Shown in pieces: positions 1 to 64,000 of a stretch of DNA of 64,000 nt. The position numbers and the translations under genes were made by a program. This DNA is from Owenweeksia sp. (lineage in GTDB: Bacteria > Bacteroidota > Bacteroidia > Flavobacteriales > Schleiferiaceae). The stretch lies in contig NZNV01000024.1 of assembly GCA_002695025.1 (NCBI GenBank), positions 1-64,000 of the forward strand, read 5' to 3'. The notes below the pieces were generated by a model. That model was not told where the DNA came from. It did no database searches and saw only the letters and a list, made by a program, of their open reading frames with translations. How positions within the stretch are numbered: the first letter of the stretch is position 1; each line of letters starts with the position of its first letter.

Positions 1-18
1 ACGAATATCGGGCAGTAC

Positions 19-453
19 TTAACCCGGTTTGATATCAAACACTTTCTGCTCCTTGTTCTCGGTAAAACCAATCTTCTCATAAAACCGGTGCGATTCCCTG
101 CGGATCACGTTGCAGCGCACCCGAACTTTTTCACAGCCTTTTTTCCGGGCCCAGGCCAGGATCTCTTCCACCAACATTTTCCCGATCCCGCTTTGGCGAT
201 GCCCTTCATCCACCACCAGGCCGCCTATCTCCACAAAGGGGTCGGATTCTACCCGGAGGTTGTAAAAGCAATGGATCCAGCCCGTTACCTCATTATCCTT
301 TAAAGCTACCAAAACAAGGTGATCATGATTGTTCAGGAGTTGCTTCAAGCGTTTTTGAATGCTATCGTCCTGCGACCGGTATCCCAACTGATCGGAAAGG
401 GTAGCAATAGTTGCAGCATCATTAAGGAGAGCCAGACGTATGGATATGGGCAT
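19..453 (-). CDS. GNAT family N-acetyltransferase
   Basis: Predicted acyl-CoA-dependent N-acetyltransferase of 144 residues, a typical single-domain GNAT length. The acetyl-CoA pyrophosphate loop RQSGIG lies at residues 86-91, followed by the helix KMLVEEILAWARKKG and the C-terminal SHRFYEKIGF that closes the fold. The open frame extends upstream to 507, but the segment before MPISIRL is not GNAT-like, so I start at the ATG at 451-453. The substrate cannot be read from sequence. It lies downstream of the 559-1497 gene on the same strand, with a terminator between them, so it is probably transcribed alone. Family assignment is secure; function beyond that is unknown. Confidence 0.85.
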   Translation of the reverse strand: MPISIRLALLNDAATIATLSDQLGYRSQDDSIQKRLKQLLNNHDHLVLVALKDNEVTGWIHCFYNLRVESDPFVEIGGLVVDEGHRQSGIGKMLVEEILAWARKKGCEKVRVRCNVIRRESHRFYEKIGFTENKEQKVFDIKPG

Positions 454-504
454 AGTGTAAGGAAAAAACCTTGCGCAATGTAAAATTTTAAAGGCAGCCT
501 TAAA

Positions 505-535
505 CAAAAAAGCCGGCCTCCTATGCAGCCGGCTT
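505..535 (-). terminator. Rho-independent terminator after the 559-1497 gene
   Basis: Perfect 8-bp GC-rich inverted repeat, AAGCCGGC at 510-517 and GCCGGCTT at 528-535, with a 10-nt loop. On the minus strand the hairpin is followed by a run of six T. It lies just past the stop codon of the minus-strand gene ending at 559. Confidence 0.8.
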
Positions 536-558
536 CCTGTTCCGGATAAGGTCAGGAG

Positions 559-1497
559 TTACTCCATTTCCTTTTTCAGTTCAGCCACGATGTCTTTTTG
601 GGTTTTAAGGATAATGGCTCTTAGTTCTGCAATGTACTTGGCCTCATCAGCAGTAAGCGCGTAATCGGCACTGGAGGCAAAGCCCAGGTAGGAACCATCA
701 GAAGAAGATACCTTTTCCAAGCCCTTGCTCCAGTCGTTATTACCTTCAATGGGTTTTTTAAAGGCTACCCAGCCGTACTTGCCGCTGGGGTCGGTGAAAT
801 TGATGGAAGGCAATATAGTAAGCCCTGCCGAAGTGGTAAGGGTGTTCCTGCTCATGGTCTTGGAACCTTCAAAATCCGCAAACTTCACCACGTACTTTAC
901 GTTCATCAGGTTTATATTTTCAGCCTTGGCCAGCTTCATATAAAAGGTGCCGGGGATTTTCTTAGTGGTAATAAATATGTTTTTCCCCTCGGGGCGGAAC
1001 ATATAGCGCTCCCTGGTATCGTAGCCCTCAGGATGCATCATACCCAGCTCTTCTTTTTCACCCTGGCCATCTGCTTTAGCTATCACGTTGCTTTCCTTAT
1101 CTTTTTTCTTTTCGGCATAGTCGCCTTTCATCACCTCGTCACCTTCGGTAATGTTTAAACCGATGGACTTCAGCTCCGTTACAAACTGGGCATAGCATTC
1201 GGCCACCAGCTTTTGCAGGGCTTCTTCACTAACTCCGCCCAGGGCTGCTTCGGAATAGACATTGCCCACGCCTTGCTTTTGCATAACCCCGGCCTGGGAG
1301 CGTCCTTTCATGACCGTGGATTGCACCAAAGTATAATCGTTGATAAAGGTGGGGTTCTTTTTGAATGATTTGGCCATGGAGCCGGGAAGCTTCACATCGG
1401 CTTTATATTCATCGGTGATGTGTACGTTCTCCCAATTGGTTTGGGCGCTCAGCAGGGATGAGCCTAAGAGGGCAGCCGCCCAGAATGTGCTTTTCAT
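559..1497 (-). CDS. Secreted protein of unknown function
   Basis: 312 residues starting MKSTFWAAALLGSSLLSAQ, a standard Sec signal peptide with cleavage near residue 18-19, so the protein is exported to periplasm or beyond. There is no lipobox and no further hydrophobic segment. The mature part is soluble, Lys/Glu-rich and has a lysine-rich stretch (KKKDKES, about residues 130-137) in mid-protein. I do not recognise a family. The neighbours (GNAT downstream, methyltransferases upstream) give no functional link. A strong terminator follows it. Real gene on the basis of length, signal peptide and coherent codon usage; function unknown. Confidence 0.75.
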   Translation of the reverse strand: MKSTFWAAALLGSSLLSAQTNWENVHITDEYKADVKLPGSMAKSFKKNPTFINDYTLVQSTVMKGRSQAGVMQKQGVGNVYSEAALGGVSEEALQKLVAECYAQFVTELKSIGLNITEGDEVMKGDYAEKKKDKESNVIAKADGQGEKEELGMMHPEGYDTRERYMFRPEGKNIFITTKKIPGTFYMKLAKAENINLMNVKYVVKFADFEGSKTMSRNTLTTSAGLTILPSINFTDPSGKYGWVAFKKPIEGNNDWSKGLEKVSSSDGSYLGFASSADYALTADEAKYIAELRAIILKTQKDIVAELKKEME

Positions 1498-1568
1498 GGT
1501 GTTTGAGTTTTGCTCTCAAAACTAGGCGGGGAAGCGCTTCAGCGAAATACGAAGGATGGCGTATATCC

Positions 1569-2507
1569 TCAGGAAATACCTTCTTTGCGGGAAAGTACCA
1601 GTTTATAATATCCCAGGTAGCCGCTTTCCAGGAAGTGTGCCGAGGTAAGTCCGGCTGCCACCTGCTTCACAAATTCAGGCGGCAGTATCTTTAAGCGCAC
1701 TGCAGCTTTCAGAATAAAAGGAAAACGCAGGGCCTTGAAAGCCCCTTTTTGAAAGACCTGCATATTGGGGAGTACATTCTCGCTGTATTCAGTGATCTCT
1801 TCAAAGTTCATGAAGTCCAGTCTTTTGGAGTCTACTATCGCATCAAAGCTGTAAAACTGTTTCAGGGCAAAACCCCAGAGCAATAGGTTGTAGGCTTTCA
1901 GATCCGGGTCCGTTTCCGGCTCAGGCTTTTTCCGGAACCCATCAAATACCACCAGCCGGCCATTTTCGGTGAGCATTTTAGAGTAGCGCTCTAAAACACC
2001 CGCCATATCCTCCGAGTGGCAAATAGTTTCTACCGCAAAGATGAGGTCGTAACGTTGATCCGTTGGAGTGGGATTATCAAAACTGTCCTGGTAAAAATGG
2101 GCATTGGGCAGGTTTTTGGAATTTTTGCGGGCCAGTTCCACGTTGCTGGCGGTAAGGTCAATGCCCGTAAAGTTTACCGTAGGATTCTTTTCCGCTAGGT
2201 AGCGGGTGTTGAACCCCATGCCAAAGCCTAGTTCCAAAACATTGGAATATTGATGCTTTGCTATCAGGCTATCCACAAAGCGGGCCTGGTATTGTAATTT
2301 ATAAAGGTGAGGGATACCCTGACCGAAGGATACGGGAGCGTGCATGGCTCCTTCCGGGGAATGCATTTTACGGTAATAAAAGGAGGAGCGGGTGTAGTAG
2401 GAGCGGATCACCTGGTCCGAGATTCCTTCACCCAGAATGGTGTCAGCACCTGCAATCTTGTAAATTCTTCGACAATGGTCAGCCAGTGTATCGGTATTCA
2501 TAGGCAA
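1569..2507 (-). CDS. Class I SAM-dependent methyltransferase
   Basis: 312 residues. The SAM-binding motif I is LELGFGMGFN at residues 91-100, followed by an acidic residue at the end of strand 2 (FTGIDLT) and a YDLIFAVETICH segment like motif post-II/III of small-molecule methyltransferases. The N-terminal 60 residues form the substrate cap usual in this group. Its overall look, including a cap and a C-terminal helical region, resembles sterol/ubiquinone/mycolate-type methyltransferases, but the substrate is not determinable. A second, unrelated-looking methyltransferase lies upstream on the same strand, separated by 250 bases that contain two REP-like hairpins, so the two may not share a transcript. 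Confidence 0.82.
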   Translation of the reverse strand: MPMNTDTLADHCRRIYKIAGADTILGEGISDQVIRSYYTRSSFYYRKMHSPEGAMHAPVSFGQGIPHLYKLQYQARFVDSLIAKHQYSNVLELGFGMGFNTRYLAEKNPTVNFTGIDLTASNVELARKNSKNLPNAHFYQDSFDNPTPTDQRYDLIFAVETICHSEDMAGVLERYSKMLTENGRLVVFDGFRKKPEPETDPDLKAYNLLLWGFALKQFYSFDAIVDSKRLDFMNFEEITEYSENVLPNMQVFQKGAFKALRFPFILKAAVRLKILPPEFVKQVAAGLTSAHFLESGYLGYYKLVLSRKEGIS

Positions 2508-2600
2508 TGGAACAGCTCCGTATTGTAAAAGAGCGTAAATCTAAGGTGGTTTTGGGGAATACGGTTATTTCTGGATATCAAAAATCCTCAAATGAGGATG

Positions 2601-2640
2601 AGATGGTCATGCTGAGCGGAGTCGAAGCATGACCACATCT
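2601..2640. repeat. REP-like palindromic element, copy 1
   Basis: Stem GGTCATGC (2605-2612) pairs perfectly with GCATGACC (2627-2634) around the loop core TGAGCGGAGTCGAA. The outer bases (AGATG and CACATCT) extend the symmetry with a bulge. The core GAGCGGAGTCGA is shared with a second copy 110 bases away. Such TGAGCGGAGTCGAAG hairpins recur in intergenic DNA of many Bacteroidota. It lies between two same-strand methyltransferase genes. Confidence 0.8.
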
Positions 2641-2716
2641 TTGTTATGGAAAGGTTTTCAGAATTTTAGACCAAGGAATAGTAAAAGGATGCACATTTCA
2701 TTTTAAAAAAACCTTA

Positions 2717-2752
2717 AGAAGTCATACTGAGCGGAGTCGAAGTGCGACTTCT
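2717..2752. repeat. REP-like palindromic element, copy 2
   Basis: Left arm at 2717-2728 and right arm at 2741-2752 form a 12-position stem with one mismatch and one G-T wobble, enclosing the same 12-nt core GAGCGGAGTCGA (2729-2740) as copy 1. The stem sequence differs from copy 1 while pairing is retained, i.e. the arms have covaried and the loop is conserved. It sits 5 bases past the stop of the 2758-3726 gene and may act as its 3' end. Confidence 0.8.
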
Positions 2753-2757
2753 GGCTT

Positions 2758-3726
2758 TTAGGGTTTACAATACACCCCAAACACAAAATCATCCGGATGA
2801 TCCCGCAAAAAAGCATCTTCCGCTTCAAAACATTTACGCAGCCATGCCTGTGCTTCCGGGTCAGCGGTACAGAAATTATGAGCAATATCTTTTAACAACA
2901 GGTGCAGGATATTCCCGCCCAAAGGTTTTTCTTCTACCACCTTAAAATGTTGGTGGGTGGCCGGCATTATCTGCTGCGAGTTAATAGACTCCGAAGGATC
3001 GGAGAGAAGCATGCGGAAAATACCGGGCCTGGAAACCGTGCGTTTGGTGAAAGGTGTATTCAGGATCTGGCGGTATTTTTCAGGTAGCTGCTTCAGCATT
3101 TTCCGGCTGGCCTTTAGCTGCGCCCGTGTCCACTGTAGCCGGGTGGGCCCTACAAACTCATTGAGCACCAGGTAACCATCCGGTTTGAGTACCGGTACTA
3201 CAAAGGCGCTATAAATAGCTTCAAAATCTTTAAAGTGGTGTAAGCTCTGGTGAAAAAGCACGATATCATAACTCTCCGGTATGGCAAGCTCGTTGAAATC
3301 ACGAACTTCAAAACGGCAGTTGGTCAGGCCTTTTTCCTCCGCTTTACTTTGCGCCTGCCTGATCAGGCCAGGGGCCAGGTCCACTCCGTGTACCAGCTCA
3401 AAGGGACCATGCTCCGCAAAATAAAGTTCATGGCTGGCACTGCCACAGCCAATGGAAAGTAGTTTCAGATTACTTTTCCCCTGGAGGTATTGGTCAATCA
3501 CATATTGCTCGTACGGAACCTTAGGATTGCCACTCGCCATTTGGTTGAGCCGTTCGCGCACCTCGGGGATCATGTTCCAGATGGAAATGCTGAAGTTATG
3601 GTTGAAAGTGTTGCGGGTACGGGCGGTAGAACTGAGTCCGAAGCGTGATACGAGGCTCTGCAAGCCGCGCTGGTATACACGGATCATTACGTCTCCGAGG
3701 TCGCCTTTGGAAAAATAGGTTTTCAT
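2758..3726 (-). CDS. Class I SAM-dependent methyltransferase (second)
   Basis: 322 residues from the ATG at 3724-3726. The frame is open to 3753 but the first nine residues of that longer version are not needed and would reach closer to the divergent gene at 3784. Motif I is LLSIGCGSASHE at residues 89-100. The later segments SYDIVLFHQSLHHF (motif post-I/II) and LKPDGYLVLNEFVGP (motif III) are typical of Methyltransf_11/25 enzymes. An 85-residue N-terminal extension and a C-terminal helical part surround the Rossmann core. Substrate unknown. Two neighbouring methyltransferases suggest related chemistry, but their sequences outside the core do not look alike. Confidence 0.82.
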   Translation of the reverse strand: MKTYFSKGDLGDVMIRVYQRGLQSLVSRFGLSSTARTRNTFNHNFSISIWNMIPEVRERLNQMASGNPKVPYEQYVIDQYLQGKSNLKLLSIGCGSASHELYFAEHGPFELVHGVDLAPGLIRQAQSKAEEKGLTNCRFEVRDFNELAIPESYDIVLFHQSLHHFKDFEAIYSAFVVPVLKPDGYLVLNEFVGPTRLQWTRAQLKASRKMLKQLPEKYRQILNTPFTKRTVSRPGIFRMLLSDPSESINSQQIMPATHQHFKVVEEKPLGGNILHLLLKDIAHNFCTADPEAQAWLRKCFEAEDAFLRDHPDDFVFGVYCKP

Positions 3727-3783
3727 ATACGGTTCAACAGCACAATGATACAACCTTCCGCCCGGATTTGGCGTATATAGAGC

Positions 3784-4491
3784 ATGATACGAACCTCACT
3801 CCTGGCTATATACCTCGCGCTGATAGCCTGTACCCCGCAGGAAAAAGAAATTGACCGCGATGATGTTACGGGTATGGCAGACGCATTATCCTACTCTTAC
3901 CTGGCGTTGGGGGATAGTTATACCATTGGTACAGCCATCGGTACCGAAAACAGCTATGCCACGCTACTGGCAGATTCACTCACACACCATGATTCTATTC
4001 TCCATATAAAGCTGGACATTATTGCCCAAAACGGCTGGACCACCACCAATCTTTTAAATGCCCTGAACAAGGAGAATATAGCTGGCAATTATAACCTGGT
4101 AAGCCTGTTGATCGGGGTCAATAATCAGTTTCAGGGCCGGAGTAAAACCGAATACCGTAAAGAGTTTACTGCCTTACTGCAAAAAGCCATGGCGTACGCA
4201 GGAGGCGATGCCGGCCGGGTGATGGTGCTCAGCATCCCGGATTACGGAGTCACACCTTATGGCGCTTCTAACCGGGAATCTATTGCCGGAGGCATAGATG
4301 AGTTCAATGCCATTAATAAGGAGGTTTCGGATACTATGAACGTGCTATACGTGGATATCACGCCCTTAAGCCGCGCGGCAGCCAATGATCCGCAGCTGGT
4401 CGCTTCTGATAAGTTGCACTTTTCGTCCGAAATGCACAAGCTGTGGATGAAGCGGATGTATGAGCCGGCACTTTCAACCCTTCTTCCCTGA
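3784..4491 (+). CDS. SGNH/GDSL-type esterase lipoprotein
   Basis: 235 residues. The N-terminus MIRTSLLAIYLALIAC is a lipoprotein signal with Cys16 as the lipidated residue, so the enzyme is membrane-anchored in the envelope. Block I GDSYTIG contains the nucleophile Ser45. Block III is IGVNNQFQG (the GxN oxyanion residues), and block V is DKLHFSS with the catalytic Asp and His near residue 213-216. All four SGNH signature residues are therefore present. The family includes esterases, lipases and carbohydrate acetylesterases; the substrate cannot be assigned. It is divergent from the methyltransferase at 3726 with a 57-base gap that must hold both promoters. Confidence 0.88.
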   Translation: MIRTSLLAIYLALIACTPQEKEIDRDDVTGMADALSYSYLALGDSYTIGTAIGTENSYATLLADSLTHHDSILHIKLDIIAQNGWTTTNLLNALNKENIAGNYNLVSLLIGVNNQFQGRSKTEYRKEFTALLQKAMAYAGGDAGRVMVLSIPDYGVTPYGASNRESIAGGIDEFNAINKEVSDTMNVLYVDITPLSRAAANDPQLVASDKLHFSSEMHKLWMKRMYEPALSTLLP

Positions 4492-4536
4492 GCTTGCGCA
4501 TAGTTTTTGTTTCTTTGGGCAACAGATCGATTTCGT

Positions 4537-6435
4537 ATGCAGAAGAAACTCTTTATGGGGCTTGTGATGAGCCTTTTTTGTTCCCTGGTAGTTGCCCAGT
4601 CCAACCGGGCCGTAAAATATTTCAATAAAGCGCGTGAAGCCGTCACGCTGAATGAGTACAAAGAAGCTAAAGAATACCTGGATAAGGCCATTGAAGACAG
4701 CCCTGGCTATTCGGATGCCCTGCTTTTTGCGGCTGACCTCTACCGTAAGGAAGGCAATACCGACAAGGCCCTACAGTACTACGAAACTGTGCTGCAAAAT
4801 CGCGGTCCTTATTACACCTATCTCTTTTACGGCCAAACCCTCTTTGCGGCTGGCCGCTACCAGGAGGCCATCAAAGCCCTGAACGCCTACCAGCAAAGTC
4901 CGCAGGCCAATCCCAAATATGCCGGAGAGATCCAGCAACTCATTGACAACTCCAGTTTTGCCATACAATCCCAGGCCAGTCCGCGTCCCTACAACCCCGA
5001 GAATATGGGCAAGGATGTGAATACCGATCAGATGGAGTATTTCCCTTCCATTTCTGCGGATGGCAACACTCTGGTGTTCACGCATCGTAATATGGAAGGC
5101 TCTAAAACGGACGAGGATTTTTGGGTGACGCAACGCGACAGCAGCGGGGCGCCCTGGAGCAAGGCCGAACCTTTGCGGGGTTTCCTCAATACCGAACTCA
5201 ACGAAGGTGCACAGGCCATTACTTCAGATGGGGGCATCATCTATTTTGCAGCTTGCGAAAGACGCGATGGTTTTGGCTCGTGTGACATTTATGCTTCCTT
5301 CAATCAGGGAGACGGCACCTGGAGCCGCCCCGTAAACCTGGGAGATAGTGTGAACTCCCGCGTTTGGGACAGCCAGCCCTCTATTTCTTCGGATGGCCGT
5401 ACGCTTTACTTTGTAAGGGGACGCAGCAGTTATGATAAGGATATCAATATCTATTATGCGGAGTTGCGCGCGGATGGCCGTTTCGGCAAAGCCAAACCCA
5501 TTCCCGGGAAGGTAAATACCAGTGGTCAGGAAACGTCTCCTTTTATTCATTTTGATAACCAGAGCCTGTACTTCTCGTCCAATGGACACCCCGGTATGGG
5601 CGATCTGGACTTTTTTGTATCCAGGCGGCAGCCGGACGGTAGCTGGGGAGAACCGGAAAACCTGGGCTACCCTATCAATACCGGTGGCCAGGAGTTCAGC
5701 CTTATTGTAGCGCCTGATGGCAAGACCGGCTTTTTTGCCAGTGATGCACTGGAGGATGGCTTTGGCCTGCTGGACCTGTATTCCTTTGAACTGCCGGAGG
5801 AAGTACGTGCCATTGAGATTGCCTACATCAAAGGTAAAGTGACCAATAAAAAGACCGGCCAGTCGATAGCTACCGAGATCAATTTTACCAATATTGACAG
5901 TGAAGAGAAAATCCTTACGGAGCGCAGCGGCCGCAGTGGGAATTACTTTGCCGTACTGCCTGGCAATGCGGATTATGCGCTGAATATACAGGCAGAAGGC
6001 TACCTCTTTTATTCCAAGAACTTCAGCCTGGCTACGCAAACCGCTGATCGGGCCTTTGAGCTGAACGTGGAGCTGGTGCCCATAGAAGTAGGAGAGCGGG
6101 TAAAGCTGGAGAATGTATTTTTTGCCACGGATTCTTACGAGCTGGATGCCCGCTCGCATGCTGAGCTGAACGAAGTGGCCAACTTCCTGCAGGCCAACCC
6201 CAGCGTAAAAATTGCACTGGAAGGACATACCGATAATGAAGGCTCTCCGGCTCACAACAAAACCCTGAGTGAGAACCGGGCAAAATCTGTGCAGAGGTAC
6301 CTGGTGGAGCAGGGGATAGCAGCAGAGCGGTTAAGTGCCAAAGGCTACGGTGATACTCAACCCGTAGCTGGCAATGATACGGAAGCAGGCCGCCAACTGA
6401 ACCGCAGAACGGAGTTGCGGATTACAGGGTATTAA
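4537..6435 (+). CDS. OmpA-family protein with TPR and PD40 (WD40-like) repeats
   Basis: 632 residues from the ATG at 4537 (MQKKLFMGLVM..., signal peptide ending near VVAQS). Order: TPR-type helices at about 25-140; WD40-like PD40 beta-propeller strands at about 165-405, with recurrent FPSISADGNTLVFTHR, PSISSDGRTLYFVRG and FSLIVAPDGKTGFF motifs; a carboxypeptidase-regulatory-like beta-sandwich at about 425-510; and an OmpA C-terminal peptidoglycan-binding domain at about 520-632 (FATDSYELDARSHAELNEVA, GHTDNEGSPAHN, NRRTELRI). This architecture is common in Bacteroidota and includes PorE-like envelope proteins of the Type IX system, but paralogues are many, so I do not assign porE. Expected to bind peptidoglycan from the periplasm. 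A bidirectional terminator follows. Confidence 0.88.
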   Translation: MQKKLFMGLVMSLFCSLVVAQSNRAVKYFNKAREAVTLNEYKEAKEYLDKAIEDSPGYSDALLFAADLYRKEGNTDKALQYYETVLQNRGPYYTYLFYGQTLFAAGRYQEAIKALNAYQQSPQANPKYAGEIQQLIDNSSFAIQSQASPRPYNPENMGKDVNTDQMEYFPSISADGNTLVFTHRNMEGSKTDEDFWVTQRDSSGAPWSKAEPLRGFLNTELNEGAQAITSDGGIIYFAACERRDGFGSCDIYASFNQGDGTWSRPVNLGDSVNSRVWDSQPSISSDGRTLYFVRGRSSYDKDINIYYAELRADGRFGKAKPIPGKVNTSGQETSPFIHFDNQSLYFSSNGHPGMGDLDFFVSRRQPDGSWGEPENLGYPINTGGQEFSLIVAPDGKTGFFASDALEDGFGLLDLYSFELPEEVRAIEIAYIKGKVTNKKTGQSIATEINFTNIDSEEKILTERSGRSGNYFAVLPGNADYALNIQAEGYLFYSKNFSLATQTADRAFELNVELVPIEVGERVKLENVFFATDSYELDARSHAELNEVANFLQANPSVKIALEGHTDNEGSPAHNKTLSENRAKSVQRYLVEQGIAAERLSAKGYGDTQPVAGNDTEAGRQLNRRTELRITGY

Positions 6436-6442
6436 AAGTAAA

Positions 6443-6467
6443 AAGGGGATGATTTTTTCATCCCCTT
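6443..6467. terminator. Bidirectional hairpin terminator between convergent genes
   Basis: Perfect 10-bp stem AAGGGGATGA (6443-6452) / TCATCCCCTT (6458-6467) with a 5-T loop. The T-rich flank is better on the minus strand (TTTTT past 6443) than on the plus strand (GCATTTTAA). It lies between the plus-strand OmpA gene (ends 6435) and the minus-strand gene ending at 6498. Confidence 0.75.
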
Positions 6468-6497
6468 GCATTTTAACCCTTTGGTTGGATCAGTATT

Positions 6498-6923
6498 CTA
6501 ATTTATTTCAATTACGTCCGGGGCTACCCACTGGGCAAAAGCACCGGGGCAAGAGCCACAGGCAGGAAAATTTACCGGATTGGCTGTAGAATAACATTCT
6601 ACCTCACGTTGTACTTCAATGCGGTTGCCACATTGTTGACAATCTTCATCCGCCATAGCTATGGCGCCAATGGCCCATTTATAGGTTGACGTACCACAGG
6701 GGCTTAACGTAACCGTAATCCCTGGCGGTATGCAATTTTCATCAGGATACGCAAAGCATACGGTGGAAGTTTCACAATCATACGCTTCCACATACTCTAA
6801 AAATACATAACAGGATGAATTGTTAATAATGTGTACTGAGGTGGATTGTGCTGAAGCCTGAAAGGTAAAAAGACCAGAGCATAGTGCGAACAGGAAGGTC
6901 CTGTAGTTGAGTAAACGTTTCAT
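6498..6923 (-). CDS. Small cysteine-rich secreted protein, unknown
   Basis: 141 residues. MKRLLNYRTFLFALCSGLFTFQASAQ is a signal peptide with cleavage after ASA or AQ. The mature part of about 115 residues carries many cysteines, including CxxxxxC (CETSTVC), CxxC (CQQCGN) and CGSC clusters, suggesting several disulfides in an extracytoplasmic protein. There is no lipobox and no recognisable T9SS tail. I do not recognise a family. The gene is followed by a shared terminator and preceded by a 178-base AT-rich gap in which I see no gene. A secreted disulfide-stabilised structural or inhibitor-like protein is one reading, but only as an inference from Cys content. Confidence 0.65.
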   Translation of the reverse strand: MKRLLNYRTFLFALCSGLFTFQASAQSTSVHIINNSSCYVFLEYVEAYDCETSTVCFAYPDENCIPPGITVTLSPCGTSTYKWAIGAIAMADEDCQQCGNRIEVQREVECYSTANPVNFPACGSCPGAFAQWVAPDVIEIN

Positions 6924-7101
6924 AATGTAGAGATTTTAAATGGTTCAATGCTTTAATATAGGAAAAACAATCCGGAAACAGGGTTTATCTATTGATAACT
7001 AAGCGTTAAGAAAAAATTTGTATTGAAGCCGGTTGACTAAAGAATGCCTTATGGCGGTTACATTACCAATAAAATAGTTTGGGAAGAAACACTATGTAAC
7101 G

Positions 7102-7455
7102 TCAGGAAAGTAGTCGTTTTAAAACACGACACAACCTGTTAAAATTCATATAGTTATACTTTGTCCGGGCAATCTTAACTGGCCTAAGCTCTTTTTCTTT
7201 TGGAGTTCTGTTGTCAATGTAGTCGTGATGTCCAATTTCATCAGTTCTTCCTGTCAATACTATTTTCTTATTATCAAGCCATCGTGTTACCAACTCCGCC
7301 TCGGCCTTTACAACATCATAAACTTCATCAATCCTTTTGGCTTTTTGAGCATTTGTTAAGTGCTCCCAACTCTTCAATGTAAAAGCAAAGCCATATCCAA
7401 GTCCAAGGTTGTAGAGAAAGTTGTACCCAGTGCAATAAAGATCATAGGTAATCAT
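7102..7455 (-). CDS. Small hypothetical protein, AT-rich gene
   Basis: 117 residues, no signal peptide. The N-terminus MITYDLYCTGYNFLYNLGLGYGF is aromatic and Gly-rich. The middle is a helical Lys/Glu-rich stretch (KAKRIDEVYDVVKAEAE), and the end is strongly basic (RTKYNYMNFNRLCRVLKRLL). I do not recognise the family. It begins 6 bases after the stop of the 7462-7746 gene, so the two are almost certainly one operon. The pair differs from its surroundings in base composition (neighbouring coding DNA about 49% GC, this islet about 34% over a counted stretch), which points to recent acquisition. Real gene likely; function unknown. Confidence 0.55.
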   Translation of the reverse strand: MITYDLYCTGYNFLYNLGLGYGFAFTLKSWEHLTNAQKAKRIDEVYDVVKAEAELVTRWLDNKKIVLTGRTDEIGHHDYIDNRTPKEKELRPVKIARTKYNYMNFNRLCRVLKRLLS

Positions 7456-7461
7456 TAGGGA

Positions 7462-7746
7462 TTACGTGAATTGTCCCGTGCGATCTATCAGATCATCGAG
7501 AATCTTTCTAAGCTTTCTTTCTTCAAGTATTCCAAAATCAAGGTGATGATTAATGATCTTACCCAATTCATGCTTGATATGCCTGGTTTTATAGTTGAGT
7601 GAGATAAGATCAAGGTAGGTCTCTTGATCTAAGAACTCCTCATGCTCTTTCTTACTATAAATCCAGGTTTCAAGATCAGATACCGGGATTTCATTATTAT
7701 AGAGTTTGAAAAATTCCAGTTGTATGTCCAATGGCAAATAGTGCAT
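7462..7746 (-). CDS. Small acidic protein, possibly an orphan toxin-immunity protein
   Basis: 94 residues, no signal, all-helical and acidic in its first half: PLDIQLEFFKLYNNEIPVSD then LETWIYSKKEHEEFLDQ then YLDLISLNYKTRHIKHELGK. This pattern (helix, LExWIY, acidic helix, YLxLISLNYK) looks like small cytoplasmic proteins found as orphan immunity proteins near polymorphic-toxin loci in Bacteroidota. That is my pattern memory, not a search result. No toxin gene is in the window. It forms an operon with the 7102-7455 gene and lies 15 bases downstream of the barrel gene at 7762. Counted GC of 7501-7740 is 81/240 (34%), much lower than its flanks. Confidence 0.5.
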   Translation of the reverse strand: MHYLPLDIQLEFFKLYNNEIPVSDLETWIYSKKEHEEFLDQETYLDLISLNYKTRHIKHELGKIINHHLDFGILEERKLRKILDDLIDRTGQFT

Positions 7747-7761
7747 CGGAAATTTTTCTCT

Positions 7762-9012
7762 TCAGAAGATATAATAAGCCCCCACACCTACCGATGATCC
7801 GGTAAATACGCCTGGCAGGGCCCAGGCCAACAGGTTTTGAGAACCCAGCGCTATCCGGTAATGGCCGGCCAAAGTGAGTTCGTAGGCTGCACCTAAAGCT
7901 ACCGTATTGAAACCTCCATAAGTAAGTTCGCTTCGTAACTTTTGGTTTTCACGGAACCTCCATACGGACCCTACTCCCAGGCGTGGGATATAAGCCGTTA
8001 GGTAGCGGTACTCCACTAATCCGTAAAGTTCCTTCAGATATTTGGCGTTTGGGCAGGCTTTGGCAAAGCGCAAGGAAAGATGAAAGGGCATAAAAGCTGT
8101 ATAAGCGTCCCGGGTATTGCTGAAGAGCCCGTTTTGTAAACGTTCACGTTCCGAAGTCACCAGGCTGTCGTTCAGGTCAAAGATATTTTCAAAATACGCG
8201 CCCTGAAAACGAAAGGAAGAATCCACCCGCGTTTCCTGTAATCCGGACCAGAAGATCACGCCCACATCCTCCAGTTGGATATCCAGGCGGTATTTCTTTT
8301 TCTTCAGGGGAATGCTGGTCTCAAAGCCGGTGGCAAAACCCAGTCCGCCAAAGGCAATGCCGTTTCCGGAACGGGTTTCTCTCAGCGTATAATCCAGTGC
8401 CGCATCAATGTATTCTCCATTGGGTTCGGTATAGATCTCCGCCTTGCTCACATTATAAGAGCTGTATTCATGGCCTATTACGATGCCCACATCCACCTTG
8501 TATGGCAGGGAATCATGCACCGCCTCGTAACGGTATTTCAGGTTGGTGTACCACCAGCTCTCGTAGCGTGAAGGGCCCAGGTCTATGGTTTGATCCGCAA
8601 ATTGTTTATTACCGAAAAGAGCCAGTGCCACGGCATTTTCAGTAAACCGCGCCCCGGTAAACAAGCGGTTTTCAATGCTAAAATAGCTACCGGGCTTATA
8701 AGCTCCCAGTATGTAGAAGCCAGGCTGTTCATAGGAAATATCCAGTTCCTGCGAATATCCAAAACGGATACCTCCAGCTGCTTTTGATACCATATCCTTT
8801 TTCATATCCTCTTCCAGAAAATCGGAAAGTGCCAGGTTCAGCATGGAGGAGAAAGGTACTTTGGAATTGGCCCCACCCAATTCGTAATGAATGCCCACTT
8901 CCGTGGGTTTGGCCTTTAAAGCCAGTATTTGCTGGTTGCTCAGCGTGTCTTTTTGAGCCGTTGCCAGGTGGCCTACCAGCAAAAAGATCACCGCGTACTT
9001 TAGTTTCTTCAT
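7762..9012 (-). CDS. DUF5723-like outer-membrane beta-barrel protein (copy A)
   Basis: 416 residues with signal peptide MKKLKYAVIFLLVGHLATAQ. The mature part consists of alternating amphipathic strands ending in an aromatic residue (VGVGAYYIF), as expected of an outer-membrane barrel. The segment DIQLEDVGVIFWSG and the tail NTVALGAAYELTLAGHYRIA correspond to VSGSVIDLGLIKWTA and NNVGAGFDLKLGPVQLYV in the protein at 12920-14335, so the two are paralogues of the DUF5723 type. The upstream lipoprotein gene overlaps this one by ATGA (9009-9012), so they are translationally coupled and probably act together. No enzymatic motif is visible; function unknown. Confidence 0.72.
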   Translation of the reverse strand: MKKLKYAVIFLLVGHLATAQKDTLSNQQILALKAKPTEVGIHYELGGANSKVPFSSMLNLALSDFLEEDMKKDMVSKAAGGIRFGYSQELDISYEQPGFYILGAYKPGSYFSIENRLFTGARFTENAVALALFGNKQFADQTIDLGPSRYESWWYTNLKYRYEAVHDSLPYKVDVGIVIGHEYSSYNVSKAEIYTEPNGEYIDAALDYTLRETRSGNGIAFGGLGFATGFETSIPLKKKKYRLDIQLEDVGVIFWSGLQETRVDSSFRFQGAYFENIFDLNDSLVTSERERLQNGLFSNTRDAYTAFMPFHLSLRFAKACPNAKYLKELYGLVEYRYLTAYIPRLGVGSVWRFRENQKLRSELTYGGFNTVALGAAYELTLAGHYRIALGSQNLLAWALPGVFTGSSVGVGAYYIF

Positions 9013-11105
9013 TTGCCGGTTCTCAGTTTTAGGTCACCGGCCAGGGTAAGGTCCAGGTAGTTGTCATTGTAAAATTTAACGGGTCCCGGAAAATCGGGAG
9101 TGGAGAAGCGTGCTTCAAATACTATAAAGTGGCAATCCTTTAATAAACCTATTTTTTCAGCGGTAAGAGGGTAGTGCGTTTGGCTTTTTACCGGCTGGCT
9201 CACCCTTTGATTGGCGTCCAGTTGGGCAGGATCCAGTAGTTCCGAAGAGGTAAGTTCCCCAATACGGCTACCGTCCTGGTCCAGCAGTATCATATCCACA
9301 CCAACCGAAAAAGGAAAAGCATTGTTACCGATCAGTACCAGCTCCCCTGATTGTAATTGATCGTTGGGATCAAGCCCGGCATAACTGAACGTACTGGTAT
9401 CGCGGAACAGCAGGTTTTGGAAAGCCATGTTCATCGGTATCTCGGTAGAGAGGTAAGCCGAGATCCCATAATCCCGGTAAATAAACTGGTCAAATACATA
9501 AACCGGTAGGTTGCCGTTCAGGTAAGCATTCAGGTCCAGCTCCATGATATCGGGTTGCGACTCCAATAGCTCGGCAATATTGCTATTGCTGGTATTGATA
9601 GGTATCTGCAGCAGCCCGGGTGTGGGGCGGTCTCCGGGTTTATTTTCCGTAGCAGCGGGTATTTCCAGGTCCTGGCCCAGCAAGGTCCAGGTGATATTCT
9701 GCCCGGGCGAAGAATTTTTGCGGGTACTTAGCTCGTTGAATACCGTAACCAAGGGTGCCCCAATATAACTTTCAACCTCCAGGTTGAGCGATACATCCTC
9801 CAGCTTAAGCTGTTCGGCCTCAGTGAGGATATCAAACAGTTGCACAGCACTGCTTTCCTGCAATTGCAGGGTATCCTTGCCAAGGTACCCGTAACTGCGG
9901 GATGCCAGAAGCCCAATGATGCCGGTTTTCAGGAAAACACTGTCCTGCAGCGAAAGGGTAATGAGGTTGCCGGAAGAATCTATCCGCGCATTGGTTTCGG
10001 TATAAAAAGTATTGTACAGCCCGCTGCCCGGCTCCCCGGTAAGGTCAACGGTATAGCCAGAAATATCCTTTTCCGCCCGATGAGTGGCAAAGCTTCCCGC
10101 TGCGGCAGCCGGCACAATTTCATTAAAGCCCAGGGCAGTACCGTTGTTTAACGCGGAGGGAATATTGTATTCCAAAACTATTTTGTCCTCAATGGTGCTG
10201 GTAGCATCTATAAACATCTTACCGCTCTCTACTACCATGTGGGTAAGTTGGCCCGGAAAGTTCTCGATCTCCGTATTTTCCGTTTGCTCAAGCAGAACCT
10301 GGTTAGGGAATATGGCTGTGGCCTGTACGGGGTCCAGTTTTTTGATGGTTACGGTAATATCCAGTACATCACTGGTGTCAATGGGTACATCCACACCCAT
10401 GCTACCGGGTGAGTCAATATTCTGGATAGTAGCGCGGATCTTTCCTTCCACCACGATGTTGTTGGTGAGTTGTACAGAATCTGCGTACAGGGAATTAGGG
10501 GCGATGGAAGCCACGGTGCGGTTCATGATGTCCGGCCCACCGCTCAGGTTTTTAATGCTGTACTGGAAATTGGTGATCTCCACCGGGAATTCATTGAATA
10601 TCTTAACCACCAGCCAGCCGTCCTGTAGGGTCATACTCTCAAAGTACTGGCTGGCATCCAGGGTAAAACCATAGGGCCCGAAACCATCCAATGGGGGCAC
10701 GGCCGCATCACTGCCATTATTGATCACCACAATAGCCCCGGCTGCTCCTGATCTTAAAGCCAGTTTTCCCATGGAAATGGAATTTTGCACAACGCGGGTA
10801 CCCAGGTTGATATTCTGGAGCTTAACCGTATTGAAGAAGTCCTTATTAAAGCTCTCGTTGATCCTTTCAAATTTGAAATCTGCCAGCTTATGGCGGTAAA
10901 CAATATGGATTAGCCCGTCACTGGAACTTTGGAGCAGGGAATCTTCTACCATATCATTGATATCCAGACGGGAGTTTAAGATAGGGGTTAAAGCGTCCAC
11001 GTCCCATTGAGCAGGGTCGCGGTCGGGCCGGCATGCACCTAAAAATAAAGTACTTATAATCAGCGCCTGGCGGAAAAAAATGAATAAACGGGATATAGAG
11101 GTCAT
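9009..11105 (-). CDS. Large lipoprotein paired with a DUF5723 barrel (copy A)
   Basis: 698 residues from the ATG at 11103-11105. The frame can be opened by a TTG at 11112-11114 but the ATG is preferable. The lipobox LFLGAC gives a lipidated Cys near residue 25. The rest is beta-rich with no catalytic motif. The N-terminal part (ILNSRLDINDMVEDSLLQ, DGLIHIVYRHKL) and the C-terminal part (NAFPFSVGVDMILLDQDG, LLKDCHFIVFEARFST) align with LVNAHLTLGDLVKEDSL, DNLISISYREDSL, NGFPFDVDMDIDFMDEND and LLAARKIRIIGRLSTT of the lipoprotein at 11379-12908. It is therefore a paralogue enlarged by roughly 190 residues in the middle. ATGA overlap with the barrel gene. Function unknown; surface or periplasmic location inferred. 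Confidence 0.75.
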   Translation of the reverse strand: MTSISRLFIFFRQALIISTLFLGACRPDRDPAQWDVDALTPILNSRLDINDMVEDSLLQSSSDGLIHIVYRHKLADFKFERINESFNKDFFNTVKLQNINLGTRVVQNSISMGKLALRSGAAGAIVVINNGSDAAVPPLDGFGPYGFTLDASQYFESMTLQDGWLVVKIFNEFPVEITNFQYSIKNLSGGPDIMNRTVASIAPNSLYADSVQLTNNIVVEGKIRATIQNIDSPGSMGVDVPIDTSDVLDITVTIKKLDPVQATAIFPNQVLLEQTENTEIENFPGQLTHMVVESGKMFIDATSTIEDKIVLEYNIPSALNNGTALGFNEIVPAAAAGSFATHRAEKDISGYTVDLTGEPGSGLYNTFYTETNARIDSSGNLITLSLQDSVFLKTGIIGLLASRSYGYLGKDTLQLQESSAVQLFDILTEAEQLKLEDVSLNLEVESYIGAPLVTVFNELSTRKNSSPGQNITWTLLGQDLEIPAATENKPGDRPTPGLLQIPINTSNSNIAELLESQPDIMELDLNAYLNGNLPVYVFDQFIYRDYGISAYLSTEIPMNMAFQNLLFRDTSTFSYAGLDPNDQLQSGELVLIGNNAFPFSVGVDMILLDQDGSRIGELTSSELLDPAQLDANQRVSQPVKSQTHYPLTAEKIGLLKDCHFIVFEARFSTPDFPGPVKFYNDNYLDLTLAGDLKLRTGK

Positions 11106-11201
11106 CAATGGCAAATTAATAAAGAAAATACATATTCTGACTTTCCCTTGCTAAATAGAACATTGACTTGCAATTTGGGCCGGTTAACTAAAAAATTATG
11201 G

Positions 11202-11209
11202 CAAATTTA
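11202..11209 (-). promoter_or_regulatory. -7 box for the 11105 lipoprotein gene
   Basis: TAAATTTG on the minus strand (11209 to 11202) matches the Bacteroidota -7 consensus TAnnTTTG, 97 bases upstream of the ATG. I see no good TTG at the -33 spacing. It lies in the divergent 273-base region between the two lipoprotein/barrel modules. Confidence 0.4.
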
Positions 11210-11242
11210 CCGGAGCCTTAGGATATTTATCTATAGATCAAT

Positions 11243-11250
11243 TATTTTTG
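11243..11250 (+). promoter_or_regulatory. -7 box for the 11379 lipoprotein gene
   Basis: TATTTTTG matches TAnnTTTG on the plus strand and would give a 5' leader of about 120 bases before the ATG at 11379. It is 34 bases from the opposite-facing -7 box at 11202-11209, so the two divergent modules may share control DNA. No clear -33 element. Confidence 0.4.
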
Positions 11251-11378
11251 AACGCGATAAATCATAACAAGCACCAAATTATTTAGCCATTGCCTCGATT
11301 TTTACTGTAGAGTGGCTATAGAAAAGAAGATTGCGTGATTATGGTTCACGAATAACTTTAAACAAACGGCAAAGGTTC

Positions 11379-12908
11379 ATGAAGGTGAAAAAGATTTTAT
11401 ACGCGGCTATCGGTGGATTCGCTTTGTTAGGGTGTTCCCGTGATAAAGTGGATTTTGACTTGTTGAAGGATATCCAGCTAAGCCCTGGATTAGTGGTGCC
11501 TTTGGTAAACGCCCACCTTACACTGGGCGACCTGGTTAAAGAAGATTCTCTGATCAATATAGGTCCGGATAACCTGATCAGTATTTCATACCGTGAAGAC
11601 AGCCTCTTCGGGTTTAGTGCTCTTGAATTTGTGGAGATACCCGATCAGGATCCCACCCCGGTTCCCGTTAAAGTAGGAGATCCTCCCTTTGAAGTAGGCA
11701 TTGCCTTAGGCACCCTGGCTGGTTCTGAACTGAATACGGCTCTGTTTGATCAGGGAGTACTTCGCTACAGTGTGCAAACCTTGCTTCCTGTTACTACGGA
11801 TGTGGAGTTTACCCTTACGTTCCTCAATGCAACGCGCAATGGAAGTATGTTCCAGCATACGTTCACTTTACCAGCCTTATCCACTTCTTTTGAAGATTCC
11901 CTGGATATTTCAGGTATCAGTTTTGACCTTAGCAACGGTGGCACCGAGATCAACTACCTTGGCCTTAAGATGGAAATTACCGATCCGGGCCTTGCTCCTC
12001 CCGGGCAGGATTTCCTGAATTCTGTCCAGCTTTCCGGTTTAAAAGTGGCCCAGGCCGATGGTTTTTTCGGCCAGAAGGTCATCAACATTCCCAACGGAGA
12101 TTTTGATTTTGATATTTCAGCCCTTAAAGATCTTACCGATGGGTTGTACCTCGCTAATCCTACCATTCGTTTGATCACCGCCAGTTCTATGGGAGTAGGG
12201 CTTAAGTTCAAGCCTGATTTTTTTGGTGTGAACGGAACTGGAACGGTAGCTGGCCTGGAAGCTTCCGAGTACCGCATTGCTCAGGCAGGTTCCAGCTCCA
12301 TAATGGATACCACCATCATTACCATTGATAAATCAAATTCTGAAATAGTTGATTTTCTGGCCATACTGCCTAAGCTCATCACTTATGGAGGGCAGGCGCA
12401 GCTTAACCCTGACGGCCCTGGATCGGTGAGCAACTTTATTACCAAGGACGCCCGTATGAATATAGGTCTTCAGGTGGATATTCCGCTGGAGATCACCGCT
12501 AAAGATATGCGTATTGAAGAGGTGATCAATGATGTAAAGATCAGCAACAGTGACAATCCGGATGCTATCGAATCATTAATCCTTTTCTTCCGTACTCGCA
12601 ATGGTTTTCCCTTTGATGTGGATATGGATATTGACTTTATGGATGAGAATGACCAGGTTTTGGAAACCGTAAATATTCCCTTACTGGATGCTGCTCCTGT
12701 AAACAGTAATGGCAGGGCGGTAACGCCTACCGAATCTACGTATGATGTGGTATTTGAGAAAGGCGATATTGAAGGCCTTCTCGCAGCCAGAAAGATCCGT
12801 ATCATAGGTAGACTGAGCACTACCAACAATGGCCAGGATGTGGTAAAGATGTTTACCGATTACGATCTGGATGTACAGATTGCTACCCAAACTAAAGTGA
12901 ACTACTAA
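11379..12908 (+). CDS. Lipoprotein paired with a DUF5723 barrel (copy B)
   Basis: 509 residues from the ATG at 11379 (MKVKKILYAAIGGFALLGC). The open frame reaches back to 11331 but that extension destroys the signal peptide. The lipobox is ALLGC with Cys at about residue 19. The mature protein is beta-rich, Asp-rich and without catalytic motifs. It shares start and end blocks with the 698-residue lipoprotein on the other strand (see that entry) and is its shorter paralogue. The barrel gene follows after 11 bases and a third lipoprotein after that, giving a three-gene operon. Likely envelope-located partner of the barrel; function unknown. Confidence 0.75.
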   Translation: MKVKKILYAAIGGFALLGCSRDKVDFDLLKDIQLSPGLVVPLVNAHLTLGDLVKEDSLINIGPDNLISISYREDSLFGFSALEFVEIPDQDPTPVPVKVGDPPFEVGIALGTLAGSELNTALFDQGVLRYSVQTLLPVTTDVEFTLTFLNATRNGSMFQHTFTLPALSTSFEDSLDISGISFDLSNGGTEINYLGLKMEITDPGLAPPGQDFLNSVQLSGLKVAQADGFFGQKVINIPNGDFDFDISALKDLTDGLYLANPTIRLITASSMGVGLKFKPDFFGVNGTGTVAGLEASEYRIAQAGSSSIMDTTIITIDKSNSEIVDFLAILPKLITYGGQAQLNPDGPGSVSNFITKDARMNIGLQVDIPLEITAKDMRIEEVINDVKISNSDNPDAIESLILFFRTRNGFPFDVDMDIDFMDENDQVLETVNIPLLDAAPVNSNGRAVTPTESTYDVVFEKGDIEGLLAARKIRIIGRLSTTNNGQDVVKMFTDYDLDVQIATQTKVNY

Positions 12909-12919
12909 GCCTCGGAACT

Positions 12920-14335
12920 ATGAAGAATTGGATACAGACTTTAGCTTTTGTTCTTGTTTCTGTGGCCGCTGTGGCCCAAAGCAACCTTACCCTCTATAAT
13001 TTTAATGCCATTCCCCAGTCTCTGCATACCAACCCGGCTTATCCCCAGCAAACAAAGATCTGGGTAGGTATACCGGTACTGTCAGGAGTTCATTTTCACT
13101 TTCATAACAATGGCTTTAAACTGGTGGACCTCCTGGCTACGGGCAGTGATGTGAATCAGAATATTGATAATATCATCAATAACCTGGATGAGAAGAGCCA
13201 CTTGGCGCTTACCCAGAATGTAGACCTCCTGGGCATCGGCTTCAAAATGGGTAAAGGGTTTTTCACCATGGGAGCGCAGCAGGTGGTGGATTTCCGTATG
13301 GATTACCCGGTAGACCTGCTGAAGCTGGTTCGTTACGGTAATGACCAGTACATCGGCCAATCCCTTAACATAAACCAGTTTGATTATGAAACCCTCGTAC
13401 GCACCAATTTTTACCTGGGTTACCAGCATTCCCTTATGGACGACAGGCTGAGTATTGGTGGGCGTATCAAATATATTATTGGCCAGCAACATTCGTACGT
13501 AGAACGTATGAACGCTGAGATCAATACCAATGACGATGGCTTTGAACTGGACATTAAAACCGATATACTCATCCGTACGGCAGGAGTTTCCAGCCTTCTT
13601 GACAATACCTTCGGAGATAATCTCATGGGAAATGTGTTGCCTCAGAACAGCGGATTTGCCGGTGATTTGGGCGTGTTTTACCGGATCAATGATAAAATTG
13701 ATGTTTCGGGCAGTGTGATAGACCTGGGCTTGATTAAATGGACAGCCAATACCCGCGATTATGTAAGTAATGGGCAGTTTGTTTACGATGGTATTGATGC
13801 AGACCTTTCCAATGGAGATCTGGAAGGGTCGCTGAAGGAAACCCAGGACAGCCTTAAAGAAGCCTTTGATTTTAAGGAAGTGGATGGTGAAAGCTATTCA
13901 CGCTGGTTAAGTCCACGCCTGTTTGTGGGAGGTAATTACCACTTTACCGATAAACATGCGGTAGGAGCGCTTTACCACGCCCGTATGTGGAACGGAGAGA
14001 TGTTCCATGATGTAAGTTTCAATTACCAGGGACGCTGGTCGCGGATCTTCCAGTTTATAGCTTCCTATTCAGTTATTAACGGAACCTACAATAACGTAGG
14101 AGCGGGCTTTGACCTGAAGCTTGGTCCTGTGCAGTTATACGTGCTTTCGGATAATATATTGGGAGCCATGATGTATGAGAACCTGCAGACCACCAATGTA
14201 CGCCTGGGTATAAACCTTGCCTTTTACGGCAAAAAGGATAAAAAGCCTGAAAATACGCCATTGACAAATCCGGTAGTTCCGGTTCCCGCAACGGATGATG
14301 CCGGTTCTGTACCTGATAATGACGATAACAACTAG
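12920..14335 (+). CDS. DUF5723 family outer-membrane protein (copy B)
   Basis: 471 residues with signal peptide MKNWIQTLAFVLVSVAAVAQ. The opening NLTLYNFNAIPQSLHTNPAY is characteristic of the DUF5723 group of Bacteroidota, in which asparagine-proline (NPA) near the N-terminus recalls PorP/SprF-like barrels. About 14-16 beta strands follow. The C-terminus departs from the barrel into an acidic, Pro-rich tail (residues about 440-471, ending DNDDNN), which copy A lacks. A paralogue of the 7762-9012 protein. Second gene of the lipoprotein-barrel-lipoprotein operon. Expected in the outer membrane; no activity can be assigned. Confidence 0.78.
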   Translation: MKNWIQTLAFVLVSVAAVAQSNLTLYNFNAIPQSLHTNPAYPQQTKIWVGIPVLSGVHFHFHNNGFKLVDLLATGSDVNQNIDNIINNLDEKSHLALTQNVDLLGIGFKMGKGFFTMGAQQVVDFRMDYPVDLLKLVRYGNDQYIGQSLNINQFDYETLVRTNFYLGYQHSLMDDRLSIGGRIKYIIGQQHSYVERMNAEINTNDDGFELDIKTDILIRTAGVSSLLDNTFGDNLMGNVLPQNSGFAGDLGVFYRINDKIDVSGSVIDLGLIKWTANTRDYVSNGQFVYDGIDADLSNGDLEGSLKETQDSLKEAFDFKEVDGESYSRWLSPRLFVGGNYHFTDKHAVGALYHARMWNGEMFHDVSFNYQGRWSRIFQFIASYSVINGTYNNVGAGFDLKLGPVQLYVLSDNILGAMMYENLQTTNVRLGINLAFYGKKDKKPENTPLTNPVVPVPATDDAGSVPDNDDNN

Positions 14336-14371
14336 TACTAACGAACACACTTTTAACTAAATCTCAACACA

Positions 14372-15202
14372 ATGAAGAAAGTTGTTTTTAATTCACTTTT
14401 GATTGCTTCACTGGCCGCTATGGTTGCCTGTGATGAAGAAGATCCATTAGGTACTGACGGTTCAGCCGAAGCCAAATTAGGCGAGTACTACCTGGAAGCC
14501 GAATCAATTGTTTCCTACCTCTATAATATTAGTGATCGTGCGTATAACGATTCAACTTTTAACGCTTCAGATTCTACTGCAATATGGGGTATTCCGGTGG
14601 TGGCAACTCCTGCCTCCGCTATGGAATTCCGTTTTGGTAACGGTATTACCGGTAATGACGGTATTACCCGCAAAGGAATGATAATGGTGACCGAAAACGG
14701 TGACTTTAACAGTAATGGTAGTCTTACCCTTAATTTCCAGAACTTCAGGGTTGATGACAAGAAAATAGGAGGTCCCAATACCAGCATGTCCATCAGTAAC
14801 TCCGGTAACGGAACTTTTGGGGTGAGCGTTACGGATTTTTCCGTGAACGATGAATTCACTTACAGTGGTTCAAAAAACATCACCTGGAATACCGGTCAGA
14901 GTACCTCCACAGAAGCAGATGACAACTACAATGTTGGCGGTAGCTTTAGCGGTACCGAATCAGCTACAGGAAACAGCATTTCCGGTAATCTTACGGAAGC
15001 ACTGGTATACGATCGTAGCTGTGCCTATGGGGTGGTTTCCGGTTTGGTTGATTTCACACTGGCTGGTGATAGTACTCTTGTTGCCAACAGCGGCAGCGTT
15101 GACTTTAAAAAAGATGACGGCTGCAAAAATGCGGCTGTGATTACCATCAATACGGAAAGCGGTGGTAAACTGGTATTCCCTAAAACCTTTAATGGTTTTT
15201 AA
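14372..15202 (+). CDS. Lipoprotein of unknown function, third gene of module B
   Basis: 276 residues; MKKVVFNSLLIASLAAMVAC gives a lipidated Cys at residue 20, followed by an acidic DEEDP tether. The mature part is rich in Asn, Ser, Thr and Gly with repeated short strands (NGITGNDGITRKG, SMSISNSGNGTFGVSVTDF, GGSFSGTESATGNSISGNL), suggesting an extended beta-solenoid or beta-sandwich. It contains two cysteines in the mature C-terminal part. It lies 36 bases after the barrel gene and is absent from module A. No family recognised. Confidence 0.7.
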   Translation: MKKVVFNSLLIASLAAMVACDEEDPLGTDGSAEAKLGEYYLEAESIVSYLYNISDRAYNDSTFNASDSTAIWGIPVVATPASAMEFRFGNGITGNDGITRKGMIMVTENGDFNSNGSLTLNFQNFRVDDKKIGGPNTSMSISNSGNGTFGVSVTDFSVNDEFTYSGSKNITWNTGQSTSTEADDNYNVGGSFSGTESATGNSISGNLTEALVYDRSCAYGVVSGLVDFTLAGDSTLVANSGSVDFKKDDGCKNAAVITINTESGGKLVFPKTFNGF

Positions 15203-15219
15203 GCAAAACGGGTAATACC

Positions 15220-16491
15220 TTAATACTTATACTTGGGCCAGCGGGTTTTTAAAAACTCCCTGGCCCTTTTTTCTTGGGCATTTTCTCCGGGATTGTAAAA
15301 GGAAGTGCCGGTAATTTCACCCGGTAAAAATTCCTCGTCCACAAAATTACCTTCATAAGCGTGAGCATATTGGTAATCCTTTCCGTATCCCAGTTCTTTC
15401 ATGAGTTTGGTGGGTGCGTTGCGGATGTGCAGCGGAACGGGCAGGTCTCCGCTGTTACGTACTTCCGCTATGGCTTTATTGATAGCTTCGTAACTGGCGT
15501 TGCTCTTGGGAGAAGTGGCCAGATATACCACGCATTGCGAAAGTATAATGCGCCCTTCCGGCCAGCCTATTTTCTGAATAGCGTCAAAGGTGGTGTTGGC
15601 CAGTAAAAGTGCGTTTGGGTTAGCCATACCGATGTCTTCCGATGCCAGTATTACCAGGCGTCTGGCAATGAACTTGGGGTCTTCGCCACCTTCTATCATA
15701 CGCGCCAGCCAGTATACTCCGGCATTGGGGTCACTACCTCTGATGGATTTGATGAAGGCAGAGATGATATCGTAATGCTGCTCCCCGTTCTTGTCGTAAA
15801 AGGCCGGGCGGTTCTTTAGTATTTTTTCTACTTCATCATTGGTTATCCTGGTTTCAGTATCCATGTTTCCGGCCACCAGTTCCAGGGTGTTGAGTAGTTT
15901 ACGGGCGTCACCCCCAGAGTAGCGGAAAAGGGCCTCTTTTTCAGCCACCACCAGTTTTTTGTCCAGTAACCATTTATCTTCGGCAAGGGCGCGTTGCAGC
16001 ATTTTATCCAGGTCCTCTTTACCCAGCGCTTTAAGGGTATATACCTGGCAACGTGACAAAAGGGCGGATATTACCTCAAAACTGGGGTTTTCCGTGGTAG
16101 CACCTATTAAGGTTACAGTGCCTTTTTCAACTGCTCCCAGCAAACTGTCCTGTTGCGATTTACTAAAACGATGTATCTCATCTATAAAGAGAATGGGTGT
16201 CAGGCCCTGTGCAAACAGGCCCTGACCTTCAGCTTTCTGGATAACCTCGCGTACTTCTTTCACACCGGAATTAATAGCACTGAGAGTGAAGAAAGGGCGG
16301 CCTGAAAATTTGGCAATCAGTCCTGCCAGGGTGGTTTTTCCCACTCCGGGCGGCCCCCAGAAGATCATGGAAGGAACTATTTTTCGTTCCAGCAGTTTTC
16401 TTAGTGAGCCTGCCTTTCCAACCAGTTCTTCCTGACCGATGAACTCATCGAAGTTTGTAGGTCGCATGCGTTCTGCCAGCGGGATTGCCAT
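15220..16491 (-). CDS. rarA: Replication-associated recombination protein A (RarA/MgsA AAA ATPase)
   Basis: 423 residues, typical for RarA. AAA core: Walker A WGPPGVGKTT at about 45-54, Walker B LFIDEIHR at 101-108, sensor-1 IGATTENPSFE, then the C-terminal tetramerisation region with SLAxR-like YWLARMIEGGEDPKFIARRL and ASEDIGMANP. RarA acts at stalled replication forks and is a relative of clamp-loader ATPases (Mgs1/WRNIP1 in eukaryotes). Its 3' end converges on the lipoprotein gene ending at 15202 with 17 bases between. It is divergent from the rhomboid gene at 16539. Confidence 0.95.
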   Translation of the reverse strand: MAIPLAERMRPTNFDEFIGQEELVGKAGSLRKLLERKIVPSMIFWGPPGVGKTTLAGLIAKFSGRPFFTLSAINSGVKEVREVIQKAEGQGLFAQGLTPILFIDEIHRFSKSQQDSLLGAVEKGTVTLIGATTENPSFEVISALLSRCQVYTLKALGKEDLDKMLQRALAEDKWLLDKKLVVAEKEALFRYSGGDARKLLNTLELVAGNMDTETRITNDEVEKILKNRPAFYDKNGEQHYDIISAFIKSIRGSDPNAGVYWLARMIEGGEDPKFIARRLVILASEDIGMANPNALLLANTTFDAIQKIGWPEGRIILSQCVVYLATSPKSNASYEAINKAIAEVRNSGDLPVPLHIRNAPTKLMKELGYGKDYQYAHAYEGNFVDEEFLPGEITGTSFYNPGENAQEKRAREFLKTRWPKYKY

Positions 16492-16538
16492 AGTGCATAG
16501 TTTTTGAGAAGGTAAAAATAGTACATTTAAGAGCGGCT

Positions 16539-17285
16539 ATGAGTTTGATAAGACCAGGAAACAGTTACAATGAAGAGTTTATTCCGGAAGACCGGGGCCT
16601 GGGTTTTTTACTGAAGCCGTTCATTTTTGTAATGATCCTGTGGGTCATCTTCTGGCTTGATTTCCGTTTTGACCTGGAGCTTTTTCACCTGGGTATTTAT
16701 CCTAAACATTGGCAAGGTTTGCAGGGAGTGGTCTTTTCACCGGTGATCCACGGCAGCCTGCAGCATCTTACCAACAATACCATACCCATGCTGGTGCTGG
16801 GAGCATCTTTGTATTATTTCTATCCGCGCGTGGCCAATTTCATTGTGATCGTGTCCTGGGTGATCAGCGGCCTTATTGTATGGTTTATAGGGCGTGAGAG
16901 CTATCATATCGGGGCGTCCAGCCTTATCTATGCGTTGGCAGGGTTTATCTTCCTGAGCGGGATCCTTCGCAAACAGGCCAATTTACTGACCCTTTCGTTA
17001 CTCGTTGTTTTTCTTTACGGAAGTCTCGTATGGGGCGTTTTGCCCATTGACGAACAGATCAGTTGGGAAGCACATCTGGCGGGAGCTTTTAGTGGATTTG
17101 CCCTGGCCTTCCATTTCCGCAAGGTGGGGCCCGCCATAAAGAAAAAGCGCTATAGCTGGGAATTTGAAGAAGAGGACGAAGAAGATGACCTGATCGGGGA
17201 TGCCTGGAAGGAATACTCCGGTGAACATTCCATAACCTATTTTTATACCACCAAACAGGATAAGAACCATGAAAAGAAGCCTTAG
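16539..17285 (+). CDS. Rhomboid-family membrane protein with acidic tail
   Basis: 248 residues with about six membrane segments. The catalytic serine motif region is IGASSLIYALAG (Ser127 or Ser128 in the GxS position), and the second catalytic residue is the His in WEAHLAGAFSG near residue 186. HGSLQHLTNN is the conserved loop/TM2 block. The usual GxSG is replaced by GASS, so activity is likely but not certain. The C-terminal 45 residues form a cytoplasmic acidic tail (EFEEEDEEDD). It overlaps the next gene by 17 bases. The family cleaves membrane proteins within the bilayer. A second rhomboid lies at 33189. Confidence 0.85.
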   Translation: MSLIRPGNSYNEEFIPEDRGLGFLLKPFIFVMILWVIFWLDFRFDLELFHLGIYPKHWQGLQGVVFSPVIHGSLQHLTNNTIPMLVLGASLYYFYPRVANFIVIVSWVISGLIVWFIGRESYHIGASSLIYALAGFIFLSGILRKQANLLTLSLLVVFLYGSLVWGVLPIDEQISWEAHLAGAFSGFALAFHFRKVGPAIKKKRYSWEFEEEDEEDDLIGDAWKEYSGEHSITYFYTTKQDKNHEKKP

Positions 17286-17763
17286 CTTCATGATAGTGCT
17301 GGTGTGCATGTCTACCCTCGTATCGGCACAACAATACCTTTACATTAAAAAGAAGGGGGAGATGCCCGCGGAAAGATTAAGTGTTCATGACGTGATCAAG
17401 CTCAGGACTGAGAACGGAGATGACTGGATCAAAGGACGTATCCAGGCCATTGCCAAAGAATCCCTCACGCTGAACGATCAGGTGTTTCCTTATCAAAATA
17501 TTGAAGGCATCCGTACCTATAACTCCCTGGTTAAGGTAACCGGCACGGCCATTTGGGGTGCAGGCGTTTTTTTTAGCTCCATAGCCTTTATCAACCGGCT
17601 GGCCAATGGTGATGCCCCCCTTTTGCGTACCGGTCAAATAATATTCGGAACCAGCATGGTGGCCGGGGGAGCCCTGGTTAGCTGGATGGCACGGAGTACG
17701 TACCGGACCTCCAAAGGTTATTATTTTGAAGTGATTGACCTCAATGAAAGCTATGCGCCATGA
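17269..17763 (+). CDS. Exported membrane-associated protein, unknown
   Basis: 164 residues. The signal peptide MKRSLSFMIVLVCMSTLVSAQ is followed by a basic region and two hydrophobic stretches (VTGTAIWGAGVFFSSIAFI and IIFGTSMVAGGALVSWMA) that could be a membrane hairpin. The segment KLRTENGDDWIKGRIQAIAKES resembles the small beta-barrel seen in Bacteroidota proteins whose names describe only the fold. No enzyme motif. The start codon lies inside the rhomboid gene, and its stop overlaps the next start by ATGA, so the three genes 16539-18416 form one operon. Confidence 0.65.
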   Translation: MKRSLSFMIVLVCMSTLVSAQQYLYIKKKGEMPAERLSVHDVIKLRTENGDDWIKGRIQAIAKESLTLNDQVFPYQNIEGIRTYNSLVKVTGTAIWGAGVFFSSIAFINRLANGDAPLLRTGQIIFGTSMVAGGALVSWMARSTYRTSKGYYFEVIDLNESYAP

Positions 17764-18416
17764 GTAAAACGGCAGTGGTGATAGGAGCCACCGGGTTAAT
17801 TGGTAATGCTTTACTGAAGCAACTGTTGGCTGATGAACGTTATGCCCGCATTATAGTACTGGCTCGCAGAAATACTGGCCTTGAAAGTGAAAAGCTGGAA
17901 GAATTAACGGGTGATCTGCTGGATCAGGATTTCTGGAAATCCATTCCCAGGGTACAGGCAGAAGATGTATTCTGTTGTATAGGGACCACCCGGGCCAAAA
18001 CCTCGGATATGCAGGAATACAAGAACATTGATTATGGTATTCCTCTGCAGGCAGCTCACTGGGGCCTTAAAAACGGTCTGCAAAAGTTCGTGGTGATCAG
18101 TTCCATTGGAGCTGATAAGAACAGTCGCGTCTTTTATACCCGTACCAAAGGACAAATGGAAGAAGCCTTGCGAAAGCTATCCATTCCGCGACTGTATATC
18201 TTGAGGCCTTCTGTACTGATGGGCCACCGTAACGAATTTCGTTTTGGAGAGGCAGTAGGCAAAATCCTCACCAAAGCATTTAGCTGGTTACTTCCGGGGC
18301 GTTATAAAGGTATTAAAGGACAAACCGTTGCCCAAGCCATGATCATTCTCGCCAACTCTACTTCGGGGCAGGCGGTTTACGAATCCGAAGAGATACGCTC
18401 ACTGGTTGAGGGCTGA
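17760..18416 (+). CDS. NAD(P)-binding short-chain reductase, TIP30/HTATIP2-like
   Basis: 218 residues, a Rossmann-fold atypical short-chain reductase. The dinucleotide loop GATGLIGNALL is at residues 9-19, then ARRNTGLE after strand 2 (Arg residues fit NADPH), DVFCCIGTTRAKT, and VVISSIGADKNS followed by YTRTKGQMEEAL, which carries the YxxxK dyad. This is the pattern of the HTATIP2/YbbU-like oxidoreductases. The substrate is unknown. Start overlaps the previous stop (ATGA). The final 40 bases overlap the end of the convergent gene at 18377. Confidence 0.82.
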   Translation: MSKTAVVIGATGLIGNALLKQLLADERYARIIVLARRNTGLESEKLEELTGDLLDQDFWKSIPRVQAEDVFCCIGTTRAKTSDMQEYKNIDYGIPLQAAHWGLKNGLQKFVVISSIGADKNSRVFYTRTKGQMEEALRKLSIPRLYILRPSVLMGHRNEFRFGEAVGKILTKAFSWLLPGRYKGIKGQTVAQAMIILANSTSGQAVYESEEIRSLVEG

Positions 18417-18982
18417 TCTGCAGCAGCCTCCTTGCTTTCCTCCGTTTTTTCATGGATGGCTGAAGGCTTATGCCGGAAGCGGAAAGAGTAGTATATGATG
18501 AAAATTCCCAACACCAGGCTATAGAAACCCACTATATAGTTCATGGTTTCAATACTGTCAAATGGGTTAAAAATGATCAGCCCTCCAAAGATCATACTGA
18601 TGGCTCCGTTTACAAGGAAAACCAGCTTGTTGGATTTAGCTCTTATAGCCCCTATGAACTGGACAATGCCCATAATACCAGCCCATCCACCCAAGGTGTA
18701 GGTGAATATTTGTACAGACGATGTCACATAAACGAGGATCATTATTCCGAGTATAAGCTGTATGATGCCGAGCGTAAAAAGTAAGCCCCAGTTTTTGCCA
18801 CCTTTGCGTGCAATAAGAGCGGCAGCGGCAATGGCCAATCCGAATACCAGAAGAATAAGCCCGAGGAACTGTACCAGATCCTCCAGTTTAAAGTCTTCCA
18901 GGAAAAGCGCCAGGCACCCCAATATCACCAGGAATAAACCCTGCATCGCTGCAATCCACCATTTTTTTCGCAAAGCATTCAT
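18377..18982 (-). CDS. HdeD family (DUF308) membrane protein
   Basis: 201 residues with six predicted membrane segments in three repeated pairs, e.g. AMQGLFLVILGCLALFL, LGLILLVFGLAIAAAAL and LLFTLGIIQLILGIMILVYV. This is the DUF308 pattern of HdeD-type acid-resistance proteins. The C-terminal 30 residues are hydrophilic, with Glu/Ser/Ala repeats. The 3' end overlaps the convergent reductase gene by 40 bases (18377-18416), so transcripts from the two strands would be antisense to each other there. Confidence 0.8.
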   Translation of the reverse strand: MNALRKKWWIAAMQGLFLVILGCLALFLEDFKLEDLVQFLGLILLVFGLAIAAAALIARKGGKNWGLLFTLGIIQLILGIMILVYVTSSVQIFTYTLGGWAGIMGIVQFIGAIRAKSNKLVFLVNGAISMIFGGLIIFNPFDSIETMNYIVGFYSLVLGIFIIYYSFRFRHKPSAIHEKTEESKEAAADQPSTSERISSDS

Positions 18983-19023
18983 TATGTTGAGTTTTTAGGA
19001 GAACTGAAAAGTACTGAAATTGC

Positions 19024-19803
19024 TTAGAACTTTTCGAATACGCCAAGCCCAAAGAGGGCAAAATCATAACGTACGGGATCTTCAGGGTTCATGGCCCTGA
19101 GGTTTTGATCCAGTTCTTCCACTGCCTTCCAATCATTGGCATTTCTTTCTAAAAGTCCAAGCTTCCGGGCTACGCGCCCGGAATGTACGTCCAAAGGGCA
19201 GGAGAGAAGTGCCGGACTTACGAACTTCCACAAACCGAAGTCAATACCATCAGCCGGACGCGCCATCCACCGCAGGAACATATTTAATCGCTTACAGGCC
19301 GAATTGGCGAAAGGGTCTGAAACATGTTTGCGGCTGCGGGGCAAATGCTCCAGTTCAAAAAAAGTATAGCGGAACCGCCCCAGGGCATATTTCATATTTA
19401 TTTCATCACGCCTCGGTTCAAAGAGCTTTTCCATTCCACCATGATGACGATATATATTTTGTAACGAGGTAAAAAAGTAGCACACATCATCGTAATTGAA
19501 AGTACGGTGCACAAAGCCTTCAAAGCGTTGCAGATCTTTTGGCTTGTGGTTTAGCACAAAGTCAAAGGGGGCATTATTCATTCCGCTGAGCAGGCGCTCC
19601 GCATTACGGATAATGGTCGGGCGCTGTCCCCAAGCAATGGTGGCAGCTAAAAATCCGGCAATCTCAATATCCTCCTTTCGGGTAAAGCGATGAGGGATCT
19701 GAATAGGATCTGTCTTTATAAATTGGGGAGAGCAATACTGGGCGTATTTACTTTCCAGAAAATTTTTAAGTTTGGATACCTTCATAAAAAAAGGAGAATT
19801 CAT
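19024..19803 (-). CDS. TIGR02757 family protein
   Basis: 259 residues if started at 19803, or 253 from the ATG at 19785. The text ARKLGLLERNANDWKAVEELDQ, DPVRYDFALFGLGV near the C-terminus and EIAGFLAATIAWGQRPTIIRNA are hallmarks of the TIGR02757/DUF2400 family, conserved across Bacteroidota with no known function. The YDFALFGLGV ending and all-alpha content recall the HhH/endonuclease-III-like fold, but no catalytic Lys-Asp pair can be asserted. Start choice is unresolved: AAGGAG precedes 19803, yet the same bases form a terminator-like hairpin that would favour 19785. Confidence 0.85.
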   Translation of the reverse strand: MNSPFFMKVSKLKNFLESKYAQYCSPQFIKTDPIQIPHRFTRKEDIEIAGFLAATIAWGQRPTIIRNAERLLSGMNNAPFDFVLNHKPKDLQRFEGFVHRTFNYDDVCYFFTSLQNIYRHHGGMEKLFEPRRDEINMKYALGRFRYTFFELEHLPRSRKHVSDPFANSACKRLNMFLRWMARPADGIDFGLWKFVSPALLSCPLDVHSGRVARKLGLLERNANDWKAVEELDQNLRAMNPEDPVRYDFALFGLGVFEKF

Positions 19804-19815
19804 AAAATTCTCCTT
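19783..19815 (-). terminator. Hairpin at the lipoprotein/TIGR02757 junction
   Basis: Perfect 10-bp inverted repeat AAGGAGAATT (19791-19800) / AATTCTCCTT (19806-19815) with a 5-nt loop, followed on the minus strand by seven T. It stands 26 bases after the stop of the 19842-20369 lipoprotein gene, so it looks like that gene's terminator. It also contains the AAGGAG and ATG of the longer TIGR02757 start, so it could instead hide a ribosome site. Confidence 0.65.
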
Positions 19816-19841
19816 AATAGTAGGTTAAACGCTAAAATTAG

Positions 19842-20369
19842 TTATTCTTCTTCAAACATAGGAGCAGCAATGCTGCCAATGCTGTGTGTTTTAGAGCATT
19901 CGTTGTTATTATCACAAGCAGAACATCCACAGTCTCCGGGACCGGAGGAGCTGGCACTACAACCGGTGGAACAACTTCCCGTACATGAGCATGATTCTCC
20001 CGCCATCAGGTAATGATGATTGGTGCCATCATAATCCATAATGTGAGAATAAGATATGTATTTACCGGCATTAGTAAGATCAGTCCTTATAGCATAGCCT
20101 TCGCTGAGAGTACCCAGGGTAAAGCTGCCGTAACTTACGGATCCTTCCAGTTCCAGGGTGTTTTTAATGTAAATTTTAAATTCTTCTTCAGATACACTTA
20201 CAAAGTTGCCTTCATTCATGTAGCCGATTTCATAGGTAGAAAAGATACTGGTCTTTTTTATGTTTTCACGGGAAGAGGAAGTGCCTTTGGAATTTTTAGA
20301 GCAGGAGGTAAGGCTTATAAACAAACATGGTAGCAATAATTTGATGAAAAAAGTAGAATTTAATTTCAT
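19842..20369 (-). CDS. Lipoprotein with a cysteine-rich C-terminus
   Basis: 175 residues; MKLNSTFFIKLLLPCLFISLTSC is a lipoprotein signal with Cys23 lipidated. A mixed alpha/beta middle is followed by a striking Cys-rich segment at about residues 126-158: ESCSCTGSCSTGCSAS, then GDCGCSACDNNNEC. This gives ten cysteines in about 33 residues with repeated CxC, CxxC and CxxxC spacing, plus nearby His. Such spacing could bind metal (Zn, Cu) or a cluster, or be disulfide-bonded in the periplasm. No family recognised. It stands alone between kdsB and the TIGR02757 gene, with a terminator-like hairpin after it. Confidence 0.7.
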   Translation of the reverse strand: MKLNSTFFIKLLLPCLFISLTSCSKNSKGTSSSRENIKKTSIFSTYEIGYMNEGNFVSVSEEEFKIYIKNTLELEGSVSYGSFTLGTLSEGYAIRTDLTNAGKYISYSHIMDYDGTNHHYLMAGESCSCTGSCSTGCSASSSGPGDCGCSACDNNNECSKTHSIGSIAAPMFEEE

Positions 20370-20432
20370 GATTTTTTCTTTAGGAATTAAATATAAATAT
20401 TATGTATTACCTGGACAAGTATAGTCGGTGTT

Positions 20433-21188
20433 TTATTGATTTTGATTTTTTAGTATGCTTCTCACTTTTTCAAGATCCTCCTCGGTATCCACTGCCAGGG
20501 TAGGTATCTCAGTGATACCTAATCGGATCTTACCACCGTTTTCCAACCAGCGATTCTGTTCCAGTGATTCAGCCAGTTCCAAAGAGCTTTGTGATAGGTT
20601 TGAAAATTCGCGTATCGCGTTTTGCGTAAAAGCGTACATCCCAACGTGGCGGTAGAATTGGTGACGGTTTACCCAATCCTCTTTTTCGGAATCACGCACA
20701 AATGGAATAACCGATCGGCTGAAGTATAATGCATCATTGTTGTGATCCAATACTGCAAAAACCCCGGTATTTTCCTGTAGCTCCTCAGCATTTTTAACCG
20801 GAATAACCAGGGAGGCCATCTCTACATTCTTATTTTCAAAACAACGGCAGATATCTTGGATCTGCTCCGGTGCCAGAAGTGGTTCATCACCTTGTATATT
20901 GATCACAATATCCGGTTGTCCTTTACCACCGGAAATCCATTTTTCCATGGCTTCCAGGCAACGGTTGGTACCGGTATTGTGTTTTCCGGTCATGAGCACC
21001 TCTCCACCAAACCTTAACACTTCATCGTAGATCCGCTGATCATCCGTGGCTACCACAACCTGATCTAAAGCCTGTAAAGCTCTTTCATACACGCGTTGTA
21101 TCATGGTTTTCCCCTCAATGTCCTTCAAGGGTTTCCCCTCCAGGCGTGATGAACCGTAGCGGGCCGGTATTATACCAAGTATCTCCAT
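20433..21188 (-). CDS. kdsB: 3-deoxy-manno-octulosonate cytidylyltransferase
   Basis: 251 residues, normal length for KdsB. It transfers CMP from CTP to Kdo, the activated sugar for lipopolysaccharide inner-core synthesis in the cytoplasm. Seen: the N-terminal nucleotide-binding loop IPARYGSSRLEGKPL at 7-21, VVVATDDQRI, VINIQGDEPLL (metal-binding Asp), ALYFSRSVIPF and the HVGMYAF motif. All are KdsB signatures. It is preceded by a terminator belonging to the upstream gene, so it likely has its own promoter. Confidence 0.95.
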   Translation of the reverse strand: MEILGIIPARYGSSRLEGKPLKDIEGKTMIQRVYERALQALDQVVVATDDQRIYDEVLRFGGEVLMTGKHNTGTNRCLEAMEKWISGGKGQPDIVINIQGDEPLLAPEQIQDICRCFENKNVEMASLVIPVKNAEELQENTGVFAVLDHNNDALYFSRSVIPFVRDSEKEDWVNRHQFYRHVGMYAFTQNAIREFSNLSQSSLELAESLEQNRWLENGGKIRLGITEIPTLAVDTEEDLEKVRSILKNQNQ

Positions 21189-21211
21189 AAATTCAATTAC
21201 GGCTCTAAGAT

Positions 21212-21240
21212 AAAAAAGCCGCTGTGTTCACAGCGGCTTT
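21212..21240 (-). terminator. Terminator after the PfpI gene
   Basis: Perfect 12-bp stem AAAGCCGCTGTG (21215-21226) / CACAGCGGCTTT (21229-21240), followed on the minus strand by a T run. It separates the PfpI gene (ends 21266) from kdsB (starts 21188). Confidence 0.88.
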
Positions 21241-21265
21241 CCATCTCAGTAAAGAGGACTTTAAA

Positions 21266-21826
21266 TTATACGGTCTGTTCTTCGTGCTTGCCTTCACGAA
21301 ATTCTTCCACCAGTTTTGCATTAAAAGCCGGTAGGTCTTCCGGGGAGCGGCTGGTAACCAGTCCCTGGTCTACCACCACCTCTTCGTCATACCAGTTTGT
21401 ACCAGCATTTTGCATATCCGTTTTAATGCTACTAAAGGAAGTTGCTTTACGGCCTTTCATCACACCGGCTTCTACCAGCATCCAAGGTCCGTGGCAAATA
21501 GCAGCCACCGGCTTATGTTGGTCAAAGAAATCACGCACAAATTTTACAGCTTTACCGTTTCTCCTAAGCTTATCAGGGTTAATCACCCCGCCTGGAAGGA
21601 TCAGGCTGTTGTAATCGCTGGCTGAAACCTCATCGATGGTCTTATCCACACCTACTTCAATGTTCCAGTTGCCGTTTTTCCAGCTTTTGATAGAGCCACT
21701 TTCCAGGGATACCACATGAACGGTGGCACCTTCTTTTTCTACGGCCTCTTTAGGGCTGGTCAATTCATCTTCTTCAAATCCGTCAGTAGCCAATATGGCC
21801 ACCTTTCTGTCGTCTAATAGTCCCAT
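21266..21826 (-). CDS. DJ-1/PfpI family protein (type 1 glutamine amidotransferase-like)
   Basis: 186 residues. The nucleophile elbow AICHGP places Cys111 next to His112, and GFEEDE near residue 17-22 supplies the conserved Glu. SLILPGGVINPDKLR is the family's mid-sequence block. Members include the protease PfpI and stress-linked YhbO-type proteins proposed as deglycases; which activity applies here is undecided. It lies in a run of stress-type genes (DUF2383, Rho-N-like, photolyase), consistent with a general stress role. A strong terminator follows. Confidence 0.88.
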   Translation of the reverse strand: MGLLDDRKVAILATDGFEEDELTSPKEAVEKEGATVHVVSLESGSIKSWKNGNWNIEVGVDKTIDEVSASDYNSLILPGGVINPDKLRRNGKAVKFVRDFFDQHKPVAAICHGPWMLVEAGVMKGRKATSFSSIKTDMQNAGTNWYDEEVVVDQGLVTSRSPEDLPAFNAKLVEEFREGKHEEQTV

Positions 21827-21873
21827 TTTCGTTTTAGGTATTTATATTAATAATCAGTTTTCAATAAAGCAGA

Positions 21874-22314
21874 TCAACTCAAAGCTTCCAGCTTTTGTAA
21901 TTGCTGCAAGCTGTTTTTTAAGGAATGTAAATGGTTGGATAATGTTTTCTTGTGGTCGGGCTTCAAAACCAGGTTTTCCACCGCGCTCGTATAATCATTG
22001 ATCGCGTATTTTTCACCGCGTTCACATTCCTTCAAAACGGCCTTATCATCATTAAGCGCCAGTGTTTCCCGAATGTTCATCCATACACGGTGGGCATCTG
22101 ATTCCATTGAAGAACCCTTATTCGGAGCGGTATCCAGATCGGCCAGCATTTCCTTGATATCGTGACCAAAACGGTAGCGCTCATCGGAATTATTCTTGAA
22201 AAAAGCCTTCAGCTTATCATCATGGGTTTGTTCCGAGGCCTGCTCATATCCTTTTTCCGCGTCATAGTTTCTCTTAAGAAGCAGGTTAAGCTGCTTTGCT
22301 GCTGTATTTTCCAT
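21874..22314 (-). CDS. PA2169-type four-helix-bundle protein (DUF2383)
   Basis: 146 residues, entirely helical and highly charged. The pattern LNLLLKRNYDAEKGYEQAS and a second helix with FFKNNSDERYRFGHDIKEML matches the ferritin-like DUF2383/PA2169 group, whose members are induced under stress in several bacteria. The carboxylate and His positions (YDAEKGY, ERYRFGHD) are compatible with a ferritin-like fold, but I cannot show a di-iron site. It lies 47 bases upstream of the PfpI gene on the same strand and may be co-transcribed. Confidence 0.8.
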   Translation of the reverse strand: MENTAAKQLNLLLKRNYDAEKGYEQASEQTHDDKLKAFFKNNSDERYRFGHDIKEMLADLDTAPNKGSSMESDAHRVWMNIRETLALNDDKAVLKECERGEKYAINDYTSAVENLVLKPDHKKTLSNHLHSLKNSLQQLQKLEALS

Positions 22315-22355
22315 AGTACCTGTTTTAAGTTTTCCTAAAGGTTTATGCCTTGAGT

Positions 22356-22592
22356 TTAGTTAGTGCGCAGCGCGTGGATCAGTTCCTTTTTGTTCATGTT
22401 ACTGCGTCCCTCTATCCCTACTTTTTGGGCCTGCTCGTAAAGCTCTTTTTTGCTGCGTTTTTCGTATTGGGTGCCACCTCCCTGATCGTTTGAATTGGCA
22501 ATACGGGCGGCTTTTTCCTTACTCATGCCCTTGTCCTTCAGAGCTTCATATTGCTCTTCATTCTTGATACTGTTCATTTTCTTTCCCGGCAT
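22356..22592 (-). CDS. Small Rho-N-domain-like protein (DUF7218-like)
   Basis: 78 residues from the ATG at 22590-22592 (alternative ATG at 22577). The longer open frame to 22748 is rejected because it runs into the divergent photolyase gene. The first half reads EEQYEALKDKGMSKEKAARIAN, a small-protein pattern often found in stress-regulated soil and marine bacteria. The second half, KELYEQAQKVGIEGRSNMNKKELIHALR, is a Rho termination factor N-terminal-like helix-extended-loop-helix that may bind nucleic acid. Very hydrophilic. It groups with the DUF2383 and PfpI genes. Confidence 0.72.
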   Translation of the reverse strand: MPGKKMNSIKNEEQYEALKDKGMSKEKAARIANSNDQGGGTQYEKRSKKELYEQAQKVGIEGRSNMNKKELIHALRTN

Positions 22593-22661
22593 AACTACAG
22601 TGTTATATAAAAAGAACAATCGTACCCCTTGCAATTGTTTAGATCCTTCAGAAATCTTACT

Positions 22662-23942
22662 ATGGAAATTCACGAAGAGCGGATCCGCTTTCTCAACGAT
22701 AAGCAAGCCAAGCCCGAGGGTCAGTATGTCCTTTACTGGATGCAGCAATCACAAAGAGCAGAGTGGAACCAGGCCCTGGAATACGCAGTGCAACAGTCCG
22801 CTGAAATGGACCTAGGCGTTTTGGTGGTTTTTGGCCTCATGGAAGACTACCCGGAAGTCAGCCTTCGGCACTATGCCTTTATGATGGAAGGTTTACAGGA
22901 AGTGGCCAGCCAGCTATCCGAAAGGAAGATAAAGTTTGTACTGGAAAAGGGTAGTCCGGAAAAAGTAGCCGTTAAATACACAAAAGATGCAGCCCTGGTG
23001 GTATGCGATAGAGGATATCTGCGTCATCAGAAACAGTGGCGTAAACATGTTGCGGAGAAGTCACCGGTAAAAGTGGTTCAGCTAGAATGTGATTTAGTGG
23101 TACCCGTAGAAACGGTATCTGATAAGGAGAAGTATGCCGCCCGTACCATTCGCAGCAAGATCCATGAGCATTGGAAAAATTTCAGGCAGAAGGTAAGCAT
23201 ACAAAAGCCCGGTAAGAGATCCCTTTCGTTATCCTTCAAGGGTGAGGATATGGATAAAGCCACGGAATGGTTGGCTGATATGAACATTGCTCAAACACCC
23301 GGCCCGGTTACCGGCCATTTTAAAGGAGGTACTTCTGAGGCTAAGAAACGTTTCAGGAGCTGGTTGGAAAATTCCTATTCCCGCTATGACGAAAATCGAA
23401 GCCAACCCCACAGGGACGATGTTTCCTTTATGAGTCCCTACCTGCATTTCGGCCAGATATCGCCTTTATGGATACTGGAGCAACTGAAAGGCCGAAGGGG
23501 AAATAACCGGGAAGCGTATGAAGAAGAATTGATCGTACGAAGAGAACTGGCCGTCAATTTTGTGCATTACAATGCAGATTATGACTCGTTTAAGTGTATT
23601 CAGGGATGGGCGCTGGAAACCCTGGAAAAGCATAAGTCCGATGAACGCCCGAAAGTGTTTACCAAAGACCAATTGGAAAATGCGGAAACGGATGATGTAT
23701 ACTGGAATGCTGCCATGCGCACCATGAAAGAGACTGGCTATTTACACAACCACATGCGCATGTATTGGGGAAAGCAAATACTGTTGTATACCAATACGCC
23801 CCAGTATGCCTATAAAGTGGCCCTTGAGCTCAATAATAAATACTTTCTGGATGGCAGGGATTGCAACAGTTTCGCCAATATTGTCTGGCTTTTTGGTAAG
23901 CATGACCGTGCCTGGGCCGAGCGTGCGATATGGGGAAAGTAA
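22662..23942 (+). CDS. phrB: Class II CPD photolyase, C-terminus apparently frameshifted
   Basis: 426 residues from the ATG at 22662 (MEIHEERIRFLN). This is a light-driven cyclobutane pyrimidine dimer repair enzyme with FAD. Class II is shown by YVLYWMQQSQRAEWN near the N-terminus, SFMSPYLHFGQISPLWIL, ELAVNFVHYNADYDSF, MRMYWGKQIL and NSFANIVWLFGKHDRAW. The protein stops right after RAIWGK. In the family the chain continues about 25-30 residues further, and that continuation (RPMTRKGLERKIDTQAYLD...) is present at 23946-24028 in another frame. One extra base near 23939-23942 would join them. See findings. Confidence 0.9.
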   Translation: MEIHEERIRFLNDKQAKPEGQYVLYWMQQSQRAEWNQALEYAVQQSAEMDLGVLVVFGLMEDYPEVSLRHYAFMMEGLQEVASQLSERKIKFVLEKGSPEKVAVKYTKDAALVVCDRGYLRHQKQWRKHVAEKSPVKVVQLECDLVVPVETVSDKEKYAARTIRSKIHEHWKNFRQKVSIQKPGKRSLSLSFKGEDMDKATEWLADMNIAQTPGPVTGHFKGGTSEAKKRFRSWLENSYSRYDENRSQPHRDDVSFMSPYLHFGQISPLWILEQLKGRRGNNREAYEEELIVRRELAVNFVHYNADYDSFKCIQGWALETLEKHKSDERPKVFTKDQLENAETDDVYWNAAMRTMKETGYLHNHMRMYWGKQILLYTNTPQYAYKVALELNNKYFLDGRDCNSFANIVWLFGKHDRAWAERAIWGK

Positions 23943-24031
23943 GGCCCATGACCCGAAAAGGGCTGGAACGTAAAATAGATACGCAAGCCTACCTGGACAA
24001 AGTGCTACCTCCGAGAGGGGAGCAAGCATAG
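23943..24031 (+). pseudogene. Out-of-frame C-terminal end of the photolyase
   Basis: From the ATG at 23948 the frame reads MTRKGLERKIDTQAYLDKV, then a Pro-rich end, stopping with TAG at 24029-24031. That matches the usual class II photolyase ending (GK, hydrophobic, R, x, M, two or three residues, G, x, xRKxDxxAYxxxV). It is shifted by one base relative to the main frame, so I read it as the detached tail of the photolyase rather than a separate gene. Confidence 0.65.
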
Positions 24032-24050
24032 AAGTTTAACCAGGGGATAG

Positions 24051-26649
<2,599 letters not shown>

Positions 26650-26653
<4 letters not shown>

Positions 26654-27534
26654 ATCAATTCAAAGGAGTAGGGGTTGCACTGATCACCCCTTTTGACAAG
26701 GATGAAAACATAGATTATAACGGCCTGGAAAAGTTGGTCAATCATTGCCTGGAGGGCGGTGTGGACTACCTTGTGGTAATGGGAACCACCGGAGAAAACC
26801 CGGTTCTTTCCACCCAGGAAAAGCTGGATGTACTTAAACATGTACAGAAGGTAAATGCCGGAAGAAAGCCTGTGGTGTATGGCATTGGGGGTAATAATAC
26901 ACGTGGTTTGGTACAAACTATCAAGAATACCGACTTCAGCGGTATTGATGCCATCCTCTCCGTATCACCCTATTACAATAAACCCACCCAGGAAGGAATA
27001 TACCAGCATTATAAGACCCTGAGCGAGGCCAGCCCGGTGCCCATCATTCTTTATAATGTACCGGGTCGCACCTCCTCCAACATTACTGCAGAAACTACCT
27101 TACGTCTGGCCCATGACTTTGAGAATATCATAGCCGTAAAAGAAGCCAGCGGAAATTTAGAGCAAGTAATGAAGATCATTAATGAGAAACCGAAGGGTTT
27201 CCTGGTAATCAGTGGAGATGATAACCTTACGCTTCCCATGATCGCATGTGGCGGTGATGGTGTAATATCCGTTAGCGGACAGGGATTTCCGGAAGTGTTC
27301 TGCCAGATGGTACACGATGCCTTGGAGGATAAAATGGAAAGTGCCCGAGCTGCACATTACCGTCTGTTTGAGGTCACCAAAATGCTCTTTGAAGAAGGGA
27401 ATCCCGGTGGTATTAAAGCTGCGCTGGAGTATGCGGGTGTTTGCGGTAAAACTATGCGCCAACCGCTCTGGAAGATCAGTGATAACCTAGGTGAAAGGAT
27501 TAAAGGAGAAATTACCCGGCACGATCTGAAATAA
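26650..27534 (+). CDS. dapA: 4-hydroxy-tetrahydrodipicolinate synthase
   Basis: 294 residues. It condenses pyruvate with aspartate semialdehyde, the first committed step to diaminopimelate and lysine. Schiff-base Lys164 lies in AVKEASGN, the proton-relay Tyr135 in IILYNVPGRTS, Thr46-Thr47 in VMGTTGEN, and a further conserved block YYNKPTQEGIYQHY at 108-121. It supplies meso-DAP, in agreement with the mpl gene at 51929. Last gene of the ligA operon, closed by a strong terminator at 27550. Confidence 0.96.
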
Positions 27535-27549
27535 TAAATAGAAATTAAA

Positions 27550-27577
27550 AGCCCCGTATCATACGGGGCTTTTTTTG
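27550..27577 (+). terminator. Terminator of the ligA-dapA operon
   Basis: Stem AGCCCCGTAT (27550-27559) / ATACGGGGCT (27561-27570) with a tight loop, then a run of T to 27577. It stands 15 bases after the dapA stop. Confidence 0.92.
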
Positions 27578-27610
27578 GAGCAACGCAAATATTTAGCTCG
27601 TAGTATATTT

Positions 27611-27638
27611 TTTGAGGGTTGAGCTACCCTTATCTTTG
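27611..27638 (+). promoter_or_regulatory. Possible promoter upstream of the LpoB-like gene
   Basis: TTTG (27611-27614), 16 bases, then TATCTTTG (27631-27638), which matches the TAnnTTTG -7 box. Spacing is a little shorter than the usual 17-21. It would give a leader of about 135 bases before the ATG at 27781. A second TAAATTTG at 27718-27725 is an alternative. Confidence 0.4.
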
Positions 27639-27780
27639 ACTCTGTATTTCAAAAAGTTGCGAAGTTTATTTCTGTGAAAATAATAAGTGGCAATACCCCC
27701 TGTAAAAATTATCCGCCTAAATTTGGCATGCCAATTGCCTAAGCTGAAACGCATATTACTAACAACACAAAACCACAACT

Positions 27781-28362
27781 ATGAAATCAAATTTTTTCCT
27801 TGTCGCGGCTCTCTGTATAGGTATAGCCAGCTGTAATTCCACTAAAAAAGTAACCCGGGTTGATGAGGGTGAACAGATAGACCTTAGCGGTCGCTGGAAC
27901 GATACCGATTCCCGTTTGGTAGCCAATGAAATGGTACAGGATGCCCTTAGCCGTCCCTGGTTAGGTGATCACATGCAGGATGCCGGTAAAAAGCCCAGTA
28001 TTATTGTAGGTCTCGTAAAGAATAAGACCAGCGAACACATTGCTACTGAAACTTTTATTAATGATATTGAACGTGCCTTTATTAACTCCGGACGGGTAAA
28101 CCTGGTACAGGGAGGAGAATTCCGTAACGACCTGAGGGCCGAAAAGCTGGATCAGCAGGATAACGCTTCTATGGAAACCGTGAAGCGCTTTGGCCGTGAA
28201 ATGGGTGCGGACTATATTATGCAGGGAACCGTAAGTTCCATTACCGATAGTGATGGTCGCACCAAACTGGTGTTCTACCAAACCGATCTTTCCCTTACCA
28301 ATATCGAGACCAACCAAAAAGTGTGGATTGGTGACAAAAAGATCAAGAAAGTCGTAGAATAA
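27781..28362 (+). CDS. LpoB-like lipoprotein (penicillin-binding protein activator family)
   Basis: 193 residues; the lipobox IGIASC gives Cys19. The mature part reads SRLVANEMVQDALSRPWL, then PSIIVGLVKNKTSEHIATE, FINDIERAFINSGRVNLVQ and MGADYIMQGTVSSI. This matches the LpoB/COG3417 fold, which in Enterobacteria activates PBP1b from the outer membrane. Whether the Bacteroidota members do the same is not established. It is followed after 23 bases by a COG3014 lipoprotein, its usual neighbour, which implies a joint envelope role. Confidence 0.82.
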   Translation: MKSNFFLVAALCIGIASCNSTKKVTRVDEGEQIDLSGRWNDTDSRLVANEMVQDALSRPWLGDHMQDAGKKPSIIVGLVKNKTSEHIATETFINDIERAFINSGRVNLVQGGEFRNDLRAEKLDQQDNASMETVKRFGREMGADYIMQGTVSSITDSDGRTKLVFYQTDLSLTNIETNQKVWIGDKKIKKVVE

Positions 28363-28385
28363 ATCACTGCTAATTACCAATTTCC

Positions 28386-29816
28386 GTGAACCTTATTGCA
28401 CGATATTTTCGCGGAAGGCTCCGGTTTATCACCGGGGCTTTCCTTCTAACTGCATTGCTTGGCCTGAGCAGTTGTGCTACCTATTACGAGCGAAATGCTC
28501 AGTTCCAGGAAGCCTTTGCTGCTGGCGATATTCAGAAAGCGGATAAACTACTGGATAAGAATGAAAAAACAGGCAAAGGCCGCAACCGGTTGTTATATTT
28601 TATGCAAAAAGGCGTGGTGTTGCAGATGCAGGGAAAGTTTGAGGAAAGCAACCAATACCTGGAGCAGGCTTATACCTTCATTGAAGATTACAAAAAGAAC
28701 TTTGGTAGCGAAGCCCTTAGTCTTCTCACCAATCCTATGATGAAGCCTTATACGGGTGAGGATCATGAAAAGGTCCTCATTCATTATTATAAGGCGCTAA
28801 ACTATCTTCAGTTAAACCAACCACAACCTGCCCTTGTAGAAGCCCGCAGGTTGAATAACAAGCTCAATCAGCTTAACGATAAGTACGAGAATAAAAAGAA
28901 TCGGTATAAAGACGATGCCTTTGCACACATCCTGATGGGTATTGCTTACGAAATGGATAATGATGTAAACAATGCCTTTATTGCTTATCGTAATGCCTAT
29001 AATACGTATAAAGACAGTTATTCCTCTGAATTTGGGGTGTCCACTCCCGAACAGTTGAAGCAAGACCTTTTGCGTACCGCTTACCTGAACGGTTTTGGTA
29101 CGGAGCTCGATTTTTACGAGCGGGAATTCAACACCAGGTATAAGCCTGCTCCTGCTAAAAATGGTGAATTGGTATTCTTCTGGCACAATGGCCTCGGGCC
29201 GGTTAAAGACGAGTGGAGTATAAATTTTACCGTAGTAAAAGGATCGGGCGGTATGGCCACTTTTGTGAATGAAGACATGGGGCTTAATTTTTCGTTTCCG
29301 GTATCCGAAAGTGGAGATGGTAAAGGTGGGCTGGGTGATCTTAAATTGGTGCGTGTAGCCTTTCCAAAATACCTGGAACGGACGCCTTATTACCAGCAAG
29401 CCAGTCTGCAAATAGATGGTTCTACTTACCAGCTGGAACGGACCGAGAATATTAATGCCATAGCCTTCTCTGTTTTACAGGATCGCATGTTGCGCGAAAT
29501 GGGAACCAGCTTACTGCGTTTGGCCCTGAAACAGGCAGCGGAATACGCCATGCGGGAGGATAACCAAGACATGGGTGCTGTAGTGAGCCTGGTAAATGCA
29601 CTTACTGAAAAGGCAGATACCCGTAACTGGCAAACTTTGCCTTACAGTATTTCGTATGCCCGCGTACCTTTAAAGGAGGGTGTGAACAGTGTAAAGCTTA
29701 AGACTGAAGGCCCCAACGGAAGCTCCGAAGAAGAGTCTTTCACTTTTGAATCGCAACCCGGCCGTACGATATTTCACATTTATAGTACTTTGGACAGCTC
29801 AGCACCGCATAATTAA
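28386..29816 (+). CDS. COG3014 family lipoprotein with TPR-like repeats
   Basis: 476 residues, starting with GTG at 28386; I see no in-frame ATG that would keep the signal. The lipobox LLGLSSC lipidates Cys30. The N-terminal half is helical and TPR-like (FQEAFAAGDIQKADKLLDK, YYKALNYLQLNQPQPALVEARRLN, AHILMGIAYEMDNDVNNAF). The C-terminal half is beta-rich. This is the COG3014 family of Gram-negative envelope lipoproteins. It is transcribed with the LpoB-like gene and is probably its functional partner, which is an inference from adjacency. Confidence 0.8.
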   Translation: MNLIARYFRGRLRFITGAFLLTALLGLSSCATYYERNAQFQEAFAAGDIQKADKLLDKNEKTGKGRNRLLYFMQKGVVLQMQGKFEESNQYLEQAYTFIEDYKKNFGSEALSLLTNPMMKPYTGEDHEKVLIHYYKALNYLQLNQPQPALVEARRLNNKLNQLNDKYENKKNRYKDDAFAHILMGIAYEMDNDVNNAFIAYRNAYNTYKDSYSSEFGVSTPEQLKQDLLRTAYLNGFGTELDFYEREFNTRYKPAPAKNGELVFFWHNGLGPVKDEWSINFTVVKGSGGMATFVNEDMGLNFSFPVSESGDGKGGLGDLKLVRVAFPKYLERTPYYQQASLQIDGSTYQLERTENINAIAFSVLQDRMLREMGTSLLRLALKQAAEYAMREDNQDMGAVVSLVNALTEKADTRNWQTLPYSISYARVPLKEGVNSVKLKTEGPNGSSEEESFTFESQPGRTIFHIYSTLDSSAPHN

Positions 29817-29829
29817 ATTCCTGCTTTAG

Positions 29830-29837
29830 TATATTTG
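29830..29837 (+). promoter_or_regulatory. -7 box immediately before the DUF2752 gene
   Basis: TATATTTG is a perfect TAnnTTTG, but its end is only 5 bases from the ATG at 29843. Transcription from here would begin at or just after the start codon, so it would be leaderless or use a later start. It may be coincidental. Confidence 0.25.
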
Positions 29838-29842
29838 GTAGC

Positions 29843-30148
29843 ATGCTAAGGCTACTGAAATGGGTGCGTCATCATTTTGAATTAGGGGTTTGGGTCACCG
29901 GCCTTATTGCACTTTATTGTATGCCGGCCGGTAATGATCATTTTTCTCTTTGTGTTTTTAATGCCTTGGGATTTACCTGGTGCCCGGGTTGCGGTATAGG
30001 TCATTCCATCCATTACTATCTTCACATGGATTTTGTTAGAGGATGGGAAGAGCATTATCTGGGCGCTTTGGCCGTTCCTGTAATCTTATACAGGGTATTT
30101 CAACTTCTGAAACAATTCATCTCAAACCAAAAAATATCCTATGTCTAG
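29843..30148 (+). CDS. DUF2752 membrane protein
   Basis: 101 residues, two to three membrane segments. The family hallmark TWCPGCGIGHSIHYYLHMDF lies in mid-protein; the CPxCG with following Gly-His-Ser is invariant in DUF2752. Function unknown. It overlaps the TM2 gene by 8 bases (30141-30148), and that pairing of DUF2752 with TM2-domain genes is common in Bacteroidota. Confidence 0.85.
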   Translation: MLRLLKWVRHHFELGVWVTGLIALYCMPAGNDHFSLCVFNALGFTWCPGCGIGHSIHYYLHMDFVRGWEEHYLGALAVPVILYRVFQLLKQFISNQKISYV

Positions 30149-30500
30149 AAAATTATTTCAATTGATACCCGGTCTGGAACATGAAGAAATGCAGTTTATA
30201 GATAGCATTTCCCGCGACATGACCGATGAAGAGCTTACTACTTTTGCATCAGTTTATAACAGTAAAAGAAAAAGTCCGGATACGATTCTTATAGGTTGCA
30301 TACTGGGGCTGTTTCCCGGTGTGGCAGGGATCCAGCGATTCCTTATCAACCAGATAGGGATGGGGATATTGTACCTGTTTACTGCAGGCCTCTGTTTGGT
30401 AGGAACTATTGTAGATCTGGTAAATTACAAGAAACTGGCCTTTGAGTACAATCAAAAAATGGCCTACGAGTCCATTCAGATGATGAAATTCATGCGCTAA
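30141..30500 (+). CDS. TM2 domain-containing protein
   Basis: 119 residues. A hydrophilic helical N-terminus of about 50 residues (QFIDSISRDMTDEELTTFAS) precedes two membrane helices with the TM2 signature: LFPGVAGIQRFLINQIGMGI and LYLFTAGLCLVGTIVDLVNY. TM2 proteins are small membrane proteins of unknown bacterial function. It overlaps and is co-transcribed with the DUF2752 gene. Confidence 0.85.
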   Translation: MSRKLFQLIPGLEHEEMQFIDSISRDMTDEELTTFASVYNSKRKSPDTILIGCILGLFPGVAGIQRFLINQIGMGILYLFTAGLCLVGTIVDLVNYKKLAFEYNQKMAYESIQMMKFMR

Positions 30501-30544
30501 AAAATGAGCATAAAGCTCCTTTCTTCGTTCATAAAAACACCTGA

Positions 30545-31672
30545 TTATTCTTTAAAAGGATCACTGAATTTTTCATCCTTGACCATAACCTCATCAGTCA
30601 GCGTATTTAAAAAAGCCACCAGTGCTTCTTTTTCAGTTTCGTCCAGATTCAACTGCCGCACCTGACCATCCGGAAGAAGCAGGGGTGGGTTCAGGGCTGT
30701 GCTATTTTGTACCCCGCTATTGTAATGTTCGATAACCTCGCGAAGGGTAGTAAAACGCCCATCGTGCATATAAGGATCGGTAATTCCGATATTCTTTAAA
30801 GATCCTACTTTGAACTTTCCGTTTAACTGTGCATTGCCATTTATGCCTGCGCCTTGGTCGGTAATAATGGCATCCAGTCCATTATTGCGCGGTCCGGGTG
30901 CAATAAAGGCATCGGTACCATGGCAGGCCGCACAACCTATTTGTGGATTGAGGAAAAGAGCTTTTCCCTGGTTTTCCTGCGCAGTGAAATTAGGAAATGG
31001 CTGGTCGGAGTTGTTCACCTGTGCCCGCCCTTCATCATACTTACTGTTATAGGAGGTCATACTCCTTACAAACTGCGCAAGACTGCTGGCGATACGGGCT
31101 TCAGTGATCTCAGCATTTCCGAATGCATCGGTAAAAAGATCCTGGTAGTAAGGGAGCTTTTCCAAACGGGCAATAACACTATCCAGGGTCATACCCATTT
31201 CAACCTGATCCTGTATAGGCATGAGTACCTGGTCTTCCAGGCTTGCAGCTCTCTCATCCCAGAAAAAACGTCCATTGGCATAGTAACGACTGTTGGCCAG
31301 GCTCATAGAGTGGCGGCCGGTTTTGCCACCATCAAAGCCATCACTCAGCGTAAGTGGGTCGGAAAAACCCTTTGCCTGCTGATGACAGTTTCCACAGGAA
31401 ATACTGCGATTGAGGCTCAGGTTCTTTTCATAGAAAAGTACTCTTCCCAATGTAGCACCTTCATTGGTAATAGGGTTTACCACGGGAGTGTTGTCCGCAT
31501 CGGCAACCGGGCCCTGGGTTAAGTAATTGGGTAAAGCCGGATCGTAATTAAACGGTACCTCCGGAAGGTTGAGGACGGATGAACTGGTGTTAGGATCTTT
31601 GTTCTGAACACCATCTTCTTTACGGCACGCCATCAGTGCCAATAACATTAAAAGGAGGGGCAGCTTTTTCAT
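30545..31672 (-). CDS. Di-haem cytochrome c peroxidase / MauG family lipoprotein
   Basis: 375 residues from the ATG at 31670-31672; the frame upstream to 31741 adds a non-signal stretch. MKKLPLLLMLLALMAC gives lipidated Cys16. Two haem c sites are visible: CGNCH in the N-terminal domain and CAACH in the C-terminal domain. Others are SLANSRYYANGRFFWDERA, MPIQDQVEMG and KVGSLKNIGITDPYMHDGRF, all typical of the bacterial CCP/MauG superfamily. Members reduce peroxide or oxidise protein side chains in the periplasm. It lies 79 bases downstream of the sensor gene of a sigma-factor group and may be its target. Confidence 0.9.
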   Translation of the reverse strand: MKKLPLLLMLLALMACRKEDGVQNKDPNTSSSVLNLPEVPFNYDPALPNYLTQGPVADADNTPVVNPITNEGATLGRVLFYEKNLSLNRSISCGNCHQQAKGFSDPLTLSDGFDGGKTGRHSMSLANSRYYANGRFFWDERAASLEDQVLMPIQDQVEMGMTLDSVIARLEKLPYYQDLFTDAFGNAEITEARIASSLAQFVRSMTSYNSKYDEGRAQVNNSDQPFPNFTAQENQGKALFLNPQIGCAACHGTDAFIAPGPRNNGLDAIITDQGAGINGNAQLNGKFKVGSLKNIGITDPYMHDGRFTTLREVIEHYNSGVQNSTALNPPLLLPDGQVRQLNLDETEKEALVAFLNTLTDEVMVKDEKFSDPFKE

Positions 31673-31751
31673 AATCGCTAAGGTTTTTAGTGATGATTTA
31701 ATACTTAGACGACATTCCGATCCAAAACCTGCGCTCTTCACATAAAAAACA

Positions 31752-32237
31752 TCAATGTGGGGGAGGTCTGTGAGACGGTCTTCCTTGAGGATGAGGATCT
31801 TGCATCTTACGTAGCATTTTATGAATTACTGAATCAAAGGACTGGCGTTGTTCATTAGTGTTACAGAGCTGCCTCACTCTGGCAAAATGATCATATAACA
31901 GCTGTTCATCTTCTCTTTTTAAAAGAGTAATTTCATCTAATAACCGTTTTTTATCTCCAGTCCGGGTATAGTCAAAAAGTTCTTCGCGCTTATCATTGAT
32001 CTTCCTTCGTAACTCACCGGCTGTTTTGCGGTGTTCTTGCACCAGTTCACGGTAACTTGTGGCCTGCTTCTCGTCAAATCCCACTTTCTGTATCAAAAAT
32101 TGCATCGGATCATTCCTGGAAACAGGAGGTTTTTTGTGACCCTGGGACCAGATAAGGAATCCCAGTATGCCAAGATTGAGTATAACCAGTACCAGCAGGA
32201 ATATCTTCAGAATTTTATTCTGCTTTACAAAATCCAT
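31752..32237 (-). CDS. Membrane-anchored CpxP/Spy/CnrX-like sensor protein
   Basis: 161 residues: a single N-terminal membrane helix (ILKIFLLVLVILNLGILGFLIW, about 9-30), then a periplasmic all-helical charged domain (LVQEHRKTAGELRRKINDKR, LLDEITLLKREDEQLLYDHF) and a His/Pro-rich end. This is the Spy/CpxP/heavy-metal-sensor layout (COG3678, like CnrX). It lies 2 bases after the stop of the 101-residue membrane protein gene, which itself directly follows the sigma gene. The order sigma / small membrane protein / sensor copies the known CnrYXH logic. The terminal His cluster could bind metal (inference). Confidence 0.75.
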   Translation of the reverse strand: MDFVKQNKILKIFLLVLVILNLGILGFLIWSQGHKKPPVSRNDPMQFLIQKVGFDEKQATSYRELVQEHRKTAGELRRKINDKREELFDYTRTGDKKRLLDEITLLKREDEQLLYDHFARVRQLCNTNEQRQSFDSVIHKMLRKMQDPHPQGRPSHRPPPH

Positions 32238-32239
32238 CG

Positions 32240-32545
32240 TTAGTAGCTTAAACTGTTATCAAAATAGGATACTGAAGGATCAGCTTCATTACCTGATGCC
32301 TCAGGCTGGCTTTGCATCCAAAAAACCATCCCCATATTCACCAGGAGAAGGACCGCTACACCAAAAGCCCAGCTCCACACCGAGGCGGTTTCATTTATGG
32401 CTGGCTGGCTTATAGCCTTACGTAATATCCGTTGGGCCATAAGGGGGCTTAGCTGCGGCTTCTCCAGGCGGTCAAGGCTTTGAAGGGTCTTTTCTAGTTC
32501 ATGTTCTTTTTGCATGTCTGCTATTTTAGACGTTATTTTTCCCAT
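32240..32545 (-). CDS. Small single-pass protein, likely anti-sigma factor
   Basis: 101 residues. A cytoplasmic N-terminal part of about 55 residues rich in Lys/Glu/Leu (EHELEKTLQSLDRLEKPQLS, MAQRILRKAI) precedes one membrane helix (VWSWAFGVAVLLLVNMGMVF, about 57-77) and a short acidic periplasmic tail. Its start codon directly abuts the sigma factor stop, so the two are made together. Size, topology and position all fit a minimal anti-sigma factor such as CnrY-type proteins, but no ZAS Cys-His motif is present. Role inferred from context. Confidence 0.65.
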   Translation of the reverse strand: MGKITSKIADMQKEHELEKTLQSLDRLEKPQLSPLMAQRILRKAISQPAINETASVWSWAFGVAVLLLVNMGMVFWMQSQPEASGNEADPSVSYFDNSLSY

Positions 32546-33121
32546 TTACTTGCGGTCTTGCTCGTAATATTTTCCCAATAGTTTGCGAAGCTTTTGTCGT
32601 GCGCGGTGTAAAAGCGACTCTACGGAGCTTACGGTACATTCCATTATATCAGCAATTTCCTGGTAACTTTTGTCTTCCAGTTTACTCAGTGTAAAAGCTA
32701 CTTTCTGGTTTTCCGGCAATTGGCTGATGGCTTTGAAGAGTATACTTGCCCGTTCTTTATTTTCCAGCTGAACTCCCGGGTGGTTGAAATCAGGCTGGTG
32801 CATCCAGCTTTCCTCATTGCGAAAGCTTAAAAAGGAAAACATACTTCCGCGTTTCTGTCTTTTTTGCGCTCTGAGGTAATCTAACGAACTGGAAATGGTG
32901 AGACGATAAATCCAGGTTTTTAGGGAACTGTCACCTCTGAAATCACTTACATATTGTAAAACGGATACAAACACCTCCTGTACTAGGTCCTCAGCTTCCT
33001 GTTGATTTTGGACCAGTCCCAGAGCGGTATTGTATACCAGGCCCGAATACTGACGGAAAAGTTCAGCAAAGGCTTTTTCATCCTTTTGTTGAAGGAGGGA
33101 GATGAGTTCATATTCGCTCAA
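32546..33121 (-). CDS. ECF RNA polymerase sigma factor
   Basis: 191 residues. The start is a TTG at 33119-33121; there is no ATG upstream before a stop, so this unusual start is likely. Region 2 (about 10-75) has FAELFRQYSGLVYNTALGLV and the DLVQEVFVSVL -10 recognition helix. Region 4 (about 125-180) has AISQLPENQKVAFTLSKLED and SYQEIADIMECTVSSVESLL with HRARQKLRKLL. It is a group 4 (ECF) factor with no extra domain. It heads a minus-strand group of a small membrane protein, sensor and di-haem peroxidase and is divergent from the rhomboid gene. Confidence 0.9.
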   Translation of the reverse strand: MSEYELISLLQQKDEKAFAELFRQYSGLVYNTALGLVQNQQEAEDLVQEVFVSVLQYVSDFRGDSSLKTWIYRLTISSSLDYLRAQKRQKRGSMFSFLSFRNEESWMHQPDFNHPGVQLENKERASILFKAISQLPENQKVAFTLSKLEDKSYQEIADIMECTVSSVESLLHRARQKLRKLLGKYYEQDRK

Positions 33122-33148
33122 AACAGGCTAAAGCTAAATCGGAAATAC

Positions 33149-33156
33149 TATTTTCG
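33149..33156 (+). promoter_or_regulatory. Possible -7 box (TATTTTCG) for the rhomboid gene
   Basis: TATTTTCG differs from TAnnTTTG at one position and stands 33 bases before the ATG at 33189. The same octamer appears at 44515 and 59536, each 18-34 bases ahead of a start codon. Confidence 0.35.
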
Positions 33157-33188
33157 AATTTTCATAAATGTAAGTGTAAAATTTATTT

Positions 33189-34040
33189 ATGGGCGGTTTA
33201 GGCATTATTGAAATTATATTGATTGCTTCCAATATACTACTGAGCCTGAAAGGCTTTAATGACCGTTCCTTTTTCAACGATTGGTTGTTTCAGGTGGGTA
33301 AAGTACTCGAACAGAAAGAGTACAAGCGGTTGATAACTTCCGGGTTTTTGCATGTAAGTACCATGCACCTGGTTTTCAACATGATTACCCTTTACTTTTT
33401 TGCCGGGCACCTGGAGAGTTATGTAGGACCATTTGCTTTTCTGCTTATTTATTTTGGTAGTTTGCTGGGAGGAAATCTTTTTGCCCTCCTCGTGCATCAG
33501 AAGCACTGGGCATACAGTGCAGTAGGTGCTTCGGGAGCCGTTAGCGGGCTTGTATTTGCTTCCATAGCGCTGTTTCCTGGTATGCAATTAGGTTTTTTTA
33601 TGATACCTATTCCCATTCCGGCCTGGCTTTTTGGTTTGGGATTTATACTCTACTCCATTTTCGGGATCCGTTCGCAGCGCGATAATATAGGGCATGAAGC
33701 TCACCTGGGCGGAGCCGTAATAGGTTTACTTATTGCCATTGCTTTTCAACCACAGGTGCTTACCTCCAATACTTTAACCATTATGTTGGTATTGGTGCCT
33801 TCTTTGTCCTTTATGCTGGTTGTACTGTTTCAACCATCCCTTTTATCAGGACATTATTCGTCCGTTCGTAAAACCGAAAAGGTGAGGAACCAGGTGAAGG
33901 CAGATGAACACTACAATGCTATAAAGGCTGAAAAGCAAAAAGAACTGGACCGTATCCTGGAAAAAATCAAGGAAAAAGGGATGGACAGTCTTACCAAAGA
34001 GGAAAAATGGCATTTGGATACCTATGGTGATACAATTTAG
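33189..34040 (+). CDS. Rhomboid family intramembrane serine protease
   Basis: 283 residues, six membrane helices. Canonical dyad: Ser115 in VGASGAVSG and the His in GHEAHLGGAVIG (about residue 180). HVSTMHLVFNMITLYFF is the conserved TM2 block. The C-terminal 65 residues are a soluble charged cytoplasmic domain (QKELDRILEKIKEKGMDSLT), ending with the WHLDTYGD motif often found in bacterial rhomboids with this SLTKEE tail. Substrate unknown. The last 4 bases overlap the convergent SCO-like gene. Divergent from the sigma factor. Confidence 0.93.
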   Translation: MGGLGIIEIILIASNILLSLKGFNDRSFFNDWLFQVGKVLEQKEYKRLITSGFLHVSTMHLVFNMITLYFFAGHLESYVGPFAFLLIYFGSLLGGNLFALLVHQKHWAYSAVGASGAVSGLVFASIALFPGMQLGFFMIPIPIPAWLFGLGFILYSIFGIRSQRDNIGHEAHLGGAVIGLLIAIAFQPQVLTSNTLTIMLVLVPSLSFMLVVLFQPSLLSGHYSSVRKTEKVRNQVKADEHYNAIKAEKQKELDRILEKIKEKGMDSLTKEEKWHLDTYGDTI

Positions 34041-34657
34041 TGGGCTTTTTTCTGAATGTTTACATCCAGGTAGAGGTTTTCAAGTTCTGTAGGGTTGTCC
34101 ATAGGGTAAATCCCCCGGATAAAACCATGTTTATCCAGCAAGTACAGGTTCTCAAAACTGGGAATAACCTCCTTACCTGCACTGTACATTTCAGGCATTG
34201 CCTGTATAAGCCCCGTCATATCTTCTTCAGTTCCCCTTAAAACATACCATTTACCGGAACGGGTTTTATAGCGTTGCAGGTAGTTATCCCACCCTGTAGA
34301 GGTACTATCTTTTTCCGGGTAGGCAAAGGAGAGTAATTGTACCTCAGGATCATTACCATAGTGTTCCTGTAGGTCCAACATAGTACGGCTGAGCACAGGG
34401 CATGGACCCTGGCAGGGAAGTTTGAAAAAGTGTGCTATCCGGATGTGTAAAGTGTCCTCATTCCCGCTGAAGCTATGGTTATTCTGATCCTGAAGGGAAT
34501 AATCCTGCACGCGATTGAAACCATTTATGTCATCTCCAGGAATAATCCATTCAGGTTCCATAGCCGGTCCTTTAAAATAAGGCAATCTGGGTTTACTGGG
34601 CTGGTTGGTGCAAGCCCAGGTGAGGCTTAAAAGAAGGAGAATGTGGAGGATTCGCAT
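34037..34657 (-). CDS. SCO1/SenC-like thioredoxin-fold lipoprotein
   Basis: 206 residues; MRILHILLLLSLTWAC gives lipidated Cys16. The thioredoxin-like domain has HFFKLPCQGPCPVLSRTMLD, where CQGPC keeps the CxxxC spacing of SCO proteins, and SFAYPEKDSTSTGWDNYLQR corresponds to the SCO sFDPexDT block. In typical SCO proteins a His in a later DHS-type motif completes the copper site. Here the matching stretch reads IPSFENLYLLDKHG and that His seems to be missing, so copper transfer to cytochrome oxidase is uncertain and a thiol-redox role is possible. Converges with the rhomboid gene. Confidence 0.75.
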   Translation of the reverse strand: MRILHILLLLSLTWACTNQPSKPRLPYFKGPAMEPEWIIPGDDINGFNRVQDYSLQDQNNHSFSGNEDTLHIRIAHFFKLPCQGPCPVLSRTMLDLQEHYGNDPEVQLLSFAYPEKDSTSTGWDNYLQRYKTRSGKWYVLRGTEEDMTGLIQAMPEMYSAGKEVIPSFENLYLLDKHGFIRGIYPMDNPTELENLYLDVNIQKKAH

Positions 34658-34865
34658 AATTGAAGCTTCAAATAAGGTGCAAGTTAGTAAGTTACAGTAA
34701 ACCTATATCGCCTGAATACAATTTGGGAAAATTATAGACCCTTAATTGGTTTCATTATTTATACAGGTCTATAAGTGTTTGATTTATAGTCTGTAAAAAT
34801 TTGATAGCAATTGTGAAAGTGATTTAATTACTTCATCATTTTGCACTGTTAAACCTAATAAAGTT

Positions 34866-35459
34866 ATGATCCATCCTGATACAGAAATACGTTTCATCTC
34901 CAACGAGATAGGCTATGGTGTAGTAGCCAAAAAATTAATCCCCAAAGGCACTATTACCTGGGTGCTGGACAAACTGGACCGTGAATTCACTCCCCTGGAA
35001 GTAAGTGACCTGGACCCGGTTTACCGCGAAATATTGGGTATCTATACTTTTCGTAATAATAAAGGCAACTATGTGTTATGCTGGGACAATGGTCGTTACG
35101 TAAACCATAGTTTTAATTCCAATTGCCTTACTACGGCCTATGATTTTGAAATTGCCATTCGCGATATACAGGTTGGTGAGCAGCTTACCGATGATTATGG
35201 CTATCTCAATATTAACGAACCGTTCCGGGCACATCCCGAAGGTACCCGTAGAAAGATCGTTTACCCGGATGACTTATTGAAATATTATAAAAACTGGGAT
35301 AAAAAACTTTTACCGGCCTTTAAAAGGATACCGGAAGCTGAGCAGCCTCTGCGTAACCTGATTAAGGCAGAACAATGGGAGGAGATTGAAAAAATAGCCA
35401 GCGGAGAAAAGGAAATGGTATCCATACTCAGTAATTACTATTCGGAAGATCAGGATTAA
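34866..35459 (+). CDS. SET domain-containing protein
   Basis: 197 residues. The SET core is visible: IGYGVVAKKLIPKGTITWVL at the start, RYVNHSFNSNC (the NHS SAM-contact motif) and VGEQLTDDYGYLN (catalytic Tyr region). There is no post-SET Cys cluster; a helical C-terminal region follows. SET proteins methylate lysines in eukaryotes; small bacterial ones are widespread but their targets are mostly unknown. The 208 bases upstream are AT-rich with no gene. The GH3 gene follows 95 bases after it. Confidence 0.87.
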   Translation: MIHPDTEIRFISNEIGYGVVAKKLIPKGTITWVLDKLDREFTPLEVSDLDPVYREILGIYTFRNNKGNYVLCWDNGRYVNHSFNSNCLTTAYDFEIAIRDIQVGEQLTDDYGYLNINEPFRAHPEGTRRKIVYPDDLLKYYKNWDKKLLPAFKRIPEAEQPLRNLIKAEQWEEIEKIASGEKEMVSILSNYYSEDQD

Positions 35460-35554
35460 GTTGCTGAAATAAAGGTTTTTAAAGAACTCTCACGATTTTG
35501 TGCAAACAAGATTCGGGTTTTTCAGTTTGTAACTGAGAACCTATTAATGTAGAT

Positions 35555-37090
35555 ATGCATATACTCGGAGGAGTCATAAAACAAGTCATTAATCTCAAGC
35601 ACGGAATAGAAGACAGTACCCAGGCCAGTCCGGCAGAACGCCAGACCGAACAGCTGGAAAACCTTCTTAAAAAGGCAAAAGATACCGCCTTCGGTAAGTT
35701 TTACAATTTTGAAGGGATACTGGAGGCTGAGAACATGCGTGAGGAATTCAGTAAGAGGGTACCTATTCATGAGTACAATGAGATGCACGATAGCTGGTGG
35801 CATCAACAATTGAAATACCCGGATATTACCTGGCCGGGCCGGCCTGATTATTTTGCACGCAGCAGTGGTACTACAGGGAGCGAACCCAAGCGCATTCCCG
35901 TTACCAATGAGATGATAGACTCTATACGCAGTGTGGGCATTGCGCAACTTACAAGCCTTGCCAATTTTGATTTGCCCCCTGAATTTTTTGAAAAACAGAT
36001 ACTTATGCTGGGCAGTTCTACCAAACTGGATGAGGTGGACGGTCATGAGGAAGGAGAGATCAGCGGTATAAGTGCCAGTAACATTCCCGGATGGTTTGAT
36101 ACGGTATATAAACCCGGTAAGGAAATAGCTTCTATACCCGATTGGGACGAGAAGGTAAGGCGCATAGCTGAAGAGGCTCCCAATTGGGACATTGGTGCGG
36201 CCAGTGGGATACCCAGTTGGTTGCTACTCTTGTTCAAGGAAGTACTGAAAGTCAATAACGCCAAATCCATTCATGAAGTCTGGCCTGACTTTAAGGTATA
36301 TACAACTGGCGGTGTGGCTTTTGAACCCTACCGTGATGCTTTTGAAGAGCTGTTTGATAAGGAGGTGATCATTATGGACACTTACCTGGCCAGCGAAGGT
36401 TTCTTTGCCTTCAATGCCCGTCCGGAAACCCACGCCATGCGGCTGGCTACCCAACATGGGGTTTATTACGAATTTGTACCTTTTGACAAACGCGGTTTTG
36501 ATGACGAGGGTAACATACTGGATTGCCCGGAAGTACATACCTTGGATGACGTGGATACCGAAACCAACTACGCTATGATCATCAGTACCTGCTCGGGAAC
36601 CTGGCGCTACATGATAGGGGATACAGTGAAGTTTGAAAACCTGGAACAGAACGAAATTGTAATATCCGGGCGTACCAAGCATTTTCTCAATGTGGTGGGT
36701 TCACAGCTTTCAGAAGATAAAATGAACGCTGCCGTTAAAAAAGTATCTACAGACTGTGGTTGTTCCATAGACGAGTTTACCGTAGCCGCTGTACGCGATG
36801 AGAATGGAGATTATTTTCACGAATGGATACTGGGGGTGGAAAACGGTGAAAACCTGGATGATGAAGATACCGCCAGGCGCATGGATGAATGTCTGAAGGA
36901 AATGAATAAGAATTATGCGGTAGCCCGCAGCAAAGCCCTTAAAGGCGTTAAGGTGTATGGTGTACCTGTTGAGCGGTTTTATGACTGGCACGAGAAAAGC
37001 CGGAAAAAGGGAGGGCAGGTGAAAACCAAAAAATTGATGAGCGAAGATGAATTCAAGGAGTTTCGGGATTTTGTATTGAAATACTCGTAA
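35555..37090 (+). CDS. GH3 family acyl-adenylating enzyme
   Basis: 511 residues, the usual GH3 length. GH3 enzymes (plant JAR1 type) adenylate a carboxylate and conjugate it to an amine. Seen: the P-loop-like ATP motif ARSSGTTGSEPKRIPVT near residue 107-123, NWDIGAASGIPSWLLLLFKE, EVWPDFKVYTTGGVAFEPYR, SEGFFAFN and YMIGDTVKFENLEQNEIVISGRTKHFLN (split here as the family's C-terminal linker). It is soluble and cytosolic. The natural substrate in bacteria is not known. It sits 50 bases upstream of fabI, which suggests acyl chemistry. Confidence 0.9.
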   Translation: MHILGGVIKQVINLKHGIEDSTQASPAERQTEQLENLLKKAKDTAFGKFYNFEGILEAENMREEFSKRVPIHEYNEMHDSWWHQQLKYPDITWPGRPDYFARSSGTTGSEPKRIPVTNEMIDSIRSVGIAQLTSLANFDLPPEFFEKQILMLGSSTKLDEVDGHEEGEISGISASNIPGWFDTVYKPGKEIASIPDWDEKVRRIAEEAPNWDIGAASGIPSWLLLLFKEVLKVNNAKSIHEVWPDFKVYTTGGVAFEPYRDAFEELFDKEVIIMDTYLASEGFFAFNARPETHAMRLATQHGVYYEFVPFDKRGFDDEGNILDCPEVHTLDDVDTETNYAMIISTCSGTWRYMIGDTVKFENLEQNEIVISGRTKHFLNVVGSQLSEDKMNAAVKKVSTDCGCSIDEFTVAAVRDENGDYFHEWILGVENGENLDDEDTARRMDECLKEMNKNYAVARSKALKGVKVYGVPVERFYDWHEKSRKKGGQVKTKKLMSEDEFKEFRDFVLKYS

Positions 37091-37140
37091 GACGAAAACT
37101 CTTAACTTTACCCGCAACAAACCAGAAAACATCTTTATTT

Positions 37141-37986
37141 ATGTCTTCAAAACTCTTAGAAGGTAAAAGGGGTATCATCTTCGGAGCCCTGGATAATAAT
37201 TCCATTGCGTGGAAGGTAGCTGAAAAAGCCAATCATTACGGTGCCAGGTTCGTTCTGACCAACGCTCCTGTGGCTATGCGTATGGGAGAGATCAACAAAC
37301 TGGCAGAGGCTACAGGTTCGGAAGTAATACCGGCTGATGCCACCAATATGGAAGATCTCGAAAACCTGTTTACCAAAGCAGAAGAGGTACTGGGTGGAAA
37401 GCTGGATTTTGTCCTGCATTCCATTGGTATGTCCGTAAACGTGCGCAAGGGTAAGGAATACACCGATCTCAATTACGACTGGCTGCATAAGGGCTGGGAT
37501 GTATCAGCAGTTTCCTTCCACAAGGTTATGCAAACAGCCTGGAAGCTGGACAGCATGTCCGAATGGGGCAGTATTGTGGCGCTTACCTATATGGCCGCCC
37601 AGAGAGTATTCCCGGATTACAACGATATGGCCGATAATAAGGCCTACCTGGAAAGTGTAGCGCGTAGCTTTGGTTACCATTGGGGTGTACGCAGGAAAGT
37701 GCGGGTCAACACTATTTCACAATCGCCTACCATGACCACTGCCGGTAGCGGTGTAAAAGGTTTTGACGGTTTCATAAAGTTTGCCGATAAAACCTCTCCG
37801 CTGGGCAATGCTACTGCTGATGATTGTGCCAATTATGTCATCACTCTCTTCAGCGATCTTACGCGTAGGGTAACCCTTCAGAACCTTTTCCATGATGGTG
37901 GATTCAGCAATATGGGGGTTAGCGATGCCGTAATGGCGCAGTTCATGAATAACGACAGTTCTAACGAAGCGGGGGAAGAGGCATAA
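37141..37986 (+). CDS. fabI: Enoyl-ACP reductase (NADH)
   Basis: 281 residues. Final reduction step of each fatty-acid elongation cycle in the cytosol. The FabI-type dinucleotide loop IIFGALDNNSIAWKVAEK is at the N-terminus, HSIGMS follows strand 4, and the catalytic Tyr-x6-Lys is in YNDMADNK, preceded by LTYMAAQRVFPD that carries the FabI outer Tyr. It is about 20 residues longer than E. coli FabI because of inserts near 115-125 and at the C-terminus (NDSSNEAGEEA). A strong terminator follows at 38010. Confidence 0.93.
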   Translation: MSSKLLEGKRGIIFGALDNNSIAWKVAEKANHYGARFVLTNAPVAMRMGEINKLAEATGSEVIPADATNMEDLENLFTKAEEVLGGKLDFVLHSIGMSVNVRKGKEYTDLNYDWLHKGWDVSAVSFHKVMQTAWKLDSMSEWGSIVALTYMAAQRVFPDYNDMADNKAYLESVARSFGYHWGVRRKVRVNTISQSPTMTTAGSGVKGFDGFIKFADKTSPLGNATADDCANYVITLFSDLTRRVTLQNLFHDGGFSNMGVSDAVMAQFMNNDSSNEAGEEA

Positions 37987-38009
37987 CCCCCATTTCAATA
38001 TTCCTATAG

Positions 38010-38036
38010 AGGCAGCCTTGAGCTGCCTTTTTTTTG
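38010..38036 (+). terminator. Terminator after fabI
   Basis: Stem AGGCAGC (38010-38016) / GCTGCCT (38022-38028) with a CTTGA loop, then eight T. It stands 24 bases past the fabI stop. Confidence 0.88.
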
Positions 38037-38136
38037 TGCTTGGTAAGATCTTGCTATTGTAATTTCAAGGAGCTTTTTGACAGCATTAAAGTTATCTTTA
38101 TAAAAAACCAAAAATCCTAAGAATAAAGTTCTGAAA

Positions 38137-38973
38137 GTGACACTAAAAAGTTTGAAGGATAGCTTTATCCAGGGCCTTAAACAAAATTATTCCTCATCAG
38201 AAGCTGAACAACTTTTTTATATGGCCATTGACCATCTTTGGACCTTGTCCCGAACGGATTACCTGAGGGATAGTGGCAAGGAATGGGAAAAGGATACTTC
38301 CGGTCTGCACCGAATAGTTTTACGTTTACTTCAACATGAACCCATTCAGTATATAATTGGCGAAACCCTTTTTTACGGGCTCAGGATAAAGCTTAACCGC
38401 CATACCCTCATCCCAAGGCCGGAAACGGAAGAATTGATGGAGCGAATTAAAAACAGTGACCTGCAGCCTGAAACTATACTGGATGCAGGCTCGGGAAGTG
38501 GATGTATAGCATTGGCCCTTAAAAGGATATTCCCGGCTGCCCACTGCACCGGTGTGGATATTTCAGAGGGAGCCTTGCAGCTAGCCCGCCAAAACGCTGT
38601 ATTGAATGGACTGGAAGTGTCTTTCAGGCAGATGGATATTCTGAAGTCTGAAAATTTGCAGCAAAGCTTTGATCTTATTGTAAGCAATCCACCTTATGTC
38701 GCTGAAGCTGAAAAAGAAAACATGAGTGCAGGGGTCACAGATCATGAGCCTTATACTGCGCTTTTTGTTCCGGACGCAGACCCATTGGTATTTTACCGTA
38801 TGATAGAAAAGATAGCAGATAAGAAGCTGAACCCCGGGGGCAGGATATTCCTGGAGATCAACCAGCGTTTTGGTCCTGAAACAGCTGCCTTATTCAGTAG
38901 CGGACCCTGGCAGCAGGTCATCCTTCACCAGGACTTGTCTGGGAATGATCGCTTCCTGGAAGTTTGGAAATAA
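38137..38973 (+). CDS. prmC: Release factor glutamine-N5 methyltransferase
   Basis: 278 residues; start is GTG at 38137, no closer ATG fits. PrmC methylates the GGQ glutamine of RF1/RF2. An N-terminal helical domain (LRLLQHEPIQYIIGETLFYG, about 63-82) precedes the SAM domain with LIPRPETEELM, motif I LDAGSGSGCIALAL and the catalytic NPPYV at 184-188. Full-length and standard. The hup terminator hairpin begins only a few bases after its stop. Confidence 0.95.
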   Translation: MTLKSLKDSFIQGLKQNYSSSEAEQLFYMAIDHLWTLSRTDYLRDSGKEWEKDTSGLHRIVLRLLQHEPIQYIIGETLFYGLRIKLNRHTLIPRPETEELMERIKNSDLQPETILDAGSGSGCIALALKRIFPAAHCTGVDISEGALQLARQNAVLNGLEVSFRQMDILKSENLQQSFDLIVSNPPYVAEAEKENMSAGVTDHEPYTALFVPDADPLVFYRMIEKIADKKLNPGGRIFLEINQRFGPETAALFSSGPWQQVILHQDLSGNDRFLEVWK

Positions 38974-38996
38974 AAAAAGCCCTTCGTTAGAAGGGC
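38972..38996 (-). terminator. Terminator of hup
   Basis: Stem GCCCTTC (38979-38985) / GAAGGGC (38990-38996), GTTA loop, with seven T following on the minus strand. Reaches the stop codon of the convergent prmC gene. Confidence 0.85.
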
Positions 38997-39019
38997 CTTA
39001 ATATCGTGTGTACGTACAA

Positions 39020-39289
39020 TTACAGTTTGCCGTTAAGCTCTGAACCGGCTTTAAATTTAGCTACTGTTTTTGCTGGGATCTGGATTTTCTTACCAGTCTG
39101 TGGGTTTCTTCCTTCACGGGCAGCTCTTTTAGAAGTGGAGAAAGTGCCGAAACCAAGAACAGTTACTCTGCCACCTTTGCTCAAAGTACCGGTAACGTTA
39201 TCAGTGAAAGAGTCTAATGCCTTTTTCGCAGCAGCTTTAGAGATGCCGGCATCAGCTGCCATTGCATCAATAAGATCAGCTTTGTTCAT
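39020..39289 (-). CDS. hup: HU family DNA-binding protein
   Basis: 89 residues, a standard HU-beta-like length. MNKADLIDAMAADAGISKAA is the helical dimer part. GFGTFSTSKRAAREGRNPQTG is the DNA-binding beta-arm with the family GRNP motif. Small basic nucleoid protein. It has the best promoter in the window (39331-39360) and a GC-rich terminator, consistent with a strongly expressed single-gene unit. Confidence 0.96.
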   Translation of the reverse strand: MNKADLIDAMAADAGISKAAAKKALDSFTDNVTGTLSKGGRVTVLGFGTFSTSKRAAREGRNPQTGKKIQIPAKTVAKFKAGSELNGKL

Positions 39290-39330
39290 AGTGATGATGA
39301 ATTTTGGTTATACAATTATATTAACGTTAA

Positions 39331-39360
39331 CAAAGTTAGACGAATAGCGGGATTAGGCAA
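39331..39360 (-). promoter_or_regulatory. hup promoter
   Basis: On the minus strand TTG (39360-39358), exactly 19 bases, then TAACTTTG (39338-39331). Both elements and the spacing match the Bacteroidota -33 / -7 consensus. The -7 box ends 41 bases before the ATG. The leader contains the palindrome TTAACGTTAA (39321-39330). Confidence 0.75.
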
Positions 39361-39448
39361 GATTAGGCCCTAAAAAAGCCCGTTTTTGTTGAAAATTATG
39401 AATTATTGTTAATAAACATGGCCTCAATCCTTCTCGCAGTGCGGGATT

Positions 39449-40390
39449 TCACCTAAAACAGGCGTTTTCAGCAAAGGAAAATCCATTCAAAAGATCCTTT
39501 ATCAGCATCCTTTTTTTGCCTTCCAGCTGTAGTTCAAGCACGTTCACACTTCCTTCTCCACACTGAACGGATAGATAGGAACGGTTATCCGTTTGAATAG
39601 AACCAGGGGTATTTCCGTGTACATTGTCACTACTTTCACAGCGGAGGATCTTACAGTTCAGTAGTTCATTGTTATTATGGAGTGTGCTATGCGAAGCAGG
39701 GTACGGAGAGAGTCCTCTTACCAGGTTGTATACCTCTTCAGCCGGTTTGGAGAAGTCAAGCCGGGTATTTTCCTTATCCAGTTTAGGAGCTGCTTTGGCA
39801 TTAACATTCAGAGGTTGGGGTCTAGCCCTCAGGCTTCCCTTATCCAGTCCCCGCACTGTTTCCAGTAGTAATTTAGCTCCTGCCGACATGAGTTTGTCGT
39901 GCAGGTCTCCGGCCGTATCCGTTTTGGCAATGTTTACTTCCTTCTGCAACAGCATATCCCCGGTATCAATCTTTTCATTGATAAAGAAAGTGGTGATTCC
40001 TGATTTTTTCTCACCGTTAATCACCGCCCAGTTAATAGGTGCTGCGCCCCGGTAATCGGGCAGGAGGGAGGCGTGCAGGTTAATGGTACCCAGGCGGGGC
40101 ATTTCCCATACAATCTTAGGCAACATCCGAAAGGCCACTACTACAAAAAGGTCGGCCTCTATAGCAGCCAGCTCTTCAATAAAACCGGGATCTTTGAGAT
40201 TGGCCGGTTGCAGCACAGGTATGTTGTGCTGCAGGGCATAACTTTTAACGGATGACATCATCATCTTCCGGCCCCGTCCGGCAGGCTTATCTGCAGCTGT
40301 AATAACCGCTGCTACTTCTATTTCGGATGAATGGAGTACTTCCAGGCTGGCCACCGCAAAATCAGGGGTGCCCATAAAAACAATGCGCAT
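39449..40390 (-). CDS. fmt: Methionyl-tRNA formyltransferase
   Basis: 313 residues, normal length. It formylates initiator Met-tRNA with 10-formyl-THF. MRIVFMGTPDFAVASLEVL opens the Rossmann domain, NLHASLLPDYRGAAPINWA carries the catalytic Asn/His and SLLPxYRG signature, and EKIDTGDMLLQK has the catalytic Asp. The C-terminal OB-like domain begins near residue 205. Upstream DUF6588 gene is closed by a terminator, so fmt probably has its own promoter. Confidence 0.95.
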   Translation of the reverse strand: MRIVFMGTPDFAVASLEVLHSSEIEVAAVITAADKPAGRGRKMMMSSVKSYALQHNIPVLQPANLKDPGFIEELAAIEADLFVVVAFRMLPKIVWEMPRLGTINLHASLLPDYRGAAPINWAVINGEKKSGITTFFINEKIDTGDMLLQKEVNIAKTDTAGDLHDKLMSAGAKLLLETVRGLDKGSLRARPQPLNVNAKAAPKLDKENTRLDFSKPAEEVYNLVRGLSPYPASHSTLHNNNELLNCKILRCESSDNVHGNTPGSIQTDNRSYLSVQCGEGSVNVLELQLEGKKRMLIKDLLNGFSFAENACFR

Positions 40391-40397
40391 AGTAAAA

Positions 40398-40428
40398 ATT
40401 AAAAATCCCCTGCAAAAGTAGGGGATTT
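40398..40428 (-). terminator. Terminator after the DUF6588-like gene
   Basis: Perfect 9-bp stem AAATCCCCT (40403-40411) / AGGGGATTT (40420-40428) with an 8-nt loop; on the minus strand it is followed by a T-rich tract up to the fmt start. Confidence 0.82.
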
Positions 40429-40451
40429 GAGTGCTTTTAATGGGATTGATC

Positions 40452-41477
40452 TCAAAAGTCTACACTAAAACCCAATCCTGCTGTCGCAGAACTGTAAGCT
40501 CCGAAAGTATAGTCAGCTGAAAAAGCCATAACCCATAAAAATTTAAGTCTGAAGCCTACATTTCCTACAAAGCCACTGGCGTCATCAGCCGTGAGGGCCA
40601 CAGGATCTTTGATGGAGGTTGTTACCGGGGGCAAACCGGGCGCTGTTTGCGTTTCATACGAATAGGTACCGTTTACATTGATATCGGTTTGGGCACTGTT
40701 ATAACCTAATCCCACATAAGGAGTAAAGAAGAGCAACTTTTTAGATACCAGGGCTCTGAAGGTATAGCCTTTGGACTTGATTACCGCTTCCTGGTCGTCA
40801 TTACCAGAACCATCATCCAGGTCCATATTAACATTTACACTGGTGTAACCGAAAAAAACCGAAGCATCAAAGGGTATTACCTTATCTCCGGGAATCCACT
40901 GTAGTATATCATGCTTGATACCAAAACCAAACATTCCCACCTCTCCATCATCGCCTATATCTACCGTAGGAACATAACGAATGATAAGATCCGTATTTTT
41001 GATAAGGCCTACCCCTAATTGGGCCATTGGTAAGGGGAGGAATCCGATGCCGGAACCGTTTGGCGTATTGAAGGTAGTAGTTTGATCATCCTTGAAACGC
41101 AAAGTAGGACCGGCTGAGTTTGTACCAAATACGGTGGGTGCTTCGGCTGAAGTTCCATTTACAAGCTCCAGTTGGGTAAGGTCTGCATTGTTAATGGTGA
41201 AATTGCGATCGGAGGATGGAACAAAAACAAAGGAGGGAGTAATCATCAGGTCAAAACGTCCCAGCTTATGAGGCTTGGCTGTTTGGTACCAACCATTGTT
41301 GAGACCAATGCCCAGGGCATTCCCGAAAGGCTTTAAATAACCTCCGGCCAGGTAATTGATGTCGGCCTGTGCTCCGGCAATAATTTTTCCGGGGTCAAAG
41401 TCATCGTACTGTGCTTTGCTGTCATAGGAATAAAGGCTAAGCAGAAGGGATGTGATGAGGAGGTAGTATTTTTTCAT
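40452..41477 (-). CDS. DUF6588-like outer-membrane protein
   Basis: 341 residues with signal peptide MKKYYLLITSLLLSLYSYDSKAQ. The mature protein is made of short amphipathic strands (IIRYVPTVDIGDDGEVGMFG, LLFFTPYVGLGYNSAQTDI) ending TAGLGFSVDF, where a terminal Phe is typical for barrel insertion. GKIIAGAQADINYLAGGYLK near the N-terminus is the family hallmark as I remember it for DUF6588. An outer-membrane barrel of unknown role. Monocistronic, with a TAnnTTTG box upstream and a terminator downstream. Confidence 0.72.
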   Translation of the reverse strand: MKKYYLLITSLLLSLYSYDSKAQYDDFDPGKIIAGAQADINYLAGGYLKPFGNALGIGLNNGWYQTAKPHKLGRFDLMITPSFVFVPSSDRNFTINNADLTQLELVNGTSAEAPTVFGTNSAGPTLRFKDDQTTTFNTPNGSGIGFLPLPMAQLGVGLIKNTDLIIRYVPTVDIGDDGEVGMFGFGIKHDILQWIPGDKVIPFDASVFFGYTSVNVNMDLDDGSGNDDQEAVIKSKGYTFRALVSKKLLFFTPYVGLGYNSAQTDINVNGTYSYETQTAPGLPPVTTSIKDPVALTADDASGFVGNVGFRLKFLWVMAFSADYTFGAYSSATAGLGFSVDF

Positions 41478-41498
41478 AGTACTTATTTATAATTACTT

Positions 41499-41506
41499 CA
41501 AATATA
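41499..41506 (-). promoter_or_regulatory. -7 box for the DUF6588-like gene
   Basis: TATATTTG on the minus strand (41506 to 41499), a perfect TAnnTTTG, 22 bases before the ATG at 41477. No TTG at the expected -33 spacing. Confidence 0.5.
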
Positions 41507-41553
41507 AGGGGACTTTGATTACCGGCCATCCGCAATACTGCGTAAAGTGGTGC

Positions 41554-43464
41554 CTAAAAAGAGTAAGGTTCCACCATTCCATCTTTTTCTGTAAGCATTT
41601 CTTCATCCAGCATCCAGCGTATGGCCTGTTTCAATTCGTCCCGTGTAAAACCCGGGATTTCGGTGAGCTCATTCAGGCTGGCGTTACCCCTGGCATTCAG
41701 GTATTGTAAGATAGCCTGTTGTATTCTCCAGCTATCACCGTTACCGGATGTATCTCTGGCCTGCCTACGGCATACGTCACAATGCCCGCAATTATCCGCG
41801 TTTTCTTCTCCAAAATAGCCCAGTAACAACTTACTCCGGCAGCGGTCTTCCGACTCAATAAATTGGATTACAGCTTCAACTCTTCGTTTCAGGTCCAGGA
41901 ATCTATCTTTGAGGTTTTCGTTGGAAATGGAAAGATATTCCACCGCCTGGCGATCTTTAATAAAAGTAATGGACGATTCATCATTTTGCGGAAGATAATC
42001 CACAATGCCTTGTTTCTTAAGGTGAAGTAAGGCAGAAGTGACCTTTTCAGGTGCAGTACTGAGCCTTGAAGCCAGCAGAGACTCACTGATGGATGTATAT
42101 TCAATATCCAGCCCACCGTAGGAGCGCACCAGGGTTTTGATCAAAGGGTCTAAGGAAGGATTGCGCAGCTGAAAATCATAAAGCGTGGTACGGTCGGCCT
42201 TGAGAAGAAGGCGGGAGGCTTGTTTAAAGCCTTCACTCAATGTAAATAGCCCTTCCTTCTCCATAATTTTCAGGGCCTGGTAGGTTTTTAAGATCGGCAG
42301 GCCGTATTCTTTAGAAAATGCGTTGATGTCAAAACCGAAGGTCTGATTTTCACCGGCTCCCACCGCCAATTGTAAGTAGTTGCAGAGTGCACGGTATACT
42401 TTACGGATATTTTCCAGGTCAGGGAAGTTATCCAGCGAACGTTTTTTGAGGTCTTCCACATCGGCTGGCCCGCACACCACTACGGAGTAAGCGGTTTCTC
42501 CGTCACGCCCGGCCCTACCTGCTTCCTGGAAGTAAGCTTCCAGCGAATCCGGGAGTTCAAGGTGGATGACCAGGCGCACATCCGGTTTGTCAATACCCAT
42601 TCCAAAGGCATTGGTGCACACCATAATACGGGTCTTATTCTCCAGCCATTCTTTTTGTTTTTGCTGGCGGCTGGTACTGTCAAGCCCGGCATGGTAATAA
42701 TCGGCAGAAAAACCATTCTGGCTTAACCAGCGGGCAATTTCAACGGTATGCTTCCGGTTGCGGGCGTATACGATAGCGGTACCTGGTATACGCTTGAGGA
42801 TATGCAGGGTGCGGCTCCATTTGCTTTCGGTCTTCAATACATTATAATGCAGGTTGGGCCGGTAAAAGCTTTTCTGAAAAACATTGCTTTCCGAAAAATG
42901 AAGCTTTTCCTGTATATCGTCCACCACACGCGGAGTGGCGGTAGCTGTAAGAGCCAGAATAGGGGTATTGGGGATAAGTTTACGGACTTCTGCAATCTCC
43001 AGGTAAGGGGGACGAAAGTCATAGCCCCATTGTGAAATACAATGAGCTTCATCCACGGCCAGCAGGTTTACTTTCATCCGTCTGATCCGCTCCACAACCA
43101 ATTCGGACTGCAGGCGCTCTGGTGATATATAAAGGAACTTATAGGAGCCATTGATGGCATTTTCCAGAGCCAGGTCTATTTCACGGTAAGAGAGGTTGCT
43201 ATTGAGGGCTATAGCCGGGATTCCGATCTTACGCAGGTTCTGCACCTGGTCATCCATCAGGGCTATCAACGGGGATACTACAATACCCAGACCTTCACGT
43301 GCCATTACCGGGACCTGGAAACATACGGATTTGCCGCCTCCGGTAGGGAGCAGGGCAAGGGTGTCCCTGTCAGACAGTACGGAATGAATGATATCTTCCT
43401 GAAGTGCTCTGAAAGAGCTGTAACCCCAGTACTGTTTCAATATCTGATGGATGTGGCCGGTCAC
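41554..43464 (-). CDS. recQ: RecQ-type ATP-dependent DNA helicase
   Basis: 636 residues. The start is GTG at 43462-43464, overlapping the upstream stop (GTGA). DNA helicase in recombination and fork repair. Motif 0 YWGYSSFRALQ, Walker A LLPTGGGKSVCFQ (39-51), Walker B VDEAHCISQWGYDFR, motif III LTATATPRV, motif VI QEAGRAGRDGE. The RQC zinc site is CRSKLLLGYFGE...CGHCDVC near residues 530-555. A shortened C-terminus without a clear HRDC domain, as often in the Bacteroidota paralogues. The gene is last in a three-gene minus-strand operon. Confidence 0.93.
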   Translation of the reverse strand: MTGHIHQILKQYWGYSSFRALQEDIIHSVLSDRDTLALLPTGGGKSVCFQVPVMAREGLGIVVSPLIALMDDQVQNLRKIGIPAIALNSNLSYREIDLALENAINGSYKFLYISPERLQSELVVERIRRMKVNLLAVDEAHCISQWGYDFRPPYLEIAEVRKLIPNTPILALTATATPRVVDDIQEKLHFSESNVFQKSFYRPNLHYNVLKTESKWSRTLHILKRIPGTAIVYARNRKHTVEIARWLSQNGFSADYYHAGLDSTSRQQKQKEWLENKTRIMVCTNAFGMGIDKPDVRLVIHLELPDSLEAYFQEAGRAGRDGETAYSVVVCGPADVEDLKKRSLDNFPDLENIRKVYRALCNYLQLAVGAGENQTFGFDINAFSKEYGLPILKTYQALKIMEKEGLFTLSEGFKQASRLLLKADRTTLYDFQLRNPSLDPLIKTLVRSYGGLDIEYTSISESLLASRLSTAPEKVTSALLHLKKQGIVDYLPQNDESSITFIKDRQAVEYLSISNENLKDRFLDLKRRVEAVIQFIESEDRCRSKLLLGYFGEENADNCGHCDVCRRQARDTSGNGDSWRIQQAILQYLNARGNASLNELTEIPGFTRDELKQAIRWMLDEEMLTEKDGMVEPYSF

Positions 43465-44000
43465 CGGATCTCCAGCTTTTCAAGGATCATCTTAAGGCGC
43501 TCTTCAGCCGGAATGCGGGGAAGTTCCATAACCTCATAGCCCAGGTCTTCATAAACGCCCTGCAGTTCATCGTGAATGGTATGCATGGCATCCAGGTCTT
43601 CCCGTCTTTCTTCGTCTACTGAATAGATCTCCGGCCAGGGAGGAGTAAGAAAAACCGTAGGGTAGTAGGGATACTGCCGTGCCATATCTTCCAAGATCTC
43701 TTCGTGTATGCTTTCCTTACGGAGGTAGGCTAGTACATCCGGCATGCCCCGATCGTAAAAATTCCATTTACCGGGTACGACTGCCTCATATTGCTGTTTT
43801 TGACCTGCAAAAACAAGGTGGCTGAAGCCCGGGAGATCATCCCAGGGCAATAGTTTCGTACCCAGGTCCAGTTGCTGCCGGATCACCGCTCTTGATATTT
43901 CCTGGTGGCAGTGGTAGCCACGTTTTTCCAATAAGTTGAGCAGGGTGGATTTGCCGGTTCCCGGCCCACCCGTTATAATTACCCTTTTGTTAAAGGTCAT
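43461..44000 (-). CDS. AAA_28-type P-loop ATPase
   Basis: 179 residues. The Walker A loop is ITGGPGTGKSTLLNLLEKRG at about 9-28. Later parts QEISRAVIRQQLDLG, NFYDRGMPDVLAYLRK and PTVFLTPPWPEIYSVDEERR match the AAA_28 (NadR-kinase-like) ATP-binding fold, suggesting a small-molecule or nucleotide kinase. Substrate unknown. It lies 4 bases after the Mpo1-like gene and its stop overlaps the recQ start, so the three genes are coupled. Confidence 0.8.
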   Translation of the reverse strand: MTFNKRVIITGGPGTGKSTLLNLLEKRGYHCHQEISRAVIRQQLDLGTKLLPWDDLPGFSHLVFAGQKQQYEAVVPGKWNFYDRGMPDVLAYLRKESIHEEILEDMARQYPYYPTVFLTPPWPEIYSVDEERREDLDAMHTIHDELQGVYEDLGYEVMELPRIPAEERLKMILEKLEIR

Positions 44001-44004
44001 AGAG

Positions 44005-44484
44005 TTAATAGGGGATATTTAATTTTCGGTAAATAAAGCCCAGTAGCCAGGCCGGGCCTATCAGTAAAAACTGAAGATCCTTAAAAAAGGAAGGCTTTTC
44101 ACCTTCAATCTTATGGCCGATAAACTGACCTATCCAGGCGGCCACAAATATAAAAAGGGAAGTGGCCCAAAGTGAAAGTCCACTGTTTTGGATCCATACA
44201 ATACCCTGAAGGCATAGAAGACTGAAAAATAAGATACCTACCGCCATGCCCGGGGAAAGCCGCAGGTAAAACAGTAAAGCCAGGAGAAGGACCACCGTTC
44301 CATAGTGAATATACGGCTGAACATCAGGCGGAAACAATTCCTTTAGCCAGAATACAGGTATGGATGCCAGTAAACCCGCTAAGGAAAAGAAAATGAGGGG
44401 TACACATATCCAATGTATAAGCTTATTAATTGGGTTTTGGTGACTTACACCGTACTCAGAAAACCAGAGATGTATAGATTTCAT
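44005..44484 (-). CDS. DUF962 / Mpo1-like membrane protein
   Basis: 159 residues from the ATG at 44482-44484; the frame upstream to 44502 adds six residues with no support. Four or five membrane segments. The opening HLWFSEYGVSHQNPINKLIH and PLIFFSLAGLL are the family signature; Mpo1 in yeast is an Fe-dependent dioxygenase of fatty-acid alpha-oxidation, and the conserved His residues (HQNP, IH, GHKIEGEKPS) support a related fold. Bacterial function is unproven. First gene of the recQ operon; divergent from DUF493 at 44540. Confidence 0.82.
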   Translation of the reverse strand: MKSIHLWFSEYGVSHQNPINKLIHWICVPLIFFSLAGLLASIPVFWLKELFPPDVQPYIHYGTVVLLLALLFYLRLSPGMAVGILFFSLLCLQGIVWIQNSGLSLWATSLFIFVAAWIGQFIGHKIEGEKPSFFKDLQFLLIGPAWLLGFIYRKLNIPY

Positions 44485-44494
44485 AGTGTGCCTG

Positions 44495-44522
44495 TTGATC
44501 AACCTAAGTTAATGTATTTTCG
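44495..44522 (+). promoter_or_regulatory. Possible promoter of the DUF493 gene
   Basis: TTG (44495-44497), 17 bases, then TATTTTCG (44515-44522), a one-mismatch version of TAnnTTTG, ending 17 bases before the ATG at 44540. Confidence 0.45.
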
Positions 44523-44539
44523 CATTTTAGAATTTACCC

Positions 44540-44827
44540 ATGACGGATAAAGAAAGAGAAGAGAAATATCAGAAACTGGAATCAGCACTAAGAGAAAGCC
44601 TTAGCTGGCCCAATGTGTATATGTTCAAATTCATTATTCCGGCTGATAACCGCACCCTGGCCCAGGTGGAAAACCTTTTTAATTCCAAGGAGGCGGAAAT
44701 CAATGTGCGCGAATCACGCAAAGGAAATTACCTGAGTATTACGGTTAAGGAGATGATGATGAGTCCGGAGAAGGTTATTGAGCGTTACCGTAGTGCCGAA
44801 GGTATCGAGGGGCTGTTAAGTCTGTGA
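44540..44827 (+). CDS. DUF493 family protein
   Basis: 95 residues. A small ferredoxin-like alpha/beta protein: SWPNVYMFKFIIPADNRTLA then NVRESRKGNYLSITVKEMMM and VIERYRSAEGIEGLLSL. This is the DUF493/YbeD fold, thought to be a small ligand-binding or regulatory domain. The next gene begins within its stop codon (GTG at 44824 or ATG at 44857), so they were probably one operon. Confidence 0.9.
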   Translation: MTDKEREEKYQKLESALRESLSWPNVYMFKFIIPADNRTLAQVENLFNSKEAEINVRESRKGNYLSITVKEMMMSPEKVIERYRSAEGIEGLLSL

Positions 44828-44856
44828 ACCCCCGTAATCCATTTGACCTTCCTTTT

Positions 44857-45699
44857 ATGGATACCACTGCCTTTCCGGTACTGGTATCACTCTTTGGTGT
44901 TTTGGCGATCCTTGAGTTTGTAGTGGTTTTGCGAAAATGGCATAGCGGCTGATGGAAGCGCTGGTTCCGAAATAGCCTGGTAGCACTTATAGGTATGCCT
45001 GCAGGCCGTATATTGCTATTACCCGCCACTGTGGCCCTGGCTTACTATTGCGATGAGGAAAATATTGGATTACTGAATACGGTGCAAATGCCTGCCTGGT
45101 TACAGTGGGGGCTAGGTTTGTTAGTACTGGATTACGCTATTTACCTGTGGCACCGAGCCAATCATATTTTCCCTTTTCTCTGGCGTTTTCATAACGTTCA
45201 CCACATTGATCCTGAAATGGATGTCTCTACCGGCATTCGCTTTCATATCGGGGAGATGTTATTATCCATTCCATTTCGTTGCCTGATCATATTGGTTTCC
45301 GGGGTTTCCCCCATGATGTTGCTGGTGTATGAACTCATATTTGAGGCCGCCACCCTTTTTCATCACAGCAATATACGTTTGCCTCTGTTGCTGGAGCGGG
45401 TGGTAGTAGAGTTTATAGTAACACCAAGAATGCATGGTATTCACCACAGCATGGTGGAGCGCGAAACCAATAGCAACTATTCTACTGTACTCAATATCTG
45501 GGACCGTATTCACGGTACACGCTATTTGAAAGTAGCGCAAAAAGCGCTGGTATTGGGAGTACCAGGCTACCGTAAGGAAGAAGACCACCAGTTCATTAGT
45601 TTATTGCTCCATCCCTTTAAAAAACAAAGACCCTGGCTTTTACCCAATGGGAATACACCCCAGAGGCAACCAGAAGATTTGTCTGATAAGCTGAGTTGA
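44857..45699 (+). pseudogene. Sterol desaturase family gene with an in-frame TGA
   Basis: A fatty-acid-hydroxylase/sterol-desaturase protein of about 280 residues if read through. From the ATG at 44857 (or GTG at 44824) the first helix TAFPVLVSLFGVLAILEFVV is followed by WHSG, then TGA at 44950-44952, then WKRWFRNSLVALIGMPAGRI in the same frame. The rest, from the ATG at 44995, is intact for 234 codons and holds the di-iron His boxes HRANH, HNVHH and HGIHHS. The first membrane helix is therefore cut off. Either a real nonsense mutation, a sequencing error, or a re-initiated shorter protein. Stop at 45699. Confidence 0.75.
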
Positions 45700-45700
45700 T

Positions 45701-45886
45701 TCACTGGCCGATAGGCTCCGCAGAGAACTGTTCTACTTCCCGTTCATCATTCAGAGTAATCACAAATTGTATAGGATTACAGCAGCGCTCACAATCCTCA
45801 ATGTACTCCTGATGTGGTACAGAAAGGTCTACGAGAATGGACACCTCGGAAAAGCAATACGGACATTGGTAAAAGTATTCTTCCAT
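45701..45886 (-). CDS. CPXCG motif-containing cysteine-rich protein
   Basis: 61 residues. Two Cys pairs, QCPYCFSE at the N-terminus and ERCCNP in the middle, form a zinc-ribbon-like site, and the rest (QFVITLNDEREVEQFSAEP) is acidic. This is the small CPXCG family found across proteobacteria and Bacteroidota with no known role. It ends one base from the convergent sterol desaturase gene. Confidence 0.88.
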   Translation of the reverse strand: MEEYFYQCPYCFSEVSILVDLSVPHQEYIEDCERCCNPIQFVITLNDEREVEQFSAEPIGQ

Positions 45887-45961
45887 TATTTTTTAACACA
45901 CTCCCAGGATTTTAACGCAGTTTTAACTTTTTAATTAACTATTATAGAGTGGGTTATAAGG

Positions 45962-45969
45962 TAATTTTG
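45962..45969 (+). promoter_or_regulatory. -7 box for the PDZ protein gene
   Basis: TAATTTTG matches TAnnTTTG and ends 24 bases before the ATG at 45994. No TTG at -33. Confidence 0.45.
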
Positions 45970-45993
45970 GTGTGAACCAAAAAGAAAATTGCC

Positions 45994-47358
45994 ATGCTGA
46001 AAAAGTATTTTCCATTTGCGGCTATCGTAGCTCTTTTACTTCCGGCCGCTAACGTTTATGCGCAGACGGAGGAGGATGTTGAGAAAGATACCCGGATAAA
46101 CATCACGGTAACCCGTAACGGTGAAACACATCATATTGAGATTGATCCTGAAAATGTGGATAACCTGAAAGAAGTTATGGAGCAGGTTCCTGGTTTGGAG
46201 GACGTTGAACTTTCCACAGAAAACGGAAATATAGAGGTTATTGTGCGCTCGGATGAGGACGGATCACTTAATCATCAATGGAGCATGAATAAGCATGCAA
46301 GGCTTTTCAGCCAGGATCTGCATACCGAACCACGTCCTTTTCTTGGGGTGGTAGGGCATCATTCGCAGCGCGGGGTTTACCTGCAAAAGATAATTCCTGG
46401 GAGTGCTGCGGAGAAAGCCGGTTTGCAGGAAGGTGATATTATCTTGGAGATGGACGGGCAAAAACCAGATAGCTATAAAGCCTTCACTGAGGCTATTAAA
46501 GCCAAAAAAGCGGGTGATGAACTGCGTTTAAAAATCGATCGTAATGGTAAAACCCAAAATGCTACCGCTACATTGGAGGAAACGAAGAACCATTTAACCC
46601 AATGGTCAGACAAGGATTTTTCCGGGGATATGTCCACATTCCTGGACCAGTTGGAATTGGAAGGTGTAGAGTTTCCATCTTCGGACCGTGGTTACCTGGG
46701 CGTGGAATTTGACATGAAAGGTGAAAGCGGGGTACATATCAATAAAGTGGTGGAAGAGAGCCCGGCTGCCAAGGCAGGTTTGCAAGTGGGCGATATCATT
46801 AAGAAGGTGGATGGAAAACCGGTAACTGAAGGTCCTGAATTCATGCATGCTATGCAACAAACCCAAAAAGGCCAGGAAGTGGAGCTTCAACTGGAACGCA
46901 ATGGTGCAACTATAAACCAGAAAGTAGAACTGGGAGAATGGAAGACAAGGGCTTTACGTAAGGTATACATGAATAAGGTACACCATGACTTTTTTGGAGA
47001 CGGAGATATCGATTTCAATATTTCGGTTAGGGTTGAGCATATTTCAGATACGGAAAAGCAAATGGTTAACAAATCATTGGGCCTGAAAAACAATAAAAAC
47101 TTCAATGACATTGACACCGAGGTGTACCCAAATCCTGGTAACGGCAATTATTCCGTAAAAGTACATGTACCCGGAGTGCAGGAAATGGAAGTGATTGTAT
47201 TGGATCAAAGCGGTAAGGAAGTGATGCATCGCAAATTGCGGGATGCGTCTGGAAGTTTTGAAGCCGATGTAAACATCAGCGATAAGGCCAATGGAATGTA
47301 CTTCCTGGTATTAAAGAGTGGTGATCGTACCCAGGTGGAAAAACTCATTAAAGAGTAG
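45994..47358 (+). CDS. Secreted PDZ-repeat protein with T9SS sorting domain
   Basis: 454 residues. A signal peptide ends near NVYAQ (about residue 24). Then an acidic region, PDZ domain 1 at about 115-200 (RPFLGVVGHHSQRGVYLQKI, GLQEGDIILEMDGQKP), PDZ domain 2 at about 225-310 (GYLGVEFDMKGESGVHINKV, GLQVGDIIKKVDGKPV), a linker, and a C-terminal type A sorting domain (EVYPNPGNGNYSVKV ... NGMYFLVLKSGDRTQVEKLI). No protease triad is present, so it is a PDZ-only cargo exported by the Type IX system to the surface. Partner proteins unknown. Confidence 0.88.
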   Translation: MLKKYFPFAAIVALLLPAANVYAQTEEDVEKDTRINITVTRNGETHHIEIDPENVDNLKEVMEQVPGLEDVELSTENGNIEVIVRSDEDGSLNHQWSMNKHARLFSQDLHTEPRPFLGVVGHHSQRGVYLQKIIPGSAAEKAGLQEGDIILEMDGQKPDSYKAFTEAIKAKKAGDELRLKIDRNGKTQNATATLEETKNHLTQWSDKDFSGDMSTFLDQLELEGVEFPSSDRGYLGVEFDMKGESGVHINKVVEESPAAKAGLQVGDIIKKVDGKPVTEGPEFMHAMQQTQKGQEVELQLERNGATINQKVELGEWKTRALRKVYMNKVHHDFFGDGDIDFNISVRVEHISDTEKQMVNKSLGLKNNKNFNDIDTEVYPNPGNGNYSVKVHVPGVQEMEVIVLDQSGKEVMHRKLRDASGSFEADVNISDKANGMYFLVLKSGDRTQVEKLIKE

Positions 47359-47384
47359 TGTTTTAATTTAGTGTTCTTTCCAAA

Positions 47385-48587
47385 TTAAGGCGTCCCACTA
47401 CGGGGCGCCTTTTTGTTTTGCAGTTTGTGGTATACAATATAAACCGCTACGGATGCCGTAATCAGCATGAAGAAAGCAGCAGTTATAAAGGGCAGGAAAT
47501 AGTACATACCGTATAAAATCCCCCCTGCAAAAGGCCCTATTACGCGAGACAGCGAGCCCACCGATTGTAAAAGTCCCATCACTTTACCTTGTTCATCTTC
47601 TCCGGCTGATTGTGCCAGGAGAGAAGAGAGGGTAGGGGTAAAAAAAGCCATTCCTACCGCAATACAGAATAGCGCGATAGTTTCCAGCGGAATAAAATAA
47701 TGCTGAGGAACAAAAGGCAGGCTGATAAGGCCCACAAACATGAAGAAATGGCCGGTTACGAAAAGCTTTTGCTCACCAAAGCGCTTGGTTAACCAGCCGA
47801 TCAATCCGCCTTGTACCAGGGCTATAGACACTCCCACAAAAGCGAAGGTATAACCCACCTCAGCCTCCGTGAGTCCAAACTGGTTTTCCCACATCAGCGA
47901 GGCAGTGATCTGGAGGGTAGAAAAGGCCGTTATAAAAATGAAATGAATAAGCAGGAAACTACGTATATCCTTGCGTGGAAAGATCCTGAGAACCTCTTTT
48001 AAAGGGTTGGGGAAAAGCGGGCCTTTGGTATTCTTGTGCTTTAAGGATTCAGGAAGCAGGAAAAAGGCCAATACCAGGTTACAGGCTGCAAGTAGGGCTG
48101 ACACATACCCTACCCACTCAATGCCGTAATTCGTTTTAAGAAAGCCTCCTACAGGTGGTCCAAAAATAAAGCCCAGCCCGAAAGCGGCACCGATGATCCC
48201 AAAATTACGGGCGCGGTTTTCATCCGTGGAAATGTCACTAACAAAGGCGTTGGCGGTACTGATATTGGCTGCGCCCACCCCCGCCAGCATTCGTGATGCA
48301 AACAGCAAGGCTAAGGTGTGTGCGTGAGCAAGAATGAGGTAAGAGAACGCCATCAGGCTGATGCTGATCATCAATACCGGCCTGCGCCCGATCTTATCAC
48401 TGAGGTTGCCCCAGAAGGGTGCAAAAAGGAATTGCATCATGGAAAAGCTGGCCGCTATCAAACCGATCAACCAGCTGGCAGCGCCTAGTTCTTCTGCGTA
48501 TAGTGGGAGGATGGGGATAATAATACCAAAGCCCAGCAGATCAATAAAAATGGTGATAAAAAGAACCAGTAGGGGTTTGTTCCTCAT
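47385..48587 (-). CDS. MFS transporter, TetA/multidrug type
   Basis: 400 residues, 12 membrane segments. MFS motif A is GNLSDKIGRRPVL (about 60-72), and motif C-like GLGFIFGPPVGGFL near residue 137 indicates an antiporter of the DHA1 (TCR/Tet) group. The N-terminus DLLGFGIIIPILPLYA is typical of TetA-like exporters. Substrate not determinable; calling it a tetracycline resistance gene would not be justified. Its last codons overlap a plus-strand terminator at 47388. Confidence 0.88.
   Translation of the reverse strand: MRNKPLLVLFITIFIDLLGFGIIIPILPLYAEELGAASWLIGLIAASFSMMQFLFAPFWGNLSDKIGRRPVLMISISLMAFSYLILAHAHTLALLFASRMLAGVGAANISTANAFVSDISTDENRARNFGIIGAAFGLGFIFGPPVGGFLKTNYGIEWVGYVSALLAACNLVLAFFLLPESLKHKNTKGPLFPNPLKEVLRIFPRKDIRSFLLIHFIFITAFSTLQITASLMWENQFGLTEAEVGYTFAFVGVSIALVQGGLIGWLTKRFGEQKLFVTGHFFMFVGLISLPFVPQHYFIPLETIALFCIAVGMAFFTPTLSSLLAQSAGEDEQGKVMGLLQSVGSLSRVIGPFAGGILYGMYYFLPFITAAFFMLITASVAVYIVYHKLQNKKAPRSGTP
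47388..47415 (+). terminator. Terminator after the PDZ gene
   Basis: Stem AGGCGTCCC (47388-47396) / GGGGCGCCT (47402-47410), one T-G wobble, followed by TTTTGTTTT on the plus strand. The hairpin occupies the 3' coding end of the convergent MFS gene. Confidence 0.78.
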
Positions 48588-48614
48588 GCCGGGCGCGAAT
48601 ATAAAGGCCTTTAT

Positions 48615-49565
48615 TTATCTGGCAAGGGGAACAAGTTCTTCGTGTGATGAACGTAAAGCATAGGTTTGTCCGTCTTTGGCCAAAATAGTGTTTGGAAATA
48701 CTTCTTTGGCTTCGTCCAGCAAGGGATTCAGGTCGTTGTAACGGATGGAAAAATGGCCCACCATAAGCTGACGGGCATTTACGCTTTTGGCTACGCTGGC
48801 CGCCTGCCTGGCAGTGGAGTGATAGGTTTGTGCTGCGCGTTCGGCATGCTCTTCCATAAAGGTAGCCTCATGGTATAAAAGATCAGGACTATCAATAAAC
48901 TGGTTCAGGTGTTCCAGGGGTGAGGTGTCCGTACAATAGGCATAGCTAAGCGAGGCCGCAGGAGACTCAGTAAGATCCCTATTGGGAATTAGATTGCCCT
49001 GTTCGTCAACCCAATCGCTGCCCTTTTTGATCTGCCTTATCTCGGTTACCGGAATACTGTACTGCTCAATGGCGGATTTCAGCATTTTGCGGGGCCTTTC
49101 TTTTTCACGAAACCAGAAACCAAAGCAAGGGATGCTATGGCGCAGGGGAAATGCTTTAACACTTACACGTTCGTCTTCAAAGATGACCTCCTCCTCGTTG
49201 GGGTTGAGATTGTGAAAAATAACGGGATACTTCAGCCAGCTTCCCTGTAGTTTCATCTGGGCATGAATAACTTCCTTGAGTCCTTTGGGAGAGTAAATGT
49301 GGATTTCCTTCTGGCGGTCCAGGAGGTGCAAAGTACTCAGCAGAGGAGCAAGCCCGAAGAAGTGGTCTCCATGTAAATGACTAATGAAGATCTTATCGAT
49401 ACGGCTAAATCCGATATTGTTTTCCCGTAGTCTTACCTGCGTGCCTTCGCCACAATCGATCAGAAAATGGTGGCTGGCCAGGGTCAAAAACTGGGAGGTG
49501 GGATTACGGTTGGCCAGTGGGATAGCTGAACTTGCCCCTAAAATGGTAAGTTCAAGCCGGTCCAT
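48615..49565 (-). CDS. rnz: Ribonuclease Z
   Basis: 316 residues. Zinc-dependent endonuclease that matures tRNA 3' ends. The metallo-beta-lactamase core has SHLHGDH (His63, His65, Asp67, His68), LIDCGEGTQVRLR upstream, CTDTSPL and a late HSTARQAASVAK, as expected of RNase Z with its exosite arm. The start codon overlaps the stop of the upstream T9SS gene by one base (TAATG). It stands 28 bases before the MFS gene start and may be co-transcribed with it. Confidence 0.93.
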   Translation of the reverse strand: MDRLELTILGASSAIPLANRNPTSQFLTLASHHFLIDCGEGTQVRLRENNIGFSRIDKIFISHLHGDHFFGLAPLLSTLHLLDRQKEIHIYSPKGLKEVIHAQMKLQGSWLKYPVIFHNLNPNEEEVIFEDERVSVKAFPLRHSIPCFGFWFREKERPRKMLKSAIEQYSIPVTEIRQIKKGSDWVDEQGNLIPNRDLTESPAASLSYAYCTDTSPLEHLNQFIDSPDLLYHEATFMEEHAERAAQTYHSTARQAASVAKSVNARQLMVGHFSIRYNDLNPLLDEAKEVFPNTILAKDGQTYALRSSHEELVPLAR

Positions 49566-50338
49566 TACCTGGAGATAATAAACCTGCCGGAACGGCTGTC
49601 TGTACCGTTCTTTACAGTGTAAAGATAAATTCCTGGTGACAATCTACTTAGATCCAGTTTAACCTTATTTTCCACACCTGCTGATTTGTAAGTACGTGCA
49701 AAAACGGTATTTCCGATCACGTTGGTCACTTTAACTTCGGTATCTCCGTTGTGAGCCGCAGTGTAGGATAAATAGCCAATATCAGATGCAGGGTTGGGGT
49801 AAAAACGTGCTTGGAAAGCTTGCGTAGTTGACGCTTTATCCAGACCTATCGTCCCATCCACTACCAAATAAATGTTACGTAGAGTATCATTGGTAGTAAT
49901 GGTATTTCCACCGTTAGAGAATTTAAGTTCTACAGCTACCAGTAATTGCAGTGAATCCGGGTTGGAGCCGGGCATACCCTGTAAGCGTGTACATCCGTGT
50001 GTGCCACCGTCAAAACGGCAATTGGAAGGATTGCAACTAGGGGCAAGAGTACCGGGAAGATTCAGCACGGAAACCAGTTTAATATAGTCAACCGTTGCGT
50101 TAAGCCCACTTACGGAAGTGTCCTGAGGTACCCTGAACTGCAGGGTCTCATCATAATTTACACCTACCGCTGCATGAGGCAGAACAATAATAGATTCACC
50201 GCCTACATTATGGGTAACACTTCCCGCGGGTGGGAATAAAATATCAGGGCCGGTAAGGGTATTATCCGGAACACATTGTGCACCGGCCTGTATACCAAGA
50301 ACAATCGATAAAAAAAGGAAGTATAGTGTTTTATTCAT
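49565..50338 (-). CDS. Secreted protein with T9SS type A sorting domain
   Basis: 257 residues with signal peptide MNKTLYFLFLSIVLGIQAGA. The mature middle is a beta-sandwich with six cysteines, including CxxxxC (CNPSNC), and an RFDGGTHGC segment. The C-terminal 85 residues are a T9SS sorting domain: QARFYPNPASDIGYLSYTA, then VIGNTVFARTYKSAG and LSPGIYLYTVKNGTDS. An exported cargo of the Type IX system. The beta-rich part has no known enzyme motif. Single-base overlap with rnz. Confidence 0.82.
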   Translation of the reverse strand: MNKTLYFLFLSIVLGIQAGAQCVPDNTLTGPDILFPPAGSVTHNVGGESIIVLPHAAVGVNYDETLQFRVPQDTSVSGLNATVDYIKLVSVLNLPGTLAPSCNPSNCRFDGGTHGCTRLQGMPGSNPDSLQLLVAVELKFSNGGNTITTNDTLRNIYLVVDGTIGLDKASTTQAFQARFYPNPASDIGYLSYTAAHNGDTEVKVTNVIGNTVFARTYKSAGVENKVKLDLSRLSPGIYLYTVKNGTDSRSGRFIISR

Positions 50339-50408
50339 ATCTGTTTTAGTAAGCGGTTAAGATAACTACTTTTTTAAACATACGAAATGCCATCTTGTTT
50401 AGTGCCAA

Positions 50409-51362
50409 TTAGGCTTGTTGGGCAGGTTGGAAGTTCATTTCCTTCTTGGAGGCCAGTAAATAAAGCACAGCCATCCGCACGGCTACACCGTTTTCCACCT
50501 GGTTCAGGATGATGGACTGATCGCTATCTGCTACTTCGCTGCTGATCTCCACACCACGGTTGATAGGGCCAGGGTGCATGATGGTGATCGGCTTGCTGAG
50601 GCGGTTTAATAATGACATGGTAAGTCCGAACTGTTGCACGTATTCCCGGGTGCTGGGGAAGTACTGGATATCCTGACGCTCATGCTGCACACGTAGCATA
50701 TTGGCAATATCACACCACTCCAGGGTTCCCATTAGGTTATAGCTCACTTCCACACCAAGGGACTGAATATGTTTGGGCATCAGTGTTGCTGGGCCGCATA
50801 CCCTCACTTCGGCACCTAACTTTTTCAGGCAGAAAATATTGGATAATGCCACCCTTGAATGGAGGATATCTCCTACGATGGCAATCTTTTTACCTTTTAC
50901 ATCGCCATACCTCTCCCTTATACTATAAGCATCCAGCAAGGCCTGGGTGGGATGTTCATGAGCCCCGTCACCAGCGTTGATGATGATACTATTTACATTT
51001 TGCGAAAGGAATATAGCCGCTCCGGGTTGGGCATGTCGCATCACCACCATGTCTACCTTCATAGACAGGATGTTATTCACGGTGTCCACCAGTGTTTCTC
51101 CCTTCTTTACGGAAGAGGAGGCTGCGGAGAAGTTGATCACATCTGCAGAAAGCCTTTTTTCCGCCAGTTCAAACGACAGCCTAGTACGGGTACTGTTTTC
51201 AAAAAACAGGTTAGCAATGGTGATATCCCGTAGCGAAGGAACCTTACGGATGGGTCGATTTAGAACTTCCTTGAATTGGTCAGCCGTATTAAATATGAGT
51301 TCAATGTCATCCCGGTTCAGGTATTTGATGCCTAATAAATGATTAACACTTAACTCACTCAT
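50409..51362 (-). CDS. pyrB: Aspartate carbamoyltransferase, catalytic chain
   Basis: 317 residues. Second step of pyrimidine synthesis. Carbamoyl-phosphate loop ENSTRTRLSFELA, catalytic HPTQALLDAY, and FSAASSSVKKGETLVDT (the 80s loop with Ser-Lys). MHPGPINRGVEI is the aspartate-site loop. No pyrI gene is visible, in keeping with the unregulated PyrB type. Starts 8 bases inside the pyrR gene, so the two are coupled. Confidence 0.96.
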   Translation of the reverse strand: MSELSVNHLLGIKYLNRDDIELIFNTADQFKEVLNRPIRKVPSLRDITIANLFFENSTRTRLSFELAEKRLSADVINFSAASSSVKKGETLVDTVNNILSMKVDMVVMRHAQPGAAIFLSQNVNSIIINAGDGAHEHPTQALLDAYSIRERYGDVKGKKIAIVGDILHSRVALSNIFCLKKLGAEVRVCGPATLMPKHIQSLGVEVSYNLMGTLEWCDIANMLRVQHERQDIQYFPSTREYVQQFGLTMSLLNRLSKPITIMHPGPINRGVEISSEVADSDQSIILNQVENGVAVRMAVLYLLASKKEMNFQPAQQA

Positions 51363-51900
51363 TTTCTGATCTTATCAGGTAAACAATATTCTGTCCTTCT
51401 TCCTCTTTCCATTTTACCAGTACTTTTTCACTGGCAATGGAGTCCACCCGTTTGCCGGTATAATCGGGTTGTATGGGCAATTCACGTGAAAATCTGCGGT
51501 CGATCAATACCAGCAATTCAATTTCCTTCGGTCGTCCGAAGGAATGAATAGCGTCTAGCGCGGCTCTTACACTGCGGCCGGTAAATAGTACATCGTCCAC
51601 AAAAACAACTCTCTTGTTTTCAAGCAGTACTTCTATCCTGGTGCGATTGGGTTCCAGTGGTGAGTTTCTCCTGCGGAAATCATCCCGGTAAAAAGTGATG
51701 TCCAGGGCTCCGTGCTGAATGTTCTCAACTCCCTGTTCCTGAAGAAGTCGTATAAGGCGATTCACCACGGGTAAGCCCCGGGGTTGCAATCCTATCAGAA
51801 CGGTTTCGGAAAAGTCGCCATGATTTTCAGCAAGCTGGCACGCCAGGCGGTTTAGGATTATGGAAATCTGCTCTTCGCTTAGAAGCTCTTTCTTAATCAT
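51355..51900 (-). CDS. pyrR: Bifunctional PyrR regulator / uracil phosphoribosyltransferase
   Basis: 181 residues from the ATG at 51898-51900; the extension to 51918 is not needed. PyrR binds pyr mRNA leaders in Gram-positives and has UPRTase activity. The PRPP loop VVFVDDVLFTGRSVRAALD, the IGLQPRGLPVVNRL hydrophobic region and DITFYRDDFRRR loop are typical. In Bacteroidota it lies next to pyrB, but an attenuator is not visible here. 8-base overlap with pyrB. Confidence 0.92.
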   Translation of the reverse strand: MIKKELLSEEQISIILNRLACQLAENHGDFSETVLIGLQPRGLPVVNRLIRLLQEQGVENIQHGALDITFYRDDFRRRNSPLEPNRTRIEVLLENKRVVFVDDVLFTGRSVRAALDAIHSFGRPKEIELLVLIDRRFSRELPIQPDYTGKRVDSIASEKVLVKWKEEEGQNIVYLIRSENE

Positions 51901-51928
51901 GGTTGAAGAATTGCACAAAAGTAATGTT

Positions 51929-53290
51929 TCAATTGCTAATTCCCATTAATTCTTCCTTCCAATTGATACCGTCAAAACTACCGGAGCTCATGATCAGTAC
52001 GGCACATTTATCCTGAGTACGTTCTTTGAGTGCGGCAAGTAATGAGGCATTGTTGTTGAATACCTCCAGATGTGTGGGGCGTCCAAATGCCTTATAGACA
52101 GCGGCATCGCTGAGTGCCGGTAATTTTTTGTGTTCTACTACAGCAGGGTTAAAGTAAACCATAGCTTCACCGGCTGCGTCCAGGCTCCCCTGGTATTGGT
52201 CTATAAATTTTATGTTGAGGCTGCTGAAGGTGTGTAATTCCAGGCAGGCTATGAGTTTATAGTCCGGATAGCCCTCCTTAACGGCTTGCACGGTAGCTTT
52301 TACTTTTGAAGGGGCATGAGCAAAATCCCGGAACGCAATCATTTGGTTGGTAGAGAAAATGGTTTCCAGCCTGTGGCTGGCACCCTTGAATGACCCGATA
52401 GCTTCGTAGAACTCTTCATCGCTAACACCCATCTGGTTGCAGATCCAGCGCGCACCTTCCAGATTATTCATATTGTGCCTTCCGAATATCTCAAGCGGTA
52501 CTTCGCCCATTTCGGTATGCAGTATTGTACGGTTGTCCTGCACGGAATAATCGGGCAGGGAATAGGCAAACTTCTTTACCTCGTTGGAGGCGCGCTCTAC
52601 CACCTTCACCACTTCCGGGTCGGTTTCGTTGTAGATCACCACACCTCCGGGCTCAATCACCTCCAGCAACTTATCAAATTGTTCCAGGTAGCTTTCATAG
52701 GTAGGAAAAACGTTTACATGATCCCATGCAATACCGGAGAGCAGGGTAATATTGGGTTTGTAATGAATAAACTTGGGTCTCAGATCAATGGGTGAGGAGA
52801 GGTATTCATCGCCTTCCAGTAACATAAACTCATTGTTATGCGTGAGTTTCACCATAGTCTCAAAGCCCTCCAGTTGCGCACCTACCATAAAGTCACAATC
52901 GCGTTGGTGAAAATGCAATACGTGCAATATCATAGCGGTAATGCTGGTTTTGCCGTGGCTGCCGGCAATAACCACCCGTGTTTTATCCTTGCTTTGTTCA
53001 TAAAGGAACTCCGGGTAAGAAACCACTTTAAGGCCCATTTCCCGGGCTTTGATCAATTCAGGGTTATCCTTGCGGGCGTGCATGCCCAGGATCACAAAGT
53101 CCAGATCCTTACTCAGAATATCCGGATTCCAGCCTGAGTGAGAGGGAAGCAAACCATGCTTAGCCAAACGTCCTCTGGAGGGTTCAAATATCTCATCATC
53201 ACTTCCTGATACTTCGTAACCCTTTAGATGGAGGGCTATGGCCAGGTTGTGCATGGCACTACCACCAATAGCAATAAAATGTACTTTCAT
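51929..53290 (-). CDS. mpl: UDP-N-acetylmuramate:tripeptide ligase
   Basis: 453 residues. Recycles the cell-wall tripeptide L-Ala-gamma-D-Glu-meso-DAP. Mur-ligase fold: MKVHFIAIGGSAMHNLAIAL (Mpl opening), ATP loop AGSHGKTSITAMI near residue 110, LLEGDEYLSSPIDLRPKF, GIAWDHVNVFPTYE, and the C-terminal domain with FRDFAHAPSKVKATVQAVKE. The N-terminal sequence and lack of a MurE-type DAP loop identify Mpl over MurC. Starts 28 bases before pyrR on the same strand. Confidence 0.93.
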   Translation of the reverse strand: MKVHFIAIGGSAMHNLAIALHLKGYEVSGSDDEIFEPSRGRLAKHGLLPSHSGWNPDILSKDLDFVILGMHARKDNPELIKAREMGLKVVSYPEFLYEQSKDKTRVVIAGSHGKTSITAMILHVLHFHQRDCDFMVGAQLEGFETMVKLTHNNEFMLLEGDEYLSSPIDLRPKFIHYKPNITLLSGIAWDHVNVFPTYESYLEQFDKLLEVIEPGGVVIYNETDPEVVKVVERASNEVKKFAYSLPDYSVQDNRTILHTEMGEVPLEIFGRHNMNNLEGARWICNQMGVSDEEFYEAIGSFKGASHRLETIFSTNQMIAFRDFAHAPSKVKATVQAVKEGYPDYKLIACLELHTFSSLNIKFIDQYQGSLDAAGEAMVYFNPAVVEHKKLPALSDAAVYKAFGRPTHLEVFNNNASLLAALKERTQDKCAVLIMSSGSFDGINWKEELMGISN

Positions 53291-53308
53291 GAAATGTGCT
53301 TAGCAGCG

Positions 53309-53316
53309 CAAATCTA
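53309..53316 (-). promoter_or_regulatory. -7 box for mpl
   Basis: TAGATTTG on the minus strand (53316 to 53309) matches TAnnTTTG, 19 bases before the mpl ATG at 53290. It could drive mpl-pyrR-pyrB. No TTG at -33. Confidence 0.4.
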
Positions 53317-53364
53317 AGAAAAGCTGAACGCAGAAATAAGGCTTTCAGCGAGCCAATTGAAGCT

Positions 53365-54123
53365 TTAGAATAAACCTACTGCCAGGGAGTCCATCATCAT
53401 TTCCGCAATTTCATAATCCACCGGATCTGAAATGTCAGAAATTACCGTAGGCTTGGCTACAATGTCAAAGTCATTGAAGATGGGTTCAATATCCACATTA
53501 AGGATCAGGTTAACCTCTGATGAACTGGACAGTGAGAAGTTAAGCTTATCGCTTCGGTACTTCTTAGAAATAAAGTAGCCGCCAATATTATACTCAAACG
53601 GAATATTACCTGCGGTATCCAGTGGGTCTGCAGGATCAATGGCCCGTCCTTTTATAACAAGGGCGTTGTACCCAAAACCATCATTTCGGATAAGATCCGC
53701 ATCGGTAAGTGCATCACCACGTGGGTTAGTAGGGCGGTTTGCCCAGGCCACTGAGTCCAGGCCAATCTTAAAACCATAATGCCCTGAGTATCCTCCTGGC
53801 TCCAATATAGCTACAAACTTGGTTAAGGCATCAGTGCTGATGGCGTAATAGCCTGTATCCCAGAGAACGCTGTCGCGCTCCGGCTTATTGGTATGGATAA
53901 AGTATAAGTTGTTCAGCAGAAATTTTATATCAGTAATGAAGAAGCGGTTACCCTTATTGTTTACCAGTACGCTGTCTTCATAAATACCTTTATCACCGTA
54001 CAGAAACGAAGTCTTTAATTGCAGGTTTTCCTCAGGAAGGGCAGGGTTGTCATTGGTGAGGTCTTTTTCCTTACAGGCTACGATGCTTATTACTACAAAG
54101 GCCAGTAATGCTAATTTCTTCAT
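53365..54123 (-). CDS. MbnP-like lipoprotein
   Basis: 252 residues from the ATG at 54121-54123; the longer frame to 54165 would spoil the signal. MKKLALLAFVVISIVAC gives lipidated Cys17. The mature part has NNKGNRFFITDIKFLLNNLY, YAISTDALTKFVAILEPGGYSG, YGFKIGLDSVAWANRPTN and VDIEPIFNDFDIV, the pattern of the MbnP family. Some members bind copper in methanobactin systems, but most Bacteroidota ones have no known ligand. No methanobactin-like precursor is seen. Monocistronic with mpl nearby. Confidence 0.75.
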   Translation of the reverse strand: MKKLALLAFVVISIVACKEKDLTNDNPALPEENLQLKTSFLYGDKGIYEDSVLVNNKGNRFFITDIKFLLNNLYFIHTNKPERDSVLWDTGYYAISTDALTKFVAILEPGGYSGHYGFKIGLDSVAWANRPTNPRGDALTDADLIRNDGFGYNALVIKGRAIDPADPLDTAGNIPFEYNIGGYFISKKYRSDKLNFSLSSSSEVNLILNVDIEPIFNDFDIVAKPTVISDISDPVDYEIAEMMMDSLAVGLF

Positions 54124-54215
54124 GGGAATTTTTTTCAAATATAACGTCAGCAGGGAATAAGTCAAGTATTCACTTGTTTAGCCCTGATTTTATTTATTTA
54201 ACGAAGGACCAAGCC

Positions 54216-54989
54216 TCAGGGTTGGGGCTCGGAAGTTTTTTCCAGCTGTTTCATTACGTTGAACTCTTGGCTCTGCTCAATACTTTCCATGATCTGTTCC
54301 AGTATTTTGGCTGATGGTTTGGAATAATCAATATCCAGTGGTTCCTTAAACTGTATAGAAAGTTTTACGCCCTTCTTTTTAAGGAAAAGGCCCTTTTTGT
54401 CAAAAGCCCTGCGGAAGCCATCCACCACCACCGGGATAACAATAGGCTTTTTCTCTTTAATGATATGGGCTGTACCTCTGCGCCCGGACACATAGGGTTT
54501 GGTAGTTCCCTGTGGGAAGGTAATGACCCAGCCAGCGTTCATGGCCTTGTAAATCTTATTGATGTCACGCGGATCCACACCACGGTCTATTTCCTTTCCT
54601 GCTTCCCGCCAGCTGCGTTTTATGGATACGGAACCCACGTAGGCAAACAGTTTGGGCAATATACCCGCTTTCATGGTTTCCTTAGCTGCTACAAAATATA
54701 TATTGACCTTGGGGTTTAGCAGGTACCAGGGAAAATTGATACGGTCATACACCCCCCATTTGGCACAACAAAACACCTGGTACATTCCGGTTACATCCGC
54801 AAAATAGGTTTGGTGGTTGCTTACAAAAAGAACATTATTACCGGGCAGTGTTTTAAGGATCTTACTTCCCTTGATCACGGTCTTATTTATAATGTTAAAC
54901 CGGTAGTAGGCAATAATCCCGATCACAAAGATCAGCATCCTTTTAATGAGCAGAGAATTGCCAAAAGCATCGAAGAAACGTATTTTCAT
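54216..54989 (-). CDS. PlsC-type lysophospholipid acyltransferase
   Basis: 257 residues. Motif I VSNHQTYFADV (HxxxxD variant), motif II around YPWYLLNPKVNI, motif III FPQGTTKPYVSGRRG and motif IV with IPVVVDGFRRA. An N-terminal membrane helix LIKRMLIFVIGIIAYYRF anchors it to the inner membrane. It transfers acyl groups to the sn-2 position of lysophosphatidate or a relative. The exact acceptor cannot be read. Located 29 bases before the Nudix gene. Confidence 0.88.
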   Translation of the reverse strand: MKIRFFDAFGNSLLIKRMLIFVIGIIAYYRFNIINKTVIKGSKILKTLPGNNVLFVSNHQTYFADVTGMYQVFCCAKWGVYDRINFPWYLLNPKVNIYFVAAKETMKAGILPKLFAYVGSVSIKRSWREAGKEIDRGVDPRDINKIYKAMNAGWVITFPQGTTKPYVSGRRGTAHIIKEKKPIVIPVVVDGFRRAFDKKGLFLKKKGVKLSIQFKEPLDIDYSKPSAKILEQIMESIEQSQEFNVMKQLEKTSEPQP

Positions 54990-55018
54990 AGAGTGCTGTA
55001 TCCCCGGCCAAATATAAG

Positions 55019-55663
55019 TTAATTCAGATTGGGAGCCCGCTGCGTGAACATGGCCCGTAGCTCACTGATCATCATAGCCGTGGCTCCCCAGATAATGTGC
55101 CCGTTAATGTTAAAAGCCGGAACTTTAAGTTTAAAGCCACGGGCATCAACTATGGTTTGCTTAAGGCTTTCACCCGGGAGAAAGAGATTGAAATCCAGGC
55201 TCAGGATCTCTGCCACCTCACTTTCCTGTGGGAAAAATTCGGGCTTCTGATCCAGTATACCCACAAAAGGATACACAAAAAAGTTACTGGGCGGAATATA
55301 CAGGGCTGTGAGAGAACCTAATAGGGTTATATCACCAGCCTTTACACCTATTTCCTCATGGGTTTCACGCAGGGCAGTATCCATAAAGCTTTCGTCTTCC
55401 GGTTCGCGCCTGCCCCCCGGAAAGCTGATTTGCCCGGAATGCACACCCGGATACTCCACACGTCTGGTAAGGATAAGGTGCGGGCGGTTTTGCATGGGAA
55501 AAAAAAGGGCGGCCGTAGCCGCCTGTTTTACTTTTTCCTGGTCTATCCTTTTCAGGTCCACCCTTTCCCGGCCGGCCGGGGTCATTTGGTACTGTGCGTC
55601 CTGGCCGGGCAGCGGGCGGGTAAAGGCCTTTTCCAGTTCTTCCCTGAAATGGTTGAAATCCAA
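55019..55663 (-). CDS. CoA-pyrophosphatase-type Nudix hydrolase
   Basis: 214 residues. The start is TTG at 55661-55663; no ATG occurs before an upstream stop, and the next internal Met would remove a conserved strand. Nudix box GGRREPEDESFMDTALRETHEEIG (GX5EX7REUXEEXGU fits) preceded by the PNUDIX UPF0035-like HLILTRRVEYPGVHSGQISF that marks the CoA pyrophosphatase (NudL) group. It hydrolyses CoA or related dinucleotides (family knowledge). Lies 3 bases after the stop of the DUF6263-like gene. Confidence 0.87.
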   Translation of the reverse strand: MDFNHFREELEKAFTRPLPGQDAQYQMTPAGRERVDLKRIDQEKVKQAATAALFFPMQNRPHLILTRRVEYPGVHSGQISFPGGRREPEDESFMDTALRETHEEIGVKAGDITLLGSLTALYIPPSNFFVYPFVGILDQKPEFFPQESEVAEILSLDFNLFLPGESLKQTIVDARGFKLKVPAFNINGHIIWGATAMMISELRAMFTQRAPNLN

Positions 55664-55666
55664 GGT

Positions 55667-56494
55667 TTACTTAGAGGTTTGCGTTATGGAAGTTACCATG
55701 AAAAATTCACCTTGTTGCGGATCAGAACCACTTACAGTTTGTGAAAGTGTACTGGAGATAATACGTCCGGTTTTCTTATCGAAAGTCATTTTACCGCCCA
55801 TTTTCAGGTTCATATCCTTTACTTCAGAAGCCTCAGCATCTTCCATTTTCAGATCTTCCTTTCCGGCTGAAGTAGAAATGATCACTTCATCACGGGTAAT
55901 CTCATCTACTTTGTAGTTCAGCGATAACTCAAAGGGGGCCATGCCGGAGCCTGAATTTTCTTCTTTCCAGGTATCATTTTTAGAGATCTCCTGTTTGGGC
56001 ATTTTCATAAAAAGGTTATCAACAAAATCAGCCATGTTAATAGGTCCCTCAGCGGTTTCGGTTGGTTTTTCAACTACCTCACCCATGCTGTTTACTTTAA
56101 AGGTGATCTTTTTATTGAGTATGGGCTCAAATTGTTGAGCCACCATAGCTCCCATACCTTGAGATGTTTCAGGATCATTGGAATCGTAGAATATTTCCAT
56201 TCCCTGGGCAGATTGCCTTGCGGTAAGACTGGTAATAGAGGCCTCGATGGTATGGATACCCTCAGCTGATTTGTCCATTACCTTATAGTTAAGAGAGGAA
56301 GTGGTTTCCATCTTAAAAGCTTCTTCCTGTAATGAGGCATCGGTAAAAGAAGTGATCTTCATATCAGTAACAATGGTGTGCTCAGCACCCTTGTCCAGGT
56401 TCAGCCGCAAAAGAGTTCCTTTAGGGGCAGTTTCTTCGGCCATAACCGCTGTAAAAGCAAACACACTCAGTATTGAAAACGCTATTTTCTTCAT
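55667..56494 (-). CDS. Exported DUF6263-like protein
   Basis: 275 residues. Signal peptide MKKIAFSILSVFAFTAVMAE, then a beta-rich mature protein with TLLRLNLDKGAEHTIVTDM, SLNYKVMDKSAEGIHTIEAS, ITFKVNSMGEVVEKPTETAE and GKMTFDKKTGRIISSTLSQT. This is the repeating layout of a family found in Bacteroidota that I recall as DUF6263. Likely periplasmic or surface located. Function unknown. Divergent from oxyR (121 bases between starts); the Nudix gene follows immediately. Confidence 0.68.
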   Translation of the reverse strand: MKKIAFSILSVFAFTAVMAEETAPKGTLLRLNLDKGAEHTIVTDMKITSFTDASLQEEAFKMETTSSLNYKVMDKSAEGIHTIEASITSLTARQSAQGMEIFYDSNDPETSQGMGAMVAQQFEPILNKKITFKVNSMGEVVEKPTETAEGPINMADFVDNLFMKMPKQEISKNDTWKEENSGSGMAPFELSLNYKVDEITRDEVIISTSAGKEDLKMEDAEASEVKDMNLKMGGKMTFDKKTGRIISSTLSQTVSGSDPQQGEFFMVTSITQTSK

Positions 56495-56573
56495 TTTGAA
56501 ATTTTAATTTTTGCGAAGTTAAGGATATAGCAGAATTTATTTAATGTTTAACCATTTAATTGATAAGGTTGAT

Positions 56574-56581
56574 TATATTTG
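56574..56581 (+). promoter_or_regulatory. -7 box for oxyR
   Basis: TATATTTG is a perfect TAnnTTTG, 34 bases before the oxyR ATG at 56616. Upstream is AT-rich without a clear TTG at -33. OxyR-family proteins often repress their own gene from such a divergent region. Confidence 0.55.
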
Positions 56582-56615
56582 TAATCACGTTAGATAAAAG
56601 CTATAACTTAATATT

Positions 56616-57557
56616 ATGACCCTCACACAATTACAATATCTCATTGCTGTGGATAATCATCGCCACTTTGCCAAAGCTGCCGAAGCCAGCTTTGTAACCC
56701 AGCCTACCTTGAGTATGCAGATACAAAAACTGGAGGAGGAACTGGGCGTTTTGTTGTTTGACCGGAGTAAGCACCCTGTAAGACCTACTTCCATTGGAGA
56801 GCGTATTATCAAGCAGGCCAGGAATGTGATCAATGAATCACATCGTATCCATGAAATCCTGCAGGAATCCAAAAATCAGTTGGAAGGACCGTTTAAATTA
56901 GGAGTAATTCCTACCGTTGCGCCTTCCCTGGTGCCGCGCTTTATCAGCAAGTTCCACCAGAAGTTTCCTAATATCCAGTTACAGATCCAGGAATTGCGCA
57001 CGGATAAGATTGTGGAAAAGTTGCGTATTGATGAACTGGATGCCGCCTTGCTGGCCACCCCTCTGGAAGAGAAGGGTATTATTGAAAGGCCTCTTTATTA
57101 CGAGCCTTTTATGGCTTTTGTACCCGAGAACCATCGCTTGTCCAAAGAATCTTTTATTACCAATTCGGAACTGGATATCAATGATATACTATTGCTTAAT
57201 GAAGGACATTGCTTCCGTAACAGCATCCTCAATATTTGTAAGCAAAACTCTACTAACGAGCACAAACCTATAGAGCTGGAAAGCGGGAATTTTGAAACCC
57301 TCATTAAGCTTAGCAAGAAAGGATTCGGAATGACCCTGGTACCGTATTTACACGCTATTGACCTTCCCAAGGAAGACCAGAAGTATGTTAAGCCTATAGC
57401 GGATCCACGTCCTTCCAGGGAGATCAGCATTGTGTATACTCGTGCTGAGCTCAAGATCAAGGTTATTGAAGAACTAATGAAGATCATCAGGAAAACCGTT
57501 CCGGAAAAATTGCTGAATGAGCGCAATGAAGTGGTAAGTCCCTTGCGTTCAGCCTAA
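56616..57557 (+). CDS. oxyR: Hydrogen-peroxide-sensing LysR regulator OxyR
   Basis: 313 residues. N-terminal winged HTH at about 1-60 (FAKAAEASFVTQPTLSMQIQ). The regulatory domain carries two cysteines in LNEGHCFRNSILNICKQ, which count to Cys199 and Cys208 with the E. coli spacing of eight residues between, i.e. the peroxide-sensing disulfide pair. Its presence in place of, or beside, PerR suggests control of catalase, peroxiredoxin and Dps genes, none of which lies in the window. Divergent from the DUF6263 gene. Confidence 0.94.
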   Translation: MTLTQLQYLIAVDNHRHFAKAAEASFVTQPTLSMQIQKLEEELGVLLFDRSKHPVRPTSIGERIIKQARNVINESHRIHEILQESKNQLEGPFKLGVIPTVAPSLVPRFISKFHQKFPNIQLQIQELRTDKIVEKLRIDELDAALLATPLEEKGIIERPLYYEPFMAFVPENHRLSKESFITNSELDINDILLLNEGHCFRNSILNICKQNSTNEHKPIELESGNFETLIKLSKKGFGMTLVPYLHAIDLPKEDQKYVKPIADPRPSREISIVYTRAELKIKVIEELMKIIRKTVPEKLLNERNEVVSPLRSA

Positions 57558-57605
57558 AAAAAGTTTGAACCTGCGGCACGGTATTCCGTTTATGAATTAA
57601 AGTAT

Positions 57606-58211
57606 ATGGAATATAAGGAGTCACATATAGCCCTGTTTCCGCTTAACATATTCCTTTTACCGGGAGACTATACCCAATTGTACATTTTTGAGGACCGTTA
57701 TAAACAACTCATTAACGATTGTATCAAGGATAAAATGGCGTTTGGTATTGCTTTTTCCAATGCCATAAATGTGCAGAACCTGGGCAGCCTGGTAGAGGTA
57801 AGTGAAGTAATAGAGCGGCACCCGGGAGGAGAGATGGATATTATGGTCAAGGCCATCTCCGTATTTCAGCTTGAAAAGTTTTATATCCAGAAAGAAGGGA
57901 AGCTTTATCCTGAAGGAAAGGTACGTGAGCTGGAAGCCGTTCGTAATGTGAAGTTAGGGCATCAATTTCTGAGCAGGTTCAGGGAGTATCTCCTTAAGTA
58001 TAAGATGTACAGTTCGGATGTGTTAGCCGGAATGGAGCCTCGCATTTTTGATGTTGCCAATGAAATGTACCTGGGAGACCAGGAAAAGGTGGAGTTGGTA
58101 GGCCTTGCCGATCCTGAAAAAATGGAAAACTATCTCAGGAATTATATTCGCTACCTGGAACTCTTACAAGTACAGGAAAAAAATGTCTTTCAAAATATTT
58201 ATCTCAACTAG
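57606..58211 (+). CDS. Lon substrate-binding-domain (Lon-N) protein
   Basis: 201 residues. Only the Lon N-terminal domain is present: LFPLNIFLLPGDYTQLYIFE then EDRYKQLINDCIKDKMAFGI and GSLVEVSEVIERHPGGEMDI. There is no AAA or peptidase part, so it is not a protease. Stand-alone Lon-N proteins are widespread and their role is unsettled. The final 29 bases overlap the next gene. Confidence 0.87.
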   Translation: MEYKESHIALFPLNIFLLPGDYTQLYIFEDRYKQLINDCIKDKMAFGIAFSNAINVQNLGSLVEVSEVIERHPGGEMDIMVKAISVFQLEKFYIQKEGKLYPEGKVRELEAVRNVKLGHQFLSRFREYLLKYKMYSSDVLAGMEPRIFDVANEMYLGDQEKVELVGLADPEKMENYLRNYIRYLELLQVQEKNVFQNIYLN

Positions 58212-58998
58212 GTTACTGCTCTCTATACTAGTAGCTCAGCTATTTATTTCGTCCTGTGGATCGCCAGGCATTGATCCTAATGAGAATGCGGCCCGGGAGG
58301 ATAGGGGTAACGAGCCAAGCGGGCAATCGGCAGGAGATACCCAAGAGGAGGATGACGGAATTGCCCCGATTACCGATTCCAACAGCGAGGATTTCTTCTT
58401 ACAGTATGCGCGGAAACATCCGGAAAATTCAGCAGTGATTAAAACCGATTTCGGGGATATTACTATTGAATTGTATGCCAACACACCTGTACACCGTGCT
58501 AATTTCCTTTACCTCACCAGGCAGGATTACTTTGATGGAACCTGGTTTTATCGGGTATCCAAAGGACATGTAATACAGGCCGGTAATAATGATGATCCTG
58601 AGACTCTTCAAAAAAGGAAGCGTTTGGGAGACTATACGCTTCCCAATGAAATAAGTGCAGGAAACCTGCACCGTAGGGGGGCAGTAGCTGCGGCCAGAAG
58701 TTATTATCAAAACCCTGAAAAGCGTTCTGATCCTTTTGAGTTTTATATATGCCTCGGCCAGAGCTATACCTACAATCAGTTGAAAGCAATGGAAGAAGAG
58801 TACGGTATAAAGCTTTCCGAAGCACAAATAAAGGTATACGCTTCTGAAGGAGGAGCGCCACACCTGGATGAGGAACATACGGTATTCGGAAGAGTGGTAA
58901 GCGGTATGGATGTAGTGGAGAAAATTGCCGAAGAGAAGGTGGATGAGGGAGAGTGGCCACTCAACAATATACCCATTACCGTGCGCGTAATCGATTAA
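58183..58998 (+). CDS. Cyclophilin-type peptidyl-prolyl isomerase lipoprotein
   Basis: 271 residues from the ATG at 58183 (MSFKIFISTRLL), which begins inside the Lon-N gene; the frame from 58105 has no signal. The lipobox LFISSC gives a lipidated Cys. After an acidic linker (GDTQEEDDG) the cyclophilin fold runs from about residue 85: VIKTDFGDITIELYAN, NFLYLTRQDYFDGTWFYRV, VIQAGNNDD, GAVAAARSYYQNPEKRSDPF and HTVFGRVVSGMDVVEKI. A periplasmic, membrane-tethered folding helper, Bacteroidota-type. Confidence 0.9.
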   Translation: MSFKIFISTRLLLSILVAQLFISSCGSPGIDPNENAAREDRGNEPSGQSAGDTQEEDDGIAPITDSNSEDFFLQYARKHPENSAVIKTDFGDITIELYANTPVHRANFLYLTRQDYFDGTWFYRVSKGHVIQAGNNDDPETLQKRKRLGDYTLPNEISAGNLHRRGAVAAARSYYQNPEKRSDPFEFYICLGQSYTYNQLKAMEEEYGIKLSEAQIKVYASEGGAPHLDEEHTVFGRVVSGMDVVEKIAEEKVDEGEWPLNNIPITVRVID

Positions 58999-59008
58999 AA
59001 CATACCTC

Positions 59009-59488
59009 ATGAAGAAGTTAATGTTGAGCCTGATGGTAGCTTTTGTACTGGGCACGCAAGCGCAGGATGAACCTTTTCGCCTGGAAAACTACAACCTCGG
59101 TGAGAATAATCTTGCTATGGATGGATATGACCCTGTTGCCTACTTTTCAGAAGGAAGGGCGATAAAGGGAAAGAAAATCTTTAGCTACGTTCACAAGGGA
59201 GTGCTTTACTATTTTGCCTCAGCACCCCATCGCGATCAGTTTGCATCCAACCCCTACCGGTATGAACCGGAGTATGGAGGGTGGTGTGCCTACCAGATGG
59301 GACGTAATGGCGAAAAAGTTTCCATAAATCCCAAAACTTTCGAGATCAGGGATGGCCGGCTTTACCTCTTTTATAACCAGTTTTTTGTGAATACCAAAAC
59401 CAGGTGGCTGAAGAACCGCAAGGAACTCCATAGCGGGGCTGACACACATTGGCAGGAATGGGAAAGTGGTAAGCGCAAAGAAGAATAG
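59009..59488 (+). CDS. YHS domain protein, secreted
   Basis: 159 residues. Signal peptide MKKLMLSLMVAFVLGTQAQ. The YHS core NLAMDGYDPVAYFSEGRAIK is followed by FSYVHKGVLYYFASAPHRDQFASN and PYRYEPEYGGWCAYQMGRNG, which carries the conserved Tyr-Gly-Gly-Trp-Cys. YHS proteins are small, possibly metal-binding, and of unknown function. Downstream of the cyclophilin gene by 10 bases and probably co-transcribed with it. Confidence 0.87.
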   Translation: MKKLMLSLMVAFVLGTQAQDEPFRLENYNLGENNLAMDGYDPVAYFSEGRAIKGKKIFSYVHKGVLYYFASAPHRDQFASNPYRYEPEYGGWCAYQMGRNGEKVSINPKTFEIRDGRLYLFYNQFFVNTKTRWLKNRKELHSGADTHWQEWESGKRKEE

Positions 59489-59535
59489 ATTACCATTTTC
59501 TCACGGGAAAAAAGGATATTCAGATCAATAACCCT

Positions 59536-59543
59536 TATTTTCG
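59536..59543 (+). promoter_or_regulatory. Possible -7 box (TATTTTCG) for sucD
   Basis: TATTTTCG, one mismatch from TAnnTTTG, ends 34 bases before the sucD ATG at 59577. The same octamer precedes the DUF493 and rhomboid-2 genes. Confidence 0.35.
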
Positions 59544-59576
59544 CGGCAACGTAAAATATTAAAACCACACTCTCCG

Positions 59577-60458
59577 ATGAGCGTACTTGTAAATAAAGAT
59601 TCCAAGGTTATAGTTCAGGGTTTTACCGGTAGCGAAGGATCCTTCCATGCCGGCCAAATGATAGAATACGGTACTAATGTAGTTGGTGGTGTTACGCCTG
59701 GTAAAGGCGGACAGACCCACCTTGACAAGCCGGTATTCAATACCGTTGCCGAAGCGGTTAAAAAGACCGGTGCTGATGTTTCCATCATATTTGTACCCCC
59801 GGCATTTGCTGCCGATGCCATTATGGAGGCGGCAGAAGCAGGTATCAAAGTGATTGTAACCATTACCGAAGGAATTCCTGTGAAGGATATGGTAATAGTA
59901 AAAGAATATCTCAAGGATAAGGATTGCCGCATGGTAGGTCCTAACTGTCCTGGTGTGATGACAGCCGGTGAGGCTAAAGTAGGGATCATGCCCGGCTTTA
60001 TTTTCAACCCGGGTCGTATAGGTATCATATCCAAATCAGGAACCCTTACCTACGAAGCGGTAGACCAGATCACCAAGGCTGGAATGGGTCAGTCCACCGC
60101 CATTGGTATTGGAGGTGATCCTATAATCGGAACTTCTATGAAAGAAGCGGTTGAGTTATTAATGAATGATCCGGAAACCGATGGTATCGTAATGATCGGT
60201 GAGATTGGTGGACAGATGGAACCGGATGCTGCGCGCTGGATCAAAGAATACGGCAATGGAAAACCCGTAGTAGGTTTTATTGCCGGAGAAACTGCTCCTA
60301 AAGGCCGTACCATGGGCCATGCCGGAGCTATAGTAGGTGGCAGTGATGATACTGCGCAGGCTAAAAAAGCCATCCTGCGTGAATGTGGTATTCACGTAGT
60401 GGATTCTCCTGCCGATATCGGAGCTAAAATGGCCGAACTGATAGGTGTTACCGCTTAA
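59577..60458 (+). CDS. sucD: Succinyl-CoA synthetase subunit alpha
   Basis: 293 residues. TCA-cycle enzyme interconverting succinyl-CoA and succinate. [20 protein letters not shown] is the CoA-binding start, [20 protein letters not shown] and [20 protein letters not shown] follow, and the phosphohistidine is in [13 protein letters not shown]. The partner gene sucC is not nearby, as is common in Bacteroidota. A strong terminator closes the gene. Confidence 0.96.
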
Positions 60459-60483
60459 TACGATAAAATAATCCACAAATAGA

Positions 60484-60509
60484 AAAACCCCGCATTTGCG
60501 GGGTTTTTT
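60484..60509 (+). terminator. Terminator of sucD
   Basis: Stem AAAACCCCGCA (60484-60494) / TGCGGGGTTTT (60497-60507), tight loop, then T to 60509. It lies about 25 bases after the sucD stop. Confidence 0.92.
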
Positions 60510-60577
60510 GTTTGAGGGGAAATGAATTTAGGTTTGTTTTTTATTACTTTCACGGCCCTAGGGATGAAAGCTATATA

Positions 60578-61717
60578 ATGGCCAAAACAAAAAATGGCAA
60601 AGCAAAATGGTTGGGACAGTTGGTACAGTTCCAATCAAGGGAACTTATCTGCACACACACTATCAACGGCCGGTTTTGGTATGTAAGCCCTTCGGTAAAG
60701 GGTTTGCTGGGATACGAAAGAGATGAGCTTGAAGGGCGGTCTCCACTTGATTTCCTGCATCCTGATGATCAATCATCTTACCTGGGACTTTTTGAAGACC
60801 AGGATCATTATCAAGAGCCCTTGGAATGGAGGTTCAAAAACAGCAAAGGACACTATATATGGCTGCAAACGCTGATGCAGCCTTTTACGGGGGAAGATGG
60901 GGAAACAATGATCTATTCTTCTTCCAGGGATATAACGGCTGGAAAGCAACAGGTGGAACAGCAAATACAGACCCTGGTGCAAATGTCGGCATCAGTGGGT
61001 CGTCAAAATCAGCAATTGCTGGAATTTAGCTATATTATATCCCATAACCTTCGCGGGCCGGTAGGTAACCTGGAGACCCTGGCCAACTTTCTCCAGGAGT
61101 CTGAGAGCCGTGATGAGCAGGAGATGATCATTGCCAAGATCCATGAATCCTCCAGTAGCCTTAACCATACCTTTGAGGAGCTGATGCAGGTACTTAAGGT
61201 TCGCCATCAAAGCGAAATAAGGATGGAAGAGGTTAATTTGAAGGGGCTGATAGTAGAAACCCTGAAATTATTTGAAGCTTCCATTCAAAATCACAGAGGA
61301 AGCATAGAGGTGGATATTCCTGAAGATATGCGGGTGGAAACTTTTCCGGTATACCTCAAGAGCATAGCGGTAAACCTGCTTTCCAACGCTATAAAGTATA
61401 AGGATCCGGCAAAGGAAAGCCTCAGGATAAGGATTGGTATACAGCAAACGGCTAATGGAGAAGACAGCCTTTTTTTCAGAGATAATGGTCTGGGGATCGA
61501 TTTGAAGCGTTATGGCGATAAAATGTTTCGTCTGCACAAAACCTTTCATCGCAACCCTGACGCCCGTGGTTTTGGTCTCTTTATGTGTAAGAACCAAATG
61601 GAGGCCATGGGGGGCGAAATAAGGGTGAACAGTGAAGTAGGCCGGGGCTGTACCTTCAGCCTGGTGTTTAATCCCAAACGTAAACCTGTACATTTTAACA
61701 TGCCTGAACTTTTTTAG
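60578..61717 (+). CDS. PAS domain sensor histidine kinase
   Basis: 379 residues from the ATG at 60578; the frame to 60512 includes an upstream stretch overlapping the terminator. No membrane helix, so cytosolic. PAS at about 22-125 (THTINGRFWYVSPSVKGLLG, GHYIWLQTLMQPF), HisKA with SHNLRGPVGN (His156), N box SNAIKYKDP, G1 box FRDNGLGIDL, G2 RGFGLFMCKN. A class I kinase with no response regulator adjacent. The signal is unknown. The next gene starts 2 bases after its stop. Confidence 0.9.
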   Translation: MAKTKNGKAKWLGQLVQFQSRELICTHTINGRFWYVSPSVKGLLGYERDELEGRSPLDFLHPDDQSSYLGLFEDQDHYQEPLEWRFKNSKGHYIWLQTLMQPFTGEDGETMIYSSSRDITAGKQQVEQQIQTLVQMSASVGRQNQQLLEFSYIISHNLRGPVGNLETLANFLQESESRDEQEMIIAKIHESSSSLNHTFEELMQVLKVRHQSEIRMEEVNLKGLIVETLKLFEASIQNHRGSIEVDIPEDMRVETFPVYLKSIAVNLLSNAIKYKDPAKESLRIRIGIQQTANGEDSLFFRDNGLGIDLKRYGDKMFRLHKTFHRNPDARGFGLFMCKNQMEAMGGEIRVNSEVGRGCTFSLVFNPKRKPVHFNMPELF

Positions 61718-61719
61718 AT

Positions 61720-62127
61720 ATGGCCAGAAAACAGCACACCAACACAGGATTGATACGCGGAAGGTTAAACCCTTGCCCGGATATGCCCAATTGCAAGGTG
61801 AGCATGTATCCGCAAGACCAGAAGCACCATATGGAACCCTGGTTTTACCACAAAAGCAGGGAGGAAGTGATCAAGATATTACTGGAGGTACTGGATACAG
61901 AATCACGCGTAGAGATCATTGAACAACAGAGTCATTACATCCATGCCGTATTCACCATTGCGATAATGAAATTTAAAGACGATCTGGAGCTTTTTCTTCC
62001 GGAAGATGAAAATGTGATCCACTTTCGTTCAGCATCAAGGGTAGGTTACTCGGATCTGGGTGTAAATAAGCGAAGGTTACGGAGAATACAACGCAAGCTA
62101 AGCAACCGGGGAGTTATTACTATCTAG
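61720..62127 (+). CDS. DUF1499 family protein
   Basis: 135 residues. The DUF1499 signatures are clear: NPCPDMPNCKVSMYPQDQKH at the N-terminus, TIAIMKFKDDLELFLPEDE in the middle, and the closing FRSASRVGYSDLGVNKRRLR. Function unknown in this family. Follows the histidine kinase by two bases and overlaps the end of the convergent TPR kinase by four bases (62124-62127). Confidence 0.88.
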   Translation: MARKQHTNTGLIRGRLNPCPDMPNCKVSMYPQDQKHHMEPWFYHKSREEVIKILLEVLDTESRVEIIEQQSHYIHAVFTIAIMKFKDDLELFLPEDENVIHFRSASRVGYSDLGVNKRRLRRIQRKLSNRGVITI

Positions 62128-64000
62128 CGTCCGCTGGGTAGGATGATGAAGAAGGAGCTTCCTTTGCCTTCCTCACTTTCTATGCGCAGTTCTCCATTAT
62201 TTGCTTCCAGGAACTCGTGCACGATCATAATACCAAGGCCGGTACCTTTCTCATTTAAAGTACCAGGGGTACTCACGTTTTCATTAAAATCCAGCATGCT
62301 GTCAATCTTCTTCCTGCTCATTCCTATACCGTGGTCCTTTACCTGTAAATGTACATCCCCGTTAAGCTTGCTGGCCGACAATTCAATAGCCTTGCCACTA
62401 GGCGAAAATTTAATGGCATTAACCAACAAATTGCGAAGAATGATCTCGGTATGATCCGGGTCTGCATACACCTTCAGCTTATCAGGAAGATTGGTGTCAA
62501 GCCGCAAGTCCTTGTTTTCCAAAGTGCTGTGTAATTGCTTTTGCAGTGCTTCAATAATGGGCCGTATTTCAATGTTACGCGGCCGCACACTCATGCCGGT
62601 AAACTGGTTCTTGCTCCATATCAATAGGTTTTCAACCGAAGAGCGCGTATGGCTTACAGATTCTTTAAGACCTTCCAGTAGTTCTTTCCGGTCTTCGTCA
62701 CTGATCTGGTTATAGTCCAGTAGCTCCAGTATACCTAAGATCTGGTTAAAGGGTTGCTTAAGGTCATGGGTAAGGATGGAGAATAGTTTATCCTTGGTTT
62801 GGTTCAGGTTTTCCAGCTCCAGGTTTTTCTGGATCAGAAGGTTGCTTTGATGATCAATTTCAGATTGCTTCTTCTGGATCAGGTCGGTTTTTTCCAACAG
62901 TAAACGGTTGTATTCCTTACGCTTCCGGATATTGATCATCAGCGTAAAAATGAATGCTATACTCACCAGTAAAAGAATAGTTACTATAATAAGTACCAGC
63001 TTATTGCGGGAAATAATATCCGTTTGCAGCCTGTTGCGGGATTGCAGGATCTCATTTTCATGCTGCTTGATCTCGTTTTGTTGCTGCAGGAGTTTCTCCT
63101 GGATATTAAGTTTGATCAGAGTGTCATTGTAAAGTTTGTACTCCCGGAAGAGCTCCAGTGCCTTTTGGGGTTGACCAGCATCTTCATAAGCTTTGGATAG
63201 AATTATGGAGGATTGGCGGATCAGGTATCGTGAGTTTTCGCGCTTTGCAATTTCATAGGCAGAAAGAGCTACGCGCAGACCATCTTCATATTGCCCACCT
63301 TCAATATAAACCCGTGCCAGGTAACTTTGGTAAAGAGAAATGGAATAAGGATCGCTATAGTCTTCCATCAATTGCACGGCCTTTTTACACTCTTTAATGG
63401 CAGTGCTATAATCGCCATTTTTGGAAGCTACCAGTCCCAGATTACAATATGCAGAAGCCATTTCAAACTGATCACTATGTTCTGTGGCAATTTTCAGGGC
63501 GTCCTGAGCCATTTTTTCAGCCTTATCAAGCTTTCCGTAATACAGAAGTAATTCAGCCTTGAGATTATATGCATTGGCCAAAATCCCTTTCAGGCCGTAT
63601 TTCCTGGCAACGGCTATAGACTGGTTTACGTATTTTTCCGCCAGTTCCATATTTTCCTGGGCCAGGAAGATAATTGCAATGTTTACAGCGGTAGTTGCTT
63701 CACCTTCTGGGTAATCAATGAGCTTATCATACTCCATAGATTTCAGGTAATTGTCTATGGCGCGCAGGTAATATCCCTGATCATTATAAACGTTACCAAT
63801 GCTCAGAAGGGTAGTGCTTAAACCTGAATAGTCCTTGTGGCGTTCAAATATATGTTTAGCCTGATAATGGTATTCGAGGGCTTTTTCAAGGTGATTCTGG
63901 TAATAATAAACCGTACCAATCAGATCCAGTGCGGTTGCAATTTCCGAGCTATCATTTATAGCTTTGCTGAACTCAAGATATTGATTAGCGTAGGAGAGGG
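62124..64000 (-). CDS. TPR-type sensor histidine kinase, 5' end beyond the window
   Basis: At least 625 codons; the frame stays open from the Met at 63737 to the right edge (translating ANQYLEFSKAINDSSEIATA and YYYQNHLEKALEYHYQAKHI), so the true start is outside. N-terminal TPR repeats (VYNDQGYYLRAIDNYLKSM, AYCNLGLVASKNGDYSTAIK), a membrane helix LVLIIVTILLLVSIAFIFTLMI, a coiled coil, HisKA with THDLKQP, N box NAIKFSPSG, and G boxes KDHGIGMSR and GTGLGIMI. Typical Bacteroidota periplasmic-TPR kinase; no response regulator is in view. Confidence 0.88.
   Translation of the reverse strand, partial: LSYANQYLEFSKAINDSSEIATALDLIGTVYYYQNHLEKALEYHYQAKHIFERHKDYSGLSTTLLSIGNVYNDQGYYLRAIDNYLKSMEYDKLIDYPEGEATTAVNIAIIFLAQENMELAEKYVNQSIAVARKYGLKGILANAYNLKAELLLYYGKLDKAEKMAQDALKIATEHSDQFEMASAYCNLGLVASKNGDYSTAIKECKKAVQLMEDYSDPYSISLYQSYLARVYIEGGQYEDGLRVALSAYEIAKRENSRYLIRQSSIILSKAYEDAGQPQKALELFREYKLYNDTLIKLNIQEKLLQQQNEIKQHENEILQSRNRLQTDIISRNKLVLIIVTILLLVSIAFIFTLMINIRKRKEYNRLLLEKTDLIQKKQSEIDHQSNLLIQKNLELENLNQTKDKLFSILTHDLKQPFNQILGILELLDYNQISDEDRKELLEGLKESVSHTRSSVENLLIWSKNQFTGMSVRPRNIEIRPIIEALQKQLHSTLENKDLRLDTNLPDKLKVYADPDHTEIILRNLLVNAIKFSPSGKAIELSASKLNGDVHLQVKDHGIGMSRKKIDSMLDFNENVSTPGTLNEKGTGLGIMIVHEFLEANNGELRIESEEGKGSSFFIILPSGR

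Follow-up and report, generated by a model that had tools for sequence, protein, structure and literature searches.

The window, a stretch of 64,000 nucleotides from Owenweeksia sp., carries two modules, A and B, whose lipoprotein–barrel pairs (lipA–barA and lipB–barB) are homologous, as judged from profile comparisons, and whose lipoprotein–barrel neighborhood is conserved among relatives, being found at 27/27 lipB loci, in 23/23 lipA genomes and at 41/73 DUF5723 barrels. We propose that each pair would make up an outer-membrane unit in which a FadL-fold barrel and an all-beta lipoprotein are tethered to peptidoglycan, in the manner of the PorE–PorP–cargo systems; to our mind, this reading stands an even chance of being correct.

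Two homologous pairs with conserved neighborhoods

The locus comprises the following features:

4507..6435, plus strand: TPR/PD40/OmpA protein with a PorE-like domain order; in relatives it often adjoins the modules
7762..9012, minus strand: barA, 416-residue outer-membrane barrel protein, DUF5723-related, without the NP[AGS] motif
9009..11105, minus strand: lipA, 698-residue lipoprotein, lipobox Cys25, ATGA overlap with barA
10236..10808, minus strand: module of lipA absent from lipB, lipA residues 100–290 (coordinates from residue numbers, boundaries chosen by us)
11106..11378, no strand: lipA/lipB divergent intergenic region
11379..12908, plus strand: lipB, 509-residue lipoprotein, lipobox Cys19, two acidic residues within the following six
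12920..14335, plus strand: barB, 471-residue DUF5723 barrel, predicted FadL fold
13031..13039, plus strand: NPA motif of barB, residues 38–40 (coordinates from residue numbers)
14372..15202, plus strand: lip3, third of the B-side genes, encoding a 276-residue lipoprotein, retained in family relatives
15220..16491, minus strand: AAA ATPase of the rarA/mgsA type; a conserved flank, thought to lie outside the complex

The positions of the five genes (barA, lipA, lipB, barB and lip3) and the ATGA overlap are as given in the initial annotation; a PHROGs search with these five genes returned no match. Between the OmpA/PD40 gene and barA, positions 6498–6923 encode a small secreted-looking multi-cysteine protein, which is retained in G013. 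TAnnTTTG boxes in the lipA–lipB gap were considered as a shared divergent promoter; the closest relative (L003, G013, of the same genus) has none in its gap, whereas the whole window contains 51, and we therefore make no claim of a shared promoter.

The likeness of the two lipoproteins, and that of the two barrels, had been claimed in the initial annotation, and profile–profile comparison bore it out, with E-values of 3e-55 for lipA and lipB (494 columns) and 1.1e-30 for barA and barB (403 columns); a lack of similarity between the lipoproteins was looked for and not found. BLASTP aligned lipA residues 501–694 with lipB at E 6e-11, with a second segment in the N-terminal block (E 2e-4), and barA with barB at E 3e-7, and none of 300 shuffles scored as well for either comparison. 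By contrast, lip3 showed no similarity to the two lipoproteins: of 300 shuffles, 201 and 92 reached its local scores against them. The barB protein is a member of DUF5723 (PF18990; 301.5 bits versus a Pfam cut-off of 26.8). The window's barA matched no Pfam family at E ≤ 1 and thus lies below the DUF5723 cut-off; 8 of the 19 aligned barA proteins match DUF5723 at E ≤ 0.01.

We surveyed 80 genomes of the window's family for the adjacency of lipoprotein and barrel genes. Matches to lipA at E ≤ 1e-130 were present in 23 of them, the same 23 that had barA matches, and according to the listed coordinates barA came directly after lipA, sharing its contig and strand, in all 23 (the lipA search counted 32 genomes overall, those beyond the 23 being weaker and mostly lipB-type or small-genome lipoproteins). 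lipB-type matches were found in 64/80 genomes and DUF5723 matches in 59/80. lipB and barB were adjacent at each of the 27 loci tested, out of 30 (three at contig ends were omitted from this junction check), and in 26 of these the distance from the lipoprotein stop codon (first base) to the barrel start was −1 to 16 bp. At the 27th locus (L046, in G037) the coding sequence of the lipB orthologue includes an in-frame TAA, and 89 bp separate the stop used from the start of the barrel.

At the level of the phylum, DUF5723 was detected in 153 of the 247 genomes sampled; many of the genomes surveyed are incomplete. We hand-picked 80 DUF5723 regions, 70 of them from outside the window's family and mostly high-scoring; profiles recovered the barrel in 73, and the other 7 were dropped. 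Directly upstream of the 73 barrels we found a lipoprotein of the family in 41 cases (including eight short proteins of family f3 and four lipB from the window's family), another gene in 17 and no gene in 15; the lipoprotein profile was iterated on its own matches, so that the E-values of included members are flattered. A family lipoprotein next to a DUF5723 barrel is thus common, not universal. The opposite outcome, lipoproteins and barrels that are rarely neighbors, was looked for and did not appear.

Module turnover and age of the locus

The lipoproteins vary in length through their middle part. A profile of lipA residues 100–290 matched 12/12 small-genome lipoproteins fetched (best E 8e-24) and 7/25 other-family lipoproteins at E ≤ 1e-4, versus none of 29 lipB at E < 0.05. 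This distribution runs against the earlier proposal that about 190 residues were inserted in lipoprotein A: it argues for loss of the module from lipB as the more likely polarity, repeated gain being a possible alternative. In family f54, the module profile matched the lipB of L246 (E 2e-13); the lipB of L245, despite its length of 684 residues, gave no match at E < 0.01. Two small genomes encode very long lipA relatives, one of 1,962 residues with nine module matches (L232:3019-8904) and one of 1,634 residues with seven (L234:2261-7162). At the other extreme, the upstream protein of family f3 is 178–199 residues long (eight examined), and its profile matches both lipB ends. The simplest picture suggested by these alignments is a lipoprotein core formed by both ends, with optional modules in between.

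In trees that carry SH-aLRT support only, contain some long branches and are drawn with a midpoint root, lipA and lipB each form one lipoprotein clade (support 100 and 99, respectively). In the barrel tree barA forms one clade (100) and barB does not; barA does not join barB, its nearest neighbors being other-family barrels, at 87 and on a long branch. When the small-genome relatives were added, lipB grouped with them and with three other-family lipoproteins, apart from lipA (SH-aLRT 95). On the lipoprotein tree, the split between A and B would therefore predate the window's family, and the view that an ancestral pair was duplicated, inverted and then diverged is not supported as a local event. 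A recent inverted duplication is also at odds with another family, in which the head-to-head layout recurs together with its flanks: in both f54 genomes fetched, barB–lipB faces lipA–barA (L245, and L246, where barB is split in two). The B end of L245 bears rarA and a rhomboid gene, and an OmpA/PD40 gene lies beyond its A end, in the same orientation as in the window; kdsA and a gene for a 355-residue protein intervene on the OmpA/PD40 side, and no lip3 was found in this locus.

Within the window's family, lipA and lipB are head to head in 11/23 genomes, a pattern for which four changes on the lipA tree suffice, consistent with losses that started from a head-to-head ancestor. In the fetched regions of families f48 and f51, only the A module is present, and rarA adjoins 9 of the 13 main copies. 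Taken at face value, the head-to-head locus looks old and differently pruned among lineages. L248 and L250 hold a second, diverged lipA–barA pair without kdsA, in genomes that also have a main pair. In L147, L148, L150, L151 and L156, which belong to another family of the same taxonomic order, rarA and a rhomboid gene stand on one side of the DUF5723 barrel, as they do in the window.

Predicted folds, the NP[AGS] motif and surface signals

The model of barB (pLDDT 81.2, pTM 0.78) is predicted to have the FadL fold. Its best match was CymD (Z 23.9 over 307 residues, rmsd 4.6), followed by TodX, TbuX and FadL entries (Z 21.2–23.1), so that the FadL-family channels span Z 21.2–23.9; two type IX translocon chains, which we take to be PorV, gave Z 20.5–20.7, three Bacteroidota BAM chains, probably BamG judging from the entry titles, gave Z 17.2–18.2, and barrels outside the FadL group reached at most 16.1 (OmpG). 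barB also shares with the FadL, TodX, TbuX and CymD channels an NP[AGS] motif near the N-terminus. The FadL mutants N33A, P34A and delta NPA are among the entries matched by the barB fold, and the NPA motif was therefore a target of work on FadL, where it is located in the N-terminal hatch. The motif is present in 30/30 barB and in 68/69 barrels of the fetched regions, versus 0/19 full-length barA in the family and 0/17 outside it (L261 is not among these 17, since its barrel carries the motif and gives a better score as barB). By sequence, then, barA is without a feature kept by nearly all relatives examined. Both barrels differ from the FadL-type channels in giving no match to Toluene_X (PF03349) at E ≤ 1, and the lipoprotein partner is a further difference.

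The lipA model is nearly all beta (pLDDT 86.8, pTM 0.62) and had a single strong match, BDI_1231 of Parabacteroides distasonis (PDB 4H3W), with a Foldseek E-value of 4.1e-10 and a Z of 16.5 (rmsd 6.8, 293/313 residues), the next match being at Z 8.0. Both lipoprotein profiles gave weak matches to the same part of 4H3W (E 0.061 and 0.57). BDI_1231 has 330 residues, compared with 509 for lipB and 698 for lipA. Searches of open-access PMC articles found no paper on 4H3W/BDI_1231, two that came up being unrelated by title, and none mentioning DUF5723. LEA_2/WHy-like domains, considered in view of an N-x-FPF look, were rejected: at E ≤ 0.1, the families that 32 and 31 members of the lipoprotein sets matched did not include LEA_2.

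Surface lipoproteins are expected to have two acidic residues among the six that follow the lipidated cysteine (excerpted text of PMC12578637). In the window, lipA has two, lipB two and lip3 four. At least two are found in 29/30 lipB and in 10 of the 21 lipoproteins of other regions with a called lipobox (of 28), compared with 6 of the 20 lipA with a call (of 23; 3 are without a call, and that of L008 is plainly misplaced). On this signal, lipB is likely to be surface-exposed, and lipA may face the periplasm because so few of its members carry it.

Neighboring genes and candidate functions

The protein encoded at 4507–6435 contains TPR, PD40, CarboxypepD_reg and OmpA domains, the third being weak (E 0.0074, 17.1 bits versus a cut-off of 32.3). 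With PD40 standing for the propeller, this is the domain order of PorE, given as TPR, propeller, CarboxypepD_reg and OmpA in the part of PMC9143113 consulted. It scored below the cut-offs both of the PorE model NF052230 (293.2 bits versus 600) and of the CHU_0125 model (311.9 versus 620); deletion of chu_0125 damaged outer-membrane integrity (excerpt of PMC5891637). A homologue flanks a module in L223-L225, L266, L267, L268, L270 and L276, and lies near the A module in L245, L249, L251, L252 and L262. None was seen in L226 and the f51 regions, nor in 8 of 13 regions (L264, L265, L269, L271-L275), some of which are ended by contig ends. Elsewhere, DUF5723 and OmpA occur in a single protein in five of six ORFs tested, the sixth (L173) having OmpA and TSP_3 only. 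The barrels with such a C-terminal OmpA fusion (L149, L155, L158, L168 and L210) had no family lipoprotein directly upstream.

Outside the family, lipA, barA and a gene that we recognized by a motif, and take to be kdsA (KDO-8-phosphate synthase), are consecutive genes of one strand, −23 to 12 bp apart, in 15 of the 17 A modules of the fetched regions (L245-L247, L249, L251-L260 and L262). Three of these 15 genes, together with that of L261, were tested, and all pass TIGR01362. This arrangement could point to a function of module A in the envelope that is linked to lipopolysaccharide. Against it, in the window's family kdsA is found elsewhere in 20/23 lipA genomes, with no over-cut-off match in the other three, and the two second-copy A modules are without kdsA; we regard such a function as very unlikely.

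Among known systems, the closest are those in which a FadL-family barrel works with a surface partner of its own. In the available sections of PMC9143113, PorV and the PorP-like barrels are called FadL-family and bind secreted proteins, porE-like genes adjoin porP-like genes, and the PorE–PorP–PG1035 and SprF–SprB systems of type IX secretion join, as here, a barrel of the FadL family to a surface partner specific to it; the TPR/propeller/OmpA peptidoglycan anchor of PorP described there resembles the PorE-like neighbor, which reinforces the PorP-type analogy drawn in the initial annotation. The partner in those systems is a type B CTD cargo, according to the same sections, whereas here it is a lipoprotein whose gene overlaps or touches the barrel gene. 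Unlike in the PorE–PorP systems, the barrels are DUF5723-type and the PorE-like neighbor is under the PorE cut-off. Neither barA nor barB matched the PorP/SprF families in Pfam at E ≤ 1, Pfam presumably containing a model of this type. BamG–BamH and BamG2–BamH2 of Bacteroidota likewise associate a FadL-fold barrel with a surface lipoprotein (passages of PMC12611786 and PMC12578637): BamG is a FadL homologue that grips the lipoprotein BamH by its N-terminus; BamG2–BamH2 form a putative operon, like the gene pairs here (the latter source, in part).

That analogy bears on a second alternative, an accessory machine for the assembly or export of surface proteins resembling a second BamG–BamH (BamG2–BamH2). 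The Z values of the barB model against the BAM chains are in keeping with it. Yet neither barA nor barB matched the NCBIfam BamG model (NF053685) at E ≤ 1, a separate BamG is encoded elsewhere in the genome (G000:C7:190249-191505, 347.3 bits versus a cut-off of 250), and no BAM chain was among the PDB sequence matches listed for lipA and lipB. The fold matches listed for the lipA model, headed by 4H3W, likewise contained no BAM chain; we do not take this absence as an exclusion, and the lipoproteins may still be kin to BamH. We hold this machine to be distinctly unlikely. FadL-type uptake, in which barB would pass hydrophobic molecules captured at the surface by the lipoprotein, as in SusD/SusC, draws on the hydrocarbon and fatty-acid channels that head the barB-model matches and on the retention of the FadL-type motif throughout barB. 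The fold does not, however, show uptake, because the FadL-family PorV and PorP-like barrels bind secreted proteins (PMC9143113, in the sections cited), and the lack of a Toluene_X match for either barrel and of the motif in barA also weigh against uptake, which we consider unlikely. Distinctly improbable, too, is a broader scenario, an ancient cell-wall-tethered two-barrel surface machine in which B, a FadL-type barrel with a hatch motif, and A, its paralogue without a hatch, would shuttle cargo, either hydrophobic or related to lipopolysaccharide, between the barrel and the cell surface. Each would have a lipoprotein that can be extended by modules added between two fixed ends, the length in relatives ranging from about 180 to about 1,960 residues.

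The best reading, by analogy, is that the pairs would work like PorE–PorP–cargo or BamG–BamH while being assigned to neither, and we infer physical association, surface position, tethering and function of the pairs as follows. Lipoprotein and barrel would be co-produced through translational coupling and each pair would form one outer-membrane unit, the lipoprotein being attached to its FadL-fold barrel; the conserved two-ended core of the lipoprotein would sit on the barrel, and the optional middle modules would lengthen it. The PorE-like TPR/PD40/OmpA protein would anchor this unit to peptidoglycan, and the whole would act like PorE–PorP–cargo, with a lipoprotein as outer partner in place of type IX secretion cargo. 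B would retain the FadL-type N-terminal motif; A would have lost it long ago and, for this reason, is probably a scaffold version rather than a FadL-type channel. Counted against the proposed unit are the acidic surface signal seen in only 6/20 lipA, the PorE-like neighbor that falls below the PorE and CHU_0125 cut-offs and is unseen in several regions, and the 32/73 DUF5723 barrels without a family lipoprotein directly upstream.

FadL-fold barrels with an outer partner (PorP, PorV and BamG) have emerged as unexpected machines of Bacteroidota in the excerpted literature. The DUF5723 pairs would be a further barrel set, widespread in the phylum sample, in which each barrel gene is joined to a gene of a single lipoprotein family. 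The one relative of that family found with a solved structure is 4H3W, a protein with no function described in the literature searched. The paired versions with and without the FadL-type motif offer a built-in comparison for the role of this motif.
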